NCBI RefSeq assembly: GCF_001424425.1
Contig: NZ_LMPT01000003.1
Span: forward strand, 119,260-183,259
Source: Acidovorax sp. Leaf191
GTDB taxonomy: Bacteria > Pseudomonadota > Gammaproteobacteria > Burkholderiales > Burkholderiaceae_C
DNA: 64,000 bases
Reading direction: 5' to 3'
Of this stretch, positions 1 through 64,000 are shown one piece after another. The notes under the pieces are model-generated. The model made no database searches and was not told the DNA's origin. It saw only the letters and a program-made list of their open reading frames with translations. Position 1 is the stretch's first letter. Each line of letters opens with the position of its first letter. The translations under genes were made by a program, and so were the position numbers.

Positions 1-96
1 CCGCCCAACCGCCATTTGAGCGCCAAGGTGCGCGCCTTTGTCGACTGGGCGGCCGAGCTGTTCCAGCGCGAAGCCCAGATGCAGCGCAAGGGGTAG
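1..96 (+). CDS. LysR-family transcriptional regulator, C-terminal fragment
   Basis: Only the last 31 codons of a gene entering from the left are present, ending in TAG at 94-96. The tail runs PPNRHLSAKVRAFVDWAAEL, which matches the usual end of the substrate-binding domain of LysR-type regulators (a 'P..RHLS.KVRAFVDW' signature). DNA-binding domain, effector and target cannot be judged from this piece. The following 143 bases to the next gene show no clear terminator or promoter. Confidence 0.75.
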   Translation, partial: PPNRHLSAKVRAFVDWAAELFQREAQMQRKG

Positions 97-239
97 ACCC
101 GCCTGCGCCGGCCTGCGGGCTGGGTGCCGCAGTACCCGGCGCCTGAAGGGGCTCCACCGGCCAGCGGGCCCACCGGCTCCCATGCCGCGATGGCACGCCA
201 CCAGCCCGCTCCCAGGCGCTGCGGGCATCTGCGGTCTGT

Positions 240-566
240 ATGCTTCAGGGGATGAGCATTTCTGAGACCCCACCGCCCGCCACGCCGGGAACCCCGGCAC
301 CCGACGAAGCCCCCGCCCCGGTTGCCAAGCCCGTCCAGCCCCGCAACCCGCTGCACGGCGTGACGCTGGAGGCCATGGTGGTGGCCCTGGCGGACTATTT
401 TGGCTGGGATGAACTGGGCCAGCGCATTCCCATCCGCTGCTTCCAGAGCGACCCCAGCGTGGGATCGAGCCTCAAGTTCCTGCGCAAGACGCCCTGGGCG
501 CGCGAAAAGGTCGAAAGCCTGTACCTCTTCATGCTGCGGGATCAAAAGCGCAACAACGAGGGCTGA
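240..566 (+). CDS. VF530-family (DUF2132) small DNA-binding-type protein
   Basis: A 108-residue protein with a proline/alanine-rich leader (about residues 1-35) followed by the conserved core [15 protein letters not shown] ... [19 protein letters not shown] ... [13 protein letters not shown]. This is the hallmark of the VF530/DUF2132 family, small helical proteins proposed to bind DNA; the cellular role is unknown. The start is uncertain: the ATG at 240 has no Shine-Dalgarno, and the ATG at 252 (MSISET) has GGGG directly against it. It is a lone gene converging on the alpha-E gene. Confidence 0.8.
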
Positions 567-639
567 GCCGGAGGGTTGCCGGCCTGCCGCGCCGGCAAAG
601 CCACGGCGGCCAGCCCCCTCCCCTGGCCTGCCTTGACCG

Positions 640-1599
640 TCAGTCGCCCGCCGCCACCAGGAAGTCGCGGCTGATGCCCCCGCCCAGGTCGTTGACCCGG
701 TCGAGGAACTGCGTGAGGAACGCATGCAGGCCCGTCGACAGGATCTCGTCGATGCGCCCGTACTGCAGGTCGGCCAGCAGGCGGCCCGCGCGGCGCTGGG
801 TTTCGGCCGACTGCTGGTTGGCCACCACGCTGAGGTTGTCCACCACCTCGCGCATGCAGGCGTGCAGGGACCTGGGCATGTCGCGGCGCAGCACCAGCAG
901 GTCGGCCACACGGCCCGGGGTGATCACGTCGCGGTAGACCTTGCGGTACACCTCGAACGCCGAGACGCTGCGCAGGATGGAGCTCCAGTGGTAGAAGTCG
1001 GCCTCCTGGTTGCGCTCGCTTGCGCGGCCGAAGAAGTCGTTTTCCACCGCGTGGAACTTCACGTCCAGCAGCCGCGCCGTGTTGTCGGCGCGCTCGAGGA
1101 AGGTGCCCAGCCGCAGGAAGTGAAAGGCCTCGTCCTGCAGCATGGTGCCCAGCGTCACGCCGCGCGACAGGTGCGAGCGGTATTTCACCCACTCGAAGAA
1201 CTGGCCGGGCTCACGCTCGAAGGCGCCGCTTTCCAGCACGCGGTGCAGCTCCAGCCAGGTCTGGTTCTGCGTCTCCCACACCTCGGTGGTGAGCGCCCCG
1301 CGCACGGCCCGCGCGTTTTCGCGCGCAGCGCGCAGGCACGACAGGATGGACGACGGGTTCTCGCCATCGCGCACCATGAATTCCAGCACGTTGTGGGGCG
1401 TGACCTTGCCATGTTTGGCGGTGTAGGCGGGAATCAGCTCGCTGATGGACAGCAGGCCTTCCCAACCCTCCTGCACCACGTCGGCAGACTGGGGCAGGAG
1501 CGAGGTCTCGTAGCTCACATTGAGCATCCGGGCGGTGTTCTCCGCCCGCTCGGTGTATCGAGACATCCAGAACAGGTGATCGGCAGTGCGGCTCAGCAT
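640..1599 (-). CDS. alpha-E domain protein (DUF403)
   Basis: A 319-residue, mostly helical protein starting MLSRTADHLFWMSRYTERAE, the diagnostic opening of the alpha-E (DUF403) family. Members are encoded beside circularly permuted ATP-grasp enzymes and are thought to take part in making or modifying a peptide; the chemistry is not established. The start is one base after the stop of the upstream ATP-grasp gene, so the two are almost certainly translationally coupled in one operon. The transglutaminase-like gene often seen with this pair is not downstream here, because the next gene (VF530) is on the other strand. Confidence 0.9.
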   Translation of the reverse strand: MLSRTADHLFWMSRYTERAENTARMLNVSYETSLLPQSADVVQEGWEGLLSISELIPAYTAKHGKVTPHNVLEFMVRDGENPSSILSCLRAARENARAVRGALTTEVWETQNQTWLELHRVLESGAFEREPGQFFEWVKYRSHLSRGVTLGTMLQDEAFHFLRLGTFLERADNTARLLDVKFHAVENDFFGRASERNQEADFYHWSSILRSVSAFEVYRKVYRDVITPGRVADLLVLRRDMPRSLHACMREVVDNLSVVANQQSAETQRRAGRLLADLQYGRIDEILSTGLHAFLTQFLDRVNDLGGGISRDFLVAAGD

Positions 1600-1600
1600 C

Positions 1601-3136
1601 TCAAAATCCTCCCTGTGTTTGTGTCATCCCATCCATCGACTGCGACTGCGATTGCGACAGGGTCTCCGGCCGCGGCGCTGCTGCGGCGGCGTGTTCGCCC
1701 AGGACCCAGGTGTCCTTGGTGCCGCCGCCCTGTGATGAATTGACGACCAGAGACCCCTCCTTCAGCGCCACGCGCGTGAGGCCGCCCGCGGCCATCTGCA
1801 CCTCGCGGCCGCTGAGCACGAAGGGGCGCAGGTCGATATGGCGCGGCGCGATGCCGGCGTCCACATAGGTCGGGCAGCTCGACAGGCTGAGCGTGGGCTG
1901 CGCGATGTAGCCGGCCGGGTTGGCCAGCAGCGCGCGGCGAAAGTCCTCGATCTCGGCCTGCGTGGCCGCGGGGCCGATGAGCATGCCGTAGCCGCCGGCG
2001 CCGTGCACTTCCTTGACCACGAGGTCCTTCAGGTTGGCCAGCACGTGCTGCAGGTCGTCCTGCTTGCGGCACATCCAGGTGGGCACGTTCTTGAGGATGG
2101 GTTCCTCGCCCAGGTAGAAGCGGATCATCTCGGGCACGTAGGGGTAGACGGACTTGTCGTCGGCCACGCCGGTGCCCACTGCGTTGCAGATGCCCACGTT
2201 GCCGGCGCGGTACGCCTCCATCAGGCCGTAGCAGCCCAGCGTGGAGTTGCGGCGGAACACCTGCGGGTCGAGGAAGTCGTCGTCCACGCGGCGGTAGATC
2301 ACGTCCACCCGCTGCAGGCCGCGCGTGGTGCGCATGTAGACGAACTTGTCCTTGACCACCAGGTCCTGCCCTTCGACCAGCTCCACGCCCATCTGCTGCG
2401 CCAGGAAGGCGTGTTCGAAGTACGCGCTGTTGTGCATGCCGGGCGTGAGCACCACCACCGTCGGCTCGTCGGCCGCCGCGGGCGCGCTGGCGAGCAGGGT
2501 CTCGAGCAGCATGTCGGGGTAGTGGGCCACCGGCGCCACCTTGTGCAGGCTGAACAGCTCGGGAAAGAGCCGCATCATCATCTTGCGGTTTTCGAGCATG
2601 TAGCTCACGCCGCTGGGCACGCGCAGGTTGTCTTCGAGCACGTAGTACTCGCCCTCGCCCTGCGCGTTGGGGGCGCGCACGATGTCGATGCCGGCGATGT
2701 GCGCGTAGATGTTCTGCGGCACGTGGAGCCCGGCCATCTCGGGCCGGTACTGGGCGTTGTTGACGATGAGGTCCTGGGGCACGATGCCGGCGCGGATGAT
2801 GTCCTGGCCGTGGTACACGTCGTGGATGAACCGGTTGAGCGCGGTGACCCGCTGCACCAGCCCCAGCTGCATGCGGCTCCACTCGTGGGCCGGGATGATG
2901 CGGGGGATCAGGTCGAACGGGATCAGCCGCTCGTTGCCGGCGCCGCCCTCGTCCTTGGCGCCGTAGACGGCGAAGGTGATGCCCACGCGGCGAAAGATCA
3001 TCTCTGCCTCGGCCCGGCGGGCCTGCATCACGTCAGGGGGCTGTTTGCTCAACCACTGCGCATAGCGCTTGTAGTGTTCCCGCACATCGCTGCCCTCAAA
3101 CGGCAGCATGGCGTACATCTCATCAAATTTCTGCAT
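1601..3136 (-). CDS. circularly permuted ATP-grasp protein (DUF404/DUF407)
   Basis: 511 residues starting MQKFDEMYAMLPFEGSDVRE, preceded by a strong AGGAGG with 7-base spacing, which fixes the start at 3136 although the frame stays open far upstream. Conserved blocks include 'GLVQRVTALNRFIHDVYHGQ', 'NAQGEGEYYVLEDNLRVPSG' and 'YPYVPEMIRFYLGEEPIL', all typical of the circularly permuted ATP-grasp fold. Such enzymes are predicted to use ATP to form amide bonds. It forms a two-gene operon with the alpha-E gene (gap of one base). The real substrate is unknown in this family. Confidence 0.9.
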   Translation of the reverse strand: MQKFDEMYAMLPFEGSDVREHYKRYAQWLSKQPPDVMQARRAEAEMIFRRVGITFAVYGAKDEGGAGNERLIPFDLIPRIIPAHEWSRMQLGLVQRVTALNRFIHDVYHGQDIIRAGIVPQDLIVNNAQYRPEMAGLHVPQNIYAHIAGIDIVRAPNAQGEGEYYVLEDNLRVPSGVSYMLENRKMMMRLFPELFSLHKVAPVAHYPDMLLETLLASAPAAADEPTVVVLTPGMHNSAYFEHAFLAQQMGVELVEGQDLVVKDKFVYMRTTRGLQRVDVIYRRVDDDFLDPQVFRRNSTLGCYGLMEAYRAGNVGICNAVGTGVADDKSVYPYVPEMIRFYLGEEPILKNVPTWMCRKQDDLQHVLANLKDLVVKEVHGAGGYGMLIGPAATQAEIEDFRRALLANPAGYIAQPTLSLSSCPTYVDAGIAPRHIDLRPFVLSGREVQMAAGGLTRVALKEGSLVVNSSQGGGTKDTWVLGEHAAAAAPRPETLSQSQSQSMDGMTQTQGGF

Positions 3137-3227
3137 GAACGGGCCTCCTGCACGCAGGATAGCAAGTTGTGAGCCCACCTCCGGCCTGGTGGCCCCTTGG
3201 CGCGGCCTGCGCTTGCAAAAAGTCCGC

Positions 3228-5828
3228 TCAACCGGGTCGCGGCGCCATATCGTGCTGCCAGTAATGCCTGGCACCGTCGCGTTCGCAGCCGACTTCGTCC
3301 GGCCGCGCCGATGACCAGGTGGCGGCGCCGCACCGGGCGGACTCCACCATGCGGATGCCTCGCGCGCGGTAGCGCTCGAACACATCGGGCGCCGGATGGC
3401 CGAAACGGTTGCGGTAGCCGGCCTGCACCAAAGCGGTGCGAGGCTGGACAGCCTCCAGAAACGCGGCGGTGGACGACGTCTTGCTGCCATGGTGCGGCAC
3501 CAGCAGCACGTCCGCCCGCACCGGGGCACCGCGCGCCAGCAGCGCCTGCTCCTGCGGCGCTTCGATGTCGCCGACGAGCAGGGCGACCGGCGGGTCTGGC
3601 CTTGCCCCCTGCCCCGCCGCCGTGACACGCAGCACGCAGCTCAGTGCATTGGGGCGGCGGGCCTGCGCGGCATCGCCGTCTTGCGGGTGCAGCACCTCGA
3701 AGGCCACGCCATCCCAGGTCCACCGCTGGCCCTGCAGGCAGGGCTTGACCGGGCGCAGCGCCTGCAGCGCGTGGTCGGCTTCGATGGAGCCGGTGAGCTC
3801 GGCCTGCGGCTGCTGCGCGAGCACGGCAGCTGCGCCACCCGTGTGGTCGATGTCGCGGTGGCTGAGCATGAGCACGTCCACCCGCTCGCCCAGCGCGCGC
3901 AGCAGAGGCACCAGCACGCGGTGGCCGGCATCGCTCTCACGGCTGAAGCGCGGGCCCGCGTCGTACAGCAGCGTGTGCGTGGCCGTGCGCACCAGCACCG
4001 CATTGCCCTGGCCGATGTCTGCCGCCAACAGCTCGAACTGGCCCGCCGCCGGCCGCGCCGGCTGCCACGCCAGCAACGGCCACAGCAGGGGCAGCGCCAG
4101 CAACCGCAGCCGCCAGGGCAACCGGGTGGCCAGCAACGCGCCGCCCGCCACGGCCGCCACGCCCGCCCAGAGAGGCGCCACAGGCAGAAAGACCACCGCC
4201 CAGGGCCACTGCGCCAGCCACTGCAGCAAGGCGGCCAGCGGCTGCAAGGCCAGCGCCGCCAGGCTCCACAGCGGCGCCCACAGCACGCCGCCCAGCGCCA
4301 GCGGGGTGACCACCAGCGTGACCCAGGGGATGGCCACCAGATTGGCCGCAAAGCCGACCAGCGACACCTGGCCGAACAGCAGCACACCCAGCGGTGTGAG
4401 GGCCAGCGTCACCACCCATTGCTCGCGCAACAACGAACGAAAATGCCCTCCACCGCTCGATCCATGAGCGCCAGCAGCTATCGAATTAGTAGCAAACAGC
4501 ACACCGACCGCCACGAAGCTCAGCCAGAAGCCCGCCTGCGCCAGCGCCCACGGGTCGGCCACCACCACGGCGGCGCAGGCCAGGAGCCACACCTGCGGCC
4601 ACGGCCACCGCCGGCCGCTGAGCTGCAGCAGCGCGATGGCCGCCAGCATGATCACCGTGCGCTGGGCCGGCACGCCCCAGCCGCTGAACAGCGCGTAGCC
4701 AGCCGCCAGCAGCACGCCCGCAGCCAGCGCCACCGACTGCGCCGGGGCCCGCAGGCACAGCCGGGTGGAACGGCGCCACAGCGCACGCACGGCCAATGCC
4801 GCCAGCCACGCGAAGAGCGTGATGTGAAGCCCCGAGATGCTCATCAGGTGCGCCACGCCTGTGGCGCGGAACACGTCCCAGTCGGCGCGGTCGATGGCGC
4901 GCTGATCGCCTGTCACCAGCGCCGCCACCACCCCGGCGATGCGGGCACGTGTCGGGTCGTCGCTGTGCCCATCGTGCACCAGCCGCTCGATGATGGCGTC
5001 GCGCACCGCCTGCCGTGCGCGCTCCACGGGGTGCTGCCAGGTCGAACCGAGCAGCACCGGCGCCTCGTCCTTGGGACCGGCGCGCACATAGCCGGTGGCC
5101 TGCACGCCCTGCTCCCACATCCAGAGTTCGTAGTCAAACCCGTGGGGGTTGCGCAGGCCGTGCGGCGCTTTCAACCGCACGGTCAGGTCCCAGCGCTCGC
5201 CGGCACGCAGGGCGGGCGGCGGGCGCTGCAGGTCGGCCACGCCCGCCGCATCGCGAAAGGCGCCGCCGTACCACGCGACCTCGATGCGCGGCGGCAACTG
5301 CACGGGCGCGCCCTGCAGCAGCGCGGTCTCCACATCCAGGCGCAGGCGGGTGCCTGCCTCATTGCTTTGGGGCATGGCGGCCACCATGCCGGTGACGCGG
5401 ATGTCGCGCCCTTCCAGCTGCGGCGACAGCGCCTGGCCCAGGTAGTCGGCAGACCGCAGGCCGCTGCTGCCGAACAGGGCGAGCCCACCGGCCGCAGCGG
5501 CCAGTGCCATGGCGGCGATGGGCATCCACCCAAGGTCCGCCGCCCTTGTGCGGCCCACAGCCCATGCTGCCAGCGCAAGAACACACGCAGCCACCAGCAG
5601 GCCGGCGTACGCGGTGGCGCGCCACAGCGCAGGTTGCTGCAGTTGCAGCGCAGCGCCCGCCACGGCGCCCAGCATCAGGGCGGGCAACAGCCAGGGCCGG
5701 GGTGGGCGTGCAGCCTGTGCGGTGGGCCTTGCGGCCAGCTGTGCCCCCACGCCACCGTCTTGCGCCATGCCGCCGGCCCGAGGTGACGGCCGGGCCGGAA
5801 CGGCATTAGAAGCGCTTATGTGGGGCAT
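3228..5828 (-). CDS. comEC: ComEC/Rec2 DNA-uptake channel
   Basis: 866 residues, the usual size for proteobacterial ComEC. The order is N-terminal membrane helices (~45-125), a DUF4131 region, the competence-domain membrane bundle (~290-590, with 'GVAHLMSISGLHITLFAWLAA') and a C-terminal metallo-beta-lactamase-like domain containing 'LSHRDIDHTGGAAAVL' and 'LLVPHHGSKTSS'. It forms the inner-membrane pore for single-stranded DNA during transformation. The start is uncertain: ATG 5828 has no clear ribosome site and ATG 5768 is an alternative. A dispersed repeat copy lies in frame at 4468-4492 and encodes part of a hydrophilic loop (TNSIAAGAHGSSGGGH) between membrane helices. Confidence 0.93.
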   Translation of the reverse strand: MPHISASNAVPARPSPRAGGMAQDGGVGAQLAARPTAQAARPPRPWLLPALMLGAVAGAALQLQQPALWRATAYAGLLVAACVLALAAWAVGRTRAADLGWMPIAAMALAAAAGGLALFGSSGLRSADYLGQALSPQLEGRDIRVTGMVAAMPQSNEAGTRLRLDVETALLQGAPVQLPPRIEVAWYGGAFRDAAGVADLQRPPPALRAGERWDLTVRLKAPHGLRNPHGFDYELWMWEQGVQATGYVRAGPKDEAPVLLGSTWQHPVERARQAVRDAIIERLVHDGHSDDPTRARIAGVVAALVTGDQRAIDRADWDVFRATGVAHLMSISGLHITLFAWLAALAVRALWRRSTRLCLRAPAQSVALAAGVLLAAGYALFSGWGVPAQRTVIMLAAIALLQLSGRRWPWPQVWLLACAAVVVADPWALAQAGFWLSFVAVGVLFATNSIAAGAHGSSGGGHFRSLLREQWVVTLALTPLGVLLFGQVSLVGFAANLVAIPWVTLVVTPLALGGVLWAPLWSLAALALQPLAALLQWLAQWPWAVVFLPVAPLWAGVAAVAGGALLATRLPWRLRLLALPLLWPLLAWQPARPAAGQFELLAADIGQGNAVLVRTATHTLLYDAGPRFSRESDAGHRVLVPLLRALGERVDVLMLSHRDIDHTGGAAAVLAQQPQAELTGSIEADHALQALRPVKPCLQGQRWTWDGVAFEVLHPQDGDAAQARRPNALSCVLRVTAAGQGARPDPPVALLVGDIEAPQEQALLARGAPVRADVLLVPHHGSKTSSTAAFLEAVQPRTALVQAGYRNRFGHPAPDVFERYRARGIRMVESARCGAATWSSARPDEVGCERDGARHYWQHDMAPRPG
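4468..4492 (-). repeat. Dispersed repeat, partial copy inside comEC
   Basis: Read on the minus strand this 25-base stretch is CTACTAATTCGATAGCTGCT followed by GGCGC, matching 20 of 25 positions of the first half of the copy at 47694-47755. It is in frame with comEC and encodes the segment TNSIAAGA. Only the first stem-loop half is recognisable. Confidence 0.65.
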
Positions 5829-6000
5829 GGGCTGATGCTAATGCGCAGGCAGCGCGCCGCGCCGGTGGCAAGCACAGCGGGCTGTGTAACACTCGCGGCC
5901 ACCCGGGCGCTGTCTGCCGGCCGCAACGCCACGCAAGCGCATGCACCTGCGCTCGCACGCACGCCCCGACATCCACCCCTTTGATCATCAAGGAACCACC

Positions 6001-6459
6001 ATGAGCGTTTACGACAAGCTGACAGAACTCAACATCACCCTGCCACCGGTGTCGGTGCCCGCCGCAGCCTACGTGCCGTTCGTGCAGACCGGCAATCTGG
6101 TGTTCCTGTCGGGCCACATCGCCCGCAAGGACGGCAAGCCCTGGGCTGCGCAGTTCGGCCGCGACATCGGCACCGAAGAAGGCAAAACGGCCGCACGCGC
6201 GGTGGCCATCGACCTCATGGGCACGCTGCAGGCCGCCTGCGGCGGCGACCTGAACCGGGTCAAGCGCATCGTCAAGCTCATGAGCCTGGTGAACTCCACC
6301 GGCGACTTCACCGAGCAGCACCTGGTGACCAATGGCGCCAGCGAACTGCTGGGCCAGGTGTTTGGCGACAAGGGCGTGCACGCACGCAGCGCGTTCGGCG
6401 TGGCGCAGATCCCGATGGGTGCCTGCGTCGAGATCGAGCTGATCGCTGAATTGGTCTGA
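6001..6459 (+). CDS. RidA family (YjgF/YER057c/UK114) protein
   Basis: 152 residues. The start at 6001 is supported by AAGGA ten bases upstream; the frame is open further 5' but without conserved sequence. Typical family blocks: 'GNLVFLSGHIARKDGKPW', 'AARAVAIDLMGTLQAACGGD' and near the end 'HARSAFGVAQIPMGACVEIE' with the conserved Arg129 and Glu144. RidA proteins hydrolyse reactive enamine/imine intermediates released by PLP enzymes. The subclass is the longer form (about 150 residues rather than 128), so deaminase activity is likely but not certain. Monocistronic by layout. Confidence 0.9.
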   Translation: MSVYDKLTELNITLPPVSVPAAAYVPFVQTGNLVFLSGHIARKDGKPWAAQFGRDIGTEEGKTAARAVAIDLMGTLQAACGGDLNRVKRIVKLMSLVNSTGDFTEQHLVTNGASELLGQVFGDKGVHARSAFGVAQIPMGACVEIELIAELV

Positions 6460-6512
6460 TGACTGCCCAGGCCTCGGAGTTCAAGAGCCCCGGGAGCCGT
6501 GGAACCCCGCCA

Positions 6513-8300
6513 TCAGAAGGACTCCCAGTCCTCCTCGGCGCCCTGGGCCAGGGCGGGTGAGCGGGCCGGCGCCGTCTTTGCAGGCGTCTTTGCAGGCGCC
6601 TTGGCAGCGGGCTTGCCGGTGGCCTGCGCACCCTGCGTGATGCGCGGCGCGGCGGTCTTGCCCACCGCCATCGGTTGGGATGCGGCAGGCCTTGCGACTG
6701 GCTTAGCAGCCGGCGTATGCGCTGCCCGCATCGGCTCCACCGCACCGCCGTAAGCCGCTCCATTGACCTTGAATACCGAGACCACCTGCGCCAGGTGTTC
6801 CGCCTGCTCACGCAGGCTCTGGGCCGCTGCCGCGCTTTCCTCCACCAGTGCCGCATTCTGCTGGGTCATCTGGTCGAGATTGCCCACGGCCTGGTTCACC
6901 TGCGTGATGCCTGCGCTCTGCTCGGAAGACGCCGAGGTGATCTCGCCGATCATGTCGGTCACGCTTTGCACCGAGCGAACGATGTCGGTCATGGTGCTGC
7001 CTGCGTCGGCCACCAGGCGGGTGCCTGTCTCCACCTTCTCCACCGAGGCGCTGATCAGCACCTTGATCTCCTTGGCGGCTTCGGCGCTGCGCTGCGCGAG
7101 GCTGCGCACCTCGCTGGCCACCACCGCAAAGCCGCGGCCCTGCTCGCCGGCACGCGCGGCCTCCACCGCGGCGTTGAGCGCCAGGATGTTGGTCTGAAAA
7201 GCGATGCCGTCGATGGTGCCGATGATGTCCGAAATCTTCCGGCTGCTCTGGTTGATGTCCTCCATGGTGGACACCACCTGCGTCACCACCGAGCCGCCGC
7301 GCTCGGCCACGCCCGTGGCGCTGGCGGCCAGGGTACTGGCTTGGCGGGCACTGGCCGCGCTCTGCGCGATGGTGCTGGTGAACTCCTCCATCGCTGCCGC
7401 GGTTTCCTGCAGGTTGCTCGATGTCTGTTCGGTGCGCGCCGACAGGTCATGGTTGCCGGTGGCGATTTCTGCGCTGGCGATGGCAATGCTGTCCGTGCTC
7501 TGGCGCACCTGGTGCACCATGCGTCCGAGCGAATCGCTCATCGCATACTGCGAACGCAGCAGGTCCCCGAACTCGTCACCGCGCGTGACCGCTGCCTGCT
7601 CGCTCAGGTCGCCCGCTGCGATCTTGGCCGCCAGGTCGTTGGCCTGCGCCAGCGGACGCTGGATGCTGCCAATCAGGTAGTACGCACCGGCGACGATGGC
7701 CGCCAGCAGGGCCGCCACTGCGACGGCCGCGATCTTGACGGTGAGCATGCGCGACTCGGCCATGTCGGCCAGGCGCGTTTGAGCGGTCTTTTGCTGCAGG
7801 TCCACAAAGTCGCGCAGCGCCGTCAGGTAGGTCGTCACGGCCGGGTTGTAGCTTTGCTTGACCAGCGTGACCGCGTCCTCGGCCTTGCCGTCGGCCTTGA
7901 GCTGGCGCGCCTTGCCGCGCAAGTCGATCATGGTCTTGCGTGCATCGGCGATCTTCGCCATCTGCGCCTTGTCTGCATCCGACAGTGTCATGGCCTCGAG
8001 CGACTTCTGCACTTCGGTGATCTGGGCCGACGTGGCGGTGATCGCGTCCTTGAATTCGGCCTCGACCGCCGGATCGCTGCTGACGATGAGCGCCTGGGTG
8101 CGTGCCGCATTGGTTTCGGTGAGCCCAGCCCAGCGGATGGCGGCCCCGACACGGGCCTGCATCTCGCGGGACACCTCGTCGGCTTCGGCCTGTACCTTGG
8201 CCGACCGATAGGCGGAAAAGCCCACCACACCGGCCAGCATGACCACGATGAAGAGGACGGCGAGCCACAGCTTCTGGGCAATTCGGATGCGTTGGAACAT
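6513..8300 (-). CDS. Methyl-accepting chemotaxis protein with CheR/CheB-docking tail
   Basis: 595 residues: TM1 at about 11-31, a ~155-residue periplasmic four-helix ligand domain, TM2 at about 188-211, HAMP, then the long cytoplasmic coiled coil with the conserved hairpin tip '[20 protein letters not shown]'. A flexible Ala/Pro-rich linker leads to the C-terminal EEDWESF, resembling the NWETF-type pentapeptide that tethers CheR and CheB. The start at 8300 is preferred because GAGGAG sits 5 bases upstream of it and only 2 bases from the alternative ATG at 8303. The ligand is unknown. Confidence 0.93.
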
Positions 8301-8473
8301 CATGTCTCCTCAAGTTGTGGGTTACTTCAGGCAAATCTGCCAATGTCAGCCTTTGATCCGGGAGATTGTTTGCACCGCCAGCCCGCACCTGCTAAGACAT
8401 TTTTTTACATATGGTGCGCCTGTTCGGCCTTTTCTTCCAATCCGTAGCAACCCGTGATGTGCTGCGACGCAAC

Positions 8474-8499
8474 AAAAAAGCCACCCGGCAGGGTGGCTT
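8474..8499 (-). terminator. Rho-independent terminator of parC
   Basis: The stem AAGCCACCC / GGGTGGCTT (8478-8486 with 8491-8499, loop GGCA) is followed on the minus strand by TTTT from the A-run at 8474-8477. It lies just past the end of parC and so ends the parE-transglycosylase-parC transcript before the chemoreceptor gene. Confidence 0.8.
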
Positions 8500-8554
8500 C
8501 AGGGTGGCTTGATTGGAGCGCCGGTGGCGTGGGGCGCACGCTCCGCGGGTGGTG

Positions 8555-10915
<2,361 letters not shown>

Positions 10916-11728
10916 TCGTTCTTGTTGGAGTCAGATTCAATCGGTGGGGGCGTCTGCGCCACCCGCGTGGGCGGCAGGTTGCCCCGGTTCACGGCGCCGC
11001 CCGACAGTTCCATGCGCACGCGGCCCGGCGCGGCGCGCTGGGCCAGCACCGGCGCCGGCGGCTTGAGCTGGTGGTACAGGCCCATCACGGTGCGCACATA
11101 GTTTTGCGTTTCCTTGTACGCCGGCACCTGGTTGCCGGCGCGCTGCACCGCGCCTTCGCCCGCGTTGTAGGCCGCCAGTGCCAGGTCCAGCCGCTCGGGA
11201 AACATGTCGATCAGGTGGCGCAGGTAGCGCGTGCCCGCGGGCACGTTCACGGCCGGGTCGGCCAGTTTCTTCTCGACCGAGCGCTTGGCGTCGGCACTGA
11301 CCCCGAAGCGCGTGGCGGTGGCCGGCATCACCTGCATGAGCCCCACCGCACCCTTGGGCGACACGGCGCCCGCGTCGAACCCGGACTCGGTGGCGATCAG
11401 GGCCTGGAGCAGTTCATAGTCGATGTCATGCCGGGCCGCTGCCGCGCGCAGATGGTGCTTCACCCGCTTGTAGTCCGGCGCGATGTCGAAAAAAGCCAGC
11501 AGCCGCGCGCCTGCCGGCGGCAGCGCATTCGGCATGGGCGGCGCACCTGCGGGCACATCGCGCGTGGAGTCGAACTCGTTGCCCTTGAAGAACAGGTGGT
11601 AGTTGGCGTCCACCTGCTCCGGCGCAAAGTGCGTCACGCCACGCGCGTCGACAAAGGCCCACAGGTCGGCGTGGGCCGCGCCGTGCGCCAGGCACAGCAG
11701 CAGGCCCGCGCACGCCAGGCGCAGGCGG

Positions 11729-13714
<1,986 letters not shown>

Positions 13715-13975
13715 AGCGGCGGATTGTAGTGCGGCAGCGGGCCAATAGCTGGATGAAAAACCAGTGACGGTAGCACTGTCAAAGACGGTGGTGACGGTCC
13801 ACGCGGTGCCGGGCCGCGAGAACGGGGCTGCGTTGGATGAACAGTGAGGCCGTTGGGGCCAGTTGCAACACACGAGGGTACTGTCGTGCTGAAGGCGGGG
13901 CCGCAACCCCGCTGCCAACTGTATTGGTTACCGGTGTATCAGCGCGTTTCGCCCAATCTGGCTACATTCCTGCGC

Positions 13976-15193
13976 ATGCATATGAATACTCCCAAACTGT
14001 CCATGCTCCAGGTGCTCGCCTGCGGCGCGGCCATCGTGACGCTGTCCATGGGTATCCGCCATGGGTTCGGGCTCTGGCTGCTGCCCATCACCCAGGAGAT
14101 GGGCTGGACGCGCCAGTCGTTCGCGCTGGCCATCGCGATCCAGAACCTGTCCTGGGGCGTGATCGGCATCTTTGCGGGCATGGCGGCCGACCGGTTCGGG
14201 GCGTTCCGGGTGCTGATGGGCGGTGCAGTGCTGTACGGCCTGGGCCTGGCGGGCATGGCCCTGTCGCCCACGCCCACGCTGTTTGCGCTGACCGCTGGGG
14301 TGCTCATCGGCGCCGCGCAGGCCGGCACCACCTACGCCGTGATCTACGGCGTGCTGGGGCGGCAGATTGCGCCGGAGCGCCGGTCCTGGGCCATGGGCGT
14401 GGCAGCCGCGGCGGGATCGTTCGGACAGTTCCTCATGGTGCCGGTGGAGGGCTGGCTGATTGCGGGGCTGGGCTGGCAGCAGGCGCTGCTGGTGCTGTCG
14501 ATGGCGGTGCTGCTCATCGTGCCGCTGGCCTTCGGCCTGCGCGAGCCGGGCTTCAAGGGAAGCGCACCGGTCAAGCGCGAGCAGACCATCGTGCAGGCGC
14601 TGGGCGAGGCGTTCCGCTACCCCAGCTTCAACCTGCTGATGGCCGGGTATTTCGTGTGCGGCTTCCAGGTGGTGTTCATCGGGGTGCACATGCCCAGCTA
14701 CCTCAAGGACCATGGCCTGTCGCCGCAGGTGGCCAGCTACGCGCTGGCGCTGATCGGCCTGTTCAACGTGCTGGGCACCTACGTGGCTGGCACCCTGGGC
14801 CAGCGCATGCCCAAGCGCTACATCCTGGCCTTCATCTACTTCGCCCGTGCCGCGGTGATCACAGTGTTCCTGATCGTGCCGCTGTCGCCGATGTCGGTGT
14901 ATGTGTTCTCCGCCGTGATGGGCACGCTGTGGCTGTCGACCATTCCACCCACCAACGCCACCATCGCCCAGATCTTCGGCGTGCAGCATCTGTCGATGCT
15001 GGGCGGCTTCGTGTTCTTCAGCCACCAGATCGGCAGCTTTCTGGGCGTGTGGCTGGGCGGCTACCTCTATGACGCGACGGGCAGCTACGATATCGTCTGG
15101 TATATCGCCATCGGGCTCGGGGTGTTTGCCGGCCTGGTGAACCTGCCGGTCAAGGAAAGCCCCATCGCGCGCAGCACGCCCCAACCCGCCTGA
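13976..15193 (+). CDS. MFS transporter
   Basis: 405 residues with about 12 membrane helices and the 'GMAADRFGAFRVL' loop characteristic of the major facilitator superfamily. It opens 'MLQVLACGAAIVTLSMGIRH', resembling MFS carriers of the oxalate/formate or monocarboxylate type common in Burkholderiales. The substrate cannot be assigned. ATG 13976 is chosen over the longer open frame because signal-like sequence begins there; ATG 13982 is also possible. The small ORF at 15196 begins two bases after its stop. Confidence 0.88.
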   Translation: MHMNTPKLSMLQVLACGAAIVTLSMGIRHGFGLWLLPITQEMGWTRQSFALAIAIQNLSWGVIGIFAGMAADRFGAFRVLMGGAVLYGLGLAGMALSPTPTLFALTAGVLIGAAQAGTTYAVIYGVLGRQIAPERRSWAMGVAAAAGSFGQFLMVPVEGWLIAGLGWQQALLVLSMAVLLIVPLAFGLREPGFKGSAPVKREQTIVQALGEAFRYPSFNLLMAGYFVCGFQVVFIGVHMPSYLKDHGLSPQVASYALALIGLFNVLGTYVAGTLGQRMPKRYILAFIYFARAAVITVFLIVPLSPMSVYVFSAVMGTLWLSTIPPTNATIAQIFGVQHLSMLGGFVFFSHQIGSFLGVWLGGYLYDATGSYDIVWYIAIGLGVFAGLVNLPVKESPIARSTPQPA

Positions 15194-15195
15194 CC

Positions 15196-15375
15196 ATGAC
15201 ACCACAAGCCGCCGCCCCCACACCCGCGTCCGCCGACGCACCGGCCAAGCCTGCGCGTGCGCTGCGCTGGCTGGCCGGTGCGGTGGCGGTGCTGGCCTGC
15301 CTGGCGGTGTTCGGTCTGTACACGGCGCCGGACTTCATGGTGATGCTGGCCGACCAGATGTGGGCCTGCTTCTGA
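15196..15375 (+). CDS. Small membrane protein of unknown function (59 aa)
   Basis: A 59-residue ORF starting two bases after the MFS stop codon. The first ~25 residues are Ala/Pro-rich (MTPQAAAPTPASADAPAKPA), then comes one strong hydrophobic helix (LAGAVAVLACLAVFGLY) and a short tail DFMVMLADQMWACF. The tight spacing suggests translational coupling to the MFS gene, perhaps as a small accessory subunit, but this is inference. I know no named family. Shortness makes a chance ORF possible; the single clean membrane helix and the position argue against it. Confidence 0.55.
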   Translation: MTPQAAAPTPASADAPAKPARALRWLAGAVAVLACLAVFGLYTAPDFMVMLADQMWACF

Positions 15376-15403
15376 GCTGCGCAGGCCGGGCCTGCCCCGG
15401 GGA

Positions 15404-15464
15404 TTCAAGTCTTTTTGGCTGCTACCGCGCTTCTGACTAGCGCTAGCAGCTATTATTTTCATAG
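15404..15464 (-). repeat. Dispersed repeat copy upstream of a methyltransferase gene
   Basis: On the minus strand it reads CTATGAAAATAATAG then CTGCTAGCGC, with a later GCGCGGTAGCAGCC and a TTGAA end. The block ATAGCTGCTAGCGC is identical to the copy at 47694-47755. Two potential stem-loops are present (CTAT/ATAG and TAGCGC/GCGC.TA). It ends 3 bases before the ATG at 15468, so it forms most of the untranslated leader of that gene. Confidence 0.75.
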
Positions 15465-15467
15465 CAT

Positions 15468-16022
15468 ATGCACGGTCAAGAATTGGCGTCCGAATGGGTG
15501 CGCCGCTGGAGCCACCTGATCGCCCCTGGCAGCACCGCCCTGGATGTGGCCTGCGGTGCGGGCCGCCACCTGCGCTGGCTGCGCGGCCTGGGCCACGCGG
15601 TGGTGGGCGTGGACCGCTCGGTTGAGGCCTTGGCAGCCTGCGAGGGGCTCGGCGAGTTGCTGCTGGCGGACATCGAAGCAGGGCCGTGGCCCTTGGCGGG
15701 GCGCCAGTTCGGCGCCGTGGTGGTCACCCACTATCTGTGGCGGCCGCTGCTGCCCGTCATCGTGCAGAGCGTGGCGCCGGGCGGCGTGCTGATCTACGAA
15801 ACCTTTGCGCAGGGCAACGAAACCGTGGGGCGCCCTGCCCGGCCTGAATTCCTGCTGCAGCCGGGCGAATTGCTCGCGGCCTGCGCGCCGCTGCGCACCG
15901 TGGCGTACGAGGATGGCTTACTGCAAAATCCCGACCGTTTCGTGCAGCGCATCACCGCAGTGCGGGAACTCCCGCACGCGGGGAGTCCGCCCCGGCACCC
16001 TTTGGTCTCGCCGCCTAGTTAG
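15468..16022 (+). CDS. Class I SAM-dependent methyltransferase
   Basis: 184 residues with the SAM-binding motif I 'ALDVACGAGRHLRWLRGLGH', motif II 'VVGVDRSVEAL' and the acidic/FGAVVVTHYLWR motif IV region. It is close to the TehB-like group of small methyltransferases. The substrate is unknown. The start is placed at ATG 15468 directly behind the repeat element, with no convincing ribosome site, so expression may be weak or depend on the repeat. The last ~10 residues are Pro-rich and overlap the dapA leader. Confidence 0.82.
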   Translation: MHGQELASEWVRRWSHLIAPGSTALDVACGAGRHLRWLRGLGHAVVGVDRSVEALAACEGLGELLLADIEAGPWPLAGRQFGAVVVTHYLWRPLLPVIVQSVAPGGVLIYETFAQGNETVGRPARPEFLLQPGELLAACAPLRTVAYEDGLLQNPDRFVQRITAVRELPHAGSPPRHPLVSPPS

Positions 16023-16025
16023 AAT
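16020..16025 (+). promoter_or_regulatory. Candidate -10 box of dapA
   Basis: TAGAAT 28 bases before the dapA ATG, at the end of the methyltransferase ORF. No good -35 hexamer is present at 16-18 bases, so this is only a candidate. Confidence 0.3.
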
Positions 16026-16052
16026 GCTCTTTTACCGTTTTACAACGCGGAC

Positions 16053-16949
16053 ATGACCCTCCCCAGCGCCCCCCTTACCGGCAGCATCGTCGCCCTCGTC
16101 ACCCCCATGCACGAGGACGGCAGCGTGGACTACCCCACCCTGCGCAAACTGATCGACTGGCACATCGCCGAAGGCACCGACTGCATCGGCGTGGTGGGCA
16201 CCACGGGCGAGTCGCCCACGGTCAACGTGCAGGAGCATTGCGAGATCATCCGCGTCGCCGTGGAGCAGTCTGCCAAGCGCGTGCCCATCATGGCCGGCTG
16301 CGGCGCCAACTCCACCGCCGAAGCGATCGAGCTGGCCAAGTTCGCGCGCGGCGTGGGTGCCGACAGCCAGCTGCAGGTCGTGCCCTACTACAACAAGCCG
16401 ACGCAAGAGGGCCAGTTCCAGCACTTCAAGGCGATTGCCGAAGCCACGGGCGACCTGCCCGTGGTGCTGTACAACGTACCCGGCCGCTCCGTGGCCGATA
16501 TGCAGCACGACACCGTGCTGCGCCTGGCGGAAGTGCCCGGCATCATCGGCATCAAGGAAGCCACCGGCAACATCGAGCGCGCCCAGTGGCTCATCCGCGA
16601 TGTGCCCGAAGGCTTTGCGGTGTACTCGGGCGACGACCCGACCGCCGTGGCCCTGATGCTGTGCGGCGGCCACGGCAACATCAGCGTGACGGCCAACGTG
16701 GCACCGCGCCTGATGCACGAACTGTGCGTGGCCGCGCTGGCAGGTGATGCCAAGCGCGCGCTGCAGATCCAGTTCCAGCTGATGCCCGTGCACAAGAATC
16801 TGTTCGTCGAAGCCAACCCCATTCCGGTCAAGTGGGCCATGGCCCGCATGGGCCTGTGCGGTGGCACCATGCGCCTGCCCATGACACCCTTGTCCAGCGG
16901 CAACGAAGCCATCGTCGAATCTGCGCTGCGCACGAGCGGCCTGATCTAA
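16053..16949 (+). CDS. dapA: 4-hydroxy-tetrahydrodipicolinate synthase
   Basis: 298 residues, full length. The TIM-barrel family motifs are all present: '[17 protein letters not shown]' (Thr50-Thr51), '[15 protein letters not shown]', the catalytic Tyr140 in '[10 protein letters not shown]' and the Schiff-base Lys168 in '[10 protein letters not shown]'. It condenses pyruvate with aspartate semialdehyde, the committed step to diaminopimelate and lysine. The bamC gene follows after 40 bases, an arrangement shared with E. coli (dapA-bamC/nlpB). Confidence 0.96.
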
Positions 16950-16989
16950 TCCGGGCCGCGCCCGCACCTGACACTTCAAGGATTTCCGC

Positions 16990-18084
16990 GTGAATGCTGC
17001 TACCACCCGCCTGAGCCTGCTGGCCGTTGCCATGGCCCTGTCCGCCTGCGCCGCCCTCGAAGGCGACAAGATCGACTACAAGAGCGCCACCAAGGGCTCG
17101 ACCCTCGAAGTCCCGCCCGACCTGACCCAGCTGTCGCGCGACTCGCGCTACGCCGTGCCCGGCGGCGCCGTCTCTGCCGCTGCCATGCAGGCAGGCCAGG
17201 CGGCGCAGCCTTCCGGCACAGCCAACGCCGCGGCCCTGCAACTGGGCGACGTGCGCATCGAGCGCGATGGCAACCAACGCTGGCTGGTGGTCAACCGCCC
17301 GGCCGACAAGCTCTGGGAACCGGTGCGCGACTTCTGGCAGGAAAGCGGCTTCAACCTGGAGCAGGCCGACGCCAACGTGGGCATCATGGAAACCGACTGG
17401 GCTGAAAACCGCGCCAAGCTGCCGCAGGACTTCATCCGCTCGACCCTGGGCAAGCTGCTCGACTCGCTGTATTCCACCGGCGAGCGCGACAAGTTCCGCA
17501 CCCGCCTGGAGCGCAATGCCAACGGCGGCACCGAGATCTACATCACCCACCGCGGCATGATCGAGGTCTATGGCACTGCCACCAAGGACAACACGGTGTG
17601 GCAGCCCCGCCCCTCCGACCCGGAGCTGGAAACCGAATTCCTGCGCCGCCTGATGGTCAAGCTCGGCGTGAGCCAGGAGCAATCCAAGGCCGTGGTGGCC
17701 GCACCCGCACCGCGCGCGCAGTCTGCCCGCATGGCCACGGTGGACAACAAGCCCGTGGTCCAGCTGGACGAAGGCTTCGACCGCGCATGGCGCCGCGTGG
17801 GCCTGGCGCTGGACCGCACCGGCTTCACCGTGGAAGACCGCAACCGCAACGAAGGCACGTACTTCGTGCGCTATGTCGCCCCCAACGCCGACAAGAAGGA
17901 ACCCGGGTTCTTCGGCAAGCTGTTCAGCGGCTCGTCGTCGGCCACGCCACCGCTCAAGTTCCGCATCGTCGTGCGCAGCCAGGGCGAGTCCAGCACGGTG
18001 TCGGTGCTCAACGAAGCCGGCGTACCCGAATCGTCGGCCAACGCCGAGCGCATCGTGCGCGTGATCGCGGACGACCTCAAGTAA
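16990..18084 (+). CDS. bamC: Outer-membrane assembly lipoprotein BamC
   Basis: 364 residues from a GTG codon with AAGGA 10 bases upstream. The signal peptide ends in the lipobox LSAC (Cys20). The unstructured N-terminus contains 'KGSTLEVPPDLTQLSRDSRY', the BamD-binding stretch typical of BamC. Two helix-grip domains follow ('RNEGTYFVRYVAP' and 'FRIVVRSQGESSTVSVLNEA' in the second). It is a subunit of the BAM complex that inserts beta-barrel proteins. The dapA-bamC linkage supports the assignment. Confidence 0.92.
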   Translation: MNAATTRLSLLAVAMALSACAALEGDKIDYKSATKGSTLEVPPDLTQLSRDSRYAVPGGAVSAAAMQAGQAAQPSGTANAAALQLGDVRIERDGNQRWLVVNRPADKLWEPVRDFWQESGFNLEQADANVGIMETDWAENRAKLPQDFIRSTLGKLLDSLYSTGERDKFRTRLERNANGGTEIYITHRGMIEVYGTATKDNTVWQPRPSDPELETEFLRRLMVKLGVSQEQSKAVVAAPAPRAQSARMATVDNKPVVQLDEGFDRAWRRVGLALDRTGFTVEDRNRNEGTYFVRYVAPNADKKEPGFFGKLFSGSSSATPPLKFRIVVRSQGESSTVSVLNEAGVPESSANAERIVRVIADDLK

Positions 18085-18099
18085 CCACCAGCCGCATCG

Positions 18100-18143
18100 C
18101 CGTGGAGTCTGGGCGGGTCCCCGTGGCCCGCACCGCTCCACGG
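18100..18143 (+). terminator. Hairpin after bamC, possible terminator
   Basis: CCGTGGAG (18100-18107) pairs perfectly with CTCCACGG (18136-18143), with a further inner GCGGG/CCCGC stem. There is no T-run, so it could be a Rho-assisted terminator, an mRNA-stabilising structure or a processing site before the MBL gene. Confidence 0.4.
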
Positions 18144-18196
18144 GCGCCTGACCGGGATAACCATCTCGTCCGGGCACCACACTTAAAACACTCCCC

Positions 18197-18997
18197 ATGC
18201 TGCGCTTCAAGAACCTGGGGAGTGGCAGCACCGGCAATGCCACCGTGGTCGAAGGCCGCAGCGACACCCAGGTGCGCCGCCTCCTGATCGACTGCGGCTT
18301 CGGCATTCGCCAGTTACAGGGTCGCCTGGCACAGGCACAGCTGCAGATCGAAGACCTCGACGCTGTCTTCATCACCCACGAACACTCCGACCACATCGGC
18401 TGCGCGCAAGCCGTGGCCATGCGCTACCGCATCCCGGTGTGGATGAGCCAGGGGACCCACGCGGCGCTGGGTGCGCCGGACTTCGGCGACATGCTGCGCA
18501 TTGCGCACGACATGGCGCCCATCGACCTGGGCACCTTCGAGGCGCGGCCCTTCACGGTGCCCCACGATGCCCGGGAACCATTGCAGCTGCGCTGCTCCGA
18601 TGGGGCAGCCCACCTGGGCGTGCTGACCGACCTGGGCCATGCCAGCGACCACGTGCTGCAGCAGCTGCAGGGCTGCCATGCGCTGATGATCGAAGCCAAC
18701 CACGACCCCGCCATGCTGCAGGCGTCCCGCTACCCGCTGTTTCTCAAGCGCCGGGTGGGCGGCCCGTATGGCCACCTGGCCAATGGCGTCACGGCCGACA
18801 TCCTGCGGGCAGTGCGACATACCGGCCTGCAGACCATCGTTGCCGCCCACCTGAGCTCCACGAACAACGCACCCGCCATCGCCCGCGAGGCATTGGCTCC
18901 CGCCCTCGACTGGCCCACGGAAGCCATCCAGGTGGCATGCCCCACGGCCGGCACGCCCTGGCTCGATGTCATCGCGACCCGCGCTGCGGCGGCGTGA
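18197..18997 (+). CDS. MBL-fold metallo-hydrolase (YycJ/WalJ-like)
   Basis: 266 residues beginning 'MLRFKNLGSGSTGNATVVEG', the signature opening of the YycJ/WalJ branch of metallo-beta-lactamase-fold hydrolases. The dinuclear metal site is seen in 'FITHEHSDHIGCA' (HxHxDH), with later ligands in 'LTDLGHAS', 'IEANHDP' and 'VAAHLSS'. Relatives act on nucleic acids or phosphodiesters; the substrate here is not established. It lies downstream of bamC and may belong to the same transcriptional unit. Confidence 0.88.
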   Translation: MLRFKNLGSGSTGNATVVEGRSDTQVRRLLIDCGFGIRQLQGRLAQAQLQIEDLDAVFITHEHSDHIGCAQAVAMRYRIPVWMSQGTHAALGAPDFGDMLRIAHDMAPIDLGTFEARPFTVPHDAREPLQLRCSDGAAHLGVLTDLGHASDHVLQQLQGCHALMIEANHDPAMLQASRYPLFLKRRVGGPYGHLANGVTADILRAVRHTGLQTIVAAHLSSTNNAPAIAREALAPALDWPTEAIQVACPTAGTPWLDVIATRAAAA

Positions 18998-19150
18998 CCT
19001 GAAACCCGCGCAGGAGCTGCGGACGCGGTCGTGTCTTCCAACGGCCGCCACAGTCCTTCACCAAGGCTTCGTGGCCACGGCAGGTGCAAGCGCCTGCGCT
19101 GGGCAGATCAACGACGGACCCACTCCGGATGAAAGCAGGCCGAGCCCCAA

Positions 19151-19186
19151 AAACAAAAAAGCCCCGACCTTGCGGTACGGGGCCTT
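19151..19186 (-). terminator. Terminator of the small lipoprotein gene
   Basis: GCCCCG (19161-19166) pairs with CGGGGC (19178-19183), extended by AA/TT. On the minus strand it is followed by TTTTTTGTTT from the A-rich run 19151-19160. It sits about 45 bases past the lipoprotein stop. Confidence 0.8.
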
Positions 19187-19229
19187 GCAGCGATGGCCGG
19201 TTCTTCAACCAGCCAGCACCTGCAGCGAA

Positions 19230-19487
19230 TTACTTGGCTGCGGAAGCGGCAGTTGCAGCAGCGGCGGCAGCGTCAGCAGCAGCCTTGGAAGCGTCAGCAG
19301 CTGCGTCGGAAGCAGCGGATGCAGCCTCGGAAGCGGCTGGAGCGGCTTCGGAAGCAGGAGCCATTGGTGCTGGAGCAGGAGCTTCCACAGGAGCTGGTGC
19401 TGGAGCAGGAGCGGGTTCTTCCTTCTTGCCGCAAGCGGCGAGGGCTGCAGCAGCGATCAGGGCGGCCAGAACGAGGGAGTTCTTCAT
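19230..19487 (-). CDS. Small alanine-rich lipoprotein
   Basis: 85 residues: a lipoprotein signal peptide with lipobox LAAC (Cys19), then KKEEPAPAPAPAP, then an Ala/Ser/Asp-rich low-complexity tail with repeated SEAAxAAS and AADA units likely to form a long helix. This resembles the abundant Lpp-like or ecotin-like alanine-rich lipoproteins of Burkholderiales, but no function is known. It has its own promoter (TATAAT 19602-19607) with a palindrome over the -35 region, and its own strong terminator, so it is a monocistronic, regulated and probably highly expressed gene. Confidence 0.8.
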   Translation of the reverse strand: MKNSLVLAALIAAAALAACGKKEEPAPAPAPAPVEAPAPAPMAPASEAAPAASEAASAASDAAADASKAAADAAAAAATAASAAK

Positions 19488-19601
19488 TGGATTTTCCTAG
19501 TTGGACAAAGTATCTTGAAAAGCCACGGCGTCAGGCTCTTGGAAGCCGCTGTACGCGTTGGCACAATGCACTTGGCTTGCACCTTTTTGGCGCAGCCGCC
19601 G

Positions 19602-19632
19602 ATTATATTGGTATTTAGTCAATACTGACTAA
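19602..19632 (-). promoter_or_regulatory. Promoter with palindromic operator for the alanine-rich lipoprotein
   Basis: A perfect -10 TATAAT is read on the minus strand at 19607-19602. Upstream, 19615-19632 is the perfect palindrome TTAGTCA-ATAC-TGACTAA, which overlaps where the -35 should be; the -35 itself is poor (TAGTCA at 18 bases). This geometry fits a dimeric regulator acting at the -35. The predicted leader is about 105 bases. Confidence 0.6.
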
Positions 19633-19685
19633 CACTGACGAAAGCTTTACAAGCCATTGACATCCGTGACCCCTGGTCACGGCAC

Positions 19686-20213
19686 TCACAAACCCAGCGT
19701 GGAAGCGGGGAAACCGGGCGTGCTTTTGCTGCGCAGCCACTCGTTGAGCGTCTCGCGCAGCAGCACGCGGCGTTCCGGCTCCGGGCCGGTCACCCCCACG
19801 CAGCGTTCAGGATCGAGCCGGTGCATCACCCACTGCGGCGACCACAGCACGCTGGGGATGTCCAGCGGGTCCGCCGAGGCGCTGCGCCGGCAGGTGATGA
19901 TGTGGTCCCAGGTACTGCGCCAACGGACAAACCGTGCGTGGCGGCGCACCACGTCGTCAAAATTGCCCGCGAGCATGGTGAACCGCCGGCTGCCATGGGC
20001 CCATTCCTGCAGCAGGTCGGCCACGCTGCGCTCACCCAGCGGCCAGTCGTGAAAGTTCGCATCGCTGATGACGATTTCCTGCCAGCCATCGCGCACGGCC
20101 GTGGCGAACGCGTCCCGCACCATTTGCCGAAAGTCCTCGCGGCTGCTGAACCGGCCTGCGGGCAGGCTGGGCGGCACGGGGTGGGGCGAAGGGGATGAAG
20201 GCGTATCGCTCAT
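19686..20213 (-). CDS. Uncharacterised protein downstream of roxA
   Basis: 175 residues from ATG 20213 (MSDTPSS), with GGAGACC as ribosome site. A Pro/Ser-rich leader is followed by a compact domain containing 'AVRDGWQEIVISDANFHDWP', 'GSRRFTMLAGNFDDVVRRHA' and 'RWRSTWDHIITCRRS'. No signal peptide or membrane helix. I do not recognise a named catalytic motif; the pattern recalls degenerate phospholipase-D-like or DUF domains found next to the ribosomal oxygenase in related bacteria. It begins 37 bases after roxA on the same strand, so cotranscription is likely. Confidence 0.75.
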   Translation of the reverse strand: MSDTPSSPSPHPVPPSLPAGRFSSREDFRQMVRDAFATAVRDGWQEIVISDANFHDWPLGERSVADLLQEWAHGSRRFTMLAGNFDDVVRRHARFVRWRSTWDHIITCRRSASADPLDIPSVLWSPQWVMHRLDPERCVGVTGPEPERRVLLRETLNEWLRSKSTPGFPASTLGL

Positions 20214-20250
20214 GCAGGGTCTCCGGTGAATGGCTCGATCGACCGATCCG

Positions 20251-21387
20251 TCAGCCAGGGTGCTCCGTCCAGGCATGCGCCCATCCGTCATCGCACCAGG
20301 ACGACAGCAGCTCGAGCGCGTCGTCGCTGGCCTTGGCCAGCTCGCGCGCCGTCAACTGGCGCTGGTCGGCCAGGCGGCGCATCAGGGTGGCATCGCGGCC
20401 TGCGGCGCGGTAGCTCTCGCCATTGATGAACACATGGTGCGCGTCGTACATCATGCGGCTCTTGCGGTCCAGGCGCACGCCTTCCAGCATCACGCGCGTG
20501 TCGCCGGGTTCGAACCACACGCTCGCCTTGGGCTCGGTCAGGTATTCGCCCAGCGCGCGCTCCAGCACCAGCGGCTCCGCCAAGGCCTTGGCCAGCGCCT
20601 CGCGGGCAAAGTCGGTCAGGCCTGCCGGGATGGCCGCAGGCTGTGAGACCGCCTCTTGCCCGGCATCGCGGTACAGCGATGGCGGGCCCTCCCCGTCGCC
20701 TGCATCCTCGGCCAGGCGCACCAGCAGCTCCTGGGCAAGCTCGGCACGCGCAGGCGCGCGGAAGCCGATGGAATAGGTCATGCACTCCCCTTCGGCAATG
20801 CCGTCGTGCGCGTAGCGGGGAGGCAAATACAGCATGTCACCCGGCTCCAGCACGAACTCTTCCTCGGGCTCGAACTGGGCCAGCACCTTGAGGGGAATGT
20901 CGTCGCGCAGGCTCAGATCCTTCTGGCGCCCGATGCGCCAGCGGCGTTTGCCGTGGGCCTGCAGCAAGAACACGTCGTAGCTGTCGAAATGCGGACCCAC
21001 GCCGCCGCCGTGCGAGGCATAGCTGATCATGAGGTCGTCGAGCCGCGCCTCGGGCACGAAGCGGAACTGCTGCATCAGCGCATGCACGGCATCGTTGTGC
21101 AAATCCACGCCCTGCACCAGCAGGGTCCAGTCGGGCTGCTGCAGCGCAGGCAAGGCCCTGCGGCTGAAGGGCCCGTGGCGCAGCTTCCAGGCGCCTTTGA
21201 CCAACTGCACCAGGCGCGACTCCACCCCCTCCTGCGCAGCCAGCGAGAAAAGGTCGGCCCGCAGCACGGGCGCCTGAAACTGGGGAATGGCCTGGCGCAC
21301 CAGCAACGGCTTTTTTTGCCAGTGGCGGCGCATGAACTGCGCAGGGGTCAGACCGCCGAGCAGGGAAAGGGGTTGCTGGATATCCAT
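20251..21387 (-). CDS. roxA: Cupin (JmjC-type) ribosomal oxygenase, uL16 arginine hydroxylase
   Basis: 378 residues starting MDIQQPLSLLGGLTPAQFMR (ATG 21387). The JmjC/cupin iron site is seen as His133 and Asp135 in 'GVGPHFDSYDVF' and His194 in 'LPPRYAHDG'. The 2-oxoglutarate-binding region and the C-terminal winged-helix-like part match the YcfD/RoxA group, which hydroxylates an arginine of ribosomal protein uL16. Assignment to RoxA rests on family recognition. The divergent SlyD-like gene starts 55 bases away. Confidence 0.88.
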   Translation of the reverse strand: MDIQQPLSLLGGLTPAQFMRRHWQKKPLLVRQAIPQFQAPVLRADLFSLAAQEGVESRLVQLVKGAWKLRHGPFSRRALPALQQPDWTLLVQGVDLHNDAVHALMQQFRFVPEARLDDLMISYASHGGGVGPHFDSYDVFLLQAHGKRRWRIGRQKDLSLRDDIPLKVLAQFEPEEEFVLEPGDMLYLPPRYAHDGIAEGECMTYSIGFRAPARAELAQELLVRLAEDAGDGEGPPSLYRDAGQEAVSQPAAIPAGLTDFAREALAKALAEPLVLERALGEYLTEPKASVWFEPGDTRVMLEGVRLDRKSRMMYDAHHVFINGESYRAAGRDATLMRRLADQRQLTARELAKASDDALELLSSWCDDGWAHAWTEHPG

Positions 21388-21442
21388 GGAAGCGGTCCGC
21401 CCCGAGCGACAGGGCCTTTGATCAAACTGCGACAATTCTCCT

Positions 21443-21967
21443 ATGGAAATTACCCAACAATGCGTGGTCGCGCTGACCTGGACACTGAAAGACACCCTGG
21501 GCGAAGAACTTGACGTTCTGGACGAACCGGTGGAATTCTTGGTGGGCGGAGACGACCTTCTGCCCCGTATCGAAGAAGCACTACAAGGCCACGGCCCCGG
21601 CGCTACCCTGCAACTGCACCTGGAGCCCGAGGACGCCTTTGGCGACTTCGATGACCAGGTGCTCTTCCTGGAGCCGCGATCACTCTTCCCGGCAGAGATC
21701 GAGGAAGGCATGACCTTTGAAGGCACCGCCCTGCCCGACGGTTGCAACCCCGACGCGCCGCGCAACGCGCTGTACACCGTGGCGGAAATCTACCCGGAGC
21801 ACGTCGTGCTGGACGGCAACCATCCGCTGGCAGGGATTGCGCTGCGCCTGCAGCTCACGGTTCAGGCCGTGCGGGAGGCGAGCGAAGAGGAAATTGGGCG
21901 GGGCACGGCAGGCACCGGCTTCTTCCGCGTGCAGCCGCAGGCGCCGGGCGGCTCGATGCTGCATTGA
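21443..21967 (+). CDS. SlyD-like FKBP-type peptidyl-prolyl isomerase
   Basis: 174 residues. The split FKBP domain is recognisable by 'LDEPVEFLVGGDDLLPRIEE', 'ATLQLHLEPEDAFGDFDDQV' and 'LDGNHPLAGIALRLQLTVQA', with an insert-in-flap region between, as in SlyD. It lacks the His-rich tail of E. coli SlyD and ends in a short Gly/Arg stretch. The expected role is cytoplasmic cis-trans isomerase and chaperone. It is divergent from roxA. Confidence 0.88.
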   Translation: MEITQQCVVALTWTLKDTLGEELDVLDEPVEFLVGGDDLLPRIEEALQGHGPGATLQLHLEPEDAFGDFDDQVLFLEPRSLFPAEIEEGMTFEGTALPDGCNPDAPRNALYTVAEIYPEHVVLDGNHPLAGIALRLQLTVQAVREASEEEIGRGTAGTGFFRVQPQAPGGSMLH

Positions 21968-21976
21968 TGGCTGTCA

Positions 21977-22007
21977 GGTGCTGGAAGGTGAGGCCCCTTC
22001 AAGCACC
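21977..22007. terminator. Hairpin between convergent genes
   Basis: GGTGCTGGAAGG pairs with CCTTCAAGCACC (one mismatch in 12, loop of 7). It lies between the ends of the SlyD-like gene and the glycine-zipper gene and could end both transcripts, though neither side has a T-run. Confidence 0.45.
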
Positions 22008-22030
22008 CGACACCCGCAGGCGTGCACAGG

Positions 22031-22537
22031 TCAGACGCGCGAGATCTGGCCGTTGTACAGGCGAACGCGGTCGCCGATGCGCAGGTCGCCGGGGTTCGCG
22101 ACGTCGTACACACGGTAGCCGCCCTGATCCAGTTGGACTGACAGGCGGTAGCCCTGGGCTTCCTGGTTGTTGTAGTTGCGGCCTTCGATGGCGTTGCCGG
22201 CTACGGCACCACCGATGATGCCCACACCCGTCGCGGCAGCGCGACCGGAGCCCTTGCCGATCTGGTTACCCAGCACGCCACCCACCACCGCACCGATCAC
22301 GGCGCCAGCGCCGGACGTCTGGCCTTGACCGCGGCTCTGCAGGACTTCGATGTTGGAGACACGGCCGTACTCGGTGCCTTGCGGGTTGTTGGGGTAGGAC
22401 GGCGCGGTCTGGTAGCCGCCAGAGTACCCGCCGGAGTATTGGGGCGCAGGAGCGGATTGGTTGTGGCCACAGGCTGTGAGGGAAGCAGCCAGCACGACGG
22501 CACCGGCAACAGCGAAGGAACGGGTCATTTGCAACAT
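22031..22537 (-). CDS. Glycine-zipper 2TM lipoprotein (SlyB/Pcp-like)
   Basis: 168 residues from ATG 22537, chosen because AGGAG is 6 bases upstream of it but abuts the earlier ATG at 22543. Lipobox LTAC follows a clear signal peptide. A Ser/Gly/Tyr-rich linker is followed by the glycine zipper 'GAVIGAVVGGVLGNQIGKGS' and 'GVGIIGGAVAGNAIEG', then a C-terminal beta domain ending GDRVRLYNGQISRV. This is the SlyB/17-kDa-antigen type of outer-membrane lipoprotein, linked to envelope integrity. Confidence 0.88.
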   Translation of the reverse strand: MLQMTRSFAVAGAVVLAASLTACGHNQSAPAPQYSGGYSGGYQTAPSYPNNPQGTEYGRVSNIEVLQSRGQGQTSGAGAVIGAVVGGVLGNQIGKGSGRAAATGVGIIGGAVAGNAIEGRNYNNQEAQGYRLSVQLDQGGYRVYDVANPGDLRIGDRVRLYNGQISRV

Positions 22538-22732
22538 ATTCATCTCCTAAGGTCAGATTCAGGGCAAGCAAGGTATCAAGCACGGTACGCAGGCATCACG
22601 CCTTGCAACACACCATCATTGGAACAACGCCCCAAGCCTACCCAGCGTAGACGCAGAGACCACGCTCCTGTGCGTAACAGACCCTTAGAAAAGTAAGCGC
22701 CGTCTTACATCTTCACCTGTCCTGCATCGCTT

Positions 22733-23179
22733 TCAGGACTTGCCCGTGGAGCCGTAGCCCCCCTCGCCGCGCTCCGTTGCTGCGAACTCCGTCACCACAT
22801 TGAACTGCGCCTGCACCACCGGCACGATGACCAGTTGCGCAAGGCGCTCCATCGGCTCCAGGGTGAACGCAGTGCTGCTGCGGTTCCACGCACTCACCAT
22901 GAGCTGCCCCTGGTAGTCGCTGTCGATCAGGCCCACCAAGTTGCCCAGCACGATGCCGTGCTTGTGGCCCAGGCCGGAGCGCGGAAGGATAAGCGCCGCG
23001 TAGCCGGGGTCCTTGAGGTACATCGAGATGCCCGTGGGCACCAGTTGCCACGCGTTGGGCTGCAGGGTGAGCGGTACATCCAGACAAGCCCGCAGGTCCA
23101 GCCCTGCGCTGCCGGGCGTGGCGTAGGTGGGCAACTGGTCCGCCATGCGCGGGTCGAGGATCTTGACGTCAATCTTCAC
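22733..23179 (-). CDS. dut: dUTP diphosphatase
   Basis: 148 residues from a GTG start. All five motifs of trimeric dUTPase are present: '[11 protein letters not shown]', '[17 protein letters not shown]', '[11 protein letters not shown]', '[15 protein letters not shown]' and the C-terminal '[12 protein letters not shown]'. It converts dUTP to dUMP, limiting uracil in DNA and feeding dTMP synthesis. The GTG overlaps the stop of the upstream membrane-protein gene (GTGA), so they are coupled; coaBC lies upstream on the same strand, a common coaBC-dut grouping. Confidence 0.95.
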
Positions 23180-23673
23180 TGCGGTTTCTTCTTTCCTGTT
23201 TGGTTGCGTTGCTGGGCTACCCGCCGCAGTCGGTCTTGCAATGCGTCGGTGCCAAAGCCCGCCGCATCTTTACTGGTGGCGATGATCTTCGGCGCCGACT
23301 CGATCAACCAGCCGAGCCCCCACCAGATGCTCGCCATGACCACGAGGCCGGGCAGTGAGCCCTGGCTGAAAATGAACAGCGCAATACCGTGGATCACGAT
23401 CAAAAGCAGCAGCAAGGGCCGAACGATACGCAGCAGACCGAGGAACGGCATCACCGCCTGGGCCAGGTCCGGGGGCACGATCTGCCCCGCTGCGCGTGCG
23501 GCGTCCGATGCCTGGGATTTGCTCGCGGCGGTGCTTCGGATGGACGCCACAGGCACCGCTCTCGCCGCCCTGGCGGCGTTCGCCGCGGCCGGTGCGGTCA
23601 AGCGCTCCACGTAGCTTGCAAAATCGCCATCGGGCGGCGTGTCCCACTCGGGCTTGGTGGCACCAGTCTTCAT
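23176..23673 (-). CDS. Membrane protein of unknown function between coaBC and dut
   Basis: 165 residues with AGGAGG ahead of ATG 23673. Residues 1-70 are hydrophilic and Ala-rich; two adjacent hydrophobic segments follow ('[20 protein letters not shown]' and '[20 protein letters not shown]'); the C-terminus is basic ([16 protein letters not shown]). No family is recognised. The four-base overlap with dut and 40-base gap from coaBC place it in one operon with two nucleotide/cofactor genes. Confidence 0.75.
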
Positions 23674-23712
23674 GTGGCCTCCTGGATGGCTGTGTCAGAA
23701 CGTGTTCGCGTC

Positions 23713-24936
23713 TTAGGCCCGCGCAGGCGGCAGGCGTGCCGCGATGTCCTGGATGAGCTGCTGGGCCAGCACGCGCTTGGAGGCGCGGGGCAGCTCCCGG
23801 TGCCCCTTCTCGTCGACCAGCAACAAGGCATTGTCATCCTGCCCGAAGGTTGCCGGGCCGATGTTGCCCACCAGCAGCGGCACGCCCTTGCGTGCGCGCT
23901 TGGCCGTGGCATGGGCCAGCAGGTCGTGGCTTTCTGCCGCGAACCCCACGCAGAACAGGCTGCCGTCCACAGCGCGTGCAGACTGCGCCACGCGGGCCAG
24001 GATGTCGGCGTTCTCGACGAAGCCGAGGGTCGGCGTCTGGCCGGAACCATCCTTCTTGATCTTCTGGGCCGACGGCGCAGCGGGGCGCCAGTCGGCCACG
24101 GCGGCAGTTGCTATGAAAACCGAAGCATCCTGCGCCCGCTGCTCCACCGCCACCAGCATGTCCTGGGCCGACTGCACATCCACACGGCGCACGCCGCGCG
24201 GCGTGGGCAGGTGCACCGGGCCGGCCACCAGGGTGACATCCGCACCCGCTTCGCGCGCAGCCCGCGCGATGGCGAACCCCATCTTGCCGCTCGACAGGTT
24301 GGTGATGCCCCGCACCGGGTCGATGGCTTCGAAGGTGGGGCCCGCCGTGACCAGCACCTTGCGGCTCGCCAGCACCTTGGGCGCGAAGAAGGCGATCACT
24401 TCTTCGAGCAACTCGGCCGGCTCCAGCATGCGGCCGTCACCCGTCTCCCCGCAGGCCTGGTCGCCATTGCCCACGCCCAGCACCACGGCGCCGTCCTGTG
24501 CCACCTGGGCCAGGTTGCGCTGCGTGGCCGGGTGGGCCCACATTTCGCGGTTCATGGCGGGCGCCACCAGCAGCGGCACGCGCTGCACCGGTCGCGCCAG
24601 ACACAGGAGGCTGAGCAGCTCGTCCGCCCTGCCCTGCACCAGGCGGGCGATGAAGTCCGCACTGCACGGCGCAATCAGGATCGCGTCGGCCTCGCGGCTC
24701 AGGTTGATGTGGGGCATGTTGTTGGGCTCGCGCGCATCCCACTGCGAGCCATACACCGTGCGGCCGGACAGCGCCTGCATGGTCACCGGGGTGATGAACT
24801 GCTCGGCCGCCTCGGTCATCACCACCTGTACGGTGGCCCCTGCCTTGATGAGCTGGCGGCACAGATCGGCCGACTTGTAGCAAGCCACGCCTCCACTCAG
24901 ACCCAGAACCATGTGTTTGCCAGCGAGCTCATTCAT
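23713..24936 (-). CDS. coaBC: Bifunctional phosphopantothenoylcysteine decarboxylase / phosphopantothenate-cysteine ligase
   Basis: 407 residues. The N-terminal flavoprotein decarboxylase half has '[19 protein letters not shown]', '[20 protein letters not shown]' with the catalytic His, and '[17 protein letters not shown]'. The C-terminal CTP-dependent ligase half has '[18 protein letters not shown]', '[20 protein letters not shown]' and the '[10 protein letters not shown]' motif. It carries out two successive steps of coenzyme A synthesis. It is divergent from pyrG across about 90 bases. Confidence 0.95.
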
Positions 24937-24956
24937 GCGGCGAATTTAGCAGACGG

Positions 24957-26686
<1,730 letters not shown>

Positions 26687-26696
26687 TGGGAGACCT

Positions 26697-27551
26697 ATGC
26701 AGCTGTGCGGATTCAACGTCGGCCTGGACCAGCGCTTCTTCCTGATCGCGGGTACCTGTTCCATCGAAGGCCTGGACATGTCGCTCGACGTGGCCGGCCA
26801 ACTCAAGGAAGCCTGCGCACCGCTGGGCATTCCGCTGATCTACAAGGGCTCGTTCGACAAGGCCAACCGTTCGTCCGGCTCCAGCAAGCGCGGTGTCGGG
26901 CTGGAGGCGGGCCTGAAGATCCTCGACGAAGTGCGCCGCCAGCTGCAGCTGCCCATCCTGACCGACGTGCACGACACCTCGCACGTGGCCGAGGTGGCCA
27001 GCGTGGTCGATGTCCTGCAGACCCCGGCCTTCCTGTGCCGCCAGACCGACTTCATCCGCGCGGTGGCCCAGTCCGGCAAGCCGGTGAACATCAAGAAGGG
27101 CCAGTTCCTCGCGCCCTGGGACATGAAGAACGTCATCGACAAGGCCCGCGCTGCTGCTAGGGAAGCGGGCCTGTCGGAAGACCGCTTCCTGGCCTGCGAG
27201 CGCGGCGTGAGCTTTGGCTACAACAACCTGGTGGCCGACATGACCAGCCTGGCCGAGATGCGCAACTCCGGCGCGCCGGTGGTGTTCGACGTGACCCACT
27301 CGGTGCAAAAGCCCGGCGGCCTGGGCGCTGTCAGTGGCGGCGCGCGGGACATGGTGCCGGTGCTGGCCCGCGCCGGTGTGGCCGTGGGCGTGGCGGGGCT
27401 GTTCATGGAAACCCATCCCCGTCCCGCAGAGGCGTGGTCGGACGGACCGAACGCCGTGCCTTTGAAGCACATGAAGGCGTTGCTGGAGACGCTGGTGGCC
27501 CTGGACCGCGTTGTGAAGGCACAGCCTCTGCTTGAAACTGATTTCGAGTGA
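26697..27551 (+). CDS. kdsA: 3-deoxy-8-phosphooctulonate synthase (Kdo8P synthase)
   Basis: 284 residues from ATG 26697 with GGGAGA as ribosome site. Motifs: '[12 protein letters not shown]' at the N-terminus, '[18 protein letters not shown]', 'LTDVHDTSH' and '[20 protein letters not shown]'. It condenses PEP and arabinose 5-phosphate for lipopolysaccharide core synthesis. Cys21 stands where metal-independent (E. coli-type) enzymes have Asn, so this should be the metal-dependent class. It is cotranscribed with pyrG. Confidence 0.95.
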
Positions 27552-27618
27552 GCTCATTTTTCAGCGTGCACTTCACAGATCTGTCGCCAGCGTAGCCATA
27601 CAGCAGCACCTAGAAGCT

Positions 27619-28017
27619 ATGAGTGCACCTCAGTTCGACCTGTCTGCACGAGACCAGAAGGCAACTTCGAACATGGCAAACGGGAGCGCCGTCATACGCA
27701 CTGCCGGACAAAAAACGCCGATGCGGCCGCTATGGAGAATCGTGCTGTTTGGCATGTATGCGGCGGGCCTGTTCCTGCTGGTGCTGTTTGGCGGAAACGA
27801 ACACGACTGGATGCTGCAGATGGACCCGAGCCTTGAGGAAGGCTCCATCGAGAGCAACGGCAACCGGCAATTATTTACCGGACTGGTCTTCGCCTCCATT
27901 TGCGTCACGCAAGGTTTAGCCATCGCCACAGCGGCATCGACGGGCCAAAAAATTCTTTCTGGATCATTGATCGTTCTCGCATGCGCAATTTGGTTTGTTT
28001 TGTCGTTCAACGCTTGA
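27619..28017 (+). CDS. Membrane protein of unknown function
   Basis: 132 residues from ATG 27619 (MSAPQFDLS); the frame stays open back into kdsA but without a ribosome site. About three hydrophobic segments: 'IVLFGMYAAGLFLLVLFGG', 'LFTGLVFASICVTQGLAIAT' and 'ILSGSLIVLACAIWFVLSF'. The stretch is visibly less GC-rich than its neighbours and uses codons such as TTA, ATA and AAA more freely, suggesting recent acquisition or weak selection. It interrupts the otherwise conserved kdsA-eno interval. No family recognised. Confidence 0.6.
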   Translation: MSAPQFDLSARDQKATSNMANGSAVIRTAGQKTPMRPLWRIVLFGMYAAGLFLLVLFGGNEHDWMLQMDPSLEEGSIESNGNRQLFTGLVFASICVTQGLAIATAASTGQKILSGSLIVLACAIWFVLSFNA

Positions 28018-28120
28018 GATGAATCAGAGCGCCCTGATGGACTGCGGCAGAATGCTGCGCTTGCTACTCGCAGGTCCTGTCACCCGTATTTCTCCCACAA
28101 GCAACTTTGGAGCCTGAGAC

Positions 28121-28411
28121 ATGAGCAGTGGTTACGTCATCGCATCCGTCACCGTCACCAACCCCACGCAGTACGAGGAGTACCGCAAGTGGAGCACGCT
28201 GGCCATGCAGGCCCACGGTGCCGAAGTGTGCGTGCGCGGCGGCAAGGTCGAGGTGCTGGAAGGCGACTGGAACCCCGGCCGGACCGTGATCCTCAAGTTC
28301 GCGAGCTTCGACGCGGCCCGCGCGTTCTACGACACGCCCGAGTACCAGAAGGCCAAGGCCGCGCGCGAAGGCGCGGCCATCATGAGCATGGTCTGCGTGG
28401 AAGGCGTCTGA
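28121..28411 (+). CDS. DUF1330 family protein
   Basis: 96 residues with GGAG upstream. It has the DUF1330 pattern: 'GYVIASVTVTNPTQYEEYRK', 'VRGGKVEVLEGDWNPGRTVI' and 'FASFDAARAFYDTPEYQKAK'. The family is a dimeric alpha/beta (ferredoxin-like) fold related to antibiotic-monooxygenase-like and EthD-like proteins; no activity is established. It sits between kdsA and eno, as in several related bacteria. Confidence 0.88.
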   Translation: MSSGYVIASVTVTNPTQYEEYRKWSTLAMQAHGAEVCVRGGKVEVLEGDWNPGRTVILKFASFDAARAFYDTPEYQKAKAAREGAAIMSMVCVEGV

Positions 28412-28472
28412 GCGCACTGGCGTCCCGTCGCCGGTCGGGTTGTACCCTGTTCGTACCTGCCCGGCCAGACCA

Positions 28473-28495
28473 CTATCAAATCAGTAGCATAGAAT
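28473..28495 (+). promoter_or_regulatory. Candidate eno promoter overlapping a repeat remnant
   Basis: CTATCAAATCAGTAGC (28473-28488) resembles the first stem-loop of the dispersed repeat. Overlapping its right edge is TAGAAT at 28490-28495, a possible -10 about 90 bases before eno. No clear -35. The repeat remnant may therefore have contributed promoter sequence. Confidence 0.35.
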
Positions 28496-28532
28496 GACTA
28501 CAGACGTGCCGCAGCGGCCATCCAGCGCCTGA

Positions 28533-29870
<1,338 letters not shown>

Positions 29871-30068
29871 AGCTTGCCCTGAGCCGCTTCGCGTCTTTCC
29901 CCTCTCCTGCGGGAGGGGGACGCACCCCCTGGCCCGTCCAAGCCGGCTCCACGGGTGCGCTGATGTGGAGCGTGCCCAGGGCGTCCGTTGCGCCCCTGCG
30001 CGCAACGAGTGGACTGTGCCGCCCTGGCGGCCCGGCAGCGCCACACTGACCCACCCACCGCCTGAGTC

Positions 30069-30347
30069 ATGGGTTCACGCATCGTGCCTGTCATCCTGCT
30101 GGCCTTGCTGGCAGCGCTGCACGCCCAGCTCTGGCTGGGGCGTGGCAGCGTGCCGCGCGTCAACGAGATGCAGCGGCAGATCGACGTGCAAAAGGCCGCC
30201 AACGACCAGGCGCGGCAGGCGAACGAGCGCTTGTCCTCCGAGGTGCACGACCTCAAGGAGGGCCTGGACATGGTGGAAGAAAAAGCACGCAGCGAGCTGG
30301 GCATGGTCAAGCCCAACGAGGTGTATGTGCAGTTCACGCCGCGCTGA
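30069..30347 (+). CDS. ftsB: Cell division protein FtsB
   Basis: 92 residues: a short cytoplasmic tip, one membrane helix (about 5-22, IVPVILLALLAALHAQLW), then a periplasmic coiled coil ('NEMQRQIDVQKAANDQARQA') and the conserved 'EEKARSELGMVKPNEVYVQF' block. FtsB joins FtsL and FtsQ in the divisome to activate septal wall synthesis. The eno-ftsB neighbourhood is the standard proteobacterial order. Confidence 0.92.
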   Translation: MGSRIVPVILLALLAALHAQLWLGRGSVPRVNEMQRQIDVQKAANDQARQANERLSSEVHDLKEGLDMVEEKARSELGMVKPNEVYVQFTPR

Positions 30348-30558
30348 GCCCACGCTGCGCCCTCTGTAGTGCCGGTGATGCCGGTGGCGCCTGTGTGGGT
30401 GGCTGGAGCTTTTACCTGCAGAGGGGCACGCACTGCAGACCTCGCGTGCACCGCTCAAGAATTGTCTGCGCACGCCCCTTGGCTGTCTTTATCCTTCCCG
30501 CCCATTACCCCAAAGGCTGCCGCATGACGGGCGGCATCCACCCCAGGCCCATTGCACC

Positions 30559-31071
30559 GTGACTTCTCCGCCTTCCGTCATCCTGCTGGGCGCGCCCGGT
30601 ACCGGCGTGCAGACGCTCTGTGCAGCGCTTGAGCGGCACCCAGCCACCACATCGGTGCGCCTGGCGTGGGGCCACATGCTGGATGCCACGGCAGACCCGG
30701 CGGCGACCGCCGACGCGGCGGGCACCACGGTGTTGCTGATGGGCCTGGATCAACCCTGCCCGGACAGTGACCGGCTCGCCCAGGAGGCCGCCGACGCGGA
30801 GCTGCGATCAGCACTTGCACGCGCGGGCATCAGCTACCGGGTGGTGTATGGACAGGGTGCACAGAGAATCACCAGCGCACTCAACGCTATAAAAAGCATA
30901 GCGACTGGCGCTTATCCATCAAGCGGTAGCGGCCATTTTGAACCCGATACGGACCCATCCGCCACCCGCACGGCAAGGCTGCGGGCGTGGAACTGCGAGA
31001 AATGCAGCGATCCTGAGTGCGAGCACCGCCTCTTCACCGCCCTGACCGGGCGCGACAGCCAGCGCGGCTGA
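30559..31071 (+). CDS. Orphan protein with P-loop-like N-terminus and Cys-rich tail
   Basis: 170 residues from a GTG codon without an obvious ribosome site. The N-terminus 'VILLGAPGTGVQTLCAAL' looks like a Walker A loop (GAPGTGVQT) but lacks the usual GK(S/T) lysine, so nucleotide binding is doubtful. The C-terminus has a CxxC..DxxCxH cluster ('NCEKCSDPECEHRLF') that could bind zinc. Between them a dispersed repeat (30885-30942) is read through in frame, encoding AIKSIATGAYPSSGSGHFE. No family recognised; the frame being intact across the repeat supports it being a real gene. Confidence 0.55.
   Translation: MTSPPSVILLGAPGTGVQTLCAALERHPATTSVRLAWGHMLDATADPAATADAAGTTVLLMGLDQPCPDSDRLAQEAADAELRSALARAGISYRVVYGQGAQRITSALNAIKSIATGAYPSSGSGHFEPDTDPSATRTARLRAWNCEKCSDPECEHRLFTALTGRDSQRG
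30885..30942 (+). repeat. Dispersed repeat copy inside the orphan gene
   Basis: The segment begins CTATAAAAAGCATAG, continues through GGCGC and CCATCAAGCGG, and ends GGCCATTTTGAA. Aligned without gaps to the copy at 47694-47755, 38 of 53 positions agree, including the identical CCATCAAGCGG and GGCCATTTT blocks. It is read in frame by the surrounding gene. Confidence 0.8.
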
Positions 31072-31177
31072 CGACGGCCACCCCGTCTTGCACACAGGCG
31101 GCTCGCCGGCTCAGCGGTGCTGCAGCGCCTGCAGGGCGCGCAGCCCCGGACGGCCATCGACGACGCCGGCCCCTCAC

Positions 31178-31660
31178 TCAGGCCTGCGTTTGCTGCACCA
31201 GGCCCCGCTTGAGCTCCTTGAGCAGCAGCACCACCTGGCCGGAGCCGTAGCGGTAGCCGCCGTTGAGCACCTGCACCGCCTTGTCCCACTCGCCCTGCTG
31301 GGCCAGTTCCACCAGCAGCGCCGCCTGCTCATGAAAGTACTGGTGGCGCGCCATCAGCACGGCGTAGGCAGGCTGGTCGCTCAGCAGTTCACCGCCCAGA
31401 CCATGCAGCCAGCGCCCCAGGGTGCCGCGGTCGCTGCGGCGCACCTCGGCGGGGTCCAGGCCGTGGGTCGTGCGGCCTTCCAGGTAGTCCATGAGGTGCG
31501 CCTTCCAGCGCTCGTGGGCGTTGATCGCGGCATCGATATCCAGGGCCGCCAACAGGGTGTCGGCGCGCAGGGAGTCCCGCCCCGAGGCGCCGTCACCCAG
31601 TTCCAGCGGCGGCGCCGCAGCGCGTCGTGACCCACCCCATACCCGACGAAGAATACCCAT
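31178..31660 (-). CDS. Free-standing CZB (chemoreceptor zinc-binding) domain protein
   Basis: 160 residues from ATG 31660, with GAGG upstream. The CZB pattern is clear: 'AINAHERWKAHLMDYLEG' (first His plus Trp), 'DRGTLGRWLHGLG' and 'AYAVLMARHQYFHEQAALLV' (HxxxH). CZB domains bind zinc through three His and one Cys/other ligand and sense zinc or hypochlorous acid, usually at the end of chemoreceptors or diguanylate cyclases. Here it stands alone after a basic 35-residue leader, so it may act as a soluble sensor or partner of a receptor elsewhere. Monocistronic by layout. Confidence 0.82.
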   Translation of the reverse strand: MGILRRVWGGSRRAAAPPLELGDGASGRDSLRADTLLAALDIDAAINAHERWKAHLMDYLEGRTTHGLDPAEVRRSDRGTLGRWLHGLGGELLSDQPAYAVLMARHQYFHEQAALLVELAQQGEWDKAVQVLNGGYRYGSGQVVLLLKELKRGLVQQTQA

Positions 31661-31914
31661 AGCCCCTCTTGCAGCACCGCCCGCAGTTCCCACCCACCCG
31701 AGAAGATGCCCGGGGTTACGCCCTCCAAAGCGGGGCAGCGCCGAAGACGCCCGCCACCCCGCGCGAGAAGGCCGATGTTAGGTGCCCACCAGCGGGCCGT
31801 GCAAGAAAAAAAGGCGCGCCATTGTCAACGATGGTCAATGCGGGCGGCCGCGGCGACCCTGCACGCCAGCCCGGCGCGCCGGGGGCGCCGGGCACCGCCG
31901 ACGGCCAGGGCGCG

Positions 31915-32907
31915 CTACTGGATGCCGCTGGGCCCCGGCGGCTGGCTGGCTGCGGGCGACACGAAGATCTGCGCGGCATCCACCGCGTCGAAGCGGTACT
32001 GCTGGCCGCAGAATTCGCAGCCCACCTCGATGTCCTCGCGCTCGGCCAGGATGCTCTCGGCCTCCTCGGGGCCCAGGCTGCGCAGCATGCTGCTCACGCG
32101 TTCGCGGCTGCAGGTGCATGCGAAACGCGGGCCCTGGTCTCCCTGCTGCGGCTCGAAGCGCAGCAGTTTTTCTTCCCAGAACAGGCGGCGCAGGATGGTG
32201 TTGACGTCCAGCGTGAGCAGCTCTTCACGCGTCAGGCTGGACGCCAGGTGCGCGATGCGGTTGTAGTCCTCGTTGTGGCCGATCTGGTCTTCGTTCTCGC
32301 TGTGGGTGAGGCTGGTGGCCAGGTTGCCTTCGCCCTTGATGGGCATGCGCTGGATCAACAGGCCTGCGGCCACCTGGTCGTTGGCGGCCAGCACCAGCAC
32401 GGTGTCGAGCTGCTCCGACTGCAGCATGTAGTGCTGCAGCACGTCCGACAGGCGATCGAGCTTTTCGCGCTGGTCGCCGTGCAAGGGGACCACACCCTGG
32501 TAGGGCTGCTGGCCGGGGTGGCGGTCCTTGGGGTCCAGCGTGATGGCGCAGCGCCCGCCACCGCCCACGTTGACCATGTGGCTCAGGCGTGCGCCGTCGG
32601 GCAGCTCGCCGTTCACCGTGGCCGTGGCGCGCAGGCTCAGATCGGACTGCACCTCGGCCACCGCCAGCTTCACCGGGCCGTCGCCGAAGATCTGCAGCAC
32701 CAACGCGCCGTTGAACTTGATGTTGGACTGCATCAGCACGCCGGCGGCAGCCATCTCGCCCAGCAGCTCGCTCACCGGTGCCGGGTAGGCGCCGGTGCTG
32801 GTGTTGTTGGCGCGGCGGCGCAGGATTTCGGTCCACGCATCGGTCAGGCGCACGATCATGCCGCGCACCGGCAGGCCGTCAAAAAGAAACTTGTGAAGTT
32901 CAGACAC
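31915..32907 (-). CDS. hslO: Redox-regulated chaperone Hsp33
   Basis: 330 residues from GTG 32907 (read as MSELHKFLFDGLPVRGMIVR), where Hsp33 homology begins. The substrate-binding core includes 'LLGEMAAAGVLMQSNIKFNG' and 'GGGRCAITLDPKDRHPGQQP'. The C-terminal redox switch has the four zinc-binding cysteines as CTC and CEFC ('FACTCSR' and 'EVGCEFCGQQYRFD'). On oxidation the zinc is lost and the protein becomes an ATP-independent holdase. It is followed downstream by nothing on the same strand for 250 bases. Confidence 0.94.
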   Translation of the reverse strand: MSELHKFLFDGLPVRGMIVRLTDAWTEILRRRANNTSTGAYPAPVSELLGEMAAAGVLMQSNIKFNGALVLQIFGDGPVKLAVAEVQSDLSLRATATVNGELPDGARLSHMVNVGGGGRCAITLDPKDRHPGQQPYQGVVPLHGDQREKLDRLSDVLQHYMLQSEQLDTVLVLAANDQVAAGLLIQRMPIKGEGNLATSLTHSENEDQIGHNEDYNRIAHLASSLTREELLTLDVNTILRRLFWEEKLLRFEPQQGDQGPRFACTCSRERVSSMLRSLGPEEAESILAEREDIEVGCEFCGQQYRFDAVDAAQIFVSPAASQPPGPSGIQ

Positions 32908-33115
32908 GCAAAAAATTCCCAGAAAATTACCGGCACTCAGGCGGTGCCATCCATCGCATTGCACACCGCCAGCCACCCGCAAAGCCGGCCCGGCACTGCG
33001 AGCGCCCCGGTGTGACGGGCTGCGCCCACCCACCAGGTGCATCCCCCTCCCGCAGCGCGCAGCACGGCGAGACCGTGCGAAGGCGCGAAGCGGCGCAGGG
33101 AGCGTTTCAAAGTCT

Positions 33116-33640
33116 TCAACCGATTTTATGCAGCCCGTTCTGGAACCGGCGCGCGTTGTCGATGTAGTGCTGGGCGCTTTGGCGCAGGCCCTCGATCTGC
33201 TCGGGCGTGAGTTCGCGCACCGCCTTGGCGGGGCTGCCGATGATCATGGAGCCGTCGGGGAACTCCTTGCCCTCGGTGACCAGGGCGCCCGCCCCCACCA
33301 GGCAATGCTTGCCGATCTTCGCGCCGTTGAGCACCACCGCACCGATGCCGATCAGCGTCTCGTCGCCGATGGTGCAGCCGTGCAGCATGACCTGGTGGCC
33401 CACCGTCACGCGTTCGCCCACCACCAGCGGCTTGCCGATGTCGGCATGCAGCACGCTCGCATCCTGGATGTTGGAGCCCGCGCCGATGGTGATGGTCTCC
33501 GTGTCGCCCCGGATCACCGTGCCGAACCACACGCTGGTGTCTTCGCCCAGCACAACGTGGCCCATCACCTGGGCACTGTCGGCCACCCAGGCCGATGCCG
33601 CCAGCTGGGGCACCATGCCATCGAGTTCGTAAATCGCCAT
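33116..33640 (-). CDS. Gamma-class carbonic anhydrase family protein
   Basis: 174 residues of left-handed beta-helix repeats. The three zinc-binding histidines are in 'QDASVLHADIGKP' and 'VTVGHQVMLHGCTIGD', and the conserved Arg/Asp in 'VIRGDTETITIG'. The YrdA/CaiE-like subgroup has variable carbonic anhydrase activity, so catalysis is likely but not assured. GGAGA precedes the ATG. About 200 bases separate it from hslO downstream. Confidence 0.9.
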   Translation of the reverse strand: MAIYELDGMVPQLAASAWVADSAQVMGHVVLGEDTSVWFGTVIRGDTETITIGAGSNIQDASVLHADIGKPLVVGERVTVGHQVMLHGCTIGDETLIGIGAVVLNGAKIGKHCLVGAGALVTEGKEFPDGSMIIGSPAKAVRELTPEQIEGLRQSAQHYIDNARRFQNGLHKIG

Positions 33641-33758
33641 GCAATAGTCTCCGAGAGGGTGGGCCCGCCTGGGCGCCCCGTGTTGGTATCCATGCGCCGC
33701 GGGCCAGCGTTACAAACGCGTGCACGGTGCGCCAATGGCAAGGCCTAGAATTGTAAGG

Positions 33759-34562
33759 ATGGAGCTTCGCCACCGTGCACTGCAGGTCTTGTGCCTTGCA
33801 GACCCCGAACAAAAAGCGGCTGCGGCGCTGGACCTGCATGCGCAAGCAGCTACGCTTTCGATAGCAGAAGACACCCCTGCCCTGCCGGACGGCGCTGGCG
33901 ACCTGCCCGGGCGCCCCGCGCGGCCCGAACTGCGGCGCCACACCGACATGGCGCGGCGCTCGCCCGCCACTGCAGAGGGCCGCGCCGTATTGGTCCATGC
34001 GATTGCGCACATCGAATTCAATGCCATCAACCTGGCCCTGGACGCCGTCTGGCGCTTTGGCGGCATGCCGCGTGCGTACTACCTGGACTGGATGCTGGTG
34101 GCGGCCGAGGAAGCGCGGCACTTCAGGCTGCTGCGCGACCACCTGCGCAGGCAGGGGCACGACTACGGCGACTTTCCGGCCCACCAGGGCCTGTGGACGA
34201 TGTGCGAGAAGACCGGCCACGACATCCTGGCGCGCATGGCGCTGGTGCCGCGCACGCTGGAGGCCCGGGGGCTGGACGCCACGCCGCAGATCCAGGCCAA
34301 GCTGCGCCAGGTGGGCGCGCCGGACGCCCTGGAGGCCGTGGCCATCCTGGACATCATCCTGCGGGACGAGGTCGGCCATGTGGCCATCGGCAACCACTGG
34401 TACCGCTGGCTGTGCGAGCGTGCGGGGCACGACCCCGAAACCCTCTATGGCACCCTGGTCACCCAGTACGAAGCCCCGCGCCTCAAACCCCCCTTCAACG
34501 AAACCGCGCGCCGCAAGGCAGGCTTTACCGACAACGAATTGCGCTGGCTGCAGCAGATCTGA
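33759..34562 (+). CDS. Ferritin-like DUF455 protein
   Basis: 267 residues from ATG 33759 (MELRHRALQV), preferred over the frame's first ATG because the family begins here. Diiron-type helices are suggested by 'AIAHIEFNAINLALDAVWRF' (E..H pattern), 'VAAEEARHFRLLRDHL' and 'ILRDEVGHVAIGNHWY'. DUF455 proteins are MiaE-like in fold and are predicted oxygenases or iron proteins; the substrate is unknown. A partial repeat (33840-33864) lies in the poorly conserved N-terminal stretch (TLSIAED). Confidence 0.88.
   Translation: MELRHRALQVLCLADPEQKAAAALDLHAQAATLSIAEDTPALPDGAGDLPGRPARPELRRHTDMARRSPATAEGRAVLVHAIAHIEFNAINLALDAVWRFGGMPRAYYLDWMLVAAEEARHFRLLRDHLRRQGHDYGDFPAHQGLWTMCEKTGHDILARMALVPRTLEARGLDATPQIQAKLRQVGAPDALEAVAILDIILRDEVGHVAIGNHWYRWLCERAGHDPETLYGTLVTQYEAPRLKPPFNETARRKAGFTDNELRWLQQI
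33840..33864 (-). repeat. Dispersed repeat, partial copy in the DUF455 gene
   Basis: On the minus strand: CTATCGAAAGCGTAGCTGCT then TGCGC. It keeps the CTAT/(G)TAG arms and the GCTGCTxGCGC block of the family but differs in the loop (17 of 25 against the 47694 copy). Confidence 0.5.
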
Positions 34563-34651
34563 CCCCGGCCACGACGGGCCCGGCGATCGCTCCTACAATG
34601 CGCCGCGCCCGCGCCGCTGACACCCGCCTCTCTTTCTTTCATACTCTACCC

Positions 34652-35920
34652 ATGACTTCACCCACTGCTCCCGGCGCCCCTCCCTCCCCTCCGCCACCCG
34701 GCAGCCAGGCTTCGGTCGCGATGATCGCGCGGCAGGCCATCGTGAATGCGCAGCAGGTCGTGGTGGGCTACGAACTGTTCAACCGCTCACGCACCGGCGC
34801 CGCGCACACTGCGGCCACCGACGTGATCCTGGTGTTCACCGCGCTCTCGCACGCGGGCACCGAAGAGCTGGTGGGCAAGAAACTGATCTTCGTCAATTGC
34901 ACGCACGAAAGCCTCTCGGGCGGCCACCTCGAGCTGCTGGACCCGGACAAGGTGGTGCTGGAGATACCGCCCCTGGGCCACGCTGCAGCGGACGAAGTCG
35001 CCACGCGCATGCCGATCCTGGCCGAGCTGCGCGAGCGTGGCTTTCACCTCGCGTTCAACCACACGGTGCTGCAGTCGGCCTACGCCCCCTGGCTGCCGCT
35101 GGCCGACTACATCAAGCTCGACCTCTCCGTGCTGGCCCATGACCAGCTGGCCGTGCTCATCAGCTATGCAGGACGCAACTCCAAGGCCGAGCTGATCGCC
35201 GAGAAGGTCGAAACCGCCCAGCAGTACGACATGGTGTCCAGCCAGGGCGTGCAGCTGTTCCAGGGCTACTGGTTCGCGCGTCCGGCGCTGGTCGAGGCCA
35301 AGCTGCTCGCGCCCTCGCAGGCCGCCATCATCGAGCTCATCAACCAGGTGCGCAAACAGGCCAGCACGGACGACATCGAGGAGACGCTCAAGAAGGACGC
35401 GGGCCTCGCCTTCAACCTCATGCGCCTGATCAACTCGGCCGGTTTCGGCCTGTCGCGCGAGGTCACGTCCTTCCGCCAGGCGGTGATGCTCATGGGCCTC
35501 AAAAAGCTGTTCCGCTGGGCGGCCCTGCTGCTGACGGCCTCGCGCGCTGGCGGCACGCCGTCGTCCGTGGGCCAGACCGCCGTGGAGCGCGGCCGCCTGA
35601 TGGAGCTGCTGGCGCTGGAGACGCTGCCGCCGGAAGAAGCCGACCAGGCCTTCGTCGTGGGCATCTTCTCGCTGCTGGATGTGATGCTGTCCATGCCCAT
35701 GGAGTCGGCGCTCGGCCTGCTCAACGTGCCGGAGCCCGTGGCGGCGGCCTTGCTGCGCCGCGAAGGCTTTCTGGGCGACCTGCTCACGCTGGCCGAGGCG
35801 TGCGAGTCGAGCGACGACGCCGCCTTCGACCGCACCGCCGGCCTGCTGCACCTGACCAGCCAGCAGATCAACTTCGCCCACCTGCAGGCCCTGGCCTGGG
35901 CGGACCAGGTCACGGCATGA
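34652..35920 (+). CDS. EAL-HDOD signalling protein, degenerate EAL (copy 1)
   Basis: 422 residues starting MTSPTAPGAPP (ATG 34652). An EAL-type fold spans about 20-215, but the signature E-A-L-x-R is YELFNRS, and the DDFGTG metal-binding loop is absent; 'YIKLDLS' and 'EKVETAQQYD' keep the backbone of the fold. An HDOD domain follows (about 220-400, with 'LKKDAGLAFNLMRLINSAGF'). Such YuxH/CdgJ-like proteins control motility or attachment without c-di-GMP hydrolysis. A close paralogue starts 92 bases downstream. Confidence 0.9.
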   Translation: MTSPTAPGAPPSPPPPGSQASVAMIARQAIVNAQQVVVGYELFNRSRTGAAHTAATDVILVFTALSHAGTEELVGKKLIFVNCTHESLSGGHLELLDPDKVVLEIPPLGHAAADEVATRMPILAELRERGFHLAFNHTVLQSAYAPWLPLADYIKLDLSVLAHDQLAVLISYAGRNSKAELIAEKVETAQQYDMVSSQGVQLFQGYWFARPALVEAKLLAPSQAAIIELINQVRKQASTDDIEETLKKDAGLAFNLMRLINSAGFGLSREVTSFRQAVMLMGLKKLFRWAALLLTASRAGGTPSSVGQTAVERGRLMELLALETLPPEEADQAFVVGIFSLLDVMLSMPMESALGLLNVPEPVAAALLRREGFLGDLLTLAEACESSDDAAFDRTAGLLHLTSQQINFAHLQALAWADQVTA

Positions 35921-36012
35921 CGCAGCGCCCGCACCCCTGCAAACCAGTGCTGGGCTGCGGCGGCTGTGGGGTCTAGAATCAACGCAGCCCCGAAAACCCT
36001 ACCGCAGACCCC

Positions 36013-37293
36013 ATGTCCAGCTCACCCGAACAAGACGCCCCCGAAGCAGTTGCTCCTGCGGTCGAACCCGTCGACGAGAACATTGCCATCATTGCGCGTC
36101 AGGCCATCGTGGACGAGACCCGCGCGGTCTACGGCTACGAGCTGTTCGACCGCTCCACCGCCTCCGATGCGCACACCGCCGCCAGCGATGCGGCCCTGCT
36201 CTTCAATGCCCTGTCGTACGCGGGCACCGAAGCGCTGGTGGGCAAGAAGACGGTGTTCATCAATTGCACGCACGACAGCCTCTCGGGCGGCCACCTGGAG
36301 CTGATCCACCCCGAAAAGGTGGTGCTGGAAGTGCCCCCGCTGCCCGACGGCGCCACGCCGGAAGAAATCGAAGGCCGCCTGCCCACGCTCGAAGCCCTGC
36401 GCACCCGCGGCTTTCGCCTGGCGTTCGACCAGCAGGCCCTGCGCCGCGCCTACACCAGCTGGCTGCCGCTGGCGGCGTTCATCAAGCTGGACATGATGGC
36501 GTTCAAGCCCGAGCTGGCCACACCGCTGGTCAAGTTCGCCACCACCCACAGCAAGGCCACCCTGGTCGCTGAAAAGGTGGAAACCGCCGAGCAGTACGAA
36601 CTGATGCGCGGCCTGGGCGTGAAACTCTTCCAGGGCTTCTGGTTCGCCAAGCCCTCGCTGGTCAAGGCCACCACCATCCGTCCGTCGCAGGCCACCATCA
36701 TCCAGCTGATCAACCTGGTGCGCAAACAGGCCACGACGGCCGAGATCGAAGACCTGCTCAAGAAAGACCCCACGCTGTCTTTCAACCTGCTGCGTTTCAT
36801 CAATTCATCGGGGTTCGGCCTGTCGTGCGAGATCACCTCGTTCCGCCACGCAGTGATGATCCTGGGGCTCAAGAAGCTGTTCCGCTGGGCGGCCCTGCTG
36901 ATGACCACCACCCGCGCGGGCGGTGCGCCGCCGGCCGTGGGCCAGACCGCCGTGGTGCGCGGCCGCCTGATGGAGCTGCTGGCCGCCGAACTGCTGCCGC
37001 CCGAAGAATGCGACAACGCCTTCGTAGTGGGCGTGTTCTCGCTGCTGGACACCATGCTGGGCGTCCCCCTGGAAAAGGCCCTGGAGTCCGTCGCCCTGCC
37101 CGAACCCGTGATGGACGCGCTGCTGCGCCGCACGGGCGTGTTCGCGCCGTTCCTGGAGCTGACCATTGCCTGCGAAAGCGGCGACGAAGTGGCGTTTGCC
37201 AAGAACGCCGATGCACTGCACCTGTCCAACCGCCAGGTCAACTGGGCCCACCTGCAGGCGCTGACCTGGGCCGAGGGCTTGAACGACGAGTAG
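36013..37293 (+). CDS. EAL-HDOD signalling protein, degenerate EAL (copy 2)
   Basis: 426 residues, co-linear with copy 1 over the whole length and visibly similar at more than half of positions; long blocks such as 'LKKLFRWAALL' and 'VGQTAV.RGRLMELLA' are shared. The EAL motif is again replaced (YELFDRS) and the DDFGTG loop is missing. The HDOD part has 'LKKDPTLSFNLLRFINSSGF'. It arose by tandem duplication. A strong terminator at 37351-37380 closes the pair. Confidence 0.9.
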   Translation: MSSSPEQDAPEAVAPAVEPVDENIAIIARQAIVDETRAVYGYELFDRSTASDAHTAASDAALLFNALSYAGTEALVGKKTVFINCTHDSLSGGHLELIHPEKVVLEVPPLPDGATPEEIEGRLPTLEALRTRGFRLAFDQQALRRAYTSWLPLAAFIKLDMMAFKPELATPLVKFATTHSKATLVAEKVETAEQYELMRGLGVKLFQGFWFAKPSLVKATTIRPSQATIIQLINLVRKQATTAEIEDLLKKDPTLSFNLLRFINSSGFGLSCEITSFRHAVMILGLKKLFRWAALLMTTTRAGGAPPAVGQTAVVRGRLMELLAAELLPPEECDNAFVVGVFSLLDTMLGVPLEKALESVALPEPVMDALLRRTGVFAPFLELTIACESGDEVAFAKNADALHLSNRQVNWAHLQALTWAEGLNDE

Positions 37294-37350
37294 GCCTGTC
37301 AAGCGCAGCGTGAGCGCTTCGGTGCCGTGGCAAGCGCTTGTCCCCCCCTG

Positions 37351-37380
37351 CAAAAAGCCCTGCTCGCCAGGGCTTTTTGC
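37351..37380 (+). terminator. Strong intrinsic terminator after the EAL-HDOD pair
   Basis: AAAAAGCCCTG (37352-37362) pairs with CAGGGCTTTTT (37368-37378) around the loop CTCGC. The arms supply U-runs in both directions, so it could serve either strand. Confidence 0.88.
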
Positions 37381-37471
37381 ATTTTGCTTTCTGCTTTTTG
37401 CGATGTCTTCCAGTGCATCTGGCTGCGTGGCGCGTGGCAGTTGCTGCCGCGCTGCCACGTGATCCGCCCAC

Positions 37472-37502
37472 AAGCACCGCCGCCGGTCCGGCGGCGGTGC
37501 TT
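37472..37502. repeat. 31-base perfect palindrome near the end of the Bug gene
   Basis: The left arm AAGCACCGCCGCCGG (37472-37486) and right arm CCGGCGGCGGTGCTT (37488-37502) are exact inverted copies around a single T. No T-run follows on either side, so it may be a Rho-type or bidirectional transcription barrier, or a cruciform-forming site, rather than a classical terminator. Confidence 0.75.
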
Positions 37503-37518
37503 GCCAGTGCATCCACTC

Positions 37519-37541
37519 ATCAATCCATCAATCCATCAATC
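37519..37541. repeat. Tandem ATCAATCC repeat at the Bug stop codon
   Basis: Two exact 8-base units ATCAATCC followed by a third lacking only its last base match. The last unit contains the TCA that is the stop codon (TGA) of the minus-strand Bug gene at 37536-37538. Slippage here would change the protein's end only slightly. Confidence 0.7.
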
Positions 37542-38501
37542 GAGTTCCAGCTTGCGCTCGCGGATGAGCCGGGCCCATTTCTCGTTCTCGCCCTTCACGA
37601 AGCTGAAGAACTCCACCGGGCCCAGCGAATGCACTTCGGAGCCCGTGGCCGCGAACTTGGCCTTGATGTCCGCTTGCGCCAGCACCTTGGCAAGCTCGGC
37701 GCTGAGTCTGTCCACCACCTCCTTGGGCAGACCCGCAGGACCGACCAGGCCCTGGAAGCCCACCGACTCCATCGCCCCCAGGCCCAGCTCGCCCACCGTG
37801 GGCACATCGGGCAGTTGCGGGTCGCGCCGGGGCCCGGTCACGGCCAGCGCTTTGAGCTTGCCGCCCTTGATCTGCGGCAGCAGCACCGGCCCCGCATCGA
37901 TGAGCAGCTGCGTCTGCCCGCCGATCAGGTCCTGCACCGCCGGCGCGCTGCCCTTGTAGGGCACATGCGTCACATCGAGGCCGGTGGCCTGGTTCATGAG
38001 CTCGCCGTTCAGGTGGGTGGAGGTGCCCGCGCCGCCCGACGCGAAGTTCACCTTGCCGGCGTTGGCCTTGGCCCAGGCCACCCAGTCCTTGAGGTCCTTG
38101 GCAGGGTGGTCCAGGCGTGTCACGGCGATGTAGCTCCCCTGGCTGATCTGGCCGATGTAGCTGAACTGCTTGAGCGGCTCGTAAGGCATCTTGCGCTGCA
38201 GGTAGGGCGCGATGGCGAACGGCCCCGTGTTGGCCAGCAGGATGGTGTAGCCGTCCGGCGCTGCGCGCGTGAGCTCGGTCGCGGCCAGCATGCCGCCCGC
38301 GCCCGGCTTGTAGTCGACCACGATCTGCTGCTTGAGCGCCTCCTGCAGCGGCACCTGCACCGTGCGAGCGGCAAAGTCGATGCCGCCGCCCGGCGGGTAG
38401 CCCACGATGAGGCGGATGGGCTTGGCCGAGGGCCAGCCCTGGGCCATGGACAGGGTGACCAACCCCAGCAGCAACGCGCCAGCCATCAGTTTCTTCTTCA
38501 T
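37536..38501 (-). CDS. Tripartite tricarboxylate transporter (Bug-type) solute-binding protein
   Basis: 321 residues with AAGGAG before ATG and a signal peptide cleaved near SMA-QG. Bug family marks: 'KPIRLIVGYPPGGGIDFAAR', 'VDYKPGAGGMLAATELTRAA', 'PDGYTILLANTGPF' and 'HVPYKGSAPAVQDLIGGQTQ'. These periplasmic proteins bind carboxylates. No TctA/TctB membrane genes are nearby, as is usual for the many orphan Bug proteins of Burkholderiales, so the ligand and partner are unknown. Confidence 0.92.
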   Translation of the reverse strand: MKKKLMAGALLLGLVTLSMAQGWPSAKPIRLIVGYPPGGGIDFAARTVQVPLQEALKQQIVVDYKPGAGGMLAATELTRAAPDGYTILLANTGPFAIAPYLQRKMPYEPLKQFSYIGQISQGSYIAVTRLDHPAKDLKDWVAWAKANAGKVNFASGGAGTSTHLNGELMNQATGLDVTHVPYKGSAPAVQDLIGGQTQLLIDAGPVLLPQIKGGKLKALAVTGPRRDPQLPDVPTVGELGLGAMESVGFQGLVGPAGLPKEVVDRLSAELAKVLAQADIKAKFAATGSEVHSLGPVEFFSFVKGENEKWARLIRERKLELD

Positions 38502-38581
38502 GCTTTTGTCTCCTTGTGTTGTTGTGTGAAATCAGACTTGGCACTGCAATGCCCCGCAACGCAACGCAACGCAGCGCTGCG

Positions 38582-39505
38582 TCACCCGCGCGGATGGTGC
38601 TCCGAATGCAGCACCTTGAGCCGCTCCCGCGCCACGTGGGTGTAGATGGTGGTCGTGGAGATATCGGCGTGCCCCAGCAGCAGCTGCACCACGCGCAGGT
38701 CGGCGCCGTGGTTGAGCAGGTGGGTGGCAAAGGCATGGCGCAGCGTGTGGGGCGACAGCGGCACGGTGATGCCCGCCACGGCCGCCCATTTCTTGACGAT
38801 GACCCAGAACATCGCCCGCGTCATGCCGCTGCCGCGCTGCGTCACGAAGAGGTCGTCCGTCTGCTGGCCCGAGAGGATGGCGCCGCGCGCCTCCTGCAGG
38901 TATTGGTCCAGCCACTGGCGGGCCACCTCGCCAAAGGGCACCAGGCGCTCCTTGCCGCCCTTGCCCATCACGCGCAGCACGCCTTCGGCCAGGCCCAGCT
39001 GAAAGGTCTTGAGCGTCACGAGTTCGGTCACGCGCAGGCCGCTGGCGTACATCAGCTCCAGCATGGTGCGGTCGCGCACGCCCAGCGGGTTGCCCAGGTC
39101 GGGCGCGTTCAGCAGCGCCTCCACCTGCGCCTGCGACAGGGTCTTGGGCACGCGCAGGGGCTGGCGGGCGGCCGTGAGCCGCACCGTGGGGTCGGCCGTG
39201 ATGCGGCGCTCGCGCAGCGCCCAGTGGAAGTAGCGGCGCAGCACCGTGAGCCGCCGGTTGGCGGTGGTGGCCCGGGTCTCTGCGTGCCGCGCTGCAAAGT
39301 AGCCGTTCAGGTGGCGTTCGGCCGTCTCGTCCAGCGCCACGGCGGGCTGCTGCGCGGCCAGCCACTGCGCGTACAGGGTCAGGTCGCGCCGGTAGGCCGC
39401 CAGGGTGTTGCGCGACAGGCCGTCCTCCAGCCACAACGCGTCGATGAATGCGTCGATGGCGGAGTCGCCCGCACGACCCTGCCCGGTGGCGGCGAGGGCC
39501 GTCAT
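38582..39505 (-). CDS. xerD: Site-specific tyrosine recombinase XerD
   Basis: 307 residues from ATG 39505 (MTALAATG); an in-frame GTG nine bases earlier is less likely. N-terminal SAM-like domain 'FIDALWLEDGLSRNTLAAYR'; catalytic domain with the Arg in 'YASGLRVTELVTLK', Lys in 'VMGKGGKERLVPF', 'SPHTLRHAFATHLLNHGADL' (H-x-x-R), 'LLGHADISTTTIYTHV' (His and the nucleophile Tyr). It resolves chromosome dimers at dif with XerC. It is a housekeeping recombinase and not a sign of an integrated element. Confidence 0.94.
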   Translation of the reverse strand: MTALAATGQGRAGDSAIDAFIDALWLEDGLSRNTLAAYRRDLTLYAQWLAAQQPAVALDETAERHLNGYFAARHAETRATTANRRLTVLRRYFHWALRERRITADPTVRLTAARQPLRVPKTLSQAQVEALLNAPDLGNPLGVRDRTMLELMYASGLRVTELVTLKTFQLGLAEGVLRVMGKGGKERLVPFGEVARQWLDQYLQEARGAILSGQQTDDLFVTQRGSGMTRAMFWVIVKKWAAVAGITVPLSPHTLRHAFATHLLNHGADLRVVQLLLGHADISTTTIYTHVARERLKVLHSEHHPRG

Positions 39506-39783
39506 GGAGCCCACGCGTACCCCCGTCGCTGCGGGGTGAGGTCACCCAGGACGGGGCAGATGCTGTGGTGGTGCGAACGGTGGTCCGCTGCGAAATCGGG
39601 GGTGGTCATGGTCAGGCTCTGGGGCTTGGCCATGATAGCGATGCAGCGGGCGCCTTGGCCAACCTGCATGCCACTGGCACGCCCTGCCAGGCGCGACGCC
39701 GGGCCCAAGTTGTTCAGGGGTGCCGGTTCAGGCGGGCCGCACCCCTGCGTTGGGCGGGGGCTGGGCTGTTGCAGGCGTTCCGA

Positions 39784-41316
39784 TCATCTCGCCGCATCGA
39801 GGCTGGGCGCGTAGCCGAAGGCCTGCACCGGCTTTTCGGCGGTTTCCACCCAGACGCTTTTGACCTGGGTGTATTCGTGCAGCGCCTCGATGCCGGAAGA
39901 TCGACCGTACCCACTCGCGCCATAGCCGCCGAAAGGGGCCGCGACGTTGATGACCTTGTACATGTTGACCCAGAAGGTGCCTGCGTTGACCTTGGACGCA
40001 ACGCGGTAGGCGCGGCCGATGTCCTGCGTCCATACGGCTCCGGCCAGCCCGAAGTCGCTGTCGTTGGCGATGGCGATCGCCTCTTCCTCGGTGTCGAACG
40101 GGATCGCCACCAGCACCGGCCCGAAGATTTCGGTCTGCGCCACGTCCATCCGGTTGTGCACGTTCTTCAGCACCGTGGGACGCACCCAGTAGCCGCCTTC
40201 GGCGGGCTGGCCGTCGCAGCCTTGCGCGACTTCGGCGCCGTCCCGAAGGCCCGAGCGGATCATGTCCAGCACATGCTGGTACTGCCGGGCGTTGTGGATC
40301 GGACCGATGTCGGTCGCGGCAGAGGCCGGGTCGCCCATCTGGATCTGCGCGGCGCCGTCGGCCACCATTTTCACGAAGCGTTCGTAGATGCTGCGCTGAA
40401 CCAGCAAGCGCGAGCCCGCGACGCAGCTTTGGCCCGCGTTGCCAAAGATGGCCGCCTGGGCGCCGATGGCTGCGCGCTCCAGGTGGGCGTCCTCGAACAC
40501 GATGTTGGCCGATTTGCCGCCCAGCTCCAGCACGCAGGGAATGCCGCGCTGCGCCGCTGCCGCGGCGACCTTGCCACCGGTCGCTGGCGAACCGACGAAC
40601 ACCACCTTCTTCACCGCGCGGTTCATCAACGCGTGCTGACCGGTGGTGTGGCCAAAGCCGGCCAGTACCGACAGCACACCCCGGGGAACGCCCGCCTTTT
40701 CGATCAGCGATGCAAGGGCCAAAGAACTGAGGGGCGTGAGCTCCGAGGGCTTGAGGATCACCGCATTGCCCATGCAGAGGGCAGGTGCCACGTTCCAGCC
40801 GCAGGTGAACAGCGGTGCATTCCACGGCGTGATCTGCAGCAGCACGCCGCAGGGCTCGCGGCGGGTAAAGCTCAGGTGGCCGCTGGGCACGGGGATCACG
40901 TGGCCATGGACCTTGTCGGCCCAGCCGGCGTAGTACTCGAACATTTCGGCCACGCGCAGTGCCTCGCCGCGGCAGTCGCGGATGGGCTTGCCGGCAGACA
41001 TGCACTCCAGCTGCGCCAGCGGCTCGATGTGCTCGCGCAGCAGCCGGCCCGCCGCATGCATGGTGCGACCGCGCTCCGCATGGCTCAGCGCAGCCCATGT
41101 CCGCTGCCCCTCCAGTGCGGCCTGCGCGGCGGCGGCGGCCACGTGCTCGCCAGCGTCCTGGTAGGACAGGAAGCGCTGGCCCGTGGCGGGGTCGATCAGC
41201 GCGATGTCCGCGCCATCACCCGGCAGGATGGCGCCGCCCACATAGGACCCGATCTGCGTGTCGGGGAAGAAGGCGGCAAAGGCAGCCAGCAGTTGCTCGG
41301 TGGCGTGGGTGTTCAT
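39784..41316 (-). CDS. NAD(P)-dependent aldehyde dehydrogenase
   Basis: 510 residues with AGGAG before ATG. Superfamily motifs: 'LLQITPWNAPLFTCGWNVAP' (cofactor binding), 'KPSELTPLSSLALASLIEKA', 'FVGSPATGGKVA', the general base Glu in 'VLELGGKSANIVFED', the nucleophile Cys in 'GNAGQSCVAGSR' and 'EIFGPVL'. It lies 18 bases downstream of the 3-hydroxyisobutyrate-dehydrogenase-like gene. The pair suggests oxidation of a hydroxy acid to a semialdehyde and then to the acid. The exact substrate is unknown. Confidence 0.92.
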   Translation of the reverse strand: MNTHATEQLLAAFAAFFPDTQIGSYVGGAILPGDGADIALIDPATGQRFLSYQDAGEHVAAAAAQAALEGQRTWAALSHAERGRTMHAAGRLLREHIEPLAQLECMSAGKPIRDCRGEALRVAEMFEYYAGWADKVHGHVIPVPSGHLSFTRREPCGVLLQITPWNAPLFTCGWNVAPALCMGNAVILKPSELTPLSSLALASLIEKAGVPRGVLSVLAGFGHTTGQHALMNRAVKKVVFVGSPATGGKVAAAAAQRGIPCVLELGGKSANIVFEDAHLERAAIGAQAAIFGNAGQSCVAGSRLLVQRSIYERFVKMVADGAAQIQMGDPASAATDIGPIHNARQYQHVLDMIRSGLRDGAEVAQGCDGQPAEGGYWVRPTVLKNVHNRMDVAQTEIFGPVLVAIPFDTEEEAIAIANDSDFGLAGAVWTQDIGRAYRVASKVNAGTFWVNMYKVINVAAPFGGYGASGYGRSSGIEALHEYTQVKSVWVETAEKPVQAFGYAPSLDAAR

Positions 41317-41334
41317 GCAATGGCTCCTGGGGTG

Positions 41335-42219
41335 TCAGGCCGCAGCCAGGGCGTTGCGGGTGCCGAGTTCGACGATGCGGTTGAAGTCTTCGGCGTCGCC
41401 GATGGAGTCGGCGCTCTGCGCCCACAGCTCGGCCACGCGCCGCGTCAGCGGCAGGTCCAGCCCCACGCCTGCGGTGAGCTCCTGGGCCAGCCGCACGTCT
41501 TTGCGCATGAGCTGCATGGTGAAGCCGGAGTCGAACTTGCCGTTCATCACCCACGTCGGAAAGTTGTGCTCGGTCACGAAGCTTCGGCCCGAGCCTGCGT
41601 TGACGCCCTGCAGCACCTGCTCCACCGGCACGCCGGCGGCAGCAGCCAGGCGGGTGACCTCGCCCGCGACCAGCAGGTGGGCCGCAGCCAACAGGTTGTT
41701 GGCGATCTTGGCGACGTGCCCGGCACCCACCGGGCCGACATGCACGCGCTTGGCGCTCATGGCCTGCAGCACGGGCTGCGCCTGGGCAAAGTCTTCGTCG
41801 GAAGCGCCGATCACCATGGTCATGGTGGCGTTGATGGCGCCCCTGGGGCCGCCGCTCACGGGCGCATCGATGATGCGCATCCCCGCCGCCTGCAGCCTGG
41901 CTGCCAGGTCGCGCGTGGTGTCGGGGTGGGAGGTCGAGGTGTCCACGACGATCAGCCCGGGCTTGGCATGGTCGATGATGCCGCCCGCACCGGCCACGAC
42001 CTCCGAGACGATCGCGGCTGTGGGCAGCGACAGGACGACCATTTCGGCCGCTGCCACCACCTCTCCGATGGAATCGACCACGCGGATGCCGTCGGCCGCC
42101 AGCTGGGCGCGAACGGCGCTCGCGGCATCGGTGCCCACCACCTCGTAGCCGCCGCGCTGCAGCGACAGGGCCATGCCGCGCCCCATGTTGCCCAGTCCAA
42201 TGATGCCGATGGTTTTCAT
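41335..42219 (-). CDS. NAD(P)-dependent oxidoreductase, 3-hydroxyisobutyrate dehydrogenase family
   Basis: 294 residues with GGAGA before ATG 42219. It opens 'MKTIGIIGLGNMGRGMALSL' (Rossmann GxGxxG), has the substrate-binding 'IIDAPVSGGPRGAINATMTM' and the catalytic Lys in 'AGHVAKIANNLLAAAHLLVA'. Family members oxidise beta-hydroxy acids or reduce tartronate semialdehyde. It is the first gene of an operon with the aldehyde dehydrogenase and is divergent from a LysR regulator, with an operator-like motif (42302-42329) between. Confidence 0.92.
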   Translation of the reverse strand: MKTIGIIGLGNMGRGMALSLQRGGYEVVGTDAASAVRAQLAADGIRVVDSIGEVVAAAEMVVLSLPTAAIVSEVVAGAGGIIDHAKPGLIVVDTSTSHPDTTRDLAARLQAAGMRIIDAPVSGGPRGAINATMTMVIGASDEDFAQAQPVLQAMSAKRVHVGPVGAGHVAKIANNLLAAAHLLVAGEVTRLAAAAGVPVEQVLQGVNAGSGRSFVTEHNFPTWVMNGKFDSGFTMQLMRKDVRLAQELTAGVGLDLPLTRRVAELWAQSADSIGDAEDFNRIVELGTRNALAAA

Positions 42220-42301
42220 GCCGTATCTCCGTGTGAATGGCGTTGCGTGCCGATGGCAGGAATCTTCGCGCCGGCCCTTGAGTTCATCAATGTCAACACC
42301 A

Positions 42302-42329
42302 GTAGAATTTCGTTGACTACAAGGCAACA
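42302..42329. promoter_or_regulatory. LysR operator-like motif, copy 1
   Basis: GTAG (42302-42305), 11 bases, CTAC (42317-42320), then GTTGACTACAAGGCAAC overlapping at 42312-42328. Of its 28 bases, 23 match the motif at 44837-44864. It contains nested dyads (GTAG/CTAC and GTTG/CAAC), as expected of a LysR-type site, and lies 8 bases before the lysR ATG. Confidence 0.65.
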
Positions 42330-42336
42330 AAATCCC

Positions 42337-43281
42337 ATGACCACGATGGCTGATCTGGCGGCGGGCTTCATCGACGACCGCCGCGTGCGCTACCTGTACG
42401 AGGCGTCGGTCTCCGGTTCGGTCCGGGCTGCGGCCGACAAGATGGACATGAACCCGTCGGTGGTCAGCCGGCAGATCGCGCAGCTGGAGGCCGAACTGGC
42501 GGTCACGCTGATCGAGCGCCTGGGCCGTGGCGTGCGACCCACCGAGGCCGGGCAGATGGTGTGCGACTACTACCGCCAGCATCGGGCGCATCAGGACGAC
42601 CTGATCGTCAAGCTGCAGGAACTGCGCGGACTTGCGCGCGGACACATCGACCTGGTGCTGGGGGAAGGCTTCGTCAGCGACCTCATGGACGAGCCGCTGC
42701 AGGACTTCTGGCGGCGCCATCCGCGCCTGACGGTCAACCTCAGCCTGGCCGGCACCAACGACGTTCTGCGCCGCGTCAGCGAGGATGCTGCACACATCGG
42801 GCTGGTCTACAACCCGCCACCCACGCCAGGCATCCGCTCGCGCGCGGCGGTGCGCCAGCCGATGTGCGCCATCGTGGTGCCGGACCATCCACTGACCCGG
42901 CTGCAGCGCCAGCCCCTTTTCAAGCAGCTGGCAGAGCATCCGCTGGCCCTGATGCACGGCTCTTACGGCACGCGCCAGATCGTGGCGCTGGCAGAGCAGA
43001 TGGAAACGCTGAGGCTGGTGCCAAAGCTCACCACCGATTCGATCTCGGTGGTCAAGCATTTCTGCAAGGCGCAACTGGGGGTGGGGCTGCTGCCTGCCTT
43101 CGCCGTGTCGCAGGAAACGCAGGCCGGCGACCTGGTGGCCATTCCGATCGATCAGGCGGTGCTGGCCAGCGCCGAAGCCCACATCATCACGCGGCTGGGT
43201 CGCAGCCTGCCGGCCGCCGCCAACCAGCTGCTGCTGCAGCTCATTGCCACCATGCGGGCCTTTCGCAAGACCAGGACCTGA
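42337..43281 (+). CDS. LysR-family regulator of the dehydrogenase cluster
   Basis: 314 residues from ATG 42337; the frame is open much further 5' but that is antisense to the dehydrogenases. The winged helix-turn-helix is 'ASVSGSVRAAADKMDMNPSV' followed by SRQIAQLEAELAVTLIER, and the effector-binding domain includes 'HIDLVLGEGFVSDLMDEPLQ' and 'FCKAQLGVGLLPAF'. It is divergent from the oxidoreductase-aldehyde dehydrogenase operon, so it most likely regulates that operon and itself through the motif at 42302-42329. Confidence 0.92.
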   Translation: MTTMADLAAGFIDDRRVRYLYEASVSGSVRAAADKMDMNPSVVSRQIAQLEAELAVTLIERLGRGVRPTEAGQMVCDYYRQHRAHQDDLIVKLQELRGLARGHIDLVLGEGFVSDLMDEPLQDFWRRHPRLTVNLSLAGTNDVLRRVSEDAAHIGLVYNPPPTPGIRSRAAVRQPMCAIVVPDHPLTRLQRQPLFKQLAEHPLALMHGSYGTRQIVALAEQMETLRLVPKLTTDSISVVKHFCKAQLGVGLLPAFAVSQETQAGDLVAIPIDQAVLASAEAHIITRLGRSLPAAANQLLLQLIATMRAFRKTRT

Positions 43282-43360
43282 GCGCCGGCTGCGCAGCGCC
43301 GGGAGGCAGAGCGATCAGGCCCGATCCGTGCCACCGACCCACCTGCGGCAGCGATGCGGT

Positions 43361-44725
43361 TCAGCCTCCGAAGTACTGGGCGATGACAGCCCCTGCCAGG
43401 AAGGCACCTGCTGTGGCGATCAGCGAAGTGACCACGATGCGCCAGCCCAGGGCCCTGAGCACCGGCAGGTCCTTGGCCAGCGAGAGGCCGGCATAGGCCA
43501 GCACCGGGGTCACCACGGTCAGCAGGTTGACCTTTTCCACCATTGGATTGACCAGCGGGGCCAGGGGAGACACCGGTACGCTGACCAGCACGCCCATGAT
43601 GGACACCCAGATGATGGCCGGGATGCGCAAGCGCGGTGCGAGCCGCGACATCACCAGACCCGCCAGCGCACAGGCCACGAGCACCAGCATGCCCGGCAGG
43701 GCGAGCACCAGGGACTTGCCGCCGGTGAACTGATTGCCCACCAGCGCGATCGCCGCCGTGCCCACGACCGCTGCCAGCATGCCGCCCCACGGCAGGCGCG
43801 CCTGCTGGTGCATCTCGCCCATGGCCTCGCGCATTGCGGCGTCGTGCTCGACGATGATGGCCTTGCGATTCTTGCCGAGGATGGGCTCCAGACGCGCGTA
43901 CAGCCAGTTGGCCATGGGCAGGGAGAACACGACCAGTATGTAGGTGCCGACGACGGTGGTGATGAGATTGCTCGCGGCGGCCAAGGCGGCGATGGTGTCC
44001 TTCTCGGCCGGGTACTGGACCGAGATCGCACCGACGGCCGCCGCCGTCATGCTGCCCGAGCCAATGCCCGCCGCCATGCCCAGAGCCTCGGGGCTGAAGA
44101 TGCCCGTGTGCGCCACCATGCTCGCGAAGAATGCCATGAAGGCCGCGCCGATGACCGAGCCCGTCACATACTCGGCCAGGACGCCGCGGCCCTCCGCCGA
44201 GTTCATGCCGTAGCGCTCGGCGATCAGCGCGACACCGGGTTCGCGACCCACGGAGAACGTGGCGCCGATGGCCTCGCGCTTGATCCCCAGCAAGAGCGCC
44301 ACGGGCAGCGCCAGCACGATGGTGCCCAGGAAGTTGCCCGCCTCCTGCAGCAGCAGGACCGGGCCTGCGGCGATCACCTTCTGCAGGTTGATGCCCACCG
44401 TGAAACCCAGCTTGGCGATGAACAGCATGATGCCGATCTGCACGAAGTCCGACGCGATGGTCTGCGTGCGGATGTATTCGCGCCCCGACGCATCCGCCCT
44501 TTTCATGGCGATGCTGCACAGAACGCAGGCGAGCAGCGCCCACAGGAACGGAAACAGCGTTACCTTCGTGAAGCCGACCGGGAACGTGGCGGTGCCAGCC
44601 CATTCCGACGCGATGGTCAGCACACCGGCGATCCCCAGCACCAGGGCAATCTGATGGACTTTCAGGGATCGCACCGGGCTGGCCTCAGGTGCCGTCGCAG
44701 GGGAAGAAGGGGAAATGGTGGACAT
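43361..44725 (-). CDS. DUF3100 membrane protein, putative transporter
   Basis: 454 residues from ATG 44725 (MSTISPSS) with GAGG upstream. About 11-12 hydrophobic segments, for example 'IALVLGIAGVLTIASEW', 'NFLGTIVLALPVALLLGI' and 'MLAAVVGTAAIALVGNQF', with a central hydrophilic loop ('GKNRKAIIVEHDAAMREAMG'). This is the DUF3100 family, whose substrate is unknown. It is convergent with the LysR gene but carries a second copy of that gene's operator-like motif 112 bases upstream, pointing to joint control with the dehydrogenases. Confidence 0.82.
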   Translation of the reverse strand: MSTISPSSPATAPEASPVRSLKVHQIALVLGIAGVLTIASEWAGTATFPVGFTKVTLFPFLWALLACVLCSIAMKRADASGREYIRTQTIASDFVQIGIMLFIAKLGFTVGINLQKVIAAGPVLLLQEAGNFLGTIVLALPVALLLGIKREAIGATFSVGREPGVALIAERYGMNSAEGRGVLAEYVTGSVIGAAFMAFFASMVAHTGIFSPEALGMAAGIGSGSMTAAAVGAISVQYPAEKDTIAALAAASNLITTVVGTYILVVFSLPMANWLYARLEPILGKNRKAIIVEHDAAMREAMGEMHQQARLPWGGMLAAVVGTAAIALVGNQFTGGKSLVLALPGMLVLVACALAGLVMSRLAPRLRIPAIIWVSIMGVLVSVPVSPLAPLVNPMVEKVNLLTVVTPVLAYAGLSLAKDLPVLRALGWRIVVTSLIATAGAFLAGAVIAQYFGG

Positions 44726-44836
44726 GTGGGCCTCTGGCTTGGGTTGACGACGTCCGGCGCTCCCGTTGTGGCTCGGCCGATCCGTTCGTGCAGGCAAGAT
44801 TCTTTGAATTGCCCTGGTGTTGCAATGTCACCCTCG

Positions 44837-44864
44837 GTAGATTTGCGTTGACTACCGAGCAACA
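44837..44864. promoter_or_regulatory. LysR operator-like motif, copy 2
   Basis: GTAG (44837-44840), 11 bases, CTAC (44852-44855), with GTTGACTACCGAGCAAC at 44847-44863. It matches copy 1 at 23 of 28 positions. Here the outer dyad is longer: CTCGGTAG (44833... via 44840) against CTACCGAG (44852-44859). It lies upstream of the DUF3100 gene. Confidence 0.65.
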
Positions 44865-44911
44865 CCCAATCGCGCCGCACAGGCCATGGCCGACAGGGCC
44901 GCGTGCGCCCA

Positions 44912-44936
44912 CAAAAAAGCCGCCCGAAGGCGGCCT
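44912..44936 (-). terminator. Terminator of the second Bug gene
   Basis: GCCGCC (44919-44924) pairs with GGCGGC (44929-44934) around the loop CGAA; on the minus strand TTTTTTG follows. It ends the Bug transcript before the DUF3100 promoter region. Confidence 0.82.
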
Positions 44937-44969
44937 GGAAACGGTGGTGCGGAAGCACCGGGCCCGGTT

Positions 44970-45935
44970 TCACTCCAGCGTCAGCTTCTGCTTGACGACC
45001 ACTTCCTTGTACACGGCAAACTCGGCCTTGATCTGCTCGGCAAACTGCTCGGGCGTGTTGCCCAGCACGATGGATCCGGTCTCTTCGATGCGCTTTTTCA
45101 CGGCCGGATCTTCCAGCGCCTTGCGCACGCCGGCGTTGATCTTGTCCACGATGTCCTTGGGCAGGCCCTTGGGGCCGACGATGCCGTAGTAGGCCATGCG
45201 GTTCACAGGCTCCAGGCCCAGTTCCTTGAACGTGGGCACGTTGGGCAGGGCTGCCACGCGCTGGGGTGCGGCCACCACGATGGGCACCAGGCGGTTGTCC
45301 TTGATGAACGGCAGGGCCGAGGGCAGGTTGTCGAAGATCATCGGCACCTGGCCGGCCACGGTGTCGTTCAGCGCGGGGCCCGCACCACGGTAGGGGATGT
45401 GCGTGACGAAGGTGTTCGACAGGCTCTTGTACAGCTCCATCTGCAGGTGGCCGATGCCGCCCGTGCCCGACGACGAGTACGAATACTTGCCCGGCGACTT
45501 CTTGAGTTCCGCCACGAAGGCCTTGTAGTCCTTGGCGGGGAAGTTGGGGTTCACCGCGATGATGTTGGGCGTGGCCGCGATGTTGATGACGGGCGTGAAG
45601 TCCGTCAGCGGGTTGTACGGCGTCTTGGGGTTGATGGCGGGGTTGGCCGCCGTGGTCGACACGGTGGCGATGCCCAGCGTGTAGCCGTCCGGTGCCGAGC
45701 GGGCGGTTTCCGACGCGCCCACGATGCCGCCGCCACCGGCCTTGTTCTCCACGATCACGCTCTGGCCCAGGGCGCGGCCCAGGGGGTCGGCGATCACGCG
45801 CGCAATGATGTCGGTGGTGCCGCCGGGTGCAAACGGCACCTGCAGCTTGATCACCTTGTTGGGGTAGCCCTGGGCGGCGGCCGATCCGGCGGCCGCGGCC
45901 AGTACAGTCAGAGCAAGCCATTGACGACGATGCAT
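44970..45935 (-). CDS. Tripartite tricarboxylate transporter (Bug-type) solute-binding protein
   Basis: 321 residues from ATG 45935 ([20 protein letters not shown]), a signal peptide cleaved near AAA-QG. Bug features: '[20 protein letters not shown]', '[20 protein letters not shown]', '[12 protein letters not shown]' and '[20 protein letters not shown]'. It binds a carboxylate in the periplasm. Its position next to DUF3100 and the dehydrogenases suggests it could capture the substrate of that cluster, but it has its own terminator and no copy of the shared operator motif was seen ahead of it. Confidence 0.92.
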
Positions 45936-46066
45936 TCGAGTTCTCCTTCGTGCGGGGGTACAGACAGACAGCGCCGATGGTATGCGCAATGCACGCTGCG
46001 GCAGCCTGCGGATTCCACATAAGGGCTAACCCCAGGTTCTTGCCCGGCATCAAGTATTCTCAGGCG

Positions 46067-46972
46067 GTGAACTACGCCCAGCTCCTGCTCCCCGACTTCT
46101 CCCTCATCCTGTGCGGCTACCTCATCTGCCGGTACACCGCGCTGAACCGGTCGGTGTGGCAGCCCGTGGAGAGCCTGGTGTACTACCTGCTCTTTCCGGT
46201 GCTGCTGTTCCAGTCCATCGTCAAGAGCCCGGTGGACATCGGCGCCGCCTCGGGGCTGATCGCGGCGGGGCTGTTGTCGGGGCTGATCGGCATTGCGCTC
46301 GCCTACAGCCTGCCGCACTGGCCCTGGGTCGGCAAGCGCATCGATGTGCGCGACCATGCGGCCAGCGCGCAGGTGGCGTTTCGCTTCAACTCCTTCATTG
46401 GCCTGGCGATTGCCGAGCGCCTGGCGGGCACCGAGGGGCTGCTCATGATCGCCGTGCTGATCGGCGTGTGCGTGCCGCTGTTCAACGTGGCCGCCGTGTG
46501 GCCCATGGCGCGCAATGGCAAGCACAGCTTCGTGCGCGAACTGGCGCGCAACCCGCTCATCGTGGCCACGCTGTCGGGGCTGGTGGCCAACCTGCTCGGT
46601 TTTCAGATTCCCGATTGGGCGGCGCCCACCGTGGGCCGCATCAGCGCGACGTCGCTGGCGCTGGGGCTCATGGCCGCGGGCGCGGGGCTGGAGTTCGGCC
46701 TGCTCACCCGGGGCAAAACGCTCAGCGTGGCCGTGCTGTCCATCCGCCACCTGGTGCAACCATTGATCGCCTTCGGCATGGCGCGCCTGTTCGGGCTGAA
46801 CCCGGTGCAGACCACGATGCTGCTGGCGTTCTCGGCCCTGCCCACGGCCTCCACCTGCTATGTGCTGGCCGCCCGCATGGGCTACAACGGGCCGTATGTG
46901 GCCGGCCTGGTGACGATGTCCACCTTGCTCGGCATGGTGAGCCTGCCGTTTGCCCTGGGGTTCCTGCGATGA
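46067..46972 (+). CDS. AEC (auxin efflux carrier) family transporter
   Basis: 301 residues from GTG 46067 (read as MNYAQLLLPDFSLILCGYLI); longer starts would add a non-conserved leader. About ten membrane helices in two five-helix halves, with 'LLFPVLLFQSIVKSP' in the first half and 'LLAFSALPTASTCYVLAARM' in the second, both typical of AEC carriers. Such proteins move organic acids such as malate or malonate. Its stop overlaps the start of the SGNH hydrolase gene (ATGA). Confidence 0.88.
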   Translation: MNYAQLLLPDFSLILCGYLICRYTALNRSVWQPVESLVYYLLFPVLLFQSIVKSPVDIGAASGLIAAGLLSGLIGIALAYSLPHWPWVGKRIDVRDHAASAQVAFRFNSFIGLAIAERLAGTEGLLMIAVLIGVCVPLFNVAAVWPMARNGKHSFVRELARNPLIVATLSGLVANLLGFQIPDWAAPTVGRISATSLALGLMAAGAGLEFGLLTRGKTLSVAVLSIRHLVQPLIAFGMARLFGLNPVQTTMLLAFSALPTASTCYVLAARMGYNGPYVAGLVTMSTLLGMVSLPFALGFLR

Positions 46973-47670
46973 CCGACGCCTGCCTTGCCAGACCTGCCGC
47001 ACCCGGCACTGCTGCCACTTGCGCTCTGGCGCGCCGCCGCGCGCTGATGGCGGGCTTGGCCCTGCTCGCTGCTGCGCCCCTGGCGGCCTGCGGCCGCAAG
47101 GCCCCGCGCGGCCAGGTGGTGCCGCCCGATGCCACCGTGCTGGCGCTGGGCGACTCGCTGACCTCCGGCGTGGGCGCATCGGCCGATACGGCCTACCCCG
47201 CCGTGCTGCAGCGCCTGACGGGCTGGAAGGTGGTCAACGGCGGCGTGTCGGGCGACACCTCGGCCCAGGCGCTGGAGCGCCTGCCCGCGCTGCTGCAAAA
47301 ACACCAGCCAGCGCTCGTGATCGTGAGCATCGGCGGCAACGACTTCCTGCGCCGCCAGAGCGCCACCGCCACCCGCACCCACATCCGCAGCATCTGCACG
47401 CAGGCCCGCGCCAGCGGCGCCCAGGTGGTGCTGGTGGCCGTGCCCGAGCTGACGTTTCTGGCGGCGTCGGCCGGCCTGCTGAGCGACCATGCGATGTACG
47501 AAGAGATTGCCAGCGACCTGAAGATCCCCCTGCACAGCAAGGGCTGGTCCACGGTGCTGGCCGACGCGAGCCTGCGGTCCGACCAGATCCACGCCAACGC
47601 GACAGGCTACGAGCGGTTCGCGCAGGGGCTGGTGGAGACGCTCAAAAGCACGGGGCTGCTGGTGCGTTGA
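46969..47670 (+). CDS. SGNH/GDSL-type esterase (arylesterase/TesA-like lysophospholipase)
   Basis: 233 residues. A lipoprotein-like signal ends in LAAC (Cys41; if translation starts at Met27 the signal has a more usual length). The four SGNH blocks are present: 'LALGDSLTSGVGAS' (Ser63), 'VVNGGVSGDTSAQ', 'IVSIGGNDFLRR' and 'SDQIHANATGYERF' (Asp-x-x-His). It probably hydrolyses small acyl esters or lysophospholipids in the periplasm. Its start overlaps the AEC gene. Confidence 0.9.
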   Translation: MTDACLARPAAPGTAATCALARRRALMAGLALLAAAPLAACGRKAPRGQVVPPDATVLALGDSLTSGVGASADTAYPAVLQRLTGWKVVNGGVSGDTSAQALERLPALLQKHQPALVIVSIGGNDFLRRQSATATRTHIRSICTQARASGAQVVLVAVPELTFLAASAGLLSDHAMYEEIASDLKIPLHSKGWSTVLADASLRSDQIHANATGYERFAQGLVETLKSTGLLVR

Positions 47671-47691
47671 TGCGCTGATGCGCTGATGCGC
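47668..47691. repeat. Three tandem TGATGCGC units at the SGNH stop codon
   Basis: Three exact 8-base units in a row. The first begins with the TGA stop codon (47668-47670) of the SGNH gene. Because the unit is not a multiple of three, the three TGAs fall in all three frames. Confidence 0.8.
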
Positions 47692-47693
47692 CA

Positions 47694-47755
47694 ACTATCA
47701 TTTTGATAGCTGCTAGCGCACGCCCATCAAGCGGCAGAGGCCATTTTCATTCAAA
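47694..47755 (+). repeat. Dispersed repeat, reference full-length copy
   Basis: First stem-loop CTATCATTTTGATAG, then CTGCTAGCGC, then CCATCAAGCGGCAGAGGCC and the tail ATTTTCATTCAAA. It fills the space between the convergent SGNH and queG genes and runs over the queG end: the queG stop (TGA, complement 47747-47749) and its last two codons come from the repeat tail. Confidence 0.82.
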
Positions 47756-48868
47756 CTCCCGACCCAGCGCCCACGCCACGTGCTCGCGCACCAGGGCGCT
47801 TTCATGGTCCGCCCGCGACTGCAGCGCCACCCGCAAGGCGCCATCCCCCGTGGCCCTGAGCGCATTGCCCAGCGCCACCGCCACGTTGCGCAGCCAGCGT
47901 TCGTGCCCGATGCGCCGGATGGGCCCGCCCTCGGTCATGCGCAAAAAGGTGGGCTCATCCCACGCGAACAAATGCACCAGCTGCTGGCCCGACAGCCCCT
48001 GGCGCTCGTCGAAGTCGGGCAGCCGGCTGACCTGCGCGAACTTGTTCCAGGGGCAGATGAGCTGGCAGTCGTCGCAGCCATAGATGCGGTTGCCCAGCAG
48101 AGGCCGCAGCTCCAGCGGTATGGCCCCCGCATGCTCGATGGTGAGGTACGAGATGCAGCGCCGCGCATCGATGCGGTGCGGCGCGATGATGGCCTGCGTG
48201 GGGCACACGTCGATGCAGGCACTGCAGCTGCCGCAGTGCGCGGTGACGGGCGCGCTCTCGGGCAGCGCCATGTCGACATAGATCTCGCCCAGGAAGAACA
48301 TCGACCCCGCCTCGCGGTTGAGCACCAGCGTGTGCTTGCCGCGCCAGCCCTGCCCGCTGCGCGCGGCCAGCTCGGCCTCCAGCACCGGGGCCGAGTCGGT
48401 GAACACGCGGTGGCCGAACGGGCCGATGGCCTCGGCGATGCGGTCGCTCAGCTTCTGAAGACGTGCGCGCAGCACCTTGTGGTAGTCACGCCCCCGGGCA
48501 TAGACAGAGACGATGCCCTCGTGCGGCCGGGTCAGCCGTGCCAGCTCGTGGGCCTGCCAGGCGGGCCCCGCGCCTTGGCTGCCTTCTTCCGCCGAACCCT
48601 GGCCCGCCGCCTGCCCGGTGTCCCGCGGCAAATAATCCATGCGCGCCGTGATCACGCTCACCGTCCCGGGCACCAGCTCGGACGGGCGCGCGCGTTTGAG
48701 GCCGTGCGATGCCATGTAATGCATCTCGCCATGGAACCCCTGCGCCAGCCAGGCCGAAAGACCGGGCTCTGCAGCGGACAAGTCCACCCCCGCCACGCCG
48801 ATTTGGGAAAATCCCAGCTCGCGGGCCCACTCCTGCATTTGAGGAACGAGTTGACTGTTGCACCACAT
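47747..48868 (-). CDS. queG: Epoxyqueuosine reductase
   Basis: 373 residues starting MWCNSQLVPQMQEWARELGF. Cobalamin-binding N-terminal part with 'FSQIGVAGVDLSAAEPGL'; two [4Fe-4S] sites in 'CGSCSACIDVCPTQAI' and 'CDDCQLICPWNKF'. It carries out the last step of queuosine formation in tRNA. An approximately 30-residue Gly/Ala/Gln-rich insert follows 'TARMDYLPRDTG'. The start overlaps the divergent tsaE start by 18 bases; Met at 48838 would remove the overlap but would drop family-conserved residues. Confidence 0.93.
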   Translation of the reverse strand: MWCNSQLVPQMQEWARELGFSQIGVAGVDLSAAEPGLSAWLAQGFHGEMHYMASHGLKRARPSELVPGTVSVITARMDYLPRDTGQAAGQGSAEEGSQGAGPAWQAHELARLTRPHEGIVSVYARGRDYHKVLRARLQKLSDRIAEAIGPFGHRVFTDSAPVLEAELAARSGQGWRGKHTLVLNREAGSMFFLGEIYVDMALPESAPVTAHCGSCSACIDVCPTQAIIAPHRIDARRCISYLTIEHAGAIPLELRPLLGNRIYGCDDCQLICPWNKFAQVSRLPDFDERQGLSGQQLVHLFAWDEPTFLRMTEGGPIRRIGHERWLRNVAVALGNALRATGDGALRVALQSRADHESALVREHVAWALGREFE

Positions 48869-49384
48869 ACCGGCCAGATTGTAGAAAGCGGCACGCCCGG
48901 CGCCGCCGAACCCGCCCGCCATTTCACCTGGCACAGCGAGGACGTCACCGCCGCCTTCGCCCGCCGCCTCGCCGCGCAGCCCCTCCTCGCCAACGCGTTT
49001 GTCACACTGCACGGCGACCTGGGCGCCGGCAAGACCACCCTGGTGCGCCACCTGCTGCGCGCCCTGGGCGTCGAGGGCCGCATCAAGAGCCCGACCTACG
49101 CCGTGGTGGAGCCGCACGAGGCGCCGGGCCTTGCGCCGCATGCGACCACGGTCTGGCACTTCGACTTCTACCGCTTCGACGACCCGCGCGAGTGGGAAGA
49201 CGCCGGATTCAGGGACATTTTTGCCAACCCGGGCCTCAAGGTGGCAGAATGGCCAGAAAAGGCTGCAGCGCTGACCCCGCCTGCAGACCTTGCTATACAC
49301 ATTGAAGCAATTGACGACACCGAAAGGACCGTCACGGTGCACGCCCACACGGCCCACGGCCTCCACCTGCTGCAAGGACTCTGA
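48851..49384 (+). CDS. tsaE: tRNA threonylcarbamoyladenosine biosynthesis ATPase TsaE
   Basis: 177 residues if started at TTG 48851, which has AGGA 7 bases upstream; no in-frame ATG exists at a sensible place. The P-loop is 'LHGDLGAGKTTLVRHLLRAL', followed by 'IKSPTYAVVEPHEA', 'VWHFDFYRFDDPREWEDAG' and 'KVAEWPEKAA', all standard TsaE blocks. It drives the TsaBDE cycle for t6A37 on ANN-decoding tRNAs. The amidase gene starts 4 bases after its stop, the frequent tsaE-amiC order. Confidence 0.92.
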   Translation: MTVAPHTGQIVESGTPGAAEPARHFTWHSEDVTAAFARRLAAQPLLANAFVTLHGDLGAGKTTLVRHLLRALGVEGRIKSPTYAVVEPHEAPGLAPHATTVWHFDFYRFDDPREWEDAGFRDIFANPGLKVAEWPEKAAALTPPADLAIHIEAIDDTERTVTVHAHTAHGLHLLQGL

Positions 49385-49388
49385 ACGA

Positions 49389-50828
49389 ATGACTCTGCCC
49401 CCCCGCCCGGCACCGCGCCAGCCATCCCGCCGCACGCTGCTGCAGGCGGGCAGCCTGGTCCTTTTGCTGGGCACGCAGCAGATCGCCCGTGGCGCCACCA
49501 TCCTGGCCGTGCGCGTATGGCCGGCCCCTGAATACTCCCGCGTGACCATCGAATCCGACGGCGCGCTGGTGGCCAAGCAGTTCTTCGTGACCACGCCGCC
49601 GCGCCTAGCCGTGGACATCGAAGGCATCGACCTGAGCCCCGAGCTGCGCGAGCTGGTGGCCAAGGTCAAGCCCGACGACCCGAACATCGCCGGCATCCGC
49701 GTGGGCCAGAACGCGCCCGGTGTGGTGCGCCTGGTGGTGGACCTGAAGCAGGCCGCCATGCCCCAGGTGTTCACCCTGCCGCCCGTGGCCGCCTACCAGC
49801 ACCGCCTGGTCTTCGACCTGTACCCGGCCGCACCGGTGGACCCGCTCGAAGCCCTGATCGCCGAGCGCCTGCGCGACGTGCCCGCCGCCGGCAAAACGCT
49901 GCCTGCGCCGCCCACCGTCACTGCACGCACCGGCCCCCAGCCGCCCGCCGAGACCGACCCCCTGGGCGACCTGATCGCCCAGCGCACCCAGCGCCCCGGT
50001 CCGCCCGGAGCGCCACCACCACCTGTGGTGGCCGCAGCGCCGCCTCCGGCCGAGCCTGCGCGCCCCGCGCCCGCCACGCCCAATCGGGCCACTTCGACAC
50101 AGACCGACCGCATCATCATCGTGGCGCTGGACCCCGGCCACGGCGGCGAGGACCCCGGCGCCATCGGCCCGGCCGGCACGCGCGAGAAGGACGTTGTCCT
50201 GCGCGTGGCCCACCTGCTGCGCGACCGCATCAACGCCACCACCGTGGGCGGCAACCCGATGCGCGCGTTTCTCACGCGCGACGGCGACTTCTTCGTGCCG
50301 CTGGGCGTGCGCGTGCAAAAGGCCCGGCGCGTGCAGGCCGACCTGTTCGTCTCCATCCATGCCGATGCCTTCACCACCCCGGCCGCACGCGGTGCCAGCG
50401 TGTTCGCGCTCAGCCAGGGCGGCGCCTCCAGCACCGCCGCGCGCTGGCTGGCCAACAAGGAAAACCAGGCCGACCTGGTGGGCGGCATCAACGTGCAGTC
50501 CAAGGACCAGCATGTGCAGCGCGCGCTTCTGGACATGAGCACCACCGCGCAGATCAACGACAGCCTCAAACTCGGCAGCGTGCTGCTGGGCGAGATCGGC
50601 GGCATGGCCAAGCTGCACAAGCCGCGCGTGGAGCAGGCGGGCTTTGCCGTGCTCAAGGCGCCCGACATCCCCAGCGTGCTGGTGGAGACCGCCTTCATCA
50701 GCAACCCCGAGGAAGAGCAGCGCCTGCGCAGCAGCGCCTACCAGGAGCAGCTGGCCGATGCGCTGATGCGCGGCATCACCCGCTACTTCGCCAAGAACCC
50801 GCCACTGGCGCGCAGCCGCTCGGTGTAG
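49389..50828 (+). CDS. amiC: N-acetylmuramoyl-L-alanine amidase (AmiC-type)
   Basis: 479 residues. The signal peptide has a twin-arginine-like 'SRRTLLQAGSLVLLLG', then an AMIN domain (about 35-165), a Pro/Ala-rich linker (about 180-240) and an Amidase_3 domain. Zinc ligands and catalytic Glu are in 'VALDPGHGGEDPGAIG', 'REKDVVLRVA', 'LFVSIHADAFT' and 'VLVETAFISNPEEE'. It splits septal peptidoglycan for daughter-cell separation. The gene symbol is given because of the Tat-type signal and AMIN domain. Confidence 0.92.
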   Translation: MTLPPRPAPRQPSRRTLLQAGSLVLLLGTQQIARGATILAVRVWPAPEYSRVTIESDGALVAKQFFVTTPPRLAVDIEGIDLSPELRELVAKVKPDDPNIAGIRVGQNAPGVVRLVVDLKQAAMPQVFTLPPVAAYQHRLVFDLYPAAPVDPLEALIAERLRDVPAAGKTLPAPPTVTARTGPQPPAETDPLGDLIAQRTQRPGPPGAPPPPVVAAAPPPAEPARPAPATPNRATSTQTDRIIIVALDPGHGGEDPGAIGPAGTREKDVVLRVAHLLRDRINATTVGGNPMRAFLTRDGDFFVPLGVRVQKARRVQADLFVSIHADAFTTPAARGASVFALSQGGASSTAARWLANKENQADLVGGINVQSKDQHVQRALLDMSTTAQINDSLKLGSVLLGEIGGMAKLHKPRVEQAGFAVLKAPDIPSVLVETAFISNPEEEQRLRSSAYQEQLADALMRGITRYFAKNPPLARSRSV

Positions 50829-51006
50829 GACCGCCACGGCAGGCCGCACAGCGCGGGGCGCGTTGCTTTGCTTTGCTTCGCCGTGCCTTGGCTTGCCTTG
50901 CGCGGACCGCCAAGTACAGGCAAAGTAGCCTGCATCATCCACACCCCGCGTGCAGCCCCCGCCCCCTCCGAGCAGGCCGTGCGCCACGGACGCAAGGAGA
51001 ACTGCC

Positions 51007-51345
51007 ATGGCACTGCCCCACGCCCAATCCGGCCAGATCGTCAGTGTTCGCCCCCTGGGCGACCGCCTGCCCGAAGCCATCACCACCGCCATACTCAAAG
51101 CCGGCCAGCTCGAGGTCATGCGCGTGGTGCTGCCCGTGGGCAAGTCCATGAAAGAACACCAGACCCCGGGCGAAGCCACGGTGCAGTGCATCGAAGGGGT
51201 GGTGGAGTTCATGAACGAAGGCGCCGTGCAGCAGTTGCACGCCGGCGACTTCGTGCACCTGGCGCCGCGCATGCTGCATGCGCTCAAGGCGGTGCAATCG
51301 GCCTCGCTGCTGGTCACCCTGTGCCTGTTGCCGGGCGAGCGCTGA
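51007..51345 (+). CDS. Small cupin-domain protein
   Basis: 112 residues with AAGGAG 7 bases before ATG. A single cupin barrel: 'LEVMRVVLPVGKSMKEHQTP', 'TVQCIEGVVEFMN' and 'LHAGDFVHLAPRMLHALKAV'. The metal-binding residues are reduced (His in KEHQ, later His in MLHAL), so metal binding is possible. No pathway can be inferred; it is a single gene between amiC and a convergent chemoreceptor. Confidence 0.82.
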   Translation: MALPHAQSGQIVSVRPLGDRLPEAITTAILKAGQLEVMRVVLPVGKSMKEHQTPGEATVQCIEGVVEFMNEGAVQQLHAGDFVHLAPRMLHALKAVQSASLLVTLCLLPGER

Positions 51346-51404
51346 CAAGCATCTTGCACCGGCCCGCCGGTTCCGTCACACCGGGGGCTGCTGGTCAATT
51401 CAAG

Positions 51405-52970
51405 CTACAGGCGGAACACGCTCACCACCTCGGCCAGCCGCGCCGCCTGGTGCTTGAGGCTGTCGGCCGCCGCGGCGCTTTGCTCCACCAGCGCGGCGTT
51501 TTGCTGCGTGACCTGATCGAGCTGCGTCACCGCTTCGCCCACCTGGCTGATACCGATGGTCTGCTCGCCCGTGGCGCTCGATATCTCGCCGATCAGATCG
51601 CTCACGCGTTTGACCTGGGTGACGATGTCTTCCATGCTCTGGCCCGCGTTGCTCACCAGCTGCGTGCCGTCATCGACCCTGGACACGCTGGCGGTGATCA
51701 GGGCCTTGATCTCCTTGGCAGCCTCGGCGCTGCGCCCGGCCAGGCTGCGCACCTCGCTGGCCACCACGGCAAAGCCACGGCCCTGCTCGCCCGCGCGGGC
51801 GGCCTCCACGGCGGCATTGAGCGCGAGGATGTTGGTCTGGAACGCAATGCCGTCGATCACCGCGATGATGTCGGTGATCTTGCGCGACGCGGCCGAAATG
51901 TCCTGCATGGTGGCCACCACCTGGCCCACCACTTCGCCGCCCTTGACGGCCGCAGCCGACGCGGTGCCCGCCAGCACCGCGGCCCGCTGCGCGGTGTCGG
52001 AGTTGTTCTTCACCGTGCTCGTGATCTCTTCCATCGACGCCGCGGTCTCCTCCAGGTTGGCCGCCTGCTCTTCGGTGCGCTGGCTCAGGTCCGCGTTGCC
52101 GGCCGCGATCTCGCTGGAGCCGGTGGCAATGCTGTCGCTGCTGTGGCGCACGTCGCCCACGATGCGCACCAGCGACGCCTGCATGGTTTGCATCGCCTGC
52201 ATCATCCGCGCCACTTCGCCCCGGCCCTGCGCATAAATGGGCTGCGACAGATCGCCCTCGCCGATGCGCTGGGCCACCGTGGCCACCTCGTTCAATGACC
52301 GGCGGATGCGCTGCACCACCACCACCGACAGCACCACCAGCAGCGCCAGCCCGGCCACGCCCGCCACCAGCACCGTGGTGCGGTACGAGCTGATCAGCGC
52401 GGCCGCTTCGCCGGCCTGCTCGGCCGAGCGCTGCACCTGGTAGGCCACCATCTTGTCGGCCACGGTGTTGTACTGGTTGAGCACCGGTGCAAACGTGGCC
52501 AGGGCGTAGCTCTTGGCCTGGGCCATGTCGCCCGCCTTCTTGAGGGCCAGGGACTTGTCGCGCGCTTCCAGATAGCTCGTGCGCACGGCGGCCAGCTCCT
52601 CCTGGATGCGCAGGCCTTCGGGACTTTTCTCCAGCTCGGTGTAGCGCTTTTGCACCGTGCTGGTGTCTGCCGTGGTGGCGGCCACCATGTCCTTGAAGTA
52701 GTTCTGCAGGTCGTCACCGTCGCTCTGCGCAATGGAGAACACGCGCGTGGAGTTGACCGCGATGTTGCTGCGCCAGCGCAGCGCCAGCTGCAGCCGTTCG
52801 ACCTGCTCGGTCGCCAGTTGGTCGACGGTGCGGCCCAGGTGCTGCACCCGCACCAGGCTCAGCGCCAGGATGATCACCAGCGCCAGCACCGCCACCCCGA
52901 CGATGAGGCTGATCTGCTGCGCGACGGTGAGCTGAGGGCCTTGGCCCGCGGAGTTGGTGTGCTGGCCCAT
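51405..52970 (-). CDS. Methyl-accepting chemotaxis protein without docking tail
   Basis: 521 residues from ATG 52970 ([10 protein letters not shown]). TM1 at about 20-40, periplasmic helical ligand domain, TM2 near 195-220, HAMP, then the signalling hairpin with '[20 protein letters not shown]'. It ends SVFRL, right after the methylation helices, with no pentapeptide, so it should depend on other receptors for efficient adaptation. The signalling tip is nearly identical to that of the receptor at 6513-8300, so the two could share arrays. Ligand unknown. Confidence 0.93.
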
Positions 52971-53344
52971 CGTGGTATCCCCTGGTTGGCCGCGTTGTGT
53001 TCGCGGCTTGTGTTCATGACCGATCAATGATCTGTCTGCGCCGCAGGATTGGCAACGGGGACGACCGCCTCGTAAACCCTAAGAAATGCGGCCAATACAC
53101 GAGCGCAACGGCGCGGCAGGCCAGCACCCGCGCCGCCTGGCCGGGCGCCATTCGGCGGCGATGTCCGGGCCGCTTCGGATCACGCCCTGCCGTCAGCCAC
53201 GGCGCGGCATGTCCTACAGGCACCTCCCCCGCTTGCCTACGCCGGCGGCGCGGTGCCGGGTGGATATTTCAGTCACAGGTCGAGTTGAGCAGCACCCGCT
53301 GAACAACTGCAAGGCCTGAATCCACACCACAAAGGACTCTTGCC
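52971..53344. other. Intergenic region upstream of a chemoreceptor and a glycine-zipper gene
   Basis: 374 bases without a convincing gene. It holds one 7-base stem (CGCCGCC 53131-53137 with GGCGGCG 53154-53160) and must contain the divergent promoters of both flanking genes, but no hexamer pair close to the sigma-70 or sigma-28 consensus stands out. Confidence 0.5.
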
Positions 53345-53584
53345 ATGAAAATCCGTCACATCCTCCTTGCGACCACCTGCACCGCGGCCCTTGCCCTGGG
53401 TGGTTGTGCCTCCAACCCCACCGATGCCCAAGTGGGTACCGGCGTCGGTGCCGTCGTAGGCGGCGTCGCAGGCAATGCCATCTTCGGCGGCCCTGTAGGG
53501 ACCATTGGCGGTGCCGCAGCCGGCGCGCTGGTGGGCCACGAAATCGGTGAAGATCGCGACCAACGCCGTGGATATCGCCGTTAA
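53345..53584 (+). CDS. Glycine-zipper lipoprotein (OsmB-like)
   Basis: 79 residues with AAAGGA ahead of ATG. Signal peptide with lipobox LGGC (Cys21), then 'GTGVGAVVGGVAGNAIFGGP' and 'GTIGGAAAGALVGHEIGEDR', a glycine zipper of alternating small residues that forms a membrane hairpin, and a basic tail. OsmB-type proteins are stress-induced outer-membrane lipoproteins. It is a monocistronic gene with its own terminator. Confidence 0.85.
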   Translation: MKIRHILLATTCTAALALGGCASNPTDAQVGTGVGAVVGGVAGNAIFGGPVGTIGGAAAGALVGHEIGEDRDQRRGYRR

Positions 53585-53637
53585 TTTGCTTCACACCCAC
53601 CATCACCGCCCGCCTGGGCGACCGATGGCGGCGTAAA

Positions 53638-53676
53638 AAAACTCCTGGCACTCGTACACCGAGCGTCAGGAGTTTT
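53638..53676. terminator. Bidirectional terminator between the glycine-zipper gene and dedA
   Basis: AAAACTCCTG (53638-53647) pairs with CAGGAGTTTT (53667-53676). A- and T-runs flank both arms (six A before, TTTT after), so it can end both convergent transcripts. Confidence 0.85.
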
Positions 53677-53702
53677 GCTTTGGGGGTGGCGTTGCCGGTG
53701 CT

Positions 53703-54350
53703 TCAGGCCGTCTTGGCCGCCCGCCCGGCGCGCCAGGCACCGAAGATCGCGATCAGCCCGGGGATGAAGATCATGGCCCAGATGATCTTGTCCAGGTTTT
53801 CCTTCACCCAGGCAAAGTTGCCGAAGAAGTAGCCCGCGGTGCAGATGCCCAGCACCCACAGCAGCGCGCCGCCCACATTGAAAGCCGTGAACTTGGCACG
53901 GTTCATCTCGGCCACACCCGCCACGAAGGGTGCGAAGGTGCGGATGAACGGCATGAAGCGCGCCAGGATGATCGTGATGCCGCCGTAGCGCTCGTAAAAA
54001 TCATGCGCCTGGTTGAACGCGCGGCGGTTGAACCAGCGCGAGTCTTCCCACTGGAAGACCTTGGGCCCGAAGTACCGCCCGATCGAGTAGTTGCACTGGT
54101 CGCCCAGGATGGCTGCGGCGATCAGCACCACGCAGGCGATGGGCAGGCTCATGAGCCCCGCGCCGCACAGCGCCCCGACGATGAACAGCAGCGAGTCGCC
54201 CGGCAAGAACGGCATGACCACCACGCCGGTTTCCACGAACACGATGAGAAACAGCAGCGCGTACACCCACGGGCCGTACGCTTGCACGAACGCCTCGAGG
54301 TACTTGTCCACATGCAGGATGAAATCGATGAGAAAGGTGACAAGTTCCAT
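53703..54350 (-). CDS. DedA-family membrane protein
   Basis: 215 residues from ATG 54350 (MELVTFLIDFILHVDKYLEA). The family core has 'FVETGVVVMPFLPGDSLLFI', 'YFGPKVFQWEDSRWFNRRAF' and 'ILARFMPFIRTFAPFVAGVA' (the F/Y-R-x(4)-R amphipathic helix), with re-entrant loops plus about five membrane helices. DedA proteins are half-ion-driven lipid or undecaprenyl-phosphate transporters/flippases needed for envelope homeostasis. It is divergent from mutL over 94 bases. Confidence 0.9.
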   Translation of the reverse strand: MELVTFLIDFILHVDKYLEAFVQAYGPWVYALLFLIVFVETGVVVMPFLPGDSLLFIVGALCGAGLMSLPIACVVLIAAAILGDQCNYSIGRYFGPKVFQWEDSRWFNRRAFNQAHDFYERYGGITIILARFMPFIRTFAPFVAGVAEMNRAKFTAFNVGGALLWVLGICTAGYFFGNFAWVKENLDKIIWAMIFIPGLIAIFGAWRAGRAAKTA

Positions 54351-54444
54351 GGGGCTGGTGTTGAAAAAAGCAGCGGGCATTATCCCCAGCCCGCCGGGGT
54401 GACCCGCAAAGCCCCTGCGCGAGCCCGGCCCTAAAATCCACGGG

Positions 54445-56538
54445 GTGAACGACACCACCGCCCCCCTCGCCACGGCCCTGCCGGCCAGCGCCCCCATCCC
54501 CCCACGCCGCCCCATCCGCGACCTGCCCAACGAGCTGATCAGCCAGATCGCGGCTGGCGAAGTGGTGGAGCGCCCCGCTTCCGTGGTGCGCGAGCTGGTG
54601 GACAACGCGCTCGATGCCGGCGCCACGCAGATCACCGTGCGGCTGTCCGCCGGCGGCGTGCGCCTGATCACGGTGGAAGACGACGGCGGCGGCATTCCGC
54701 ACGAGGAGCTGCCCGTGGCGCTGCGCCGCCACGCCACCAGCAAGATCACCAACCTGAACGACCTGGAAACTGTGGCCACGATGGGCTTTCGGGGCGAGGC
54801 GCTGGCGGCCATCGCTTCGGTGTCCGAGATGTCCCTGCTCTCGCGACCTGCGGCGCAAGGCAACGCCTTTTTGCTGGACGCACGCAGCGGCGAACTGCGC
54901 CCTGCCGCCCGCAGCACGGGCACCACGGTGGAGGTCAAGGAGCTTTTCTTTTCGACCCCGGCGCGCCGCAAATTTCTCAAGACCGACGCCACCGAGCTTG
55001 CGCACTGCATCGAGTCCGTGCGCCGCCACGCGCTGGCCCGGCCCGATGTGGGATTTGCCATCTGGCACGAAGGCAAGCTGGTGGAGCAGTGGCGCGCGAC
55101 CTTCGTGCCGGGCCAGGCCAGCGCCAGCGCCAGCGGCCTGCAGGACGCGCTGGCGCGGCGCCTGTCGGACGTGCTGGGCGAGGACTTCGTCGCGCAGTCG
55201 GTCGCCGTGCAGCACCGCGTGGGCCCGGTGGTCGTGACCGGCCGCGCCGGCCTGCCCGACGCCGCACGCTCGCGCGCCGACCACCAGTACTGCTACGTCA
55301 ACGGCCGCTTCGTGCGCGACAAGGTGCTGACCCACGCCGCGCGCAGCGCGTACGAAGACGTGCTGCACGGCCACAAGCAGCCGGTGTATGCGCTGTATGT
55401 AGAGATCGACCCGGCGCGCGTGGATGTGAACGTGCACCCCACCAAGATCGAGGTGCGCTTTCGCGACAGCCGCGAGGTGCATCAGGCGGTGCGCCACGCG
55501 GTGGAAAACGCGCTGGCCGCACCACGCGCCGCAGCGCTGGCCGCGGCAGCCGCCGCAGCCTCTGCCGAGGGCGATGCGAGCCCTGCGGACGACAGCGCTG
55601 CCGTTGTGACGTCAAAACAGGCGCTACCGCGCACTTGGCAAGCGCAATCCGCTATCAGATTTGAAGAACGTGGCCACCAGGTGGCCGACCTGCAGGCGCT
55701 GTGGGGCCCGCGCAAGGACCCTGCTGCGGCCAGCGCGCCAGGCGGCCAGGCCCTGTGGCAAGGCACGCAGGGGCCGCTGGGGCAGCCAGGACAGGACAGG
55801 CCCGCTGGCGAATCGGCCGAGGCACCGCCCTGGAGCTCTCCAGGTACCGCGTTCCCGCCGCCAGCCGCTGCACCACTCAGCGCCAATGCCATGGCAGGCA
55901 GCGCACCCGCCGGCACCGGCCGAGACACCCCAGAGACCACCTGGCCCCTGGGCCGCGCCGTGGCACAGTTGCACGGCGTGTACATCCTGGCCGAGAACGC
56001 GCAGGGCATGATCATCGTGGACATGCACGCCGCGCACGAACGCATCGTGTACGAACGCCTCAAGTCCCAGGTGGACAGCGGCGCACGCATTGCCAGCCAG
56101 CCACTGCTGATCCCCGCCACCTTCGCCGCCACGGCCGAGGAAGTCGCCACTGCCGAAGAATCCACCGAGGTGCTGGCCCTGCTGGGCCTGGAGGTGGTGC
56201 CGTTCTCGCCCAAGACCCTGGCCGTGCGGGCCGTGCCCACCACGCTGGCCACCGCGTCGGGCTTTGGCGACCCGGTCGAGCTGGCCCGCAGCGTGCTGGC
56301 CGAACTGGCCGCGCACGACGCGACCACCGTGGTGCAGCGCGCCCGCAACGAGATCCTGGGCACCATGGCCTGCCACGGCGCGGTGCGGGCCAACCGCAGG
56401 CTCACCATCGACGAGATGAACGCGCTGCTGCGCCAGATGGAGACCACCGACCGCAGCGACCAGTGCAACCACGGCCGGCCCACGTGGCGGCAGTTGTCGA
56501 TGAAGGAACTGGACGCGCTGTTCCTGCGCGGACGGTAG
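54445..56538 (+). CDS. mutL: DNA mismatch repair protein MutL
   Basis: 697 residues from GTG 54445. The N-terminal GHKL ATPase contains 'IAAGEVVERPASVVRELVDN', 'VEDDGGGIPHEE' and 'TMGFRGEALAAIASV'; the C-terminal dimerisation domain includes 'AHERIVYERLKSQVDSG' and ends 'QCNHGRPTWRQLSMKELDAL'. It lacks the DQHAAHERxxYE endonuclease motif in full, having DMHAAHERIVYE with a weak metal site, so nuclease activity is uncertain. A repeat copy at 55611-55665 is read through in frame in the variable linker. Confidence 0.94.
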   Translation: MNDTTAPLATALPASAPIPPRRPIRDLPNELISQIAAGEVVERPASVVRELVDNALDAGATQITVRLSAGGVRLITVEDDGGGIPHEELPVALRRHATSKITNLNDLETVATMGFRGEALAAIASVSEMSLLSRPAAQGNAFLLDARSGELRPAARSTGTTVEVKELFFSTPARRKFLKTDATELAHCIESVRRHALARPDVGFAIWHEGKLVEQWRATFVPGQASASASGLQDALARRLSDVLGEDFVAQSVAVQHRVGPVVVTGRAGLPDAARSRADHQYCYVNGRFVRDKVLTHAARSAYEDVLHGHKQPVYALYVEIDPARVDVNVHPTKIEVRFRDSREVHQAVRHAVENALAAPRAAALAAAAAAASAEGDASPADDSAAVVTSKQALPRTWQAQSAIRFEERGHQVADLQALWGPRKDPAAASAPGGQALWQGTQGPLGQPGQDRPAGESAEAPPWSSPGTAFPPPAAAPLSANAMAGSAPAGTGRDTPETTWPLGRAVAQLHGVYILAENAQGMIIVDMHAAHERIVYERLKSQVDSGARIASQPLLIPATFAATAEEVATAEESTEVLALLGLEVVPFSPKTLAVRAVPTTLATASGFGDPVELARSVLAELAAHDATTVVQRARNEILGTMACHGAVRANRRLTIDEMNALLRQMETTDRSDQCNHGRPTWRQLSMKELDALFLRGR
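55611..55665 (-). repeat. Dispersed repeat copy in the mutL linker
   Basis: On the minus strand: CAAATCTGATAGCGGATTGC, then GCTTGCC, then GCGCGGTAGCGCC and a TGTTTTGAC tail. The GATAGC, GCGC, GGTAGCGCC and TTTTGA blocks occur in the same order and spacing as in the other copies; the first CTAT arm is lost. It encodes SKQALPRTWQAQSAIRFE within the Pro/Ala-rich MutL linker. Confidence 0.6.
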
Positions 56539-56601
56539 GTCCCTTCCCAGAACCACACTGCTGTTCCCCGCGCCATTCGCATAGCCAGAGTCTTCCAGCC
56601 A

Positions 56602-57288
56602 ATGCAGCCGTCCCACTACCGCCAGCCCCATCCCGCCATGTCCGCAGTGCCCGCCGTACTGGCAGCGCTCTGCATGGCCCTGCCCAGCGCCCACGCAGGG
56701 CGCCCGCTCACCGTGGACGATGCGGGTGTGGATGAGGTGGGCCAGGGCCACATCGAAGCCTGGTGGGAAGGCCAGCGCGGGCAGCGCGGCACCTTCTATG
56801 CAGCGCCGGCCTTCACCCCCATCGAAGGGCTGGAGCTGGGCGCCCTGCTGGCGCGCGACATGGGGGAGCGCCACACGCTGCAGGGGTTGCAGGCCAAGTG
56901 GCTGTGGAGCCCCGCGCAGACCGATGGTTGCAATGCCGCCAGCACGGCGGGCATCACCCACCGCAGACAGCCCGGGGGCCACAGCGGGGGCAGCATGGTG
57001 GCGCTGAACCTCATCGGCACCTGCGCCGCACCGTGGGGCGTGGCCAACGCCAACCTGGGCACCCAGCGCGAACGCGGCCAGTCCTGGCGCGGCACCTGGG
57101 GCGTGTCCCTGGAGCACAGCTGGGGCGCCATCACGCCGCACGTGGAGGCCTTCGGCGTCCAGCACAGTGCGCCGGTGTTTCAGGCAGGAGCGCGGTGGGA
57201 ATGGGCACCCGGTCGACAGCTGGATGCCACGGTGGGCCGCCAACAGGGTCGCACGCTGCTGAGCGTCGGGTTCGCAGTGGGCTTCTGA
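56602..57288 (+). CDS. Exported protein, probably a small outer-membrane beta-barrel
   Basis: 228 residues; a signal peptide ends near SAHA-GR. Downstream, alternating polar/hydrophobic strands dominate ('ALNLIGTCAAPWGVANANLG', 'WGVSLEHSWGAITPHVEAF', 'QLDATVGRQQGRTLLSVGF') and the protein ends in Phe (GFAVGF), a typical C-terminal barrel-assembly signal. Two Cys could form a disulfide. No family name is recognised. It sits between mutL and a phosphotransferase gene with no obvious functional link. ATG 56638 is an alternative start. Confidence 0.7.
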   Translation: MQPSHYRQPHPAMSAVPAVLAALCMALPSAHAGRPLTVDDAGVDEVGQGHIEAWWEGQRGQRGTFYAAPAFTPIEGLELGALLARDMGERHTLQGLQAKWLWSPAQTDGCNAASTAGITHRRQPGGHSGGSMVALNLIGTCAAPWGVANANLGTQRERGQSWRGTWGVSLEHSWGAITPHVEAFGVQHSAPVFQAGARWEWAPGRQLDATVGRQQGRTLLSVGFAVGF

Positions 57289-57394
57289 CGGGCGCGCCGG
57301 ACAGGCCCCTGGGGTCCACCTTTGGCTGCCGTTAAGCCGCTGGCCGCCGTTTGGCGGCAGAATCGCCCGCCCTGCTGGAATGGAAGCGCCCGCC

Positions 57395-58507
57395 ATGATC
57401 CCCCTCGACCCCCACTTCATCGCACAGACCACCCCCACGGGCGAGGCCATTGCGCGCGCCGTGGAAGCCGGCTGGCCCCTGGGCCCTGTGGCGCACTGCG
57501 TGCTGCTGCGGCGCGGCTTTAACCAAGTCTATGAACTGCACTTTGCCAGCGGGCTGCACGCCATCGCCCGGCTGAGCGCCGAACGGCCTCGCGGCGACCC
57601 CAACATCGCCTACGAAACCGCATTGCTAACCCACCTGCGCGCGCACGGCATTCCGGTCGCCGCGCCGCTGCCCGCGGCAGATGGGTCCTTCAGCGTGGTG
57701 CTGGCACTGCCCGAAGGTCCCCGGGCGCTGCTGCTGTTCGACTTTCTACCGGGCGACCCGCCCGGCGAATCGCTGGTGGATATCGAAGCCACCGGCCGGG
57801 GCCTGGCCCAGTTGCATGGCGCAGCACAGAGCTACGCAGGCCCCGAAAGCCACTACACGCTGGACCTGCCGCTGCTGCTGGACGCATCACTGCAGCGCAT
57901 GCTCACAGCACCCACCGTGGATGCGGCTCTGGCACGCGAATTCACGGCTCTGGCCGAGGACCTGCGTTCGCGCTTTGCGGACCCGCCGAGCCTCACCCGC
58001 GTGCATTGCCATGGCGACTGCCACGGCAGCAACAACTTCATGGCCGACAGCCCCGACAACCCCGAAGGAGCCGAGCGCAGCCGCGTGGCCGCGTTTTTCG
58101 ACTTCGACGACGCAGGCCCGGGCCTGCTGGCGTACGAGCTGAGCGTGTACCTGTGGGTGCTGCTGCCGCGCAGTCATGAAACACCCGCCACTGCCGCGGT
58201 GATGGAGCGCTGGCACCGTTATCTCATCGGGTACACCGGAGTGCGCGCCATACACGCGGCGGACCTGGCGGCCATCACCCCGTGCCTGGCGCTTCGGCAG
58301 TTCTGGGTGATGGGTGAATACGCCGGCCGCATCCCCGTCTGGGGCACGCAGGCCATGCCCACGCACTGGCTGCGCAAACAGCCTGCGCTCATGCGGGCCT
58401 GGATGGATTTGCCGCCCGCCGACCAGCTTGCAGCCCAGGAGCCCGCCAAAGCTGCAACTGCACCGGCATCATCAACGGCAGCAGCAACGGCAGCAGCAAC
58501 GGCGTGA
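57395..58507 (+). CDS. APH-family phosphotransferase (homoserine-kinase-like)
   Basis: 370 residues from ATG 57395 (MIPLDPHFIAQ), with GGAAG 8 bases upstream; ATG 57380 lies inside that site. The kinase-like fold shows the catalytic loop 'RVHCHGDCHGSNNF' (Brenner motif HGDxHxxN) and the metal-binding 'FFDFDDAGPG'. The N-lobe 'GFNQVYELHFASGLHAIARL' supplies the nucleotide pocket. Relatives include homoserine and choline/ethanolamine kinases and stress kinase SrkA. The Ala/Thr-rich tail (AAATAAATA) is encoded by short CAGCAACGG-like repeats. Confidence 0.88.
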   Translation: MIPLDPHFIAQTTPTGEAIARAVEAGWPLGPVAHCVLLRRGFNQVYELHFASGLHAIARLSAERPRGDPNIAYETALLTHLRAHGIPVAAPLPAADGSFSVVLALPEGPRALLLFDFLPGDPPGESLVDIEATGRGLAQLHGAAQSYAGPESHYTLDLPLLLDASLQRMLTAPTVDAALAREFTALAEDLRSRFADPPSLTRVHCHGDCHGSNNFMADSPDNPEGAERSRVAAFFDFDDAGPGLLAYELSVYLWVLLPRSHETPATAAVMERWHRYLIGYTGVRAIHAADLAAITPCLALRQFWVMGEYAGRIPVWGTQAMPTHWLRKQPALMRAWMDLPPADQLAAQEPAKAATAPASSTAAATAAATA

Positions 58508-58526
58508 CAGCGCACCGAACACACAA

Positions 58527-58558
58527 AAAACAAAGCCCGCAGTCGCGGGCTTTGTTTT
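58527..58558. terminator. Bidirectional terminator between the phosphotransferase and glpQ genes
   Basis: AAAACAAAGCCCGC (58527-58540) pairs perfectly with GCGGGCTTTGTTTT (58545-58558) around AGTC, with A- and T-rich outer arms usable by both convergent transcripts. Confidence 0.9.
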
Positions 58559-58607
58559 GGCAGGAGTGGCACGGCACAAGGTCGCCGTGTCCCCGTCGAT
58601 CTGCCGA

Positions 58608-59771
58608 TCAGTTGTCCCGCGCCGCCTTGGCCACGTCAGGGAAGTCGCTGAACACGCCGTCCACCCCCAGGTTGTAGAACAGCTTGTACTCGGCCTTGGG
58701 GTCGCCCTTGAAGTCCGATGCCAGGCGCTTGGCTTCGCTGCGGAAGGTGTAGGGGTGCACCATGAGGCCCACGGCATGGGCGTTCTTCACGACGTCAGTG
58801 GGCGCCATCATCACGCGGTCGCGCTCGTCGATCACGCCGTCGCCGTTGAGGTCGTCGGGCTTGCCGTCCTTGTTGGCGTCCACCTGCTTGGAAGGAATGA
58901 GGTACGGCTTCCAGGGGCCGATGCCGTCGGCGTAGGTCTTGACTTCCTTGAGACCATCGGCGGTCAGCAGGCTGGCAAAGGTGCGCTTGTCGCCGGCCAC
59001 GGCAAAGTCGTAGGGCTTGTCGTAGGGGGCGGTCAGGTCCATGCTGCCGTCGGCGTTCACGTCGTTCGCGTCCACCAGTTGCACCAGGCGAATCTGGGTC
59101 TTGGTGCGCAGGTACTTGAGGTTCGATACCTCGAACGATTGCACGATGACGGGCGACGCTTTGGTGGTGTAGCCGTACTTGGCCAGGATGGCGAGCAGGC
59201 GGTCTTCCAGCGGCAGGCCCAGGTTGACGTGGTACGTGGGGTGCTTGGTCTCGGGGTACACGCCGACGGTGCGGCCGGCCTTGGTGCCTTCGTTCTTGGC
59301 CAGGTCCAGCACTTCTTCCAGGGTGGGGATCTGGAATTTGCCGTTGAACGACTGGTCGCGGTCCGACAGCGGCTGGATGGCGCGCAGGGTCTTGATCTCG
59401 GCCAGGGTGAAGTCGGACACGAACCAGCCTTCTTCCTGCACGCCGTCCACCATTTTCTTGGTCTTGCGGTTGGCGAACTCGGCGCGGGTGGACACATCGG
59501 TGGTGCCGGTGATGTTGGGTTCGTGGCGGGCCACGAGCACGCCGTCCTTCGTGGCCACCAAGTCGGGCTCGATGAAGTCGGCACCCATCTCGATGGCGCG
59601 CTTGTAGCCTTCGAGCGTGTGGTCCGGCAGGTACCCGGCCGCGCCGCGGTGGCCGATGACCAGGGGGCGGTCGCCGTTCAGCGTGGGATACGGGCTGTCG
59701 TTGTCGCCACCACAAGCTGCCAGCGTGGCCAGCAAGGCCACCGCACCCAACTTCGCACCAGAAATGTGCAT
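58608..59771 (-). CDS. glpQ: Lipoprotein glycerophosphodiester phosphodiesterase with calcium-loop-like inserts
   Basis: 387 residues from ATG 59771 with GAGGAG upstream. Lipobox LAAC (Cys20). GDPD core: '[20 protein letters not shown]' (first catalytic His), '[20 protein letters not shown]' (Glu-x-Asp and then HEPN). It cleaves glycerophosphodiesters to glycerol 3-phosphate outside the cytoplasm. Unusual are two Asp/Asn-rich loops, '[12 protein letters not shown]' and '[20 protein letters not shown]', that look like EF-hand or dockerin calcium loops set within the barrel. Confidence 0.92.
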
Positions 59772-60017
59772 GCTCTTCTCCTCGTTGTGTTTAGAACCGC
59801 CGAACTGTGGGCTGACCTTGTGACAAGGCCGTGACGCCCTTCCCGCCAACCGGTGACGGCGTTTAGCCGCCCACCAGACGCACCAATATGTGGCATTTCA
59901 CGGGCCACATTCCCCACCATTGTGCAGAGACATCCGCATCAACGTATAACTTTTGAACATAATGTCGTGTTGCAGTGCGCTCTTGCCTGCCTTTTTGCTT
60001 CAGAAAGTCTTGAGAAC

Positions 60018-61361
<1,344 letters not shown>

Positions 61362-61503
61362 CCGCAGGCCGGCCCCACCCTGGGGCACAAAGCGGTGAAA
61401 AGAAGGGGAGTTGCAGGGCATTTGGCGGTCTCTCCTGGGAGATAGGCACAAACCCTGCTTGCCGTGTCAGAACTTTCCGACACGATGGCACTCAGTCCCT
61501 CTC

Positions 61504-62337
61504 ATGAAACGCACCCCCCTCCTGATCTCCCTGGCCCTGGCCATTGCCGTCTCGGCGGGCTGCGCCACCCTCGATGCCAAGCAGCGCGAGTGGATCTTTC
61601 AGCCCAGCGACCGCAGCTGGGGTGGCGCTCAGTCCACCGACGACATGGCGGATGTCTGGATCGACTTCCGCTCAAACGACAGTGGCAAGGCCGAGCGGCT
61701 GCACGGCCTGTGGCTGCCCCACGACCGGGCGGACGCTCCAGTGCTGCTGTATCTGCACGGCGCACGCTGGAACGTGGCGGGGTCGTCCGGCCGCATCCGG
61801 CGCATGCAGGAGCTGGGCTTTTCGGTCCTGGCCATCGACTACCGCGGTTTTGGCCGCAGCAGCGCGGGCCTGCCGTCCGAAGCCACTGCGGCCGAGGACG
61901 CACGGGCGGCCTGGGACTGGCTGGCCCAGCACCAGCCGGGCAAGCCCCGCTACATCTTCGGCCACTCATTGGGCGGCGCCATCGCCATCGACCTGGCGCG
62001 CCAAGTGGACGATGAGCAAGGCACCATCGTCGAAGGCACCTTCACCAGCATTCCGGAGGTGGTCAGTACCTTCAAATGGGGCTGGCTGCCGGTGTCGGCC
62101 TTGATCACGCAGCGTTTCGAATCCGTGCGCAAGGTGTCCGAGATCGGATCGCCCTTGCTGGTGGTGCACGGCAGCGACGACAGCCTGATCCTGCCCAGCC
62201 TGGGCCGCAAGCTGTACGAGGCCGCCCACGAGCCCAAGCAGTTCGTGCTGGTGGAGGGTGGCTCGCACCACAACACCAATTCGGTGGGGCAGAGTCTTTA
62301 TCGCGATGCGATGGTGTCGCTGTTCAAGCTGAAATAA
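61504..62337 (+). CDS. Lipoprotein alpha/beta hydrolase
   Basis: 277 residues. A lipobox SAGC (Cys20) follows the signal peptide. Alpha/beta-hydrolase features: oxyanion 'LLYLHGARWNVAGSS', nucleophile elbow 'FGHSLGGAIA' (Ser155), the acid Asp in 'VVHGSDDSLI' and His in 'EGGSHHN'. It resembles BEM46/YfhR-like serine hydrolases. The substrate is unknown. It is a single gene; the ATG has no clear ribosome site. Confidence 0.87.
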   Translation: MKRTPLLISLALAIAVSAGCATLDAKQREWIFQPSDRSWGGAQSTDDMADVWIDFRSNDSGKAERLHGLWLPHDRADAPVLLYLHGARWNVAGSSGRIRRMQELGFSVLAIDYRGFGRSSAGLPSEATAAEDARAAWDWLAQHQPGKPRYIFGHSLGGAIAIDLARQVDDEQGTIVEGTFTSIPEVVSTFKWGWLPVSALITQRFESVRKVSEIGSPLLVVHGSDDSLILPSLGRKLYEAAHEPKQFVLVEGGSHHNTNSVGQSLYRDAMVSLFKLK

Positions 62338-62467
62338 ACAGCCCACACGATCTGGCTTGCGGTCTGCCAGAGCATTAACACTAGGGCATCAATGCCACCT
62401 TGGCAGGGGCGCGGCGGCAGCCCTTGGCGCAGGTCAAGGCAGCCCCATCTGGTACCCTCAGACAGAT

Positions 62468-63700
62468 ATGTCTGCCCCTTCTGCCACCGCCGTGCCCACG
62501 GCTTCCAACGACACGGTTGCGCCCGGCCTGGCCATCCTGGTGCTGGCCCTGCTGCTCAGCATCCAGCCCGTCACCACCGACCTGTACCTGCCCGCCCTGC
62601 CCGCGCTCACCCGCAGCCTGGGCGCGCCGATGGCGTCGGCCCAGCTCACGCTCAGCGGTCTGCTGCTGGCGTTCGGTTGTTCGCAGATGGTGTGGGGCCC
62701 GTTGTCGGACCGTTTCGGCCGGCGCCCCATCCTGCTGGCGGGCCTGGCGATCTATACGGTGGCATCGCTGGGCAGCGCGTTGGCGCCCAGCATGGCGCTG
62801 CTGATCCTGTGGCGCATTGCCCAAGGCGCTGCGATGGGTGCGGTGGTGATGTGCGCCCGCGCCATCGTGCGCGACCTGTACACGCCGCTGGACGGAGCGC
62901 GCGCCATGTCCAAGGCGCTCACGGGGCTGGGCATCGTGGCCTGCATCTGCGCGCCCATGGGCGGGCTGCTCAGTGAATGGCTGGGCTGGCGCGCGGCGCT
63001 GATGGCGCTCACGGTGTATGCGGTCGTCACGCTGGCCCTGGTGGCGCTGCGCATGCCCGAGACACTGGCGCGGCGCAACCCCCAGGCCCTGCAGCCGCGT
63101 GTGCTGCTGGGCACCTGGCTGCAGGTGCTGCGCCACCCCACGTTCTGGGCGTTCTCGCTGCAGACCACGGCCACCTACGCCGGCTTGTTCACCTTTCTGG
63201 CGGCGTCGTCGTTCGTGTACATCGACGTGCTGGGCCTCAGCCGCACGCAGTACGGCTGGACCATGGCGTCGGCCTGTCTGGCCTACTTCGGGGGCACCTT
63301 CCTATGCCGCAGCCTGCTGGCCCGATGCGGGCTGCAGCGCACGGTGGCCATCGCGGGGGCGCTGAGCATCAGCGGCGGCACGCTGATGGCGCTGGTGGCC
63401 CACCTGGGCTGGCACCAGCCCTGGGCGCTGACGCTGCCCTTCTACCTCTTCATGCTGGGCCACGGCATCCACCAGCCCTGCGGGCAAAGCGGCGCCGTGG
63501 GCCCGTTTCCGCAGGCGGCGGGGGTGGCGTCGGCGCTCAATGGTTTCATGATGATGCTGGCCGCGTTTGCCATTGGCGGCTGGCTGGGTGCGCGCCTGGA
63601 CGGCACGGTGTGGCCCCTGGTCAACGGCATCTGGTTCTGGTCCACCGTGCTGGCCGTGATCTCCTGGACGCTGGTGCAAAAATTTGGAGCCCGCGCGTGA
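62468..63700 (+). CDS. Bcr/CflA-type MFS drug-efflux transporter
   Basis: 410 residues from ATG 62468 with about 12 membrane helices. Bcr/CflA signatures: '[18 protein letters not shown]', '[20 protein letters not shown]' (motif A) and '[17 protein letters not shown]'. Family members export bicyclomycin, chloramphenicol, sulfonamides or dipeptides; the real substrate is open. Its stop overlaps the GTG of miaA (GTGA), so the two are coupled. Confidence 0.9.
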
Positions 63701-64000
63701 CCAGGCCCCCGCAGCAGACCCACCACCTGCCCGCCATTGCTCTGGCGGGCCCCACCGCATCCGGCAAGACCGCGGGCGCCCTGGCGCTGGCCGCCGTGCT
63801 GGGCCAGCAAGGCGTGCCGGTGGAGATCATCAGCGTGGACTCGGCCCTGGTCTACCGCGGCATGGACATCGGCACTGCCAAGCCCACGCCCGAAGAGCGC
63901 GCGGCCGTGCCCCACCACCTCATCGACATCCGCGACCCACTGCAGGCCTACAGCGCGGCCGAATTCGTGCAGGACGCCACGCGGCTCATGGCCGATATCC
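63697..64000 (+). CDS. miaA: tRNA dimethylallyltransferase (N-terminal part, cut by the window end)
   Basis: The first 101 codons from GTG 63697. The P-loop is '[19 protein letters not shown]', followed by '[20 protein letters not shown]' and '[20 protein letters not shown]', the strongly conserved MiaA start. It adds the dimethylallyl group to A37 of UNN-decoding tRNAs. It lies downstream of mutL, as in many proteobacteria, but here six genes separate them. Confidence 0.95.

Follow-up and report, generated by a model that had tools for sequence, protein, structure and literature searches.

A repeat of about 68 bp is dispersed through the genome of Acidovorax sp. Leaf191, each copy laid out as a CT dinucleotide, nine AT-rich bases, an RTAG tetranucleotide (mostly ATAG) and an imperfect palindrome. 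We favor reading it as an ancient, ATAG-tagged REP-like family that is no longer visibly mobile and has been retained under constraint, and we give this reading about an even chance. The REP-like character had been proposed in a preliminary description of the DNA, and is supported by the CT, the RTAG and the mismatched palindrome, by the copy number and by a preference for gene 3' ends. That description knew of no named family, and our searches of Rfam and the open-access literature likewise returned none; as far as these sources show, the repeat is undescribed.

A repeat family dispersed through the genome

The analyzed DNA, hereafter the window, is a stretch of 64,000 nucleotides (64 kb) in which a dispersed repeat family with at least six copies had been recognized by inspection. 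The family is borne out: all six stretches match one 64-bp model. This covariance model was built from 34 copies (six in the window and 28 elsewhere in the genome), and nothing else in the window matches it as well as the six stretches do (E 1.3e-23 to 4e-17), values that are flattered because these copies helped to build it. The copies, together with the parts and neighbors of the one behind queG, are as follows.

4433-4496, minus strand: repeat copy in comEC (ORF 3228-5828, minus), on the same strand as the gene; E 1.3e-23
15405-15468, minus strand: repeat copy between predicted plus-strand genes; E 2.1e-20
28473-28488, minus strand: probable remnant, 5' part only; E 0.17
30883-30946, plus strand: repeat copy that overlaps a predicted gene (30559-31071, plus) in its 3' part; E 4.9e-22
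33805-33868, minus strand: weaker repeat copy at the 5' end of a DUF455 gene (33789-34562, plus; PF04305); E 4e-17
47047-47670, plus strand: GDSL lipase gene (Pfam)
47691-47754, plus strand: repeat copy in the convergent gap between the GDSL lipase gene and queG; E 1.2e-22 (covariance model)
47695-47696, plus strand: CT dinucleotide 11/10 bases ahead of the tag, proposed cleavage-type site (from CT offset counts)
47706-47709, plus strand: ATAG tag at the foot of the palindrome (ATAGC in 27/27 queG orthologues with a copy)
47713-47737, plus strand: imperfect palindrome, stem 47713-47721 with 47729-47737 (compensatory TT/AA to CC/GG across genera)
47747-49012, minus strand: queG (Pfam)
55607-55670, minus strand: repeat copy in the linker of mutL (54445-56538, plus), residues ~386-409; E 6.9e-18

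The window copies contain 44-59% GC. The stop codon of queG (47747-47749) falls within the 3' tail of the copy at 47691-47754. The copy at 15405-15468 has a methyltransferase gene (15483-16022) as one neighbor and, on its other side, a small ORF and an MFS transporter gene (13886-15193; Pfam and gene calls), and its orthologous segment was found in five of five relatives; that of the copy at 30883-30946 was aligned in G451, G459, G453 and G456, G450 being unmappable. The weaker copy at 33805-33868 has an nhmmer E of 3.2e-6. The comEC copy lies inside the Competence domain (PF03772, residues 304-570) and was aligned over six genomes, and the mutL copy sits between the DNA_mis_repair and MutL_C domains. 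The repeat had been taken to have no coding capacity, which is not strictly true given the copies inside comEC (4433), mutL (55607) and the DUF455 gene (33805). As for the remnant proposed at 28473-28488, its own score is weak, but it lies in a 141-bp gap orthologous to one that holds a clear copy in G450 (E 2.6e-12), and it is therefore plausibly real.

Within the mutL linker (55601-55669), the repeat encodes a peptide of the W-x-AQ-x-AI-x-F type in MutL. A similar linker peptide occurs in relatives, including a Rhodoferax (L100) whose repeat count is at background; rows L067, L084 and L098 were disregarded in this cross-genus comparison because they were in the wrong frame. Since the Polaromonas MutL matches are short (E ~5e-4) and possibly a peptide motif, we do not claim a family-wide ancestral insertion into mutL.

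Searching the genome revealed the excess over controls that the preliminary description had proposed to look for. With one mismatch or none allowed, the pattern ATAGCTGCTWGCGC was counted 254 times genome-wide as compared to five times for the pattern read backwards, and an iterated profile produced 135 matches (E<0.01) in 1.264 Mb of the genome as compared to none in the reversed sequence. Some of these matches represent both strands of a single palindromic copy; merging strands leaves ~100 copies, 94 on contig C19 and six in the window (E<=0.05). Extrapolation gives ~460 copies per genome merged and 630 unmerged, the covariance model found at least 150 matches, and the density is roughly 80-100 per Mb. 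That the copies merely resemble one another by chance, as GC-rich palindromes might, has practically no probability left: both the backwards-pattern and the reversed-sequence controls refute it, and we found no point in its favor.

Other features were noticed along the way. A second, unrelated dispersed repeat of ~190 bp, made of two modules and beginning CCCCCTGAGTCGC, is present in the window at 29912-29976 (plus) and in full form at L222:7507-7690; it gave 31 BLAST rows, including the query, in 1.26 Mb of the genome and many in relatives, and the corresponding place in G451 lacks part of it. At positions 58454-58596 of the window, each strand has Rfam matches to threonine/leucine operon leaders that stay below the gathering scores (E 0.004-0.8). 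None of the six Rfam matches in the window (E<=1) falls on a repeat copy.

CT, tag and palindrome

In an alignment of the 135 matches, information starts at about position -1, ends at about 67 and nearly vanishes outside these limits, which shows that the repeat is a discrete ~68-bp unit with sharp, AT-rich ends. Its bases run in the order T-G-C-T-A-T, AT tract, ATAGC, tg, CTAGCGCTT, a 7-base loop, AAGCG(G/C)TAG, n, GGC and AT tract. A CT precedes the tag by 11/10 bases in 92 of the 98 own copies and in 37 of the 39 copies from across genera, and AT directly after the CT is present in only 54 of 98 and 26 of 39, respectively; because the search profiles include CT, AT and tag alike, this contrast between CT and AT is fair and the absolute values are inflated. 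The tag itself is RTAG in 94 of the 98 own copies (ATAG in 86, GTAG in eight) and in all 39 cross-genus copies (ATAG in 37, GTAG in two).

Two stem-loops had been proposed for each copy, and only the 3' one is supported, by compensatory changes across genera. We counted pairs in a set of 39 copies that covers seven genomes; 10 were taken from the 30 best own copies, and the other 29 are all but one (L324) of 30 foreign copies. The central (3') stem is paired in 83.5% of cells and has 16 compensated cells, with 0 of 500 shuffles as high, and every slid version of the stem scores lower than the true register. Compensation is chiefly from TT/AA to CC/GG, in Ottowia and Polaromonas copies. Stem pairs with change on both sides number four, which is not unusual (101 of 500 shuffles reached it), and related sequences may exceed such shuffles without structure. 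Covariation in an extended outer stem was no higher than in shuffles, and within the own genome there was none, an all-pairs scan yielding nothing convincing. For the 5' pairing of GCTAT with ATAGC, the cross-genus copies contain no compensated cell, and a 5' stem-loop is thus unsupported. The 5' block makes more sense as a CT plus a tag of the REP type than as a stem, since the CT is kept so much more often than the AT that follows it (92 versus 54 of 98). According to the available text of PMC8266576, TnpAREP reads a CT near an xTAG at the 5' foot of a mismatched stem in single-stranded DNA, and its substrates combine a GTAG guide, CT cleavage and stem mismatches.

Position, distribution and age of the copies

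We examined the surroundings of 135 copies (E<1e-3) from C19, the window and the relative G477 with a self-trained gene caller that was checked against the Pfam-supported genes of the window only. The copies avoid coding DNA and prefer gene 3' ends: 102 are intergenic and 33 lie inside predicted genes (in both orientations), the density per kb is 1.05 in convergent, 0.42 in tandem and 0.23 in divergent gaps (gaps >=50 bp) as compared to 0.023 in coding DNA, and the median distance from a copy to a gene 3' end is 24 bp. Orientation relative to tandem genes is the same for 27 copies and opposite for 25. Comparable positional behavior is described for published REPs in the available text of PMC3733652. 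Pairs less than 600 bp apart comprise one inverted pair (~390 bp) among 92 copies on C19 and one, with like spacing, among 37 in G477; there are none among the six copies of the window or the 26 on contig C21 of G451, and three same-strand close pairs on other own contigs were picked out by eye among the matches listed. A predicted gene at C19:414738-415928 (L212) has two inverted copies ~390 bp apart, and a gene on contig C13 of G477 is alike.

Similar sequences had been thought common in Comamonadaceae. Common they are; their spread is patchy rather than even, with genera and species at background. Our counts used one 14-base pattern and a reversed-pattern control, such that a diverged form could be missed. 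Of 399 genomes searched in the order, those that do not belong to the family of the window had counts of 0-11, near the control (read by eye). Five of the 12 genomes in that family had 254 (own), 253, 214, 39 and 24 (control 12), and the other seven had 1-6. Named genomes were covered through 45 of 80 queG loci: Acidovorax NB1 (122), A. facilis (282), Comamonas aquatica (120), Curvibacter delicatus (48), Polaromonas RGN.1 (388), Polaromonas P2-4 (283) and Ottowia bin_17 (476) are carriers, and eight Variovorax genomes, Hydrogenophaga, Ramlibacter, Comamonas BIGb0124, Curvibacter lanceolatus and two Limnohabitans are at background. Within the genus, 34 of 39 relatives have 18-462 matches and five (G445, G448, G473, G474 and G482) are at background with 1-8; the contig matches of G473 are identical to those of a Verminephrobacter genome. 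A QueG tree of 72 rows needs nine changes of state, at least five of them forced by supported branches. G448, G474 and G482 form one clade in it, and as a single gene tree it fits loss or gain. In G445, a 3-kb queG query gave 55 matches, part of the query being multicopy there.

The copies appear old. G451 is 96% identical to the own genome over the queG region, and all 29 of the 29 mappable sites are occupied, counted from each side (62 and three sites were unmappable, the 62 mostly since G451 was sampled in part). Occupancy of mapped sites was 23 of 28 and 21 of 29 against G477, which is ~83% identical, and eight of 11 and four of five against G459. Nearest-neighbor identity among 98 own copies has a maximum of 0.88 and a median of 0.71, only slightly above the 0.76 and 0.68 of independently drawn columns; there are no near-identical copies, and the median identity to the consensus is 0.67. 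With every mapped G451 site filled, copies that are not near-identical and a Y1 gene unlinked to the repeat, these data do not bear out the mobile element suggested earlier. The empty orthologous sites that would mark movement did not appear against G451, and no filled/empty pair was found between close genomes, which leaves no target duplication to be read. Searching with one query copy gave matches in two of 72,556 plasmid records and in none of 50,697 phage records, and on this near-absence of matches to a single query we rejected carriage by plasmids or phages. Replication-strand bias was limited to weak arcs (five of 300 shuffles in G450, 22 of 300 in G377). Judged by the GC skew of 20 short windows, the G450 arcs do not line up with the replichores, and lagging-strand insertion, itself a weak expectation, was dropped.

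A search for a matching transposase had also been proposed, and the Y1 genes neither flank the repeat nor correlate with its presence. The own genome contains one Y1_Tnp gene, with no copy beside it. Y1_Tnp matches occur in 21 of 23 other genomes (20 above the cut-off), carriers and non-carriers alike, and none was found in two carriers, Ottowia bin_17 (a metagenome bin) and C. aquatica. Two of 25 Y1 loci have a copy within ~1.5 kb (E<1e-3), and none of the 25 has a copy on each side. An ordinary GTAG REP family mobilized by a resident RAYT would agree with the one Y1_Tnp gene and with the eight of 98 copies that carry GTAG, but the unflanked Y1 loci, the missing correlation and the absence of recent copies make it very improbable; searches for Y1_Tnp in the own genome and 23 others left a resident RAYT unsupported as the mobilizer.

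Constraint, alternative readings and related systems

The queG site was recovered through its flanking genes and not through the repeat. Searching 40 genomes of the genus produced 30 loci, to which four named loci were added and from which three duplicates were removed, giving 31 different loci. A copy is present in 27, some of them with a different upstream gene; the place is copyless in G448, G474, G482 and Verminephrobacter, which loss and an insertion that never happened fit alike. ATAGC is identical in all 27 carrier loci, and CT is at its fixed offset in 22 (among the five loci that lack it there, L154 owes this to a second tag chosen in error). In the 46 gap-free columns that lie outside queG (non-coding columns 6-51), conservation among species follows conservation among paralogues (rho 0.72, p 2e-8): the tag, the AT tract and the stem bases are kept, and the loop and flank change. 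The case for constraint comes mainly from this one locus, and evidence beyond it is only moderate. In 19 intergenic pairs between the own genome and G451, 28 of 455 informative columns changed as compared to 82 of 835 other element columns (p 0.03); flanks changed at 98 of 759 positions within 20 bp and at 111 of 1533 from 20 to 60 bp (partly coding), and the latter, hardly above the informative columns, argues against constraint. A rate comparison with G477, biased because it includes only pairs with both copies detected, was not relied on. Among 80 queG loci, five of Polaromonas and one of Rhodoferax also have an identically oriented copy immediately behind queG; this hints at an old shared site but is no proof of one.

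Selection could act on a repeat that was never a transposon, namely a 3'-end signal (a variable intrinsic terminator, an RNA-stabilizing stem-loop or a protein-binding palindrome) whose copies arise otherwise and are kept where useful. We consider this rather unlikely, though a serious contender. Enrichment at gene 3' ends and in convergent gaps is what such a signal predicts, as is column-wise constraint at queG even behind a different upstream gene. Consistent with it, a separate terminator-like site is rarer in genes with a nearby copy (5/105) than in genes without (139/732, p 9e-5), an effect that is partly geometric and smaller than it looks since the copy fills 69 of the 160 searched bases and, in 18 of the 105 cases, the site detected overlaps the copy. 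Moreover, at 53625-53690 (53.63-53.69 kb), G453 and G456 have a nearly perfect palindromic copy where the window, G451 and G459 have an intrinsic terminator. The mean stem-loop z is -2.3 for intergenic copies, -1.1 for copies inside genes and -0.42 for other intergenic DNA; absolute folding energy is the same in copies as in other intergenic DNA, and only the z-score differs. T-runs, on the other hand, are not associated with reading direction (p 0.59), on which ground we rejected an intrinsic terminator as the whole explanation, and simple terminator scans of two window sites placed none on the copy. It also speaks against a 3'-end signal that 33 of 135 copies lie in predicted genes in both orientations, and that a discrete unit with a fixed CT/RTAG layout at hundreds of places seems to require a copying process.

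At the other extreme, the copies could be neutral fossils of a dead MITE family that merely decay, which we think quite improbable. Their age and divergence, the lack of polymorphic insertions against G451 and the tolerance of copies in genes would all follow, and several sites without a match in a relative have a similar length there, as if decayed. Simple decay, however, does not predict that non-uniform conservation at queG matches the family profile, that informative columns are the slower ones between the own genome and G451, or that so many mapped sites are retained against a genome as distant as G477.

Under the reading that we favor, an ancient REP-like family under constraint, a TnpAREP/IS200-type HuH enzyme would have copied the repeat in an ancestor of several Comamonadaceae genera, and copying would then have ceased or become very slow in the Acidovorax lineage. 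The examined copies are now inherited in fixed positions, most of them no more than tens of bases away from a gene 3' end, and the stem-loop may be retained as a mark or protection of transcript 3' ends or as a binding site for a host protein. Enzyme, partner and function are what we infer here. Against the REP-like reading stand Y1 loci that are never flanked on both sides and are unlinked to carriage, a tag that is mostly ATAG rather than GTAG, the lack of close inverted pairs of the REPIN kind and of within-genome covariation, undirected T-runs and ordinary folding energy. A more specific version, which we consider rather unlikely, is a domesticated REP network in which the code of CT, RTAG and stem that earlier served copying is now read, at fixed sites by the ends of hundreds of genes, by a partner that is a host protein or a tamed HuH enzyme; loss of the partner would then lead to loss of the whole set, as in the five background members of the genus, Variovorax, Hydrogenophaga and others.

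To our knowledge, the reason that bacteria keep REP-like repeats over the long term is an open question. Here, all 27 aligned carrier loci have an identical tag at a single non-coding site of fixed position, while some members of the genus seem to be without any copies. Comparing the gene content of carriers and non-carriers could reveal a partner and so make the question of retention testable.

Among described repeats, BRE is likewise dispersed, mostly intergenic and sometimes found inside genes, and the available text of its description (Hot et al. 2011, PMC3110155) reports it in Polaromonas, Acidovorax, Delftia, Rhodoferax and Bordetella. The Bordetella form is given there as 75-91 bp, ~69% GC, at most 29 copies per genome and sometimes tandem; by this description BRE is set apart from the present repeat, which is about half GC, reaches ~80-100 copies per Mb and is mostly single. 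IS200/IS605-derived elements share a guide-like tetranucleotide beside a hairpin, as described in the available text of PMC8266576; the repeat differs from them in that no second IS-type end was recognized and no parent element was found at the Y1_Tnp loci examined. The closest layout is that of the REPs associated with TnpAREP/RAYT in Escherichia coli, Pseudomonas and Stenotrophomonas. Unlike these, the repeat has a tag that is mostly ATAG, a single CT at a fixed offset inside the unit, a longer unit (~68 bp) with AT-rich ends, no flanking RAYT or close inverted pairs that we could find, and no sign of recent copying in the own genome; on tag and RAYT, we do not assign it to the GTAG REP family, alike as the layout is. 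What it shares with REPs, as these are portrayed in the available text of PMC3733652 and PMC8266576, is a high copy number, a mismatched imperfect palindrome with a tetranucleotide tag at its 5' foot and a CT nearby, a preference for gene 3' ends and occasional copies inside genes, repair genes among them.
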